In this document: positions 1-35,046 of the stretch, piece by piece | Position numbering within the stretch: position 1 is the first letter of the stretch | Layout of the letters: every line of letters starts with the position of its first letter | Assembly (NCBI GenBank): GCA_002780005.1 | Contig: PEWV01000062.1 | Location: 1-35,046, forward strand | From: Candidatus Aquitaenariimonas noxiae | GTDB taxonomy: Bacteria; Omnitrophota; Gorgyraeia; Aquitaenariimonadales; Aquitaenariimonadaceae | DNA length: 35,046 nucleotides | Direction of reading: 5' to 3' | Notes under the pieces: model-generated | The model's database searches: none | What the model was told of the DNA's origin: nothing | The model's input: only the letters and a program-made list of their open reading frames with translations | Made by a program: the position numbers and the translations under genes

Positions 1-72
1 TATTTACATTGATCGAAGAACCTAAACACGAAAGCGTCCAATTATCTTGACACTACTTATGTAATTTATACT

Positions 73-101
73 TTGACAATATATTGTGCATTTAGTATAA
101 T
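73..101 (+). promoter_or_regulatory. sigma70-type promoter of rpsU
   Basis: A perfect TTGACA (73-78) and a perfect TATAAT (96-101) are separated by exactly 17 bp, the ideal housekeeping-sigma arrangement. Transcription should start near 108, leaving a leader of about 40 nt before the rpsU ATG at 149. A second TTGACA at 47-52 lies upstream, but its best -10 (TATACT, 67-72) is only 14 bp away, so it is less likely to be used. Confidence 0.8.
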
Positions 102-148
102 ATCCACATAATTATATTGTATAAATAGAGAAAGGAAGTGAGAAAATA

Positions 149-319
149 ATGCCTCAGGTGATAGTGCGGCCAAACGAACCGTTCGAGAAGGCACTGAGAA
201 GATTTAAAAGGAAGATAGAGCAGGAAGGCATATTGCGGCTTCTAAAAGAACGTAAACATTACGAAAAACCTAGCGTAAAGAAGCGCAGAAAACGCCGAAG
301 CGGGAAAAAAATAATTTAA
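149..319 (+). CDS. rpsU: 30S ribosomal protein S21
   Basis: This 56-residue, very basic protein is the small-subunit protein S21, which sits near the 3' end of 16S rRNA and helps initiation. The N-terminus reads [19 protein letters not shown], the S21 pattern of a short beta strand followed by a helix beginning FEKALRRFK, and the C-terminal third is a Lys/Arg-rich tail ([11 protein letters not shown]). The length is slightly under the usual 58-71 residues. The start is fixed by a purine-rich Shine-Dalgarno (AAAGGAAG near 131-138) and by the family N-terminus. It has its own consensus promoter upstream. Whether the following M16 gene is cotranscribed is unclear, since no convincing terminator separates them. 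Confidence 0.95.
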
Positions 320-406
320 TTTTTTTAAAAACTACCTTTAAGCGATAATAATAAGGGTAAAATATTATCCTACCAAGAAATCTCCTTTTTGATAATGAAA
401 GGCAGA

Positions 407-3034
407 ATGAACAGATTTATATCTTATACAGGCATTTTTCTCGTTCTGGCTTGCATGAACCTTCCCAACCCAGCTCACGCAGCAGTCGCTTGTGAAAAAA
501 CCGTAAAGGAAGAGCATGCCAGGAGGGAAGTTTTAAGTAATGGCCTCACGTTGCTCGTAAAAGAAGTCCATACGCTTCCCATAGTTTCGATTGAAGCGCG
601 TTTCAGGATCGGGAGCGCCGATGAGGGAAAATGGGCCGGTAGCGGCATTTCGCATTTTGTAGAGCATATGCTTTTCAAAGGGACTCCAACGCGGAAACAC
701 GGCGATATAGAGCGGGAAATTAAATCATATGGCGGCACAATAAACGGTTTCACGTCTTTTGATTCTACGGGCTATACGCTGACAGTCGAAAGTAAATACC
801 TCAAGGAAGCTATAAGGCTTTTGGTGAATGCCGTTATGAATCCCGCATTCGAAGAGAAAGAATTGGAAAAGGAAAGAGAAGTAATATTAAAAGAAATTAA
901 ACTTCAAAATGACAATCCCGATGAATATTCGATGCAGCTTTTATGGTCTGCTATTTACACAACCCATCCTTATAAATATCCTATAATAGGCTATAAAGAC
1001 CTTGTAAGAAAACTTAAGCGCGAAGATTTGCTTTCTTTCCACAATCAATATTATACCCCTAACAAATTGGTTTTTGGAGTTTGCGGAGACGTAGACACGG
1101 CTGTTGTACAAAAAGAAGTTGAAAGCGCATTTAAAAATTACAAAATGCGTTTCTATGAAACTCAGGCCCTCCCGCAAGAGGGTCAGCAGATTGCTATAAG
1201 AGAGCATGAGGAGAGGGCCGATGTCAACCTGTCAAGATTTTTAATAGGTTACCACAGTATTCCGGTATCCCACCAGGACCTATTTGCCTTAGATGTTTTA
1301 GCCTCAATATTGGGAGACGGAGAAAGTTCAATACTTTATAAAACGTTGGTAGATAGAAGACTGGCGTATTCGGTTGGGGCATACAATTACACCCCTAAAG
1401 ACCCAGGTATATTTTTTATATCCATATTATTAAATGAGGAAAACATCCCTGGCGTCGCAAAAGAACTTGACAGAGTGATAGGTGTAATAAAAAGCGGGAA
1501 GGTAGATGAGGGTCAGCTCGATAAAGCTAAAAACATTACGCTTGTCGATTATGTTTTAAGCCATGAAACCATAGAAGCACAGGCCAAGGATATGGTAACG
1601 GGCGAGATCTTAGTCAACGATCCTGATTTCTCAAGCCGTTATCTGGAGGGTATTAAGAATGTCAACTCAAAAGATGTGGCACGCGTGGCTAATCTGTATT
1701 TAAAAAATAACACCGAGACAATGATTTACCTCTTGCCAAAATCTGCCAAGACAGATGATATAAAAAAAGAAGTCTCGGGCATCAAAAGTGATATTGTAGT
1801 CGAAAAATACGAACTTGAAAACGGTATGCGGGTTATTATTAGAGAAGATCATAGTTTACCCGTTGTTGCCATAGATGCTGTTTTTCAAGGAGGCCTAAGG
1901 GTTGAGAACGCGCATAATAACGGCATTTCGAACATTACTTCAGAAATATCTCTAAGGGGAACGAAAAACAGGACAAAGGACGAAATATACGGAAGCATAG
2001 AGAAGCTAGGCGGATCTATCTCTAACATCAGCGGGAACAATAGCTTTGGCGTAACATTGACTATATTGAGCGAGAATCTGGATTTTGGCCTAGATCTGCT
2101 TTCCGATATCTTGTTAAACCCTACATTTCCCGAGGCTGAGCTTGATAATATAAAAAGCCTGACATTAGCGGCTATTAAAAACAGAGAAGATGATATATTC
2201 GAATCAGGTATAAAACTTTTCAAACAGAACTTATACAAAGACCACCCATACCGCTTCACAGTCATAGGAGAAAAAGAAACTGTTGAAAATGTTAAACGGG
2301 AGCACTTGGTCAAGTTCTACAAGCAATTCTATGTGCCTAAAAACTTGGTCCTAGCTCTATTCGGGGATTTTGACAAGGAAAAAACTTTAGCTAAGGTAAA
2401 GGCGCTTTTCAAAGATTTTAAAGGAGAGCTCCCTAGCGAACTTTCGGGAGAGACTCCCAAAGTTGAGCCCATCAAAGCCGCAATAGCAAAGTTTATGGAG
2501 AAAGAACAAGTTGTTATTGTAGCTGGTTTAAAGACTACAAAGATTACAGATCCAGACATTTATGCACTTTCTGTTTTAGCATCCATACTCGCAGGTTCGG
2601 ACGGTAGACTCTTTTATGATGTGAGAGACAAGCTGGGGATATCTTATACACAGGGTGCGATGACAGTTCCAGGCGTAGACCCGGGATACTTTCTTTTTTA
2701 TATTGCAACCTCAAAAGAACATTTAGAGGACGGTAAAGAGCTTATTATAGACGAGGTCAAAAAACTCCAGAAAAATTCAGTCACAGAAGAAGAATTAAAG
2801 CTTGCGAAGGCCGACCTTGTAGGTTCCAAGCTGAGGAGCCTGCAGTCGAACCAGGGCTTAGCTTTTACGTCAAGCCTTGACGAGCTTTACGGCTTAGGCT
2901 ATGACAACTTTAAAAAATTCGCCTCGCAGATCGAATCCGTTACAAAGGCGGATATGGACAGGATTGTAAATAAGTATTTTAATATAAAAGACCTGGTTAT
3001 CGTTAGTGTCGGGCCCGTACATGATGCCAACTAA
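407..3034 (+). CDS. secreted M16 family zinc protease, two M16 units
   Basis: This large peptidase belongs to the M16 (pitrilysin/processing peptidase) family and carries two consecutive M16 units of about 430 residues. The open frame begins upstream at a TTG (389) and an ATG (395), but only the ATG at 407 has a ribosome-binding site (GAAAGG at 397-402), so I choose it. The protein then starts with a Sec signal peptide ending near PAHA. The inverted zinc motif HFVEH of the first unit is intact (ORF residues H89, E92 and H93 counted from the TTG), with the third ligand probably the Glu of VILKEI about 76 residues later. The second unit, from about residue 470, begins ELENGMRVIIREDHSLPVV and lacks HxxEH, as expected for the inactive half that closes the chamber. 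A periplasmic or exported location is inferred. Confidence 0.92.
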   Translation: MNRFISYTGIFLVLACMNLPNPAHAAVACEKTVKEEHARREVLSNGLTLLVKEVHTLPIVSIEARFRIGSADEGKWAGSGISHFVEHMLFKGTPTRKHGDIEREIKSYGGTINGFTSFDSTGYTLTVESKYLKEAIRLLVNAVMNPAFEEKELEKEREVILKEIKLQNDNPDEYSMQLLWSAIYTTHPYKYPIIGYKDLVRKLKREDLLSFHNQYYTPNKLVFGVCGDVDTAVVQKEVESAFKNYKMRFYETQALPQEGQQIAIREHEERADVNLSRFLIGYHSIPVSHQDLFALDVLASILGDGESSILYKTLVDRRLAYSVGAYNYTPKDPGIFFISILLNEENIPGVAKELDRVIGVIKSGKVDEGQLDKAKNITLVDYVLSHETIEAQAKDMVTGEILVNDPDFSSRYLEGIKNVNSKDVARVANLYLKNNTETMIYLLPKSAKTDDIKKEVSGIKSDIVVEKYELENGMRVIIREDHSLPVVAIDAVFQGGLRVENAHNNGISNITSEISLRGTKNRTKDEIYGSIEKLGGSISNISGNNSFGVTLTILSENLDFGLDLLSDILLNPTFPEAELDNIKSLTLAAIKNREDDIFESGIKLFKQNLYKDHPYRFTVIGEKETVENVKREHLVKFYKQFYVPKNLVLALFGDFDKEKTLAKVKALFKDFKGELPSELSGETPKVEPIKAAIAKFMEKEQVVIVAGLKTTKITDPDIYALSVLASILAGSDGRLFYDVRDKLGISYTQGAMTVPGVDPGYFLFYIATSKEHLEDGKELIIDEVKKLQKNSVTEEELKLAKADLVGSKLRSLQSNQGLAFTSSLDELYGLGYDNFKKFASQIESVTKADMDRIVNKYFNIKDLVIVSVGPVHDAN

Positions 3035-3035
3035 T

Positions 3036-3947
3036 ATGTTTTGCGTTTCAACCTCTTGGAATTTCAAACAGCATCAAAATGCGGAAGGCATAGTCAATGA
3101 AATAAGAGAGCTCGGCATAGAAAATATAGAGCTTAATTTCAGTTTAAGCTCTAAATTAGTCGAAGAATTTGTTCTTTTAAAAAATAAGGGAATGGCCAAT
3201 ATTGTAAGCCTTCACAATTATTGCCCTGTTCCTGACGGCATAGACCCGTCAAAGGCTTCTCCCGACAACCCGTGCCTTAGTTCTATTATTGAAGAAGAGA
3301 GGCTGGAAGCCGTTGCGAATACAAAGAAAACAATAGATTATGCTAATCGTTTAAATGCTAAAGCAGTGGTCTTGCATGTGGGGCGGGTAAATATTAAAGG
3401 CAGAACTATAAGTCTTGGACGTGCCGGCAAGGAAAGCTCCCTGTATGGAGAAATCAAGGCTAAAATGGTTGAAGAGCGAAAAGAGAATTCCAGACCGTAT
3501 TTTGAAATGGCAATAAGAAGTTTGGAGGAGCTTGAACCTTACGCCGATAAGATGGGTATAAGTTTAGGCGTAGAAAATAGATATTACTTCAGGGAAATTC
3601 CTTCAATAGATGAAATGTGCCATATATTGGACCATTTTGGCGGCTCGAGGATATATTATTGGCATGATGCGGGCCACGCCCAGATGCATGAAAACCTTGG
3701 ATTAGCCGAGCATGAGGACTATTTAAAAAAATTAACCGGCCGCTTGCTGGGCGTCCATTTACATGATATATCAGGTATCCAGGACCATAAGGTGCCTGGC
3801 GACGGGAAATTCGATTTTAAAAAGTTAATTCCATATATCAAAAAAGACACGCTGAAAGTCATAGAAGCGCATCAGCCCGCGACATCGGATGATTTAAAAA
3901 GAGGAATTAAATTTTTAACGGAAATATTTAAACAAACAAAAGAGTAA
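3036..3947 (+). CDS. TIM-barrel sugar-phosphate isomerase/epimerase-like protein
   Basis: The protein has the AP-endonuclease-2/xylose-isomerase-like TIM barrel, a family of metal-dependent isomerases, epimerases and endonucleases. Barrel-strand motifs follow in order: HVGR, a Glu in GVENRYYF, HDAGHAQMH, VHLHD and a final IEAH, which together form the usual Glu/His/Asp metal site. The frame is open from a GTG at 3006, with ATGs at 3021, 3024 and 3036. I prefer 3036, two bases after the M16 stop, because MFCVSTSWN matches the first barrel strand, but no start has a good Shine-Dalgarno and translation is probably coupled to the upstream gene. The substrate cannot be told from the sequence. Confidence 0.82.
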   Translation: MFCVSTSWNFKQHQNAEGIVNEIRELGIENIELNFSLSSKLVEEFVLLKNKGMANIVSLHNYCPVPDGIDPSKASPDNPCLSSIIEEERLEAVANTKKTIDYANRLNAKAVVLHVGRVNIKGRTISLGRAGKESSLYGEIKAKMVEERKENSRPYFEMAIRSLEELEPYADKMGISLGVENRYYFREIPSIDEMCHILDHFGGSRIYYWHDAGHAQMHENLGLAEHEDYLKKLTGRLLGVHLHDISGIQDHKVPGDGKFDFKKLIPYIKKDTLKVIEAHQPATSDDLKRGIKFLTEIFKQTKE

Positions 3948-3951
3948 TAAT

Positions 3952-4755
3952 ATGACCAGGAAGGCAGTTGTGGCGGGACAATTTTATCCAGGTAATGCTT
4001 TAGGGCTGGATAAGGAAATCAGCTCGCTCATGGATCCGTCAGCTAAAAAATATTCCGCTGTGGCGATTATCGCGCCACATGCCGGATATGTCTATTCCGG
4101 CGAAGTAGCAGGCAGCGTTTATGCCAGTATCGAAACAAGCTCTTCGGCTGTAATTATAGGGCCGAATCATACAGGTTACGGCGAGCGGTTTAGTCTTATG
4201 TCAACGGATTCGTGGATAACTCCGTTAGGAGAAGTCGGGATCGATAAAAAATTGGCAAAAGCGATTCTTGGAAGCAGTCAACTCATTAAAGAAGATAGCT
4301 TAGCCCACATGGCAGAGCACTCTGTCGAAGTGCAGCTTCCTTTTCTGCAAAAGCTGAACCCGAAAATAAAAATAGTACCCATTATAGTTTCTGGCGCCGA
4401 TGTTGAAACATATATCGAAATAGGAAAAGGTATAGCTGATTCAATAAAATCGTCGGATAGCAAAATCCTTATAGTGGCGTCAAGCGATATGACCCATTAC
4501 GAGAGCCAGGAATCTGCGGCGCGTAAAGATTCAAAAGCTATAGAGGCGCTTTTAAAACTTGACGAAACCGAGCTTATAAAAAGAGTCAAAAAATATGAAA
4601 TAAGCATGTGTGGTTATGCTCCGGTTGCCATTACGCTTGCCGCATCTAAAGCGTTAGGGGCAAAAAAGGCCGAATTGATAAAATACCAGACAAGCGGCGA
4701 GGTATCAGGAGATTACACCTCGGTTGTCGGGTACGCGGGAATAGTCATATATTAA
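3952..4755 (+). CDS. amrB: MEMO1 family protein (AmmeMemoRadiSam system protein B)
   Basis: This 267-residue protein is the MEMO1-like component found with AMMECR1 and a radical SAM enzyme in many prokaryotes. The diagnostic segments are VAGQFYPG at the N-terminus, IAPHAGYVYSGEVAG, IIGPNHTGYG, MAEHSVEVQLPFLQ, VASSDMTHYE and the C-terminal GDYTSVVGYAG. The conserved His residues in PHAGY, GPNH and AEHS are those that line the metal or nucleophile-like pocket of the LigB/MEMO fold. It follows the TIM-barrel gene by 4 bp and is followed by the patatin gene after 4 bp, so they are probably cotranscribed. The A component and radical SAM partners are not in this window. The biochemical role is unresolved in general, so the symbol is only a family label. 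Confidence 0.88.
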   Translation: MTRKAVVAGQFYPGNALGLDKEISSLMDPSAKKYSAVAIIAPHAGYVYSGEVAGSVYASIETSSSAVIIGPNHTGYGERFSLMSTDSWITPLGEVGIDKKLAKAILGSSQLIKEDSLAHMAEHSVEVQLPFLQKLNPKIKIVPIIVSGADVETYIEIGKGIADSIKSSDSKILIVASSDMTHYESQESAARKDSKAIEALLKLDETELIKRVKKYEISMCGYAPVAITLAASKALGAKKAELIKYQTSGEVSGDYTSVVGYAGIVIY

Positions 4756-4759
4756 GATT

Positions 4760-5575
4760 ATGAGATTTTATTCTGCAAAAAAGACAGCGCTTGTGCTGGG
4801 TGGAGGAGCCGCCCGCGGCCTTGCCCATTTGGGTATTTTAAAAGTATTTAGGCGGGAAGGCATAAAATTTGATTTAGTAATAGGATCAAGCATAGGAGCG
4901 CTCTTTGCCGCGGTATGGGCATTAGAGCTGGATCTGGAAGAGGTTGAAAAAAGGGCGCTGCAAGTTACGGCCCGAGACATATTGGATATAACGATCTCGC
5001 GCATGGGCTTATGTAAAGGAAATAAATTGGAATACTTGATAACCTCAACCCTTCAGAGCAAAAAATTCGAGGATATCAAAATGCCACTATTCATTTCGAC
5101 AACAGATGTAGAAGCCGGCAATTCTATCATACATACCTCAGGCAATTTAACGCAGGTTATAAAAGCCAGCTGCTCTATAGCTGGCGTATTCAATCCTGTT
5201 AGGATAGACGGGCATTTGTTGGTTGACGGCGGCATAACCAATAATATCCCCGTCCTAGCCGCGAAACGATACGGCGCAACTCATGTCGTAGCCGCAGATG
5301 TAGGGTATTGCGTAAGAAAAAGCGGTATAAATAACATGTTAAATGTGATCATCCAAGCCATCCAGATAATGGGCGACCGGTTAAATACCTATGAAACAAA
5401 AGATGCGGATATAGTGCTGAGGCCCGAGCTGCATGAGATCAATCAGACGGAATTCGACAAGGCGCGCGAGATTATCAGAAAAGGCGAAGAAGTGGCAAAG
5501 CGATACGTGGGAAGGATAAAGCGATTAACCGGAAAAGGCATGCTTAAAAGAGGTATGGGACTTTTGTGGGAATAA
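4760..5575 (+). CDS. patatin-like phospholipase (RssA type)
   Basis: A cytoplasmic or membrane-peripheral lipid acyl hydrolase of the bacterial patatin family, 271 residues. The oxyanion glycine loop reads LVLGGGAARGLAHLG (residues 11-25). The nucleophile elbow is GSSIG with Ser44 as catalytic serine, and the dyad Asp lies in the DGG motif (Asp156). All elements of the Ser-Asp dyad are present, so the enzyme should be active. The C-terminal region is short and basic (KRLTGKGMLKRG). There is no signal peptide or transmembrane helix. The gene sits 4 bp after the MEMO1 gene. The substrate lipid is unknown. Confidence 0.9.
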   Translation: MRFYSAKKTALVLGGGAARGLAHLGILKVFRREGIKFDLVIGSSIGALFAAVWALELDLEEVEKRALQVTARDILDITISRMGLCKGNKLEYLITSTLQSKKFEDIKMPLFISTTDVEAGNSIIHTSGNLTQVIKASCSIAGVFNPVRIDGHLLVDGGITNNIPVLAAKRYGATHVVAADVGYCVRKSGINNMLNVIIQAIQIMGDRLNTYETKDADIVLRPELHEINQTEFDKAREIIRKGEEVAKRYVGRIKRLTGKGMLKRGMGLLWE

Positions 5576-5586
5576 AGGAGTAGGGG

Positions 5587-5946
5587 GTGGTATCCGATAT
5601 GAGCGATGAAAATGTAAACCATATAGATGAAGGGTGGAAGGAAGCCGTTAAAAAAGAAAAAGAAAAAACGGATCAATCGGGCGAGCAGGTGGCTATGCCG
5701 CCAAAGCCTGATTTTAATTTTTTCATATCAAGTTTAGCCATAGAAGCCCTTATGGCCATGGGGGAGATGGAGAATCCGTTTACAAAGGAAAGGTCTATTA
5801 ATCTGAAGCAGGCCCAGTATTTGATCGACGCTATAGATATGCTGAGAGAGAAAAGCAAAGGAAATTTGACAGCCGAAGAAACCACCCTGATAAATGACAT
5901 ACTTGCAGATCTCAAAATGCGGTACGTAAATAAAGCTAAACTATAA
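5587..5946 (+). CDS. DUF1844 family protein
   Basis: A 119-residue acidic protein. After a polar, charged N-terminus (residues 1-40) comes the DUF1844 core: FNFFISSLAIEALMAMGE, then NPFTKERSINLKQAQYLID and a helical end that includes LREKSKGNLTAEE. The function is unknown. The start is a GTG at 5587, well placed 6 nt after AAAGGAG (5574-5580); the ATG at 5599 is an alternative with a poorer site. DUF1844 genes are common in Omnitrophota, Planctomycetes and deltaproteobacteria, often among housekeeping genes as here. Confidence 0.82.
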   Translation: MVSDMSDENVNHIDEGWKEAVKKEKEKTDQSGEQVAMPPKPDFNFFISSLAIEALMAMGEMENPFTKERSINLKQAQYLIDAIDMLREKSKGNLTAEETTLINDILADLKMRYVNKAKL

Positions 5947-5947
5947 A

Positions 5948-7015
5948 ATGATAAACTTACCCGTCATATTAACGATCGTGGCATTCATAGTAATCGCATT
6001 ATTTCTTGCGATACTGATACAAATGGGAAAGTATTTTAAAGAAGCGCAGGAAGCGAAAACAAAAGACCAATCCTTGGTATTAATCCAGCAGCAGGTTGAT
6101 AATATGCGCTCCCAGTTGGAAACCAGCATTGATAGGCTTTCAAGCCGTGTCACTACGGAGTTGAGTCAGATAACGGGACAGGTCGGAAAGAGGTTAGATA
6201 ACGCCGCCGTTACTATAGGCAATGTCCAAAGACAGCTGGGCGAGCTTGCCCAGACAAGCCTGCGCATGATGGAAATAGGAAAGGATATATCAAGCCTTCA
6301 GGAGATCTTAAGGCCGCCGAAAATGCGGGGAGGTATGGGCGAGACGCTGCTACGAAACCTCTTAGAGCAGATAATGCCTGAAAAAGATTATTATAGTTTC
6401 GAGCATTCATTTAAGAGCGGAGAGCGTGTTGACGCTGTAATTAAAATCGGAGGCAGGATGGTACCGGTCGACGCGAAGTTTCCGCTGGAAAGTTTCCGAA
6501 GGTTGATGAACTCAAAAACAGATTCTGAAAAAAACCAGAACAAAAAAGAATTTGAAAAAGATGTAATGCGTCACATAGACGTTATAGCCAATAAATATAT
6601 CCTGCCCGATGAAGGCACGTACGAGTTTGCCCTTATGTATATACCGGCAGAAAACGTTTATTATGAAACTATCATAAAATATGAATTTGCCGAGGAGAGA
6701 GAAGGCATATTCGAGCACGCCCTTTCTAGAAAGGTGATACCGGTTTCGCCCAACAGTTTCTACGCGTATCTTCAGGTTATAATATTGGGTCTCAAAGGCT
6801 TAGCTATAGAAAAAAGCACCAAGGAAGTTATCGCCGCGCTGGAAAGATTGCAGGGTGATTTTTCAAAATTTTATGAGGATTTTCGGAAAGTCGGTTCGCA
6901 CATAAGCGATGCGAGATCAAGTTTTGAAAAGTCTGAAAAAAAATTATTGAGACTTGGCGACAAGCTGACTCAATTAGATAATCCCGCGAAAAAGATCGAG
7001 GTATATGAGGAATAA
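5948..7015 (+). CDS. rmuC: DNA recombination protein RmuC homologue
   Basis: The 355-residue protein has the RmuC layout. It begins with an N-terminal transmembrane helix (residues 3-25), continues with a coiled-coil segment (about 30-115, many Gln and Glu), and then has the conserved nuclease-like core: LRPPKMRGGMGETLLRNLL, GERVDAVIKIGGRMVPVDAKFP, then a region with PDEGTYEFALMYIPAENVYYE. The PVDAKFP segment is the PD-(D/E)XK-like part. RmuC limits inversions at short inverted repeats and has been linked to repair of DNA-protein crosslinks in other bacteria. It starts 2 nt after the DUF1844 stop and overlaps the next gene by 11 bp. Confidence 0.9.
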   Translation: MINLPVILTIVAFIVIALFLAILIQMGKYFKEAQEAKTKDQSLVLIQQQVDNMRSQLETSIDRLSSRVTTELSQITGQVGKRLDNAAVTIGNVQRQLGELAQTSLRMMEIGKDISSLQEILRPPKMRGGMGETLLRNLLEQIMPEKDYYSFEHSFKSGERVDAVIKIGGRMVPVDAKFPLESFRRLMNSKTDSEKNQNKKEFEKDVMRHIDVIANKYILPDEGTYEFALMYIPAENVYYETIIKYEFAEEREGIFEHALSRKVIPVSPNSFYAYLQVIILGLKGLAIEKSTKEVIAALERLQGDFSKFYEDFRKVGSHISDARSSFEKSEKKLLRLGDKLTQLDNPAKKIEVYEE

Positions 7016-7955
7016 AGTCATAGTCAATATCATAAGGGTAGCTGTGAGCTTGATCCTTGTTGCGGCATTATTTTTTATAATGCGAAAAGAACTCAAAGAC
7101 GTCTTCCAGTTGCTTTTGAACGTAAACAGAACCCAGTTTGTAATCGCCGCGCTTGCCTGGGTCTTAGCTAATTTCTTTGTCTCTATAAGGTTGAAATATT
7201 TCTTAAGCGCGCAGGATATCCAGGTAACTGTAAAGGAAGTGGTGGGGCTCACGTTGATTGGATTCTTTTTTAACAATTTTTTACCGTCCTCCGTAGGTGG
7301 AGATGTCGTAAAGGCTTATTATGCCTCTAAAAAGACACAAGGCAAAACAGCCTCTTTTGTCTCTGTGTTTATGGATAGGCTTATCGGCTCATTAGCTATT
7401 GTTTCGGTGGCTATATTGGCATTTATTTTCTCAAAAGATACGCCAGGCAATAAGGTTCTCATATGGCCCATGACGGCGCTCTTCTTCACATTAATGTTTT
7501 TAATATTTGTCCTTTTTAATAAAATGGCTATGTCGAAAATCTATTCTTTGAAGCTTTTCAAGTGGGCAGAAAGACTACATTCTACCTCCTCGGCTTTTAA
7601 AAATAAAAAGATGTTGCTTGTAAAAACTTTTTTAGTTTCACTGGTAGCTCAATTCTTTGCTTTTGTAGCAGTTTATTTTCTAATAAAAGGTTTGGATGAT
7701 TTTGTGCCTGTTATACGTGTAATGTTTATAATGCCTTTTATCTCGATAGCGAGCATGTTCCCGTCTTTGAATGGGTTAGGCGTTCGGGAAGGGGCTTTTG
7801 TTGTCCTTTTTAAGCCGCTTATAGGGGCGCAAAAGTCTTTTGCATTGAGCCTGTTGTGGTTATTTTTATATTTAGCCTTAAGCGTTGTAGGCGGTTTTGT
7901 ATATGCGTTCGCTAGGCATGGCAAGGCCGGCGAATATGAAAAATTTATTAAGTAG
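7005..7955 (+). CDS. flippase-like integral membrane protein (UPF0104/LPG synthase TM region)
   Basis: A 316-residue polytopic membrane protein with about seven to eight hydrophobic helices. It matches the lysylphosphatidylglycerol-synthase transmembrane (AglD/MprF N-domain) family through SIRLKYFLSAQDI in the second helix region, the signature NNFLPSSVGGDVVKAYYASK and the later PSLNGLGVREGAFVVLF. The soluble aminoacyl-transferase domain of MprF is absent, so this is the membrane module alone, as in many glycolipid or polyprenyl-lipid associated proteins. The start overlaps the end of rmuC, which implies coupled translation. The transported or modified lipid is unknown. Confidence 0.85.
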   Translation: MRNKVIVNIIRVAVSLILVAALFFIMRKELKDVFQLLLNVNRTQFVIAALAWVLANFFVSIRLKYFLSAQDIQVTVKEVVGLTLIGFFFNNFLPSSVGGDVVKAYYASKKTQGKTASFVSVFMDRLIGSLAIVSVAILAFIFSKDTPGNKVLIWPMTALFFTLMFLIFVLFNKMAMSKIYSLKLFKWAERLHSTSSAFKNKKMLLVKTFLVSLVAQFFAFVAVYFLIKGLDDFVPVIRVMFIMPFISIASMFPSLNGLGVREGAFVVLFKPLIGAQKSFALSLLWLFLYLALSVVGGFVYAFARHGKAGEYEKFIK

Positions 7956-8003
7956 CTGTTTACGTTTTGTTATTTTTTGTTTTCTAAACATAGGAGGATG
8001 AAA

Positions 8004-8171
8004 ATGATAGATAAAGAATTGCTCAATATATTGGCTTGCCCGGCGTGCAAGGCTGATGTCAAATTGGAAGGCGATAAGATTGTATGCACAGGATGCAAGC
8101 GGCGTTATCCCATAAAGGACGATATTCCTATAATGCTGATAGATGAGGCCGAGGGCGGCCCGGGAAAATAG
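8004..8171 (+). CDS. Trm112-like zinc-ribbon protein
   Basis: A 55-residue protein: [19 protein letters not shown], then [23 protein letters not shown]. Two CxxC pairs (CPAC and CTGC) form a zinc ribbon as in the YcaR/Trm112 family, whose eukaryotic and archaeal members activate methyltransferases. In bacteria the partner is usually unknown. The open frame extends upstream to a TTG at 7977 and an ATG at 7998, but AGGAGG (7992-7997) abuts the 7998 ATG and lies 6 nt before the ATG at 8004, which fixes the start there. Confidence 0.88.
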
Positions 8172-8203
8172 TATTAGGTTTTGATTCCAAAAGAGGGGGA
8201 ATT

Positions 8204-8653
8204 ATGTTAAAAATTCTTGTGATTCACGGGCCTAATTTGAACTTATTGGGTACTAGGGAAGTAGATATATACGGCAAAACGACCATTAAGGATATAAATA
8301 AAAGCTTAGAGAAAACGGCTAAGGAAGAAAACGTCGAGCTTGAAATAGAACAAACAAATCATGAAGGCGAAATCGTAAGCCTTATCGGAGGTGCAAAAGG
8401 AAAATTTGACGCTATACTGATAAATCCGGCCGCCTATACGCACACAAGCGTGGCTATACGCGACGCTGTTAGCGCCATAGACATTCCTACGGTTGAGGTT
8501 CACTTATCAAACATATACGCTCGAGAGGAATTCAGGCATACTTCATTGATAGCGCCCGCCGCGGCGGGGCAAATTTCCGGATTTGGCTTAGACAGTTATA
8601 TCCTGGGGTTGAAAGCCGCTATATCGGCTATTAAAGGCAAGAATAAAAAATGA
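8204..8653 (+). CDS. aroQ: type II 3-dehydroquinate dehydratase
   Basis: Converts 3-dehydroquinate to 3-dehydroshikimate, step three of the shikimate pathway, as a cytoplasmic dodecamer. The 149-residue length is typical. Active-site residues are visible: Asn-rich loop [11 protein letters not shown] with Arg18, catalytic Tyr23 in DIYG, Asn73 in [10 protein letters not shown], the general acid His99 in VEVHLSN, and Arg110 in EEFRHTS. A strong AGGGGGA site precedes the ATG. The gene overlaps the peptidase gene by 4 bp (ATGA). The preceding pathway enzyme, aroB, lies in the same window at 31102. Confidence 0.96.
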
Positions 8654-9702
8654 GTTTTAAGATTGAAAAGATTCGGGATATTTTAAAAGAAAAGAAGTTA
8701 GACGGTTTTCTCGTCTCAAACGCGACGAATGTGTCTTATCTTGCTGAAAGCCCTATAACCGATTCCTATCTTTTATTAACGAAAGGTAAAAATATATTAT
8801 TGACGGATTTCCGCTATATCCTCGAAGCCCAAGCGCTTAAAAATTTCACAACCGAGCGGATAGATGTATCTTTTGTAGATACAATAGCGAGTGTGGCTGG
8901 AAAACTAAAATTAAAAAGAGTAGGATTCGAAGGCAGAAGCATCTCTTATAGTGTGTATGTTAAGCTCAAGAAAGCCCTTAAAAAAACGGTATTGATCGAT
9001 ACGTGCGATATCGTTGAAAAAATGCGTGCCGTAAAGGAAAGATCTGAAGTCGGACTGCTGCGCAAGGCAGTGAAAGTAACGGAAGAAACGTTTTTTTATA
9101 TAAGAAAAACGCTAAGGTCCGGCATGACGGAAGAGGAATTAAAAAAGAGAATAGCTATTTACATTAAATCGCACAATGGGGCAGAAGAAGCCTTTTCGAC
9201 TATTGTAGCAAGCGGTCCGAACGCCGCAAAACCGCACGCCAACGCAACAACGCGAAAGATAGGGCGCGGGGAGCCTATTATAATAGATTTTGGCGTGAAA
9301 TTTTCAGGCTATAACTCGGACTTGACAAGGACTTTTTATTTGGGTAAAATGGACTCTAAATTTAGGAAAATATATGATATAGTCCTGAGGGCCCAGGAAG
9401 CGGCTATATCATTTATAAGGCCGGGCAGGATTGTTTCGGAACTTGACCTGGCGGGACGTGATGTTATAAAAAATGCGGGATTTGGCAAGCAATTCGGCCA
9501 TGCGCTGGGACATGGCATAGGCAGAGATGTTCACGAATCCCCTAAAATCTTTAAGACCGCAAAAGGCCACCTGCTGATGGGAATGGTGCTTACAGTGGAA
9601 CCGGCAGTATATATCCGCGGATGGGGCGGCGTGCGAATAGAGGATGTGGTCTTAGTTACAAAGAAAGGTTGCGAGGTATTAACAGATGCTATCTACAAGT
9701 GA
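8650..9702 (+). CDS. M24 family Xaa-Pro aminopeptidase
   Basis: A 350-residue creatinase/aminopeptidase P type metallopeptidase. The N-terminal creatinase domain (about 1-120) is followed by the pita-bread domain. All five dinuclear metal ligands are visible: Asp213 (IIDFG), Asp224 (NSDLTRTF), His288 (HALGHGIG), Glu317 (LTVEPAVYI) and Glu331 (VRIEDVVL). The additional His in PHANAT is also kept. The protein should cleave an N-terminal residue next to proline. It is placed between aroQ and efp, the common arrangement in many bacteria, and overlaps both (4 bp and 17 bp). Confidence 0.93.
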
Positions 9703-10243
9703 ATTTAAGAACGGAAAAGTTATAGTAATAGAAGGCGAGTTGTACTATATTGTCTTTTTTCAGCATATTAAACCCGGTAAGGGAGGGGCATTTGTTCGCA
9801 CAAAGCTGAAAAGCATAAAGCTCGACACCGTAATAGATAGGACTTTTAAATCCGGCGAAAAATTCGAAGAAGCATTCATAGAAGAAAAAACTTTGCAATA
9901 TCTTTATCATAGCGCGAAACATTATCATTTTATGGATCAAACAAATTATGAATCGCTTGATCTGGAAGAGGGGACCGTAAGCGACTGCACTCCTTATTTA
10001 AAGGAGAATATGGAGGTTATAGCCTCTTTATACAAAGGCAAGATAATAGGTGTTCGCCCGCCTATGTTCGTTGAGCTTGAAATCGCCGAAACAGAGCCGG
10101 GCGTAAAGGGTGACACTGCCAAAGGCGGCACAAAGCCGGCCAAATTGGCCACAGGGCTGAGTATCCAGGTTCCTCTATTTATAAACCCAGGAGATGTGAT
10201 AAAAATCGATACGCGGACAGGAGAGTACGTAGGAAGAGTTTAA
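9686..10243 (+). CDS. efp: translation elongation factor P
   Basis: EF-P relieves ribosome stalling on polyproline. The 185 residues show the KOW-like first domain with HIKPGKGGAFVRTKLK, where Lys32 is the position modified by EpmA or other enzymes in other bacteria. The two OB domains end with the conserved LATGLSIQVPLFINPGDVIKIDTRTGEY. The lysine suggests a lysine-type modification or none, rather than the arginine rhamnosylation type. The ATG lies inside the end of the peptidase gene, a 17-bp overlap in a different frame. Confidence 0.96.
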   Translation: MLSTSEFKNGKVIVIEGELYYIVFFQHIKPGKGGAFVRTKLKSIKLDTVIDRTFKSGEKFEEAFIEEKTLQYLYHSAKHYHFMDQTNYESLDLEEGTVSDCTPYLKENMEVIASLYKGKIIGVRPPMFVELEIAETEPGVKGDTAKGGTKPAKLATGLSIQVPLFINPGDVIKIDTRTGEYVGRV

Positions 10244-10264
10244 TTTTGAACCAAGGAGTTTAAA

Positions 10265-10717
10265 GTGAATATAAAAGAGATAATAGAAATGATAAAGCTC
10301 ATGAACGAGAACAACCTAACCGAATTTGAAATGGAAAAAGAAGGTGAGCGCGTACATCTTAAAAAAGAATCGAAACAGCAAATGGTCACGCATATTAAGG
10401 AAGTGATGCCTCATGTCGAACTTGTGCCGGCAGCCAAAGAGGCGTCCAAGGCAGGTAAAGAACCTCAAAAGAACGTAATAGAGATAAAGGCGCCCATGGT
10501 CGGCACGTTTTATAGATCCCCGGCTCCCGACGCCACTCCGTTTGTTGAAGTCGGAATGGATATAACTGTCGGGCAGGTCGTATGTATAATCGAAGCCATG
10601 AAGTTGATGAATGAAATCAAATCAGAAGTAAGGGGTAAGGTTGTTGACATCCCTGTAGATAATGCGCAGCCGATCGAATTCGGCCATACGCTTTTTTTAA
10701 TAGAACCTGCACAATAA
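10265..10717 (+). CDS. accB: acetyl-CoA carboxylase biotin carboxyl carrier protein
   Basis: The biotin carrier of acetyl-CoA carboxylase, 150 residues. The N-terminal helix (IKEIIEMIKLMNENNLTE) and a Lys/Ala/Pro linker (about 52-70) precede the biotinyl domain, which carries EAMKLMNE with biotinylated Lys113. The thumb signature GTFYRSPAPDATPFVEVG is present, so this is a true AccB-type carrier. The start is a GTG, 6 nt after AAGGAG (10253-10258). accC follows after 3 nt, giving a classical accBC operon. The carboxyltransferase subunits accA and accD are not in this window. Confidence 0.95.
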   Translation: MNIKEIIEMIKLMNENNLTEFEMEKEGERVHLKKESKQQMVTHIKEVMPHVELVPAAKEASKAGKEPQKNVIEIKAPMVGTFYRSPAPDATPFVEVGMDITVGQVVCIIEAMKLMNEIKSEVRGKVVDIPVDNAQPIEFGHTLFLIEPAQ

Positions 10718-10720
10718 AAA

Positions 10721-12091
10721 ATGTTCTCAAAAATTTTAATTGCAAATAGAGGCGAAATAGCGGTAAGGATAATACGAGCCTGCAAAGATATGGGCATAAA
10801 AACGGTAGCGGTCTATTCCGAGGCCGATAGATCTTCTTTCCATCTCCAGCTGGCCGATGAAGCCGTCTGTATAGGTCCCGCAGCAAGCGACGCCAGTTAT
10901 TTAAACATACCTAGCATAATAAGCGCAGCAGAGATTACAGATGTTGAAGCTATACATCCTGGTTATGGGTTTTTAGCCGAAGATGCCCACTTTGCCGAGA
11001 TCTGCGAGTCATGTCAGATAAAATTTATAGGCCCAAGGCCAAGAACCATTCGTTTAATGGGTGATAAGATAAAGGCGAAAGAAACAGCCAAGAAGGCAGG
11101 CTTGCCTGTAATGCCCGGCAGCAGCGCAGTTATAAAAAATAAAGAAGAAGCCTTGAAGGTAGCCCATCAAATAGGATATCCCGTAATCATAAAGGCCGTG
11201 GCAGGCGGCGGCGGCAGGGGAATGAGGATAAGCCACAATGATGTTACGCTGATAGGAAGCCTTCTCACGGCCCAGAGAGAAGCTGAAGCTGCTTTTGGGA
11301 ACGGGGAAGTTTATATAGAAAAATATATTGAAAAACTGCGCCATATAGAAGTTCAGATATTGGGAGATGAGCACGGCCATATAATTCATTTAGGGGAAAG
11401 GGACTGCACCATCCAAAGGCGTCACCAGAAACTCATTGAGGAATCTCCGGCGTATGGAATCTCATCAAAACTGCGCAAGAAAATGGGCGAGGCTGCCGTA
11501 AAGGCCGGCAAGGCCGTTGACTATACGAGCGCCGGCACTATCGAATTTCTCGTGGACAATAAAGAACGGTTCTATTTTATGGAAATGAATACGCGAATTC
11601 AGGTAGAGCATCCGGTTACAGAAATGGTAACAGGGCTTGATCTGGTAAAACTGCAGATAAGTATTGCCGCCGGAGAAAAATTAAAGATCAAACAGGATGA
11701 TGTTGAATTAAAAGGCAGCGCTATAGAATGCAGGGTTAATGCAGAAGACCCGGACAAGGATTTTATACCATCTCCCGGAAAGCTTCTCGAGTTTCATATG
11801 CCAAGCGGCCCGGGTGTTAGAGTCGATACTCACGCGTATACGAATTACGAAGTATCGCCTTATTACGACTCTATGATAGCCAAGATCATAACTTACGGAA
11901 AAGACAGGGCAGAGGCAATTCGCATAATGCAGAGGGCGCTGGACGAAGTTCTCATAGGTCCCATAAAAAGCACGGTGTCTTTTTCTAAGCGCATACTCGC
12001 TAACCAACTTTTCTTAAAAGGGCAGCATTCTACGGATTTTGTCGAAAAGATGCTTGAGAAGAAAAAAGAGCAGGTACCAACCGTAAAATAA
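10721..12091 (+). CDS. accC: acetyl-CoA carboxylase biotin carboxylase subunit
   Basis: Carboxylates the biotin on AccB using ATP and bicarbonate. The 456-residue length is normal. The N-terminal biotin-carboxylase domain begins [20 protein letters not shown] and includes HPGYGFLAE. The ATP-grasp domain shows the glycine-rich loop AGGGGRGM and the catalytic segment [14 protein letters not shown]. The C-terminal domain has ECRVNAEDP and YYDSMIAKI. Every hallmark is present. The gene is followed after 9 nt by an Asp23-family gene, as in Firmicutes accBC-yqhY clusters. Confidence 0.97.
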
Positions 12092-12100
12092 TTATAAGCC

Positions 12101-12511
12101 ATGATGCGAAAAGAAGAAAAGACAGAACTAGGGTTTATCAAAATACATAACGATGTTATAGGCACTATCGCATCCTTGGCCGCGTGCGAGATCGAAGGTG
12201 TAGCCAGGACGGGCGAGAAGGCAGCTAAGAATATATTTGATCTTATAAAAAAGAAACACAAAAAAGGCGTAAAAGTAGAGAGTCTAAATGAAAATGATGT
12301 AAAATTGACAATAGATATTGTAGTAAAATATGGAACTAACATTCCCCACATGGCTGCGCGCGTGCAGGAGAATGTGCGCAAAAACGTTGAGAAGATGACA
12401 GGGCTTGCCCTATCAGAAGTGAATTTAAACATACAGGGAGTCGCATTTCCCGATAAGGAAAGTCTGGAAACAATATATAAGACTGAATCAAAGCAGGAGG
12501 TCAAAAGATGA
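12101..12511 (+). CDS. Asp23/Gls24 family protein
   Basis: A 136-residue cytoplasmic protein of the Asp23/Gls24 (YqhY/YloU) family. Visible family features are IHNDVIGTIASLAACEIEGV near the N-terminus, a middle strand VKLTIDIVVKYG and the end motif VNLNIQGVAFP. Staphylococcal Asp23 binds AmaP at the membrane; Bacillus YqhY is genetically linked to acetyl-CoA carboxylase. Here both contexts occur together: accBC lies upstream and an AmaP-like gene overlaps by 4 bp downstream. A role in tuning acetyl-CoA carboxylase or envelope stress is an inference from this context. Confidence 0.86.
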   Translation: MMRKEEKTELGFIKIHNDVIGTIASLAACEIEGVARTGEKAAKNIFDLIKKKHKKGVKVESLNENDVKLTIDIVVKYGTNIPHMAARVQENVRKNVEKMTGLALSEVNLNIQGVAFPDKESLETIYKTESKQEVKR

Positions 12512-13116
12512 AAATATTAGAAGGATTCGCCATTATTTTTTATACAATTGTTTGCCTGGCGCTAGGGTTCGCCTTAGTTGTATTAGCGTTTAATACCCTT
12601 CCCATTGAATCCGTGGAAAATATGCTGGGAACTATTTATACAAACCCAAATACCAGGTTCATGATGGGCGGAATCGGTATAGGGGTGATTTTGATAGGAC
12701 TTGTTATAGCCCAGATCACATCCGGCAAAATTCAAAGGGAAAGGACAATAGCTTTTGAAAATCCTGACGGGCCGGTAGTTATTTCGCTTTCCGCCGTAGA
12801 GGACCTTATAAAAAGGATCGTTCACCAGATCCCTGAAATAAAGGATTTAAAACCAAGCGTAGCGGCGACCAAGAAAGGCGTGAACGTCGTCAATAGGGTA
12901 ATCTTATTCTCCGGCGCGAACATACCCGAGGTTACCGAAAAGATGCAGAGCATGATTAAGCTGAAGGTGCAAGAAATGCTAGGCATCGAAGAGCCGGTAA
13001 TCGTGAAGGTGCACGTTACCAAGATAAGCGCCCAGACAAAACAGCAGGAGAAGCGAAGGGACGATAAGGAAAACATGCCCCAGGTTTTTAAGGGTATTGA
13101 ATATGGGACAGACTAA
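12508..13116 (+). CDS. AmaP-like membrane anchor with Asp23-like domain
   Basis: A 202-residue protein with two transmembrane helices (about 8-30 and 52-71) followed by a cytoplasmic domain (about 85-175). That domain resembles the Asp23 fold: VISLSAVEDLIKRIVHQIPEI, then VNVVNRVILFSGANIPEV and VIVKVHVTKI. This is the AmaP architecture, in which the membrane protein recruits Asp23. The C-terminus is charged. It overlaps the Asp23 gene by ATGA, so the two are very likely made together and interact. Confidence 0.83.
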   Translation: MKILEGFAIIFYTIVCLALGFALVVLAFNTLPIESVENMLGTIYTNPNTRFMMGGIGIGVILIGLVIAQITSGKIQRERTIAFENPDGPVVISLSAVEDLIKRIVHQIPEIKDLKPSVAATKKGVNVVNRVILFSGANIPEVTEKMQSMIKLKVQEMLGIEEPVIVKVHVTKISAQTKQQEKRRDDKENMPQVFKGIEYGTD

Positions 13117-13141
13117 TTCAAAATAAAAGGAGAGTTGTGAG

Positions 13142-14173
13142 ATGGCGAAGCGAATAGGAATATTGACAGGCGGCGGGGATTGCCCGGGTTTAAATCCGGT
13201 CATTCGCGCGGTTGTGAGAAAAGGCATACTTGACGGCTACGAAATTTTAGGTATAAAAAATGGATGGAAAGGATTGATAGAAAACGACGTAATTCCGCTT
13301 GATATGCAGGCTGTTTCAGGCATACTACCGAAAGGCGGTACGATTTTAGGCACCAGCAGAACCAATCCTTATAAGAAGGAAGGCGACGTTAAAAAGGCGA
13401 TAGATAATTACAATAAGAACGCTTTATCGGCCCTGATCGCGATCGGGGGCGAAGATACCCTGGGTGTTGCCAGAAAGCTAATTAAAGACGGGCTTAAGAT
13501 TGTGGGAGTCCCGAAGACGATAGATAACGATCTATCAGGTACGGATTATACGTTCGGCTTTGACACCGCGGTGAATATAGCCACAGAGGCCATAGACAGA
13601 CTCCATACTACAGCCGAAAGCCATCACAGGATAATAGTCGCAGAAGTTATGGGCAGGCATGCGGGATGGATCGCCGTTCATGCCGGAATAGCCGGCGGAG
13701 CGGATATAATTTTAATACCTGAGCTCCCGATAGATATAAATGAAGTATGCGGGATAATCAAAAAAAGGCATTCGCGAGGCAAAACTTTTAGCATAGTAGT
13801 CGTTGCGGAAGGAGCAAAGCTAAAAGAAGGCGACATGGTAACGCAGGATAGAAAAACCGATGCATTCGGGCATGTGCGGTTAGGCGGCATAGGAGAAATC
13901 TTAAGCGAGGAAATTGAAAAGAGGACCGGCTATGAAACGCGCGTTACCGTATTCGGTCATATACAAAGAGGGGGTACTCCTTCGGCCTTTGACCGTGTCT
14001 TAGGAACTAGGTTCGGCGTCCGCGCCGTAGGGCTTGTAAATGAGGGTAAATTTGGTTTCATGGTCAGTTTAAAAGGCAATGAGATCGTAAGCATTCCGAT
14101 AGAGGAAGCCGTGAAGGAATTAAAAACCGTCGACATGAAACTTTACGAAATAGCAAAAATATTTTTTGGATAG
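13142..14173 (+). CDS. phosphofructokinase, probably PPi-dependent (mixed-substrate group)
   Basis: Phosphorylates fructose 6-phosphate at C1 in glycolysis. The 343-residue chain has the PfkA fold: LTGGGDCPGLNPVIRA, the catalytic TIDND (Asp128) and the sugar-binding MGRHAGWIA and HIQRGGTPSAFDR. Two positions that decide the phosphoryl donor differ from ATP enzymes: GGEDT carries Asp105 where ATP enzymes have Gly (E. coli 104), and VPKTIDND carries Lys125 where they have Gly (E. coli 124). Both are hallmarks of PPi-dependent enzymes, so pyrophosphate is the predicted donor and the step would be reversible. AAAGGAG precedes the start. The gene lies just upstream of gmhA. Confidence 0.93.
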   Translation: MAKRIGILTGGGDCPGLNPVIRAVVRKGILDGYEILGIKNGWKGLIENDVIPLDMQAVSGILPKGGTILGTSRTNPYKKEGDVKKAIDNYNKNALSALIAIGGEDTLGVARKLIKDGLKIVGVPKTIDNDLSGTDYTFGFDTAVNIATEAIDRLHTTAESHHRIIVAEVMGRHAGWIAVHAGIAGGADIILIPELPIDINEVCGIIKKRHSRGKTFSIVVVAEGAKLKEGDMVTQDRKTDAFGHVRLGGIGEILSEEIEKRTGYETRVTVFGHIQRGGTPSAFDRVLGTRFGVRAVGLVNEGKFGFMVSLKGNEIVSIPIEEAVKELKTVDMKLYEIAKIFFG

Positions 14174-14181
14174 AAAAAAAC

Positions 14182-14754
14182 ATGGAAAATAAAATAAAAA
14201 AAATACTTTTAGAAAGCGCTAAACTTAGCGCAACACTGGCAAACGATCCTAAGGTGAGCAGGGTGATAGGTAAAATCACTCAGGATATAGTTAAGAGCCT
14301 TAGAAACGGCGGCAAGGTAATTGTTTTCGGAAACGGCGGAAGCGCTGCCGATAGTCAGCACTTTGCGTGTGAACTCATAGGAAGATTTAAAAGACAGAGG
14401 CGTTCAATCCCTGCGATCGCATTAACAACTAATGCAGCTACTTTAACGGCCATAGCTAACGACTACAACTTCAACGCTATTTTTTCAAGACAGGTTTGCG
14501 GTCTGGGCAAGAGAGGTGATGTCGCTATCGGGATCTCAACAAGCGGTAATTCACAAAACGTATTGGAAGCTATTAAAAAAGCCAACAAGCTTAAGCTGGT
14601 GACTGTAGGTATTACAGGAAAGAGCGGCGGAAAATTAAAACCCTTATGCAAACACGCGTTGTGCGTCCCGTCTTCAGATGTTCCTCGCATCCAAGAACTC
14701 CATGCGATAGCAATTCACGTAATAGCGGAGCTCGTAGAAGAATTCTGCCAGTAA
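14182..14754 (+). CDS. gmhA: sedoheptulose-7-phosphate isomerase
   Basis: The SIS-domain enzyme that converts sedoheptulose 7-phosphate to D-glycero-D-manno-heptose 7-phosphate, first step of ADP-heptose synthesis for the LPS core. The 190 residues include GNGGSAADSQHFACELIGRF, with catalytic Glu64, and the C-terminal IQELHAIAIHVIAE, with catalytic His179; these match E. coli Glu65 and His180. The phosphate-binding ISTSGNSQNVLEA is also present. DiaA is a related family, but the full catalytic pair and the neighbouring hldC favour GmhA. Confidence 0.92.
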   Translation: MENKIKKILLESAKLSATLANDPKVSRVIGKITQDIVKSLRNGGKVIVFGNGGSAADSQHFACELIGRFKRQRRSIPAIALTTNAATLTAIANDYNFNAIFSRQVCGLGKRGDVAIGISTSGNSQNVLEAIKKANKLKLVTVGITGKSGGKLKPLCKHALCVPSSDVPRIQELHAIAIHVIAELVEEFCQ

Positions 14755-14763
14755 AGGCATATC

Positions 14764-15246
14764 ATGATTTCACATATTAAAAAGCATGAAGCGCTGAAGA
14801 AAATTGTCGAAAAATCCAAAAAAGAAGGCAAGAAGGTAGTCTTTACAAACGGATGTTTCGATATTCTCCATCCGGGCCATATAAATTATTTAAGACGTGC
14901 CAGACAACTAGGGGATTTGCTAGTTATAGGATTGAATAGCGATAGTTCTGTAAGAAAATTGAAGGGCAAAGGGAGGCCTATTCTGCCTCAAGATAAAAGG
15001 GCAGAACTTTTAGCGAGCCTGAGATTCGTCGACTTTGTGGCTATATTCAACGAAGGCACGCCAATAAACCTGATAAAAAAAATAAAACCCGATATATTAG
15101 TAAAGGGCGCGGACTGGCAGGCAAAAGATATTGTAGGCAAAGATTTTGTAGAGTCTTACGGCGGGGCGGTAAAGCGCCTTTCCTACATAAAAGGTTATTC
15201 CACGACAGCTATCATAAAGAATATCTGCAAGGATTTCCATCAGTGA
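14764..15246 (+). CDS. hldC: D-glycero-beta-D-manno-heptose 1-phosphate adenylyltransferase
   Basis: A 160-residue nucleotidyltransferase equal to the second domain of HldE (RfaE domain II), which makes ADP-D-glycero-beta-D-manno-heptose. The cytidylyltransferase-like signature FTNGCFDILHPGH carries the HxGH motif (His36, His39), followed by GLNSDSSVRKLKGKGRP and the end motif GYSTTAII, the ISSTxxI equivalent. The kinase half is not fused here, so heptose 7-phosphate kinase and GmhB phosphatase must be encoded elsewhere. It stands 9 nt after gmhA and overlaps the next gene by 4 bp. Confidence 0.93.
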   Translation: MISHIKKHEALKKIVEKSKKEGKKVVFTNGCFDILHPGHINYLRRARQLGDLLVIGLNSDSSVRKLKGKGRPILPQDKRAELLASLRFVDFVAIFNEGTPINLIKKIKPDILVKGADWQAKDIVGKDFVESYGGAVKRLSYIKGYSTTAIIKNICKDFHQ

Positions 15247-15656
15247 AGAATATATGGAGAGCCATAGACGCAAATTTTAACAGAATTCGCGAAGGTCTTA
15301 GGGTTTCGGAAGAAGTTACGCGGTTCGTCTGGGATGATAAAGCATTGACGAAGCGTTTGAAGAGCGCGCGACAGCGCATTCAGGGCATATATAAAGAAAT
15401 CCCAAACATCTCGAAAATTATAGCAACTTCGAGAAATAGCCAAGACGATATTGGTAAGAAAAGTTCATTTGCGGAAATGAGAAGAGGTAGTGCAAACGAG
15501 ATATTCTACGCCAACATTCAGAGGTCAAAAGAATCTGCACGGGTTTTGGAGGAATTTTTAAAATTAATAGACGCTCGCCTATCCGATCGGTGTAAGAGTT
15601 TAAGATTTTATTTATATGAAATCGAAAAACGTGCGCTTGCTAAACGCCGGATTTAG
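15243..15656 (+). CDS. stand-alone ThiD2-like protein (candidate HMP-P kinase)
   Basis: This 137-residue helical, basic protein matches the domain found at the N-terminus of some thiamine-phosphate synthases. Its signature is RAIDANFNRIREGLRVSEEVTRF at the start (residues 5-27), followed by ANEIFYANIQRSKESARVLEE. I take this as the ThiD2 domain, reported as a monofunctional hydroxymethylpyrimidine-phosphate kinase unrelated to ThiD. The ThiE barrel that often follows is absent, so it is a separate polypeptide. The thiC gene lies 15 nt downstream and its product is HMP phosphate, the substrate expected for ThiD2, so the context supports this. The start is GTG (15243), overlapping the hldC stop. 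Confidence 0.68.
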   Translation: MKNIWRAIDANFNRIREGLRVSEEVTRFVWDDKALTKRLKSARQRIQGIYKEIPNISKIIATSRNSQDDIGKKSSFAEMRRGSANEIFYANIQRSKESARVLEEFLKLIDARLSDRCKSLRFYLYEIEKRALAKRRI

Positions 15657-15671
15657 GCTTAAAAGGAATAT

Positions 15672-16982
15672 ATGACGCAGCTAATATTTGCGAAAAAGAA
15701 AAAAATTACGCCCTTAATGAAAAGAGTTGCCGATAAGGAACATGTTGATCCGGAATTTGTTATGGACAAGATTTCGAAGGGCCGGATTGTCATACCGAAT
15801 AATGCAAAACATGATGTAATCCTGCCTTGCGGTATCGGTGAAGGCCTAAAGACTAAAGTAAATGCCAATATCGGAACTTCGCCCGAGAATATTAATCTTG
15901 GTGAGGAAGTAAAGAAACTGAATATGGCCGTTATGCACGGCTCGGATACAGTGATGGATTTATCTATAGGGGGGGATTTGACTAAAATACGCAGGAAACT
16001 TTTAAAGTATTCAAAAGTTCCGTTCGGCACTGTTCCTATATATGAAATCGCCGTTAAGTCGATATGCGAAAAAGGCTCGATTAGAAAAATCAACATAAAT
16101 GATATATTGGCCGTATTGAAAGAGCAGGCTAGAGACGGTGTGGACTTCTTTACGATACATGCCGGCCTGACTTATGATACAATTATGAATTTGCAAGAGG
16201 AAGGTAGGGTTATTGATATCGTGAGCAGGGGCGGAGCCTTTTTGGCCGAATGGATGACCGCAAATGATGCCGAAAACCCTTTTTACGAATCTTTCGATGA
16301 TATTCTGGAAATAGCCGAACAATGGGATGTGACTTTAAGCCTCGGTGACGGCATGCGCCCTGGTTCAATAATAGACGCCACAGATGCGGTCCAGATCCAG
16401 GAGCTGATGACCTTAGGGCAGTTGGCCCGGAGGGCAAATAACCACGGAGTTCAGGTAATAATAGAAGGCCCAGGCCACGTTCCGATAAATCAAGTAGAGA
16501 TCAATGTTGAGTTGGAAAAAGAATTATGCGACGGCAGGCCGTTTTACGTTTTAGGGCCTATTGTGACCGATGTAGCATCAGGGTATGACCATATAGCCGC
16601 CGCGATCGGAGGGGCCTTAGCTGCGGCAAAGGGCGCTGACTTTTTATGTTATGTCACGCCGGCAGAGCATTTGCGCCTGCCGTCAATCAAAGATGTAAAG
16701 GACGGGGTTATAGCAGCAAGGATCGCCGCTCATGCCGCTGATATCGCTAAAAGCGTAAACTCAAATTCGTTATGGGACAGGAAAATGTCAGAAGCGCGCA
16801 AGAAGAGAGACTGGAACAAGCAAATAGCTCTTTCTATTGATCCTCGGAACGCTAAAGAGTCGCGGCTTAAATCAATGCCGAAAAAAAGCGATGTATGCAC
16901 AATGTGCGGCGATTTCTGTTCCATGAAACTTGTCGAAAATGCTTTAAAAAAGTCGAAACACATAAAAAATTCGTTATATTAA
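15672..16982 (+). CDS. thiC: phosphomethylpyrimidine synthase
   Basis: Rearranges aminoimidazole ribotide to hydroxymethylpyrimidine phosphate with an Fe-S cluster and S-adenosylmethionine. The 436 residues are of the shorter ThiC type, without the long N-terminal domain of E. coli. Core segments include NANIGTSP, MHGSDTVMDLSIGGD, DFFTIHAGLT, SLGDGMRPG, EGPGHVPINQ and YVTPAEHLRLP. The C-terminal cluster motif is CTMCGDFC (Cys409, 412 and 416), a CX2CX3C spacing, one residue shorter than the CX2CX4C of E. coli-type ThiC. No TPP riboswitch can sit in the 15-nt gap upstream, and I see none before the operon. Confidence 0.95.
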   Translation: MTQLIFAKKKKITPLMKRVADKEHVDPEFVMDKISKGRIVIPNNAKHDVILPCGIGEGLKTKVNANIGTSPENINLGEEVKKLNMAVMHGSDTVMDLSIGGDLTKIRRKLLKYSKVPFGTVPIYEIAVKSICEKGSIRKININDILAVLKEQARDGVDFFTIHAGLTYDTIMNLQEEGRVIDIVSRGGAFLAEWMTANDAENPFYESFDDILEIAEQWDVTLSLGDGMRPGSIIDATDAVQIQELMTLGQLARRANNHGVQVIIEGPGHVPINQVEINVELEKELCDGRPFYVLGPIVTDVASGYDHIAAAIGGALAAAKGADFLCYVTPAEHLRLPSIKDVKDGVIAARIAAHAADIAKSVNSNSLWDRKMSEARKKRDWNKQIALSIDPRNAKESRLKSMPKKSDVCTMCGDFCSMKLVENALKKSKHIKNSLY

Positions 16983-17001
16983 ATAAGGAGGCTTGAAAAA
17001 A

Positions 17002-17901
17002 GTGAGCGTACTCGTAGTTGGTTCCATGGCTTTAGACTCGGTAGAGACACCCTTTGGAAAGCGCGACGATATACTCGGGGGCTCAGCCACATATTTTTCG
17101 CTTAGTGCCCGCTTTTTTGCAAGGGTTAGCCTGGTAGCGGTGGTGGGTCAGGATTTTCCAAGGAAGCACATCAAGCTCCTGGAAAATCATGATATAAACA
17201 TCGAAGGCCTTAAGGTAGAAACTGGGAAGACTTTCAGATGGGGAGGCAAGTACGGGTATGATTTGAATGTAGCCAATACCATATACACCCATCTTAACGT
17301 GTTTGAGACTTTTTCTCCGGAGATCCCCTCCAGCTATAAGGACATAAAATATGTGTTCCTGGCCAATATAGATCCGGATTTACAACAGAAAGTTTTGAGC
17401 CAGATGCGGAACCCCAAGTTAGTCGCCTGCGATACGATGAATTATTGGATAGAGAATAAGCGCAAGCCGCTTCTCGACCTGATCAAGTCGGTCGATATCC
17501 TTTTCTTAAACGATGGAGAGGCCAGGGAGCTTACAGGCGAGTTAAATCTGTTAAAAGCCATTTCCTGGATTTTTAAACGCGGGCCCAAGATGGTAGTGAT
17601 AAAAAAAGGCGAGCACGGGTCTATATTTGCCACAAAAGACTTCACCTTTTGCATCCCGGCATTTCCTATAGAAGATATTTATGATCCTACAGGTGCAGGC
17701 GATACCTTTGCCGGCGGTTTTTTAGGATGCTTAAATAAATATAACAAAATTACCGAAGGAACGCTAAGGAAGGCCGTAGCTTACGGGACAATAATGGCGT
17801 CTTTTGCAGTAGAAAGCTTCGGACCGGAACGGTTACTTAAATTGACGAATAAGGAAGTAGAATCCCGGTATAGAGATTTTCAAAGATTGACAAGGTTTTA
17901 G
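17002..17901 (+). CDS. PfkB family carbohydrate/nucleoside kinase
   Basis: A ribokinase-fold kinase of about 299 residues. The N-terminal glycine pair motif reads ILGGSATYFSLSARFF, and the C-terminal PfkB signature is DIYDPTGAGDTFAGGFLG, with the catalytic Asp in GAGD. The substrate is not decided by sequence: it could be a sugar or nucleoside, and since HMP kinases share this fold and thiC lies directly upstream, a pyrimidine substrate cannot be excluded. The frame is open from a TTG at 16993, but AAGGAGG (16985-16991) is 1 nt from the TTG and 10 nt from the GTG at 17002, so I use the GTG. Confidence 0.85.
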   Translation: MSVLVVGSMALDSVETPFGKRDDILGGSATYFSLSARFFARVSLVAVVGQDFPRKHIKLLENHDINIEGLKVETGKTFRWGGKYGYDLNVANTIYTHLNVFETFSPEIPSSYKDIKYVFLANIDPDLQQKVLSQMRNPKLVACDTMNYWIENKRKPLLDLIKSVDILFLNDGEARELTGELNLLKAISWIFKRGPKMVVIKKGEHGSIFATKDFTFCIPAFPIEDIYDPTGAGDTFAGGFLGCLNKYNKITEGTLRKAVAYGTIMASFAVESFGPERLLKLTNKEVESRYRDFQRLTRF

Positions 17902-17904
17902 TTC

Positions 17905-17910
17905 TATAAT
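17905..17910 (+). promoter_or_regulatory. possible -10 element for tRNA-Gly
   Basis: A perfect TATAAT lies 12 nt before the mature tRNA. A TTGACA at 17887-17892 is only 12 bp upstream of it, too close to act as its -35 in the usual geometry. The element may work with a poor -35, or the tRNA may be made as part of the pfkB transcript. Confidence 0.35.
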
Positions 17911-17922
17911 AAGTTTTTGACA

Positions 17923-17996
17923 GCGGGTGTAATTCAATGGTAGAATATCAGCTTCCCAAGCTGACTGCGTGGGTTCGATTCCCATCACCCGCTCCA
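17923..17996 (+). tRNA. tRNA-Gly (anticodon CCC)
   Basis: A complete cloverleaf can be drawn by eye. The acceptor GCGGGTG pairs with CACCCGC, the D arm is ATTC/GAAT around AATGGTA, and the anticodon stem TCAGC/GCTGA encloses the loop TTCCCAA with anticodon CCC, which reads GGG. The T arm GTGGG/CCCAT encloses TTCGATT, and the discriminator T is followed by an encoded CCA (17994-17996). The length is 74 nt including CCA. The 3' flank is unusual and is described separately. Confidence 0.95.
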
Positions 17997-18044
17997 GTGA
18001 ATGGGAATAAAGTGCAGGGAATCGAAGTGAACGAGCGCCGAGCG
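17976..18044 (+). repeat. 69-bp direct repeat, copy 1 (tRNA-Gly 3' end plus tail)
   Basis: This segment is identical over 69 nt to 18150-18218. It begins in the T loop of tRNA-Gly, includes the 3' acceptor strand and CCA, and continues about 48 nt downstream. It holds two inverted repeats against the tRNA itself: ATTCCCAT (17978-17985) with ATGGGAAT (18001-18008), and TTCGATTCCC (17974-17983) with GGGAATCGAA (18017-18026). Confidence 0.9.
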
Positions 18045-18114
18045 AATAGCGAGGAAAAGCGCATACATGCAATTTCGCAGAAGTTAGCGTCAGCGAGTGA
18101 GCGGCCGACCCGAA

Positions 18115-18142
18115 CACCCTGGCGAACGTAGTGAGCCGGGTG
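18115..18142 (+). repeat. hairpin in the tRNA-Gly tail region
   Basis: CACCC-T-GGC (18115-18123) can pair with GCCGGGTG (18135-18142) around an 11-nt loop, an 8-bp stem with one bulged T. No T run follows, so it does not look like an intrinsic terminator. Between 17997 and 18262 there is no credible gene: the stretch holds this hairpin, the two 69-bp repeats and several degenerate AGTGA/GAGCG-rich short words. Confidence 0.5.
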
Positions 18143-18149
18143 AGGGCGC

Positions 18150-18218
18150 CGATTCCCATCACCCGCTCCAGTGAATGGGAATAAAGTGCAGGGAATCGAA
18201 GTGAACGAGCGCCGAGCG
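18150..18218 (+). repeat. 69-bp direct repeat, copy 2 (tRNA fragment)
   Basis: An exact second copy of 17976-18044, displaced by 174 bp. It carries only the last 21 nt of the tRNA, including CCA, so it is not a functional tRNA. The copies diverge after their shared end but both run into a similar GCGAGGAAAA word. Confidence 0.9.
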
Positions 18219-18262
18219 GACGCGAGGAAAAACCCGCCTGCGCTAGAAGAAATTTATATTTT

Positions 18263-18934
18263 ATGAAAGTTTATTTGAACGCAATAATATATTTTTTAAC
18301 CACATATATCTTAATAGCGCTTTCAGGCTGCGCGACAACTTCGGGAACAACCATATCTGCTCCGCCAGGAGTCCCCGGAATCTACCACCAGATACAAAGA
18401 AATGAGACCCTGTGGTGCATTTCCCAACAATATGGCATAGATATGAAGGAGATTATGAAGGTAAACAAGCTTAGGGATGCTACAAACGTTAAGGCAGGCC
18501 AGTTGATTTTAATCCCGTCTATCAGACAAAGATCGCAAAGCGCTCATCTGTTCACAAAAGGAGAATCGTTTATATGGCCTGTCAGGGGAGAGATTATCTC
18601 ATCCTTTGGTTTGTTGGTTGATGGCGCGAAAAACAAGGGGATAGATATAGCCGCCCAGGAAGGTGCTAACGTTATTGCGGCGCGAAGTGGCACAGTCAGT
18701 TTTTGTGACGATAAAGTCAAAGGATTCGGCAAAACTATAATCTTAGATCACAACGATGGGTATTCTACGGTATATGCATATAACTCGGATATTTTGGTTA
18801 AACCCGGCGATTACGTCAACAGGGGTAATACAATAGCGAAGATAGGTAGGACGGGGCGCGCGAAGGCTGCGTCATTGCACTTTGAAATAAGAAAAAAGCA
18901 TAAGCCAGAGAACCCGTCTTATTTTCTTCCTTAA
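18263..18934 (+). CDS. NlpD-like lipoprotein: LysM plus degenerate M23 (LytM) domain
   Basis: A 223-residue lipoprotein with signal peptide and lipobox LSGC (Cys23), one LysM peptidoglycan-binding domain (about 40-86, YHQIQRNETLWCISQQYGI) and a C-terminal M23/LytM domain (about 103-221). The metal site is broken: the His of the HxGxD motif is Asn124 (NKGID), the first His of HxH is Ser204 (SLHFE), and the usual YAH is YAY. Asp128 and His206 remain. Lipoprotein, LysM and inactive LytM in this order is the arrangement of NlpD, which activates cell-wall amidases at division, so a regulator rather than a hydrolase is predicted. No clear Shine-Dalgarno precedes the ATG. Confidence 0.85.
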   Translation: MKVYLNAIIYFLTTYILIALSGCATTSGTTISAPPGVPGIYHQIQRNETLWCISQQYGIDMKEIMKVNKLRDATNVKAGQLILIPSIRQRSQSAHLFTKGESFIWPVRGEIISSFGLLVDGAKNKGIDIAAQEGANVIAARSGTVSFCDDKVKGFGKTIILDHNDGYSTVYAYNSDILVKPGDYVNRGNTIAKIGRTGRAKAASLHFEIRKKHKPENPSYFLP

Positions 18935-18952
18935 AAATAGTTATAACATAAC

Positions 18953-20578
18953 ATGCCAGAAGAAAAGATTATCACAAAAGAATTTTTTGGAAGGACAGAG
19001 GTCCTGTCATTATTAGACAAAAGGGTGCTGGCCTTAAAAGATGGCTTCAGGCAAAATATAGCCATAACCGGCCAGCGCCTGGCAGGCAAAACGCATCTTC
19101 TCCACAATTTTCTCGATAGACTGAAAGACCCTTCAGTATTGCCTATATATATCGAAGCGATCGGCGAACCCTTCGAGACGTTTGCCGTGCGGTTCATGGG
19201 CACGCTATTATATGCATTCCTTAAAATAAAAAAAGAAGAAGCCCGCGAAGATTTCGAATATCTTATAGAAGCTTCCAGGAAATATTTGCCTCAAACGGTT
19301 AAAACCATGCTGGAAATAAAATGCCATCTCAGCAAAAGAGATTTTAATAAAGCATACTTTGACATTTTAAACCTCACATCCATAGTTAAGAAGGAAGCCG
19401 GGGTGAGATGTGTCGTGATTTTCGATGAATTTCAAAACTTAAGCCTTCTGGGCTTGAAGGAACCATTCAAATATTTTGGCAAAGTAATAATGATCCAAAA
19501 AGATACTATGTATATAATTTCAAGCTCCGATAAATCGGCTATAAAGCGCATATTGTCGGAGGAATTATCTTTACTATTCGGAAATTTTGAGATAGTAGAA
19601 CTTAAAGGCTTTGATTTTAATTCCAGTAAGGAATTTTTAGATAAGAAGCTTATAACTTTTACCCTGAATAATGATTTAAAAAGCTTTCTGATCACACTTA
19701 CCGATGGAAATCCGTTTTATATGGATCTTTTGTGCTCCAAGCTGCGCGAATTAGCTATAATTTCGTCTACGAATAATTTAACTACGGATCTTACAGTTAA
19801 TGCTATAGAAGACCTATTTTTCAATCCAAAGGGAACCGCAAATCAATATTTTTCCAATTTGATTAATAATATAGGCTTAAATACTGCTACCATAGACGTG
19901 CTCGTAACGATTGCCAAGGGAGTTCATACGTTAAAGGGCGTAAAAGAGGCATTAAAAATAACTCTAACAGATGCGTCTGGAAGGTTAAAAAAACTGATCG
20001 AGTTAAATATAATATTAAAAAACGGCTCATTTTATTTCTTTGCCGATAAGGGATTTCTATTTTGGATTAAAGAAGTTTATAACAGAAAGCAAACTAGTCT
20101 TATATCAAGTGCCATTATACGCTCCGAACAATTTAAATCAAATATGCACTCGTATATTGACAAATTCGTATTTGAATTGAGAAAAGACTTCACACAAAGG
20201 GTTTCCGAGCTTTTCACAAAGTTTAATGATGAAATAGTCGAAGCTGATACCAAGAAACACAGGCTTCCCAAATTTAAAAAAGTGGACTTCATAAAATTGA
20301 ATAAAAGCAGTTCATTATTATTGGCGTATAAGCAAAACAAACTATGGGCATGTTTTTTAAAAGAAGGCACTATGCTCGAGGACGATATCAGATTTTTTGT
20401 AGGATATATAAAACAGTCAAAACTAATGATCGCGAATAAAATATTAATAGCGATGGACGGGATCGATATAAATGCCGCGTTAATCGCTAAAGAGAATAAG
20501 ATATGGATTTGGAACCTAAAAAATCTTAATATCGTGATGGATGTGTATAATCAAGACAAAATAATAAGGTACAGATAG
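18953..20578 (+). CDS. AAA/STAND-like ATPase with C-terminal uncharacterised domain
   Basis: A 541-residue ATPase resembling the archaeal-type ATPase (PF01637-like) family. It begins FFGRTEVLSLLDKRV, the N-terminal recognition box of this group. Walker A is GQRLAGKT (residues 40-47) and Walker B is CVVIFDEF with Asp158-Glu159. A sensor-like ISSSDKS follows. A winged-helix-like segment (about 310-365) includes ALKITLTDASGRLKKLIELNI. The C-terminal region (about 385-541) may be the degenerate nuclease-like part often found in such proteins, but I cannot confirm catalytic residues. Function unknown. The next gene starts 3 nt downstream. Confidence 0.75.
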   Translation: MPEEKIITKEFFGRTEVLSLLDKRVLALKDGFRQNIAITGQRLAGKTHLLHNFLDRLKDPSVLPIYIEAIGEPFETFAVRFMGTLLYAFLKIKKEEAREDFEYLIEASRKYLPQTVKTMLEIKCHLSKRDFNKAYFDILNLTSIVKKEAGVRCVVIFDEFQNLSLLGLKEPFKYFGKVIMIQKDTMYIISSSDKSAIKRILSEELSLLFGNFEIVELKGFDFNSSKEFLDKKLITFTLNNDLKSFLITLTDGNPFYMDLLCSKLRELAIISSTNNLTTDLTVNAIEDLFFNPKGTANQYFSNLINNIGLNTATIDVLVTIAKGVHTLKGVKEALKITLTDASGRLKKLIELNIILKNGSFYFFADKGFLFWIKEVYNRKQTSLISSAIIRSEQFKSNMHSYIDKFVFELRKDFTQRVSELFTKFNDEIVEADTKKHRLPKFKKVDFIKLNKSSSLLLAYKQNKLWACFLKEGTMLEDDIRFFVGYIKQSKLMIANKILIAMDGIDINAALIAKENKIWIWNLKNLNIVMDVYNQDKIIRYR

Positions 20579-20581
20579 AAC

Positions 20582-21064
20582 ATGAGAGTGGGTGTCATTT
20601 CGGATACGCATATGCCAAAAGCAGCCGATACTCTGCCGGAAGCTATTTATAAAGATTTTAAAGGAGTGGATCTTATACTCCACGCAGGAGACCTGACCGA
20701 ACTAAGCCTTTTAGATGAGCTTAATAAGATAGCCCCTACAGAAGCCGTTTCAGGCAATATGGATTCGTGGAAGGTGTGCAATAAGCTTCCTACGAAAAAG
20801 GTAGTGAAGGCCTTGAATTTCAAGATAGGCTTGATACACGGCTGGGGCGCGCCCGATAAGATAACAGATGTCATAAGCAAAGAGTTTGATGATGTGGATG
20901 TGATTGTATTTGGGCATTCCCACGAACCTATGAATGAAAAAATAGGAAAAATATTATACTTCAACCCAGGGAGTCCGACTGATAAAGTCTTCGCCCCTTA
21001 TAATTCTTATGGCATATTGGATATAGATAAGACAGTAAAAGGAAAAATTATAAAACTTAATTAA
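20582..21064 (+). CDS. YfcE/MJ0936-type metallophosphoesterase
   Basis: A 160-residue calcineurin-like phosphodiesterase. All the metal-binding blocks are present: DTH (Asp8, His10), GD (Asp37), GNMD (Asn59), the mid-domain His86 in LIHGWG, and GHSH (His112, His114). The family hydrolyses phosphodiester or phosphomonoester substrates in vitro with Mn or Ni, and cellular substrates are generally unknown. It is 3 nt after the ATPase gene and 5 nt before the ThyA-family gene, so an operon is likely. Confidence 0.9.
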   Translation: MRVGVISDTHMPKAADTLPEAIYKDFKGVDLILHAGDLTELSLLDELNKIAPTEAVSGNMDSWKVCNKLPTKKVVKALNFKIGLIHGWGAPDKITDVISKEFDDVDVIVFGHSHEPMNEKIGKILYFNPGSPTDKVFAPYNSYGILDIDKTVKGKIIKLN

Positions 21065-21069
21065 TAAAT

Positions 21070-21885
21070 ATGAAAAAAGACATACCCATATTTAAAATAG
21101 AAGGCAAAACGCTTCCGGAGGTGTGGGAGAAGGCTGTTGTAGAGGTCTGGAATAGCGGCATAGATATAAAAACCGAATACGACAAAAAAGAAGATCCGCC
21201 TAGCAAAGACGCTACAATGATAATGGTGGTCAATGAACCTATGTCCGAACCAAGGATACACAGGGCCTTTCCTGGAGGCCTAGAAGACCTTGAAATATAT
21301 AGGCAGGAAGTGGTAGATGGGATCCACGATCACTGGATAAAACCCGAAGAGGGCAAATGGACCTACACGTATCATAAGAGACTTTTTGAATACGATATAG
21401 AAGGGGAGAACATAAAGCAGGTAGATTATATAATCAACAAACTTTCAGAAGTGCCTTACTCCAGAAGAGCCCAGGCCATAACATGGAATCCCAAGCTTGA
21501 CATACCGACAGAAGACCCGCCGTGCCTGCAAAGAATATGGTGCCGCCTAATAAAAGACGGAAGCGATTTTAGGTTGAACATGAATACCCATTGGCGCTCA
21601 AGGGACGCTTATAAGGCCAGTTTTATGAACATATTTGCCCTAACGGATTTGCAAAGGTTCATAGCGGACAGCATCGCCTTGCGTATTAAAAAAAAGGTGG
21701 AGGTGGGAAGGTATGTCGATATCACCGACAGCTTCCATATATACGGAAGCTATAAAGTCGAATTCGAAAATTTCTTAGAGACCATCAAGAAAAGGAGCTT
21801 TGAAGAAAGGACTTGGGATACCGAATTTGCGAGACCATTTTTTGAAGATGCAAAAAAGAAAATCCTATCAGAAAAAAACAAATGA
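21070..21885 (+). CDS. thymidylate synthase family protein
   Basis: A 271-residue protein of the ThyA fold. The nucleophile cysteine is in DPPCLQ (Cys152), where classical ThyA has PCH. The phosphate and dUMP-binding signature is RSRDAYKASFMNIFAL, with Arg177, Asp180 and Asn187 (E. coli Asn177, the residue that selects dUMP rather than dCMP). The His-x-Tyr pair is in DSFHIYGSY (His222, Tyr224). The canonical C-terminal folate-closing segment is not recognisable. It looks closer to the methanogen-type enzymes than to E. coli ThyA. The most likely activity is dTMP synthesis, but a hydroxymethylase is possible. It overlaps the dGTPase gene. Confidence 0.85.
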   Translation: MKKDIPIFKIEGKTLPEVWEKAVVEVWNSGIDIKTEYDKKEDPPSKDATMIMVVNEPMSEPRIHRAFPGGLEDLEIYRQEVVDGIHDHWIKPEEGKWTYTYHKRLFEYDIEGENIKQVDYIINKLSEVPYSRRAQAITWNPKLDIPTEDPPCLQRIWCRLIKDGSDFRLNMNTHWRSRDAYKASFMNIFALTDLQRFIADSIALRIKKKVEVGRYVDITDSFHIYGSYKVEFENFLETIKKRSFEERTWDTEFARPFFEDAKKKILSEKNK

Positions 21886-23044
21886 TGCATTTACGCGTAG
21901 AGATTTAGAAAGAAGAGAAGAAGAAACGCTCGCTTCCTACGCCATGAAGAGTAAAGACTCAAAAGGGCGGACCCACAAGGAGGAAGAGCATGAATATAGG
22001 ACATGCTATCAAAGAGATAAAGACCGCATAATACATTCGACCGCCTTCAGAAGGTTGGAATATAAAACTCAAGTATTTGTGAATTACGAAGGCGATCATT
22101 ACAGGACCCGCCTCACACACACCCTAGAAGTAGCTCAAATAGCCAGGACGATCGCGCGAATTCTTCGGCTAAATGAAGATTTGACCGAAGCGATAGCGCT
22201 CGCGCATGATTTGGGGCATACCCCGTTCGGCCATTCGGGAGAAGATGTTTTGAACCGCATAATGAAGCGCTACGGAGGTTTTAATCACAACGTTCAAGGG
22301 GTAAGGGTTGTGGACATTTTAGAAGATAAGTATCCGCAGTTCCCGGGATTAAATCTGACATATGAGGTGAGGGAAGGTATAATAAAGCATAAAACGCTTT
22401 TTGACCAGTTGTCCGTGCCGGTCCCTTTCAAGAAAAAAGAGCCGCCGCTTTTGGAGGCGCAGGTTGTAGACGTAGCGGATGAAATAGCTTACGATAACCA
22501 TGACTTGGATGACGGCCTGGCCAGTGGGCTTATAAATGAAAAAACATTAATTAAAGAAATTAAAATGTGGAACGATGTCTACCAGAAGGTGGAATCAAAT
22601 TTTCCGAAGGCCAGTCATCAGATCAAGAGATCGCAGGCCATACGCTTCCTTATAAATGCCCAGGTTATGGATGTGATTATCGAGGCGTCAAGAAACATAA
22701 AAAGGTGCCATTTGCAATCTCCGAGCGATGTGCGAAAGGTGCCCGAAAGGCTCGTAAGATTCAGCAAGAATATGAAAAACATCAAAAAGCCTTTGAGAAA
22801 ATTTTTGCTTGATAAATTATATCACCATTACAGAGTGGTAAGAATGTCAAATAAGGCAGATCGTTTTATTAGCGAATTATTCAAAATATATTTAGACAAA
22901 CCAGAACAGCTTCCTCCGACGACCCACGCCAGGCTCAAGAATGAGGCAACGCATAGGGTTATATGTGATTATATTGCAGGCATGACAGACCGGTACGCGT
23001 TGGACGAGTACAAAAAGCTCTTTGAGCCTTATGAGAAGGTTTAA
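21848..23044 (+). CDS. dGTPase-like HD-domain dNTP triphosphohydrolase
   Basis: A 398-residue HD hydrolase of the dGTPase family, which cleaves dNTPs to nucleoside and triphosphate. The N-terminus has LASYAMKSKDSKGR and the family block RDRIIHSTAFRRLEYKTQVF in slightly varied form. HD metal residues are His91 (RLTHTLEV) and His120-Asp121 in the block LAHDLGHTPFGHSGE. The open frame extends to a TTG at 21800, but that codon is 2 nt from its AAGGAG, so the ATG at 21848 is preferred, although it overlaps the ThyA-like gene by 38 bp and lacks a clear ribosome site. Nucleotide specificity is not predictable. Confidence 0.9.
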   Translation: MQKRKSYQKKTNDAFTRRDLERREEETLASYAMKSKDSKGRTHKEEEHEYRTCYQRDKDRIIHSTAFRRLEYKTQVFVNYEGDHYRTRLTHTLEVAQIARTIARILRLNEDLTEAIALAHDLGHTPFGHSGEDVLNRIMKRYGGFNHNVQGVRVVDILEDKYPQFPGLNLTYEVREGIIKHKTLFDQLSVPVPFKKKEPPLLEAQVVDVADEIAYDNHDLDDGLASGLINEKTLIKEIKMWNDVYQKVESNFPKASHQIKRSQAIRFLINAQVMDVIIEASRNIKRCHLQSPSDVRKVPERLVRFSKNMKNIKKPLRKFLLDKLYHHYRVVRMSNKADRFISELFKIYLDKPEQLPPTTHARLKNEATHRVICDYIAGMTDRYALDEYKKLFEPYEKV

Positions 23045-23051
23045 CGTTTCG

Positions 23052-23080
23052 TTGACAAATGACGCATTAAAGAATATAAT
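23052..23080 (+). promoter_or_regulatory. sigma70-type promoter upstream of the HD-GYP gene
   Basis: A perfect TTGACA (23052-23057) and a perfect TATAAT (23075-23080) are separated by 17 bp. The start of transcription is predicted near 23087, only about 14 nt before the ATG at 23101, and there is no good Shine-Dalgarno in that short leader. It begins right after the dGTPase stop and probably drives the run of genes to 28923. Confidence 0.78.
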
Positions 23081-23100
23081 TAGCTCAAAACGGATACAAC

Positions 23101-24603
23101 ATGAATGATGATCAATTTATCTATGAAAAACTCGTCAGCAGCGAAATATTGCGCCACGAAAAACAGATCTTAGGGAGCTTTTTTAAGTCTCCCATATGGT
23201 ATATTACGCGCGATATCCCGAATAGGTTCAGCCTTACTAAAAATATAATATTGCAGTGCAAGCATTCCACGAGATCATGGGCTGACAACAGGAAGGCTGT
23301 CGCCTGTATAATGAAGAATTTAAACGAGGCAAAACGCCTTAAAAATATCCAGAAATTCCAATGTCTACCGTCTTCCTATGGGTTTGTATTACCTTTGGCG
23401 CAAGGTGATAAGGTCTACGGATATATTATATTATGCCATGCCGACAAGGAAATTTCCGAGGCCTATGCGCAACTATTCAAGGTATCTTTGGATACCTTGA
23501 TAAAGGAAATTCAAAAAGAATTAGAACTGACAAAACTTTACGACACAATACGCCCCCGGGCCATAGCCCTTTCAACTATACATACAATTCACAGATTAAT
23601 CAACTCTACGTTGGATTTAGATGAACTGCTGCCTCGTATAGCCAGGCTTTCCATTCAGGTCATGAGGGCTAATAGGTGCTCTATAAAGCTATTGGATAGA
23701 AAGAAAAAGGCACTTATCCCTAAGACAACCGTGGACTTGCGGAAGAATAAAAGAATAAGGCTAAAAAAATTACCAGTAGGTAAAGGCGTTCCAGGCAGGA
23801 CCGCAAAATTAGGCAAGTCAATACGTGGTAAGAATTATATTTCAGTTCCGCTAATAGATGAAGATATGATAGGTGTTATTACAGTGTACGACAAGGTAAA
23901 TCAAACCTCATTTAATGAATTTGACCAGGAGATATTGACTACGCTTGCGGAACAGGCAGTCATAGCCATAAAAAATGCCCAGTTCTACAAAGAACAGCAG
24001 GATGTCATAGTTGGCAGCGTTAAATCGCTGGCGATGCTCATGGGCGCGCGCACACCTCACGCGCATAAGTATTTCAAAATTATATCACGCCTTACCATAG
24101 AAGTCGGCCGTCAAATGGGGATGGACGACGAAGAGCTAAGGAGCTTGGAAGTGGCGAGTTTATTGCATGACGCTGGAGAGGTATCCGTTCCGGACGGCAT
24201 TCTAGCCAAGCCTGCGGAGTTAACGGGTGAAGAGTACGCGTTAGTAAAAGAGCATCCGGCGAAAGGAGCTAAAATAATAGAACCTTTAAAAGCGCTGAAG
24301 CCGGCAATACCTATTATTCTACATCATCATGAAAAATATGACGGCAGCGGTTATCCGAAAGGGTTAAAAGGGGATAATATTCCTCTCGGCGCCAGGATAA
24401 TGGCTGTCATAGGCGCCTTCGAGGCCATGGTTGCCTTGAGGCCTTATAGGCAAAATGCCAGGTCTGTGGATGAAGCGATAGAGGAGATAAAGAAAAATAG
24501 CGGAACGCAGTTTGATCCCAAGATTGTTAATGTTTTTGTTAAAGTAGTAAATAAACCTGGTATAAGAAAATTGTTAAAAGAAGCAGATGAGGTGAGCCGA
24601 TGA
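23101..24603 (+). CDS. GAF and HD-GYP domain protein with altered metal site
   Basis: A 500-residue soluble signalling protein. Residues about 85-140 are GAF-like, a clear GAF domain occupies about 165-295, and the HD-GYP domain about 300-490. HD is His356-Asp357 (LLHDAGE), followed by His385, His409-His410 and the GYP loop DGSGYP (414-419). Two usual metal positions look changed: the Glu of the first helix motif EARD reads GARTP (Gly315), and the Asp of ADAFDAM reads IGAFEAM (Gly438). The domain could hydrolyse cyclic dinucleotides with a reduced site or only bind them. It overlaps the next gene by 4 bp. Confidence 0.88.
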   Translation: MNDDQFIYEKLVSSEILRHEKQILGSFFKSPIWYITRDIPNRFSLTKNIILQCKHSTRSWADNRKAVACIMKNLNEAKRLKNIQKFQCLPSSYGFVLPLAQGDKVYGYIILCHADKEISEAYAQLFKVSLDTLIKEIQKELELTKLYDTIRPRAIALSTIHTIHRLINSTLDLDELLPRIARLSIQVMRANRCSIKLLDRKKKALIPKTTVDLRKNKRIRLKKLPVGKGVPGRTAKLGKSIRGKNYISVPLIDEDMIGVITVYDKVNQTSFNEFDQEILTTLAEQAVIAIKNAQFYKEQQDVIVGSVKSLAMLMGARTPHAHKYFKIISRLTIEVGRQMGMDDEELRSLEVASLLHDAGEVSVPDGILAKPAELTGEEYALVKEHPAKGAKIIEPLKALKPAIPIILHHHEKYDGSGYPKGLKGDNIPLGARIMAVIGAFEAMVALRPYRQNARSVDEAIEEIKKNSGTQFDPKIVNVFVKVVNKPGIRKLLKEADEVSR

Positions 24604-24881
24604 AATTAGATTTGGATAAACTATTCAAGTCAGATGTTCATAAAAGAATTATCCTATTTTTTCACGAGAACCAAGGCAGCATAGATACGCCCCGAGGGGT
24701 TGCGACATGGACAGGCTACCAAAGGAACATTGTGAAGAAAGCTCTTACCGAACTTGCAAAGGTGGGTGTATTAGTCGCCCATCCGGTTCCTTCCACTACG
24801 GGCTATAGTTATACGTGCGAAGAAAGTATAATAAAAGGAGTGGATAAAAAACTTAAAGAACTAAAAAGGAGACCAAGGTGA
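24600..24881 (+). CDS. small winged-helix-like protein
   Basis: A 93-residue basic protein. Residues about 8-75 have the look of a winged helix: an opening helix FKSDVHKRIILFFHEN, a probable recognition region GYQRNIVKKALTELAKVGVLV and a wing-like HPVPSTTGYSYTCEE. It resembles transcriptional regulators acting on replacement of a single DNA-binding domain, with no ligand domain. It is cotranslated with the HD-GYP gene (ATGA) and overlaps the next lipoprotein gene, so it may control or be controlled by that signalling protein. The exact family is not recognised. Confidence 0.68.
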   Translation: MKLDLDKLFKSDVHKRIILFFHENQGSIDTPRGVATWTGYQRNIVKKALTELAKVGVLVAHPVPSTTGYSYTCEESIIKGVDKKLKELKRRPR

Positions 24882-25156
24882 GATATTTTACAAAAGGTTT
24901 ATTTATGATCGTTCTTTCAGTATGTCTTCTTTCTTTAATAGGTTGCGCTACGCCTCCCAAAAAAGAAGAGATAAGCGAAAAAGATACCATTATACAAAAT
25001 CTAGATGAAGAGAATGCGGTCCTTCGCAGGGAAATGGATAGACTGACTAAGGAAAATCAATTGCTGACCGAAGAAAAGCTCAAAATCGACGAAGAGTTGA
25101 GGGTTATTAAAGAAGATTTAAATAAAAAGAAATCCGAAGAAAGTACGATAAAGTAA
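24878..25156 (+). CDS. small coiled-coil lipoprotein
   Basis: A 92-residue protein with a signal peptide ending in the lipobox LIGC (cysteine at about residue 23), followed by an almost continuous charged coiled coil (about 35-88) that includes DEENAVLRREMDRLTKENQL. The start is GTG at 24878, with AAGGAG (24866-24871) 6 nt upstream. It should be anchored in an envelope membrane. There is no recognised family beyond the general class of small coiled-coil lipoproteins. Confidence 0.72.
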   Translation: MRYFTKGLFMIVLSVCLLSLIGCATPPKKEEISEKDTIIQNLDEENAVLRREMDRLTKENQLLTEEKLKIDEELRVIKEDLNKKKSEESTIK

Positions 25157-25201
25157 GCACCATAAAATTGATTACGAGCCAAAAAGCATTTAATATCAAA
25201 A

Positions 25202-25906
25202 ATGAAACAATTTTTTGCAATCATTACATCTTTATTTATAGCGCTTCTTATAATTCTGCTTTTAGCCATGTTATTTCCCCAGACTATTCTAAATTTATAC
25301 CTCAAGCATATTGAAAAAAGCCTGAATATAGATATTAGTTTTTCGTCTAAACAGGTATCATTAGTAAAAGCATGGCACTTTAAAGATGTTAAAATTTCAA
25401 GCAAAGCAGGATATGTCGTAAACGCAAAAGACCTGTTTCTGTATCCGCCATTTTTCTCAGTTCGAAAAGGGGAGATTTACATAAATTGCGACGCAAAAGA
25501 GCTCGGTTTTCATAAAGATATGCCGGTCATTGATTCCGTATTCAACCTTATTTCCCTGGAGTCATTTGGCAACATAACGTTTGATGACGTAAAGGCAAAA
25601 ATCGCTCTTAAGCAAAGCAAAATGGACATAAATAACTTGGAGGCCGTTGGTAAGGATATAAAAATATTTGGGAGAAATACTACGGATATAAAAGGCGGGG
25701 CCATAGATTGCAATCTGAAATTTTTGTTCTCCAAAAACATAACAGATGATATTGGTGACACGGTAAAGGTCGTTTTATTGAAAAAAGAAGATGATTCATG
25801 GATGGGCATAGATGTCGAAGTGAAAGGCGATTATAAGCGGCCAATCTTAAATTTGAAGAGCGATTTCCTGAATCTCCGTATAAAGGGTATCGGTGTGGCG
25901 AAGTGA
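25202..25906 (+). CDS. AsmA-like single-pass membrane protein
   Basis: A 234-residue protein with one N-terminal transmembrane helix (about 5-27) and a beta-rich remainder. The segment after the helix (LNIDISFSSKQVSLVKAWHFKDVKIS) and the later repeated short strands recall the N-terminal part of AsmA/TamB/DUF748-type proteins, which sit in the inner membrane and reach into the periplasm. The similarity is one of style, not of a decisive motif. It overlaps the helicase gene by 4 bp (GTGA). Confidence 0.6.
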   Translation: MKQFFAIITSLFIALLIILLLAMLFPQTILNLYLKHIEKSLNIDISFSSKQVSLVKAWHFKDVKISSKAGYVVNAKDLFLYPPFFSVRKGEIYINCDAKELGFHKDMPVIDSVFNLISLESFGNITFDDVKAKIALKQSKMDINNLEAVGKDIKIFGRNTTDIKGGAIDCNLKFLFSKNITDDIGDTVKVVLLKKEDDSWMGIDVEVKGDYKRPILNLKSDFLNLRIKGIGVAK

Positions 25907-28900
25907 AAGAAGATATTTTAAAAGATTTAAATCCAGAACAGCATAAGGCTGTCACTACGCTCGACGGACCCATCTTAATAGTTGCCGGTGCCGGTACGGG
26001 AAAAACAAAGGTTATAACCCATCGCATTGCACATTTAATCAAATCATTCCCTCATTTAAACCCTTCTAATTTTCTAGCGGTTACATTTTCAAAAAAGGCC
26101 TCGGAAGAAATGCTTACCCGGGTAGAGGATCTAATCGGCGAGCACAAGGATGAGCTTTGGATATCCACATTTCATTCATTTTGCCACCGCATTTTAAAGG
26201 ACCGCTCGCTGGATATAGGGCTCCCGAGAAATTTTCGTCTATTAGACAGAACCGGGCAGTCGATATTCTTTAAGGGCATCATACCGGATCTGGACCTCAA
26301 ATATTATCTCAATTTAGCTGATCCTTTCAGTCCGATAAATGATTTTGTAAGATTTATTTCTAGGTGCAAAGATGACCTGATCTCTCCTGAGGAATACCTA
26401 AAATATGTAAATGGCATAAAAGACAAGGAGGAAAAGGCATCTAAAAAAGAAATGGCCAAGATCTACGTAGAATATGAAAAGAGAATGCGAGAAACCAATT
26501 GCCTCGACTTCGGTGACCTCCTTATTTTTACCATAAAGTTATTTAAGAGTAAACCATCCATTCTTGCCGAATATGAGGGTCAATTTCATTATATTCTGGT
26601 AGATGAGTTCCAGGATACCAATATAGCCCAGATAGAATTATTGTCGATGCTTTCAGAAAAGCGAAAGAACATATGCGTAGTCGGAGATGACGACCAGGCT
26701 ATTTATAGATTTAGAGGAGCGAGTTACGCTAGTTTTATAAAGTTTAAGGAAAAGTTTCCCGACCTTATATCGCTAAAACTGACGCAAAATTATCGGTCTA
26801 CAAAAAAAATCTTATGCGCAAGCGAAACACTTATAAAAAACAATAACCCAGATAGGTATGACCCGCAGAAAAACCTATGGACGACTAATAGCGAAGGCGC
26901 AGTAGTGGATATTGTTGCGACCAACGATTACGATAGCGAAGCACAGGTAGTAGTTGATGCCATAAAAAAGATTTGCAAAAAGGAAAAGGACTATTCAAGG
27001 ATAGCCGTTCTTTACCGGGCGCATAGCCATAACGAAGAACTTTTGAAGAGGCTGAAATTCGAGGATATACCGTATAATATCGCAGGACCAGCCGGCCTGT
27101 TAGAACGGGACGAAATAAAAGATATAGTGGCTATTTTAGCGGTATTGAATGACCCCAGGGACAGTATTAGCTTATTTCGTGTTTTAAGCATAAAACGCTT
27201 TGGTATAGATTTAGATGAGATTATAGAATTAAACAAGAAGGCGAGAGATGAAAAGAAACTGCTTTACGATATCATAAAAGACCTGGAGATAAAAAAAATT
27301 ATTAAAAAAGAAACTGTAACCAAGCTAGAAGAATTTAACAACCTTCTTAAGCACTTGATATCCTTGTCGAACAAGGTCGACATAGAAAACCTGTTTTACG
27401 AAATCATGGAAAAGACAGGATATGTAAAAGATCTTGTTATAGATCTGAATAGGGAAAACGAGCTCAAGCTGTCTAATATCGGAAGATTTTACAGATTTAT
27501 AAATAATTATATTCAGCAAAACGAAAAAGTTATGCTCTTTGCCTTTATTGCGTATCTATACGCTTATATAGAGGCAGGCGGCGATATGGCGGAATCGAGC
27601 GAAGCCCCCGAGAATGAAAACGGTGTGCGTCTCATGACTATACATCAGGCAAAAGGCCTAGAGTTCTCTTATGTTTTTATTATAAGCCTTGTGCAGAATC
27701 GTTTTCCAACTAGGCAAAGGCCTGATGCGATACCATTTCCCGTTCAGCTAATGAAAGAAGAATTGCCGAAAGGCAATTTCCATCTTCAGGAGGAAAGGCG
27801 TCTTTTCTATGTGGCATTGACAAGGGCAAAGGAAAAAGTTTTCATCTCGACAGTAAATAAGCCGTATCATAAAGAGTCGGTTTTTTTAAACGAGATTCTT
27901 TCCGAAGGCTCTAGCAATTGCGTTAAAAAAGTTTATGCCGAATACGATAAAGAAGAATTGGGATACAAGGTTAAGTTAGGCCTTTCGAAAAAAGATCTTG
28001 TCATACTTGAGTCAAAACAGAGGATTATGCAGGCGATAGATGAGTTAGAAAAAAGAAAATCTTTCGATGAGGGTCTGGCAGACAACATATTCGAGCGTAT
28101 AAAAAAGGAATATTATAAATTAACGGGACGTCTAAAGAGCGCAAAAAAAGACAATACGGAAGAAAAATTACAGCTTGAGAAAACATTTATCCCGTTGCCT
28201 GAGGAATTAAGATTGAGCTATACGCAGATAGACACGTTTATCAATTGCCCCTTGAAGTACAAATTCCATTATATTTATACAATTCCTACAAGACCTGCGG
28301 CGTCATTAAGGTTCGGTTCCGACATGCACGATACCTTAGAAGATTTTTATATACAGATCAAAGGCGGGCGCACACCGACCCTTGACGATCTGTATAAAAT
28401 CTACCTAAGCCACTGGAACTCTTTAGGCTATGTAAATAAAACTCAGGAAATGCAGTACCAGAAAAGCGGATTTGAAATATTGAAAAAGTTTTACGATACT
28501 AATAAAGGCCACCTATTACCCCCCCTATATATCGAAGAGGAGTTTTTGATAAAAATAGGAGATTGCTATTTTACGGGATATATTGATAGGGTAGATGAGC
28601 TTTCAGACGGCGGAGTTGAGATAATAGATTACAAAACGGGAACCCCTAAAACCAAGGCCTTCGTTGATAAAAGCATGCAGCTGGATTTATACGCCATAGC
28701 CTGCAGGGAGATCTTAAAACTCGAACCAAAAGTTTTAAGTTTTTATTTTTTGACAAACAACGAAAAAGTTTCAACCGTGTGTAATCCCGAAGAGTTAGAG
28801 GATACAAAAGAATTTATAGCTTCAACCGCAGTCCAGATAAGATCGCAGAACTTCCAGCCAAATCCAGGCAGAAGATGCCGATGGTGCGATTATAGAATAA

Positions 28901-28923
28901 TCTGTCCCGCTGCGCAGCTATAA
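25903..28923 (+). CDS. UvrD/PcrA-type helicase fused to a C-terminal Fe-S PD-(D/E)XK nuclease
   Basis: A 1006-residue superfamily 1A helicase. Motif I is GAGTGKT (residues 29-35), motif II is DEFQD (Asp234-Glu235), and GDDDQAIYRFRGA, QNYRST, MTIHQAKGLEF and YVALTRAKEK follow in order. The C-terminal 240 residues form a RecB/Cas4/AddB-like nuclease: Asp895 in GYIDRVD and Asp909-x-Lys911 in IIDYKTG. Cys782 (FINCPLKYKF) with Cys992, Cys995 and Cys1001 in CRWCDYRIIC gives the C...CX2CX5C arrangement that holds a 4Fe-4S cluster in AddB and Cas4. A recombination or repair role in resecting DNA is inferred. The start is GTG, coupled to the AsmA-like gene. Confidence 0.92.
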   Translation: MKEDILKDLNPEQHKAVTTLDGPILIVAGAGTGKTKVITHRIAHLIKSFPHLNPSNFLAVTFSKKASEEMLTRVEDLIGEHKDELWISTFHSFCHRILKDRSLDIGLPRNFRLLDRTGQSIFFKGIIPDLDLKYYLNLADPFSPINDFVRFISRCKDDLISPEEYLKYVNGIKDKEEKASKKEMAKIYVEYEKRMRETNCLDFGDLLIFTIKLFKSKPSILAEYEGQFHYILVDEFQDTNIAQIELLSMLSEKRKNICVVGDDDQAIYRFRGASYASFIKFKEKFPDLISLKLTQNYRSTKKILCASETLIKNNNPDRYDPQKNLWTTNSEGAVVDIVATNDYDSEAQVVVDAIKKICKKEKDYSRIAVLYRAHSHNEELLKRLKFEDIPYNIAGPAGLLERDEIKDIVAILAVLNDPRDSISLFRVLSIKRFGIDLDEIIELNKKARDEKKLLYDIIKDLEIKKIIKKETVTKLEEFNNLLKHLISLSNKVDIENLFYEIMEKTGYVKDLVIDLNRENELKLSNIGRFYRFINNYIQQNEKVMLFAFIAYLYAYIEAGGDMAESSEAPENENGVRLMTIHQAKGLEFSYVFIISLVQNRFPTRQRPDAIPFPVQLMKEELPKGNFHLQEERRLFYVALTRAKEKVFISTVNKPYHKESVFLNEILSEGSSNCVKKVYAEYDKEELGYKVKLGLSKKDLVILESKQRIMQAIDELEKRKSFDEGLADNIFERIKKEYYKLTGRLKSAKKDNTEEKLQLEKTFIPLPEELRLSYTQIDTFINCPLKYKFHYIYTIPTRPAASLRFGSDMHDTLEDFYIQIKGGRTPTLDDLYKIYLSHWNSLGYVNKTQEMQYQKSGFEILKKFYDTNKGHLLPPLYIEEEFLIKIGDCYFTGYIDRVDELSDGGVEIIDYKTGTPKTKAFVDKSMQLDLYAIACREILKLEPKVLSFYFLTNNEKVSTVCNPEELEDTKEFIASTAVQIRSQNFQPNPGRRCRWCDYRIICPAAQL

Positions 28924-28967
28924 GACCTATTTCATAATAAGATGGTCTAAAGGTGTTTTAATTAAGC

Positions 28968-28996
28968 TTGTCCTGTCAAAATTTATGATGTATAAT
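28968..28996 (+). promoter_or_regulatory. possible upstream promoter of the SPOR gene
   Basis: TTGTCC (28968-28973) and a perfect TATAAT (28991-28996) stand 17 bp apart. It would give a leader of about 75 nt before the SPOR gene. It may act in tandem with the promoter at 29024-29051. Confidence 0.5.
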
Positions 28997-29023
28997 CAAT
29001 GCAATTGTTGGTTCTGGATAGAC

Positions 29024-29051
29024 TTGAAAATTTAAATAGAAGTGCTATAAT
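29024..29051 (+). promoter_or_regulatory. promoter of the SPOR gene
   Basis: TTGAAA (29024-29029) and TATAAT (29046-29051) are 16 bp apart, and TG lies one base before the -10 (extended -10). Transcription would start near 29058, about 19 nt before the ATG, with AAAAGGA (29063-29069) as ribosome site. The neighbourhood has no convincing terminator for the helicase gene. Confidence 0.68.
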
Positions 29052-29076
29052 AATACTCAATTAAAAGGAAAAAAAG

Positions 29077-29730
29077 ATGGATATTAATAATAACAACGGA
29101 GAGCAGAAAGAACTGTTTGAAGAATTCGAAAAGCCTCAAAGCAGTATAGAAAAGATTCGGCAAAAATATATACCGCAGAAGCAACATTTCATTACTATTT
29201 CGTTAGAAAAGGTAGTACTTGTTCTGATCGCGCTTATAATCGTCGTGGTGTTTTTTTTCTCTTTAGGTGTTGAAAGAGGTAAACACCTTGCCAAAGGAGA
29301 TTTTACGACGCCGCGGGCGGTTATAGATATTGCGAAGGCAAGTGCGGCTCTAGACAAAAAAAACGAGATAACTACACCGCAAGATCCGCGTCTTTCGCAA
29401 ATCGAAACGGATAAAAAAGAAATCACAAAGAAAGAAGCCGATAAAAAAGCGATTGAGAAAAAAGAGGAGAACTTGGCCGCAGGGGCTCCTGCGGCAAGCG
29501 TATCGGCGAAATACACGATCCAAATAGCAACCCTTCGAGATCAAGCTTCAGCGGTCAAAGAAGCAGATGTCTTAAAAAAAGGCGGATTATATTCGTTCAT
29601 AATACCAAAAGGTGGCCTGTTTGCAGTATGCGTTGGAAAATTTAATACTACTAAAGAGGCTAAATCAACTTTGGATAAGCTAAAGAAACAGTACAAAGAT
29701 TGTTTTGTGAGAAATGTAGGCGTAAATTAA
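29077..29730 (+). CDS. SPOR domain membrane protein
   Basis: A 217-residue bitopic inner-membrane protein. The cytoplasmic N-terminus (1-42) is followed by a transmembrane helix (about 43-66, VVLVLIALIIVVVFFFSLGV), a Lys/Glu-rich periplasmic linker (100-140) and a C-terminal SPOR domain (about 143-217, YTIQIATLRDQASAVKEADVL then GLFAVCVGKFNTTKEAKSTL). SPOR domains bind denuded peptidoglycan glycan at the septum, so a role in division or cell-wall remodelling is expected. It has its own promoter. Confidence 0.88.
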   Translation: MDINNNNGEQKELFEEFEKPQSSIEKIRQKYIPQKQHFITISLEKVVLVLIALIIVVVFFFSLGVERGKHLAKGDFTTPRAVIDIAKASAALDKKNEITTPQDPRLSQIETDKKEITKKEADKKAIEKKEENLAAGAPAASVSAKYTIQIATLRDQASAVKEADVLKKGGLYSFIIPKGGLFAVCVGKFNTTKEAKSTLDKLKKQYKDCFVRNVGVN

Positions 29731-29793
29731 AACCTCCTGTTTTATTAAGGGGGCGGGCGTAGTTATGATGCTTCAAATAAGAGGAGGAACATA

Positions 29794-30114
29794 ATGTCAC
29801 AGCATCCAAGTTTAAGGTCTGGAAAAAGCCAAAAGCAGCACAGGTCGGTCCTTAAGAGGTACGAAAGGCTAAAGCACCTGAAAGAAAAAGAATTATGGGA
29901 CGAAGATAAGAACAAAATTTTTGGTTTGCCTAAAGTTAAAATGTTAAAATTCAGAGTGAAGAAGGAAAAAGCCGCAGTTGAGGAAACAGCGGCTGAAGGA
30001 GCAGCGGCCGCAACTGCAGTACCAGCAGGTACAGCACCGGACGCCGCAGCAAAGACTAAAGCCCCTGCGCCTGAAATGAAGGAAAAGGCTGCTCCGAAGA
30101 AGGAGAAGAAATGA
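29794..30114 (+). CDS. PVC-type small basic protein with Ala/Lys-rich tail
   Basis: The first 60 residues match the small basic protein family of Chlamydiae, Verrucomicrobia and relatives (TIGR04137 type): MSQHPSLRSGKSQKQHRSVL, then KRYERLKHLKEKELW and VFGLPK-like FGLPKVKML. The C-terminal half is a low-complexity Ala/Pro/Lys tail (about residues 62-106) that the compact family members lack. GAGGAGG (29781-29787) lies at ideal distance from the ATG. The function is unknown; nucleic-acid or ribosome association is suggested by its charge. It overlaps the next gene by 4 bp. Confidence 0.78.
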   Translation: MSQHPSLRSGKSQKQHRSVLKRYERLKHLKEKELWDEDKNKIFGLPKVKMLKFRVKKEKAAVEETAAEGAAAATAVPAGTAPDAAAKTKAPAPEMKEKAAPKKEKK

Positions 30115-30431
30115 TAAGCTTTGAAGATTTCAAAAAATTAGAAATAAAAATAGCGGAAATAAAAGACGTTAAGCTGCACCCCAATGCCGACAAGCTCTAC
30201 GTCATTACTATAGACGTAGGCGGACTTCAGAAAGAAATCATAGCCGGAATAAAAGAATTTTATAGTCAAAGCGAGCTTATAGGCAAGAAGGTAGTCGTGC
30301 TTAATAACTTGGAACCCGTTAAGATAAGAGGGGTTGAGTCTTCCGCCATGCTATTAGTCGCCAAAGACGCCAAAACCTTAGGCATCCTTATTCCTGACAG
30401 ATCTGTCGATGTCGGAAGCCCTGTGTCGTGA
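30111..30431 (+). CDS. tRNA-binding (EMAP/Trbp111-like) domain protein
   Basis: A 106-residue OB-fold protein equivalent to the C-terminal dimerisation and tRNA-binding domain of methionyl-tRNA synthetase (MetG beta, also Trbp111/CsaA). Motifs are FKKLEIKIAEIKDVKLHPNA, DKLYVITIDVGG and KKVVVLNNLEPVKIRGVES. Free-standing versions bind tRNA structure non-specifically or assist a MetG lacking this domain. It is overlapped on both sides by its neighbours (ATGA with the small basic protein, GTGA with nnrE). Confidence 0.9.
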   Translation: MISFEDFKKLEIKIAEIKDVKLHPNADKLYVITIDVGGLQKEIIAGIKEFYSQSELIGKKVVVLNNLEPVKIRGVESSAMLLVAKDAKTLGILIPDRSVDVGSPVS

Positions 30432-31105
30432 GAATTGTAACGCCACAGCAAATCCGCCAAATAGATAATATTGCGATAGGTATTTATGGAATTGCGAGTG
30501 TTACCTTAATGGAAAACGCGGGCTCTGTTGTGGCAGATGTTGTGAGAGAGACCTTAAGTCACAAAAGAGATGAAAAAATTTGTGTACTTTGCGGAAAAGG
30601 AAATAACGGCGGCGACGGTTTAGTAACAGGTAGACATCTTCTAAAGAGCAGATTTAAAACAGACACATTTCTATTAGCAAAACCTCAAGAACTGGCTTCA
30701 GACGCAAGATTTAACCTAGAGCTAATGAAGTCAGAAAACTATAAAGTTAATGCTATAACCAACTCAAACGAATTCAATAGATTTATTAAAAACTTTAAAT
30801 ATAGCATAGTCGTAGACGCTATATTGGGCACGGGCTATTCCGGCGCTAGCATATCAGAGCCGCTAAAAAGCGTCATTTCTTTTGTAAATAAGACTATGGC
30901 CAAAATAATTTCAATTGATATTCCTTCCGGACTAAACGGCCTGTCCGGCAAGGTTAGGAACGCGGCTGTGAAAAGTACGATTACGGTTACGCTAGGGCTT
31001 GCAAAGAGAGGATTTTACCTAAATGCCGGCCCGGCGCATAGCGGGAGGGTGATTGTAAGGAATATCGGTTTCCCGAGAGAACTTTTAAATAGTAAGACAA
31101 TATGA
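30428..31105 (+). CDS. nnrE: NAD(P)H-hydrate epimerase
   Basis: Repairs NAD(P)H hydrate by interconverting its R and S epimers. The 225 residues make the YjeF N-domain alone: VTPQQIRQIDNIAIGIYGI, SVTLMENAG, the loop CGKGNNGGDGLVTGRHL, VDAILGTGYSG and IDIPSGLNGLSG. The ATP/ADP-dependent dehydratase domain (NnrD), often fused, is absent and must be elsewhere. The start is GTG at 30428, overlapping the tRNA-binding gene. Confidence 0.93.
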   Translation: MRIVTPQQIRQIDNIAIGIYGIASVTLMENAGSVVADVVRETLSHKRDEKICVLCGKGNNGGDGLVTGRHLLKSRFKTDTFLLAKPQELASDARFNLELMKSENYKVNAITNSNEFNRFIKNFKYSIVVDAILGTGYSGASISEPLKSVISFVNKTMAKIISIDIPSGLNGLSGKVRNAAVKSTITVTLGLAKRGFYLNAGPAHSGRVIVRNIGFPRELLNSKTI

Positions 31106-32190
31106 AAAAGATCAAACTAAATCTAAACTCAAGAAGTTATTTTATCTATATAGGCAGAAACGCCCTTAACTCCTTAGGAGGTATTTTGGACGGGCTTAAT
31201 ATAGGTTCTGATGCCTTTGTGATAACGAACGATAAGATAAAACGGCTTCATAGCGGCAAATTAGAAAAAGTACTTAAAAAATCAGGCTACTCTGTAAAAT
31301 ATAAAATGATACAGGATTCTGAAAGGGCAAAGGCAGCCTCCGTATGCATCGAGATATTAAATAAGATCGCTCTATATGACAGGAAAAAAAGAGTCTTCAT
31401 AATAGCGTTCGGCGGAGGCGTGATTGGGGATACGGCAGGTTTTGTTGCAAGCGTATATCGGAGGGGCGTGCCGTATATACAAATACCGACAACATTGCTT
31501 TCGCAGCTTGACTCAGCTATAGGAGGGAAGGTCGCTATAGATCTGGCTGTCGGTAAGAACCTCGCAGGTTCGTTTTATCAACCAAGGGCGGTATTGTCAG
31601 ACATATCATTGCTTGAAAGCTTACCGTTCCCAGAGATCAGGAACGGATTGGCCGAGGCTGTCAAGTACGGCATAATAAAAGACCCGGCACTTTTTACATA
31701 TCTAGAAAAAAACTATAAAAAGGCATTTAAATTTGACCCGGACTTCCTTGCGCGTGTAATATGCAAGTGCAGCAAGATAAAGGCCGGCGCTGTCGAGAAA
31801 GACGAGAGAGATAAGAAAGATATACGCATAATGCTAAACTACGGCCACACCATAGGGCATGCTATAGAATCCGCAGGAAACTATAAAACTTATGTTCACG
31901 GAGAAGCTGTCGGGATCGGCATGCTTGTCGAGGCATTATTGTCTTATAAACTAGACTTAATTACTGAGCAGAATCTCTTGCGTATCGAAAGAGTCCTCGA
32001 AAACATGGGATTGCCGACTCGAATAAAGAACTTGAACCTTTCTAAAATACTCAAAGCGCAAGACCATGATAAAAAAATAATAAGCGGCGTAAACCGTTTT
32101 GTATTACCGACAAAAATAGGTTCTTTTAAGGTGTGTGAAAATATTCCAAGATCCTTGATCGAGGCCTCATTGAAAGAGAGGACTGCTTGA
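31102..32190 (+). CDS. aroB: 3-dehydroquinate synthase
   Basis: Converts DAHP to 3-dehydroquinate with NAD and a divalent metal, second step of the shikimate pathway. The 362 residues include the NAD loop GGGVIGDTAGFVAS, PTTLLSQLDSAIGGKVAI and the metal ligands Glu in GLAEAVKYG, His in NYGHTIGHA and His in YVHGEAVGIG. It overlaps nnrE by ATGA. aroQ, the next enzyme in the pathway, is 23 kb away in the same window, so the pathway genes are dispersed. Confidence 0.96.
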   Translation: MKKIKLNLNSRSYFIYIGRNALNSLGGILDGLNIGSDAFVITNDKIKRLHSGKLEKVLKKSGYSVKYKMIQDSERAKAASVCIEILNKIALYDRKKRVFIIAFGGGVIGDTAGFVASVYRRGVPYIQIPTTLLSQLDSAIGGKVAIDLAVGKNLAGSFYQPRAVLSDISLLESLPFPEIRNGLAEAVKYGIIKDPALFTYLEKNYKKAFKFDPDFLARVICKCSKIKAGAVEKDERDKKDIRIMLNYGHTIGHAIESAGNYKTYVHGEAVGIGMLVEALLSYKLDLITEQNLLRIERVLENMGLPTRIKNLNLSKILKAQDHDKKIISGVNRFVLPTKIGSFKVCENIPRSLIEASLKERTA

Positions 32191-32591
32191 TGATAGAAGA
32201 ACTTAGCGTAGGAAGCTCCTCGAAAGTCGATGCTATAGACATAACGGCCCGTGTCGCGAGTATCGTAAATAAGGGTAAGGTGAAAGATGGGGTTTGCCGC
32301 TTGTTTATCCCGCATACAACTGCCGGGATACTCATAAACGAACATGCTGATCCTAGCGTAATAGAAGATATTTTGATGGAACTGAACAAGGCAATCCCCG
32401 CAGAAGATGGTTATTCGCACGCCGAAGGCAACTCGAGCGCTCATATTAAATCAAGCCTTATCGGCCACAGCCTAGATGTTTTTATAGAAGACGGCAACTT
32501 GAAGCTAGGGACGTGGCAAGGAATATTTTTTTGTGAATTCGACGGGCCGAGAAAAAGAAAAATTTGGATAAAAGTTTCTTCGGATCATTAA
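32190..32591 (+). CDS. yjbQ: YjbQ/UPF0047 family protein
   Basis: A 133-residue protein of the YjbQ family. Family signatures are CRLFIPHTTAGILINEHADPSV, the acidic segment DGYSHAEGNSSAHIKSSL and the end GTWQGIFFCEFDGPRKRKI. Members form trimers with a metal-like pocket; a low thiamine-phosphate synthase activity has been reported for some. The start ATG at 32190 overlaps the aroB TGA (TGATG), and a TTG at 32187 is one codon further upstream. Confidence 0.9.
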   Translation: MIEELSVGSSSKVDAIDITARVASIVNKGKVKDGVCRLFIPHTTAGILINEHADPSVIEDILMELNKAIPAEDGYSHAEGNSSAHIKSSLIGHSLDVFIEDGNLKLGTWQGIFFCEFDGPRKRKIWIKVSSDH

Positions 32592-32600
32592 AGGAGGTGA
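32590..32600 (+). promoter_or_regulatory. near-perfect Shine-Dalgarno of the GNAT gene
   Basis: AAAGGAGGTGA is almost the full complement of the 16S rRNA 3' end. In the GNAT frame, the codons at normal distance are ATC (32603) and ACG (32606). GTG (32597) lies inside the site itself. It begins at the yjbQ stop (32589-32591). Confidence 0.72.
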
Positions 32601-33067
32601 TTATCACGAATACGGTTATAAGAAAATTTGAACCCAATGACGAAAAACAAGTTAAAGAACTTATATTATCGATCCTGTCTAACGAGTACCCTTTTGATAA
32701 AAAGGCTTATTCCGATAGCGATCTGAATAATATTGCGGGCACTTATTCGGGAGAGCGGGACATGTTCCTAGTATTAGACATGGATGGCAGCGTTATAGGC
32801 ACTGTGGGGGTTAAGGAAGAAAGTACTGATGCCGCCTTAATCCGCAGGTTGTTCGTGTTAGGCATGCATAGAGGGAAAGGGTACGGTAAGAAGCTGATAG
32901 AAGAGGCTATAACGTACTGCGCATCGAAGAATTACAAACATATTGTTTTTCAAGGAACAAACCGAATGGTCCAAGCAATTGAGCTCTGCAAAAAAAGAGG
33001 TTTTAAGGAAAAAGAGCATATAGATATGGGCGGATTTTCTATATATAAATTTGTGCTCGATTTGTAG
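32597..33067 (+). CDS. GNAT family N-acetyltransferase (start codon uncertain)
   Basis: A small acetyltransferase of the Gcn5-related family. After the N-terminal NTVIRKFEPNDEKQVKELI, beta strands lead to the acetyl-CoA loop RRLFVLGMHRGKGYGKKLIE (Q/RxxGxG/A type), followed by a GFKEKE near the end. The listed start is the GTG at 32597, the nearest ordinary codon, but it overlaps the Shine-Dalgarno; the family N-terminus and the ribosome site point to the ACG at 32606 or the ATC at 32603, and a TTG at 32564 inside yjbQ is also open. The substrate is unknown. Confidence 0.78.
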   Translation: MIITNTVIRKFEPNDEKQVKELILSILSNEYPFDKKAYSDSDLNNIAGTYSGERDMFLVLDMDGSVIGTVGVKEESTDAALIRRLFVLGMHRGKGYGKKLIEEAITYCASKNYKHIVFQGTNRMVQAIELCKKRGFKEKEHIDMGGFSIYKFVLDL

Positions 33068-33084
33068 AGTTGTAAGGATGGGTT

Positions 33085-33630
33085 CTATTTTTTTAAGTTG
33101 AGGACTATTTCGCTATTGTTGAACAAGAGCGTCACTTTATTCTTTTCTATTCGAATAATTTTTGCATCACCTACCATATCGCCTTCTTCCAAAATATCAT
33201 TATTTATAACTGCGAACGACCGCTTACCGCCCCCAAATACAATACCGCTTAAATCAAATGCCTCATAATTAAAATCTTTCTTTGCAGCCGGTTTATTTTC
33301 GATAATTGGCGCAGCTGGTTCTTCTTTTATCCTAACAGTGTCTGTATTATTTTCAGTATTTTTCACGGCCGCATCATATGCTATCGTAGCAGCTTGTTTA
33401 TTCACTCCCGAACTCCTACTTTTTAGTATGACAAAGCCGGCGAATGTAAGCAGGATAAGAATAATTACTAAAGTAGCGAGATAAGAAATGTTTTTATTCG
33501 CCTTAATTTTGGGTGTTGGCGTTCCAGGCTCGATCGCAGGGCCTAATAAATTGGGCTTCCCGGGCTCCTTTCTCTTTGATTGAGAATTTATTTCATGGGC
33601 TTTTCTTAGTGCCTCGCTTATAATGCTCAT
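33085..33630 (-). CDS. GspB-like type II secretion accessory protein
   Basis: A 181-residue bitopic protein. It begins MSIISEALRKAHE, the N-terminal motif of GspB and related proteins, has one transmembrane helix (about 49-69), a Pro/Lys-rich linker and a C-terminal GspB domain including LSGIVFGGGKRSFAVINND, ILEEGDMVGDAKIIRIEKN. In type II secretion GspB pairs with the ATPase GspA/ExeA to place the secretin through peptidoglycan. It overlaps the ATPase gene by 4 bp. It converges with the GNAT gene; only 17 nt separate the two stops and no hairpin terminator is clear. Confidence 0.82.
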   Translation of the reverse strand: MSIISEALRKAHEINSQSKRKEPGKPNLLGPAIEPGTPTPKIKANKNISYLATLVIILILLTFAGFVILKSRSSGVNKQAATIAYDAAVKNTENNTDTVRIKEEPAAPIIENKPAAKKDFNYEAFDLSGIVFGGGKRSFAVINNDILEEGDMVGDAKIIRIEKNKVTLLFNNSEIVLNLKK

Positions 33631-34442
33631 TCGGTTATTCCTTCTATTTCTCTTATGCTCTTTTTGATCATATCCAAGGAAATTAATTTAGCTTCCAATA
33701 CATAGCCCAATAAAAGGGCTTTGTCGCATACAAGATTTATTAAACGCGGTATTCCCCTGGAATATTTATATATTTCTTTAAGGGCGTCGTCGGAAAAGAC
33801 TATGGAGCCATTGAATCCGGCCACATTCAATCTATGATATATATATTTTTCTATTTCTTCCTCATCCAATGGGTATATGTGATAACGAATGCCTATCCTT
33901 TGCTTGAGCTGTTCCAGTTCGGGCGAGCGAAGCTTTTCCCTCAACTGCGGCTGGCCGACCAATATTATCTGAAACAGTTTTTCCTTTTCCGTTTCTAGGT
34001 TCGATAACATGCGTATCTTTTCAAGAAGCTCAAGACTTATATTCTGCGCCTCGTCTAATATGAGTATCACATTATTATCTACTTCTAATTGCTCGATCAA
34101 GAAATCGTTCAATCTTTTAAGGAGAGATAGTTTATTGTTTTTATTATCGATGTGCAATCCAAAATCTTCCGCGATGGCCTGTAGAAGCTGCAGTTCGGAA
34201 AGGTTAGGGTTTAATATAAAGGCTGTTTTGATCTTTTTATCAAGCTGATTTAAGAGGACCCTGCAAAGTGTAGTTTTTCCCGTCCCGATCTCGCCGGTTA
34301 TTTCCAAAAATCCTTTTTTTTCTTTTATGCCGTATATCAGGTGAGAAAAAGCTTCTTTATGCCTTCGGCTCATAAAGAAAAAGCTAGGATCGCTTGTTAC
34401 ATTAAATGGATTTTCTTTTAATCCGTAAAAAGATAGGTACAT
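33627..34442 (-). CDS. ExeA/GspA-type AAA ATPase
   Basis: A 271-residue ATPase of the ExeA/GspA/MshM family. The N-terminus MYLSFYGLKENPFNVTSDP is typical, Walker A is GEIGTGKT (residues 50-57), Walker B is VILILDEAQN, and the family blocks ILVGQPQLREKL and LKQRIGIRYHIYPLDEEE follow. The open frame continues upstream to an ATG at 34466, but the ATG at 34442 has GAGGG close by and the predicted promoter at 34458-34486 would start RNA after 34466, so I use 34442. The gene overlaps gspB (ATGA). The pair suggests assembly of a type II or pilus-like secretin. Confidence 0.87.
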   Translation of the reverse strand: MYLSFYGLKENPFNVTSDPSFFFMSRRHKEAFSHLIYGIKEKKGFLEITGEIGTGKTTLCRVLLNQLDKKIKTAFILNPNLSELQLLQAIAEDFGLHIDNKNNKLSLLKRLNDFLIEQLEVDNNVILILDEAQNISLELLEKIRMLSNLETEKEKLFQIILVGQPQLREKLRSPELEQLKQRIGIRYHIYPLDEEEIEKYIYHRLNVAGFNGSIVFSDDALKEIYKYSRGIPRLINLVCDKALLLGYVLEAKLISLDMIKKSIREIEGITE

Positions 34443-34457
34443 TTTTCCCTCGGCCTT

Positions 34458-34486
34458 ATGATACACCCAACGAAGATTTGTGTAAA
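34458..34486 (-). promoter_or_regulatory. promoter of the exeA-gspB operon
   Basis: On the minus strand TTTACA (34486-34481) and TATCAT (34463-34458) are 17 bp apart, each with five of six consensus bases. Transcription would start near 34451, about 10 nt before the chosen ATG, and this supports the shorter start of the ATPase. Confidence 0.6.
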
Positions 34487-34496
34487 GAATTTTTTA

Positions 34497-34525
34497 TTGC
34501 TATTTATATGTATATATCATATACT
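34497..34525 (+). promoter_or_regulatory. promoter of the PilZ gene
   Basis: TTGCTA (34497-34502) and TATACT (34520-34525) are 17 bp apart. A start near 34532 would leave about 25 nt before the PilZ ATG, containing AAGGGGA (34544-34550). It is divergent from the minus-strand promoter at 34458-34486, with the -35 boxes about 10 bp apart. Confidence 0.58.
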
Positions 34526-34556
34526 ATAAAAAACCTGTTAACGAAGGGGAGAAAAA

Positions 34557-34952
34557 ATGTGGAACGGTATGGATGGCCGGCGGTTTCCAAGGGCTAATTA
34601 TAAATGCGCGATTCTTATAAAAAGAAGGCTTCTTTCCAGAAACATCAATACACATACGGAAAATATCGGCATAGGCGGTATCTGCGTAGTTTTAGATAGA
34701 AAGCTGAATTCTTCCGAAGAAGTCGATCTCAAGCTCATGCTCGACAATAACTTACCCGCTATCGAATGTAAAGGGAAAGTGGTATGGGAAGTAAAAAGAG
34801 AGCTTCCCACTAAAAAGGTTCTTTATGATATAGGCATCGAGTTCGCAAACATTAAAGAAGATAACGTCTCTCGCATAGAGAAAGTAGTGGAGGATATTAC
34901 AAAAAGCTCAGCAAAAAAGGTTTCGGGTGCCAAAATAAGGCGCACGCCTTGA
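34557..34952 (+). CDS. PilZ domain protein
   Basis: A 131-residue single-domain PilZ protein. The c-di-GMP motif RxxxR is present as RRFPR (Arg8-Arg12), and the second motif reads NIGIGG where (D/N)xSxxG is usual, so the Ser is Gly here. Following strands (EVDLKLMLDNNLPAIECKGKV and YDIGIEFANI) fit the PilZ barrel. Binding is likely but the Ser change lowers certainty. The gene is divergent from exeA and close to 34952; the sequence from 34953 to the end shows no gene I can support. Confidence 0.82.
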   Translation: MWNGMDGRRFPRANYKCAILIKRRLLSRNINTHTENIGIGGICVVLDRKLNSSEEVDLKLMLDNNLPAIECKGKVVWEVKRELPTKKVLYDIGIEFANIKEDNVSRIEKVVEDITKSSAKKVSGAKIRRTP

Positions 34953-35046
34953 TTTGCCATATGGATAGTGTAAAATATTTTGGACGGTTTTAATCTTAAA
35001 AGTTCTTTGAAATGTAAATAAAAAAGGTATATCCTCACGGTTATTG

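What the first reader, a model, noticed from the sequence alone, without database searches (positions are those of the whole stretch)
17972..18218. tRNA-Gly tail that is complementary to the tRNA's own T arm and is duplicated
Directly downstream of the CCA lie two sequences complementary to the tRNA's 3' half: ATGGGAAT (18001-18008) pairs with ATTCCCAT (17978-17985), and GGGAATCGAA (18017-18026) pairs exactly with TTCGATTCCC (17974-17983), the T loop plus T stem. The whole unit from T loop to tail (69 nt) is repeated exactly 174 bp on, leaving a tRNA fragment. Such an alternative fold could compete with the cloverleaf in the precursor, act in 3' processing, or be a small repeat that spreads by capturing tRNA ends. 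The copies are too recent or too constrained to have diverged.
Basis: partly seen in the sequence, partly recalled or inferred. Interest (0 to 1): 0.72.

Follow-up and report, generated by a model that had tools for sequence, protein, structure and literature searches.

The report
tRNA-end mobile element with matching guide
The odd tail behind this tRNA gene is one copy of an apparently undescribed family of tiny (about 90-200 base) structured mobile elements that sit in the T-loop of many different tRNA and tmRNA genes, keep the tRNA intact by duplicating its end, and carry a short stretch complementary to whichever tRNA they occupy.

Summary
The window (a class of Omnitrophota) holds one unit of a repeat family: intact tRNA, linker, guide (reverse complement of that tRNA from T-loop position 57 inward), structured core (127 nt here), then a second copy of the tRNA's 3' end. 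The unit is tandem in the window and its second copy is truncated, which explains the 69-nt repeat. A covariance model built from 20 copies (20 of 27 base pairs change on both sides) finds it in 108 of 384 Omnitrophota genomes. Pattern hits also lie in Treponema and other Spirochaetes. It follows at least 14 tRNA isotypes and tmRNA. Over 62 elements the guide matches its own tRNA far better than other tRNAs (mean 7.0 nt; best of 5000 permutations 3.0). Near-identical cores behind different tRNAs carry different, matching guides. In one genus the same tRNA-Gly locus has the unit precisely present or absent, with a 21-bp duplication of the tRNA end. No Rfam family matches, and no description turned up in the open papers searched. 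Best reading: a non-coding mobile element that targets the T-loop of tRNA genes. The enzyme is unknown; a resident reverse transcriptase is not required.

The parts
17923..17996 (+). tRNA-Gly (anticodon CCC), intact, CCA encoded; host gene of the element
   Evidence: ARAGORN; Rfam tRNA 70.9 bits
17977..17996 (+). 3' end of the tRNA from position 57 (GATTCCCATCACCCGCTCCA), the 20-nt stretch that is duplicated
   Evidence: Exact copies at 17977-17996 and 18151-18170; same boundary in relatives
17997..18016 (+). Linker between tRNA and guide (GTGAATGGGAATAAAGTGCA); not conserved between insertions
18017..18026 (+). Guide GGGAATCGAA: reverse complement of the tRNA T loop + 3' strand of the T stem; 5' strand of helix P1
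   Evidence: Sequence; permutation test over 62 elements
18024..18150 (+). Structured core, 127 nt (GAAGTGAACG...GGGCGCC)
   Evidence: CM R1 match 18018-18156, 105.9 bits; covariation
18038..18054 (+). Hairpin P3 CCGAGC-GAATA-GCGAGG with tandem G.A pairs, followed by the conserved AAAAG
   Evidence: Alignment A1 and pair counts
18103..18150 (+). Hairpin P4 (GGCCGACCC ... GGGCGCC)
   Evidence: Alignment A1 and pair counts
18151..18170 (+). Second (displaced) copy of the tRNA 3' end; 3' strand of P1
   Evidence: in sister species this copy keeps the original downstream flank
18171..18231 (+). Second tandem unit, truncated: linker 18171-18190, guide 18191-18200, start of core to about 18231
   Evidence: Direct repeat; complete tandem units of period 140-145 in L215, L224, L213

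Best explanation
A short, gene-less, structured mobile element that targets the T-loop of tRNA and tmRNA genes. SHOWN: it sits between tRNA positions 56 and 57; an intact tRNA stands upstream and a 17-21-nt duplicate of the same tRNA's 3' end stands downstream; the core folds with strong covariation; the 5' flank of the core (guide) is the reverse complement of the host tRNA from position 57 inward; near-identical cores occur behind different tRNAs with guide and 3' copy matching each host; the unit is precisely present or absent between sister species; units also amplify in tandem by whole repeats, as in the window. INFERRED: pairing between the guide-bearing element (RNA or folded single-stranded DNA) and the T-arm selects or aligns the target; the tRNA end is duplicated so that the host tRNA keeps working; the guide is copied anew from the target at each insertion; a trans-acting enzyme, not identified, does the joining. 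Which copy of the tRNA end is new cannot be settled, but in three species the downstream copy is the one that keeps the original flank.
For: Own genome: second copy behind tRNA-Gly(GCC) with its own matching guide. 35 of 147 relatives match by DNA alone. Architecture behind 14 tRNA isotypes plus tmRNA. Exact pattern found in Omnitrophota, Treponema/Spirochaetes, FCPU426. Fold: 86.5% of cells paired, 20 of 27 pairs with two-sided changes, score 0.391 against 0.113 shuffled and at most 0.089 slid. CM found in 108 of 384 genomes, up to at least 9 copies each. Mobility: in G147, cores 90-98% identical behind different tRNAs, with different guides; L053 (tRNA-Val, guide GAGGACTC) and L058/L069 (tRNA-Leu, guide GGAGTC), in different genomes, share a nearly identical core. 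Presence/absence: G345 against G329 aligns 1-28 with 1-28 and 8-191 with 144-327, that is a 136-bp insert with a 21-bp duplication of the tRNA end; same for G367/G139. Guide permutation 0 of 5000. Tandem amplification: L215, L224, L213.
Against: No enzyme or autonomous partner was found. In the complete genome G067 no longer element ending in a tRNA-end copy was seen within 6 kb of any tRNA. 18 of 22 genomes with at least 5 copies lack RVT_1, and G213 (at least 9 copies) also lacks Y1_Tnp. Several insertions are old and inherited vertically (tRNA-Leu locus in G080 and G213; tmRNA in Treponema), so some sequence conservation could mean function instead of recent movement. Precise presence/absence could partly be loss by recombination between the 20-nt repeats. 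No expression data.
Confidence: 0.62

Rival explanations
1. Trans-mobilised tDNA micro-island: a tyrosine integrase of the host or of a resident phage/ICE recognises the T-arm as core site and moves a minimal element, as for ordinary genomic islands in tRNA and tmRNA genes.
For: Same anatomy as known tDNA islands: regenerated target plus displaced fragment (Islander, PMC4383910); tRNA and tmRNA both used; precise presence/absence.
Against: Known islands carry an integrase gene and are kilobases long; here there are 90-200 bp and no gene. An att core fixed to one tRNA cannot explain near-identical cores at different tRNAs whose tRNA ends and guides all match the host. Does not explain the conserved fold or the guide.
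Confidence: 0.2
2. A cis-acting or regulatory RNA of tRNA operons: guide and displaced end form helix P1 of a functional RNA that acts in tRNA/tmRNA processing or sensing, mostly vertically inherited and spread by recombination.
For: Strong structural covariation; the 3' copy stays exact while core and linker diverge at the same tRNA-Leu locus in two genera; tandem second element in L064 whose guide covaries with its own copy; promoter-like and terminator-like sequence in some linkers; in silico fold competes with the cloverleaf.
Against: Patchy within a genus at one locus, present on any isotype, most tRNAs of a bearing genome lack it (5 of 39 tRNAs in G067 have guides), multiple near-identical cores in one genome.
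Confidence: 0.17
3. SINE-like retroelement: element RNA is reverse transcribed by a trans-acting reverse transcriptase at a nick in the T-loop.
For: Fixed 3' junction and small structured RNA-like core; the inverted copy of the target at the 5' junction could arise by template switching (inference).
Against: RVT_1 in only 75 of 384 genomes, no significant association (28 of 108 against 47 of 276, p = 0.06; for at least 5 copies 4 of 22, p = 1), absent from the window's own genome.
Confidence: 0.06
4. Chance local duplication plus fortuitous complementarity.
For: The window alone shows a tandem duplication.
Against: Family in 108 of 384 genomes, covarying guide and fold.
Confidence: 0.01

Closest known systems
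Genomic islands/prophages integrated in tRNA and tmRNA genes by tyrosine integrases (tDNA islands; Islander, PMC4383910)
   Same: Target gene split near its 3' end, intact target regenerated at one side, displaced fragment at the other; tRNA and tmRNA both used
   Different: About 100 times smaller, no integrase gene, conserved RNA-like fold, guide complementary to each host tRNA, the same core at many isotypes
Group I introns with internal guide sequence
   Same: Guide complementary to both sides of the insertion point in a tRNA gene, in the order expected for pairing with joined exons
   Different: Core of about 85-180 nt, no group I match in Rfam, and a complete tRNA is already present without splicing
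Short gene-less bacterial repeats (REP/BIME, ERIC, MITEs; from general knowledge)
   Same: Short, multi-copy, hairpin-forming, non-coding, apparently moved in trans
   Different: Strictly tied to tRNA/tmRNA ends, target-matched guide, 17-21-nt tRNA-end duplication; no dependence on Y1 transposase (G213)
IS110 bridge RNA / seekRNA (from general knowledge)
   Same: A structured non-coding RNA carries a short stretch complementary to the insertion target
   Different: No transposase gene in or near the element, one guide only, guide differs with each host tRNA

Membership tests
tDNA genomic island (tyrosine integrase) | Insertion in tRNA/tmRNA with regenerated gene and displaced 3' fragment | tested here: met
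tDNA genomic island (tyrosine integrase) | Carries an integrase gene / kilobase size | tested here: not met
   127-nt core, no ORF of its own; the only overlapping ORF is the antisense-tRNA frame; complete genome G067 has no long form near a tRNA
tDNA genomic island (tyrosine integrase) | att core fixed to one tRNA type | tested here: not met
   Near-identical cores behind different tRNAs
Group I intron | Guide sequence complementary to both sides of the insertion point | tested here: met
   Guide spans tRNA 54-62; positions 54-56 are universal in tRNAs, so that half is uninformative
Group I intron | Group I catalytic core recognisable by covariance model | tested here: not met
   No intron family among Rfam matches at E up to 5 or 2
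Retroelement / SINE-like | A reverse transcriptase available in the genome | tested here: not met
   No RVT_1 in the window's genome or in 18 of 22 multi-copy genomes
REP/MITE moved by IS200-type Y1 transposase | Y1 transposase in the genome | tested here: not met
   303 of 384 genomes have it, but G213 with at least 9 copies has none
Any Rfam RNA family | Match at or near the gathering score | tested here: not met
   Only tRNA/tmRNA reach the cut-off; nothing credible on the element
IS110 bridge RNA | Associated DEDD transposase and second (donor) guide loop | not tested
   No such gene noticed next to the element; not searched genome-wide
RNA element | Transcribed and active as RNA | not testable with these tools
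   Only covariation speaks for an RNA-like fold

The most novel reading that the evidence does not exclude
A new class of mobile element whose insertion is directed by base pairing between its own folded nucleic acid and the T-arm of tRNA genes, and which rewrites its guide from each new target at the moment of insertion, so that it can colonise any tRNA or tmRNA without harming it.
Probability: 0.4. Interest if true: 0.92.

Novelty: categorically new. Interest (0 to 1): 0.8.

Why it matters
tRNA genes are common integration sites in prokaryotes. A gene-less element of about 100-200 bases that occupies the T-loop of almost any tRNA or tmRNA, keeps the gene intact and carries a guide matching each host would be a new way to target a universal site. 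It raises testable questions: how the guide is renewed, what enzyme joins the DNA, and whether the element is a ribozyme. It also warns annotators that tRNA-end fragments need not mark large islands.

Tried and rejected
Chance duplication: rejected (family-wide). Known RNA family: none. Plasmid or viral carriage: no match in plasmids, no exact pattern hit in viral contigs. Autonomous long form: none within 6 kb of tRNAs in complete genome G067. Reverse transcriptase and Y1 transposase as required partners: not supported. Target-site duplication including the linker: looked likely from G067 tRNA-Ser, L062 and L029, but the g18 comparison shows only the tRNA end duplicated, and longer repeats fit remnants of tandem units, as in the window. 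A first version of the guide test mis-anchored on an inner GAA and was replaced. Paper searches found no description; the library holds open-licence papers only.

Full report
Observation. The tRNA-Gly(CCC) at 17923-17996 is followed by GGGAATCGAA (18017-18026), the exact reverse complement of its T loop and T-stem 3' strand, and the stretch 17976-18044 recurs exactly at 18150-18218. Natural boundaries are: tRNA 3' end from position 57 (17977-17996), linker (17997-18016), guide (18017-18026), core (18024-18150), second tRNA end (18151-18170), second linker and guide (18171-18200) and a truncated second core (to about 18231). So the 69-nt repeat is the part of a 174-nt tandem unit that is still identical.

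The element is not unique. The same genome has a second element behind tRNA-Gly(GCC) on another contig, 84% alike, whose guide is GGTCTCGAA and fits TTCGAGACC of that tRNA instead. Among 147 relatives, 35 genomes match by DNA alone. Nearly all of the loci fetched lie directly behind a tRNA gene, of many isotypes, and most carry the same order of parts. An exact 25-nt core pattern in GTDB genomes hits Omnitrophota, Treponema and other Spirochaetes, FCPU426 and one unnamed bacterium; several of these are behind tmRNA genes.

The fold. Twenty elements were aligned. Helices are P1 (guide with second tRNA end), P2, P3 (a hairpin with tandem G.A pairs, then AAAAG), a hairpin inside P2, and P4. Of 27 pairs 20 change on both sides, 86.5% of cells pair, and the covariation score is 0.391 against 0.113 in shuffles and at most 0.089 in slid versions. 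P1 variation partly mirrors the tRNAs, but P2, the inner hairpin and P4 do not depend on them; in one family P2 is GCCAATTTT/AAAATTGGC, in others GCGAGCGAG with its G.A-paired partner. A covariance model finds the element in 108 of 384 Omnitrophota genomes at E <= 0.001, with up to 9 or more copies (only about nine candidates per genome were scored, so copy numbers are lower bounds).

The guide follows the host tRNA. For 62 elements anchored on the core, the guide is complementary to its own tRNA for 7.0 nt from position 57 on average; 55 of 62 have 6 nt or more; the best of 5000 permutations is 2.97. At the variable tRNA positions 57, 59, 63 and 64 the match is 94, 92, 73 and 48% against 54, 33, 39 and 27% permuted. 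Positions 54-56 are universal and tell nothing. In Treponema the guide can extend over 17-22 nt of the tRNA.

Mobility. In genome G147 cores that are 90-98% alike stand behind different tRNAs, and where both ends are visible guide and tRNA-end copy fit each host. L053 (tRNA-Val) and L058/L069 (tRNA-Leu), in two genomes, share a nearly identical core with guides GAGGACTC and GGAGTC. So few core changes leave little time for the guide to adapt by point mutation, which is why I infer that it is made from the target at insertion. The strongest test is the tRNA-Gly(CCC) locus in 12 species of one genus. Most species without the element run the tRNA end directly into another short repeat (family 3 or 4). 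Species with it have tRNA, linker, guide, core, tRNA-end copy, and in three of them then the same repeat. Alignment of G345 with G329 shows a 136-bp insert with a 21-bp duplication of the tRNA end (query 8-28), and G367 with G139 shows the same pattern. Insertion and precise loss cannot be told apart here, but either way the unit is exactly delimited at T-loop 56/57.

Tandem amplification. L215, L224 and L213 hold exact whole-unit tandem repeats, and the window is such an array with a decayed second unit. The longer duplications in G067 tRNA-Ser, L062 and L029 fit the same process.

How it may work. The guide is complementary to the tRNA sequence on both sides of the insertion point. That is what a pairing-directed insertion would need, and it also makes P1 with the displaced copy. 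The duplicated tRNA end keeps the tRNA gene whole. No enzyme is known. RVT_1 is found in 75 of 384 genomes, not in the window's genome, and not in 18 of 22 genomes with five or more copies; there is no significant association. Y1 transposase is widespread (303 of 384) but absent from G213, which has at least nine copies. A tyrosine recombinase acting in trans remains possible and was not tested; the anatomy is that of tDNA islands as described for Islander (PMC4383910), at one hundredth of the size and with a matching guide that such islands are not described to have.

ViennaRNA predicts that in the precursor 17923-18030 the guide takes the T arm (pairing 0.99, T stem 0.01). This ignores tertiary structure and modification. 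In at least 10 of 35 long linkers a terminator-like hairpin separates tRNA and guide, so the two are often not on one transcript. An effect on tRNA maturation is possible but not shown.

Known or new. Rfam has no match on the element. Seven paper searches found no description, but the library holds only open-licence papers, so an earlier report elsewhere cannot be excluded. It fails defining features of tDNA islands, group I introns, retroelements and Y1-moved repeats, though it works partly like the first two. I rate it categorically new as an element, with the mechanism open.

Noticed in passing
L217, L219, L222, L223, L071, L073 (Omnitrophota), directly after CCA of the tRNA or of the tRNA-end copy: A second short repeat family, TTCTGCTTCGCC...GCTTCGCAGAAATT..., starts exactly behind tRNA 3' ends and behind the displaced copies.
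   Followed up: partly
L230, L235, L233, L229 (genus g18, tRNA-Gly CCC locus): A third repeat family, TGAACCACTCGCTA...GGTTCATGGCAGGCC...GGTACAGGGCCAGAAC, directly after CCA; no Rfam match.
   Followed up: partly
L231, L237, L232: A fourth family, GAATTTTGCCGAAGGCAAAATTCGTCC..., joined after CC of the tRNA end (last A of CCA missing); in L232 it occurs twice, each time behind a tRNA-end fragment.
   Followed up: partly
window 17833-18162 (-): 109-aa ORF antisense to the tRNA and element (contains MGIEPTQSAWEADILPLNYTR); looks like a spurious antisense-tRNA frame.
   Followed up: no
L032, from about 1856 (+), behind tRNA-Leu(CAA): An ORF resembling a LAGLIDADG endonuclease (by eye) starts about 18 nt after the tRNA; no guide element there.
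   Followed up: no
L211, about 1030-1080: The displaced tRNA end is itself interrupted by an insert of about 39 nt (hairpin-like) between T-stem and acceptor sequence.
   Followed up: no
L207, L021, L066, L104, L219 linkers: Linkers often hold TTTTATAAGGC or TTTTAAGGT about 10-15 nt before the guide, possibly a promoter of the element.
   Followed up: partly
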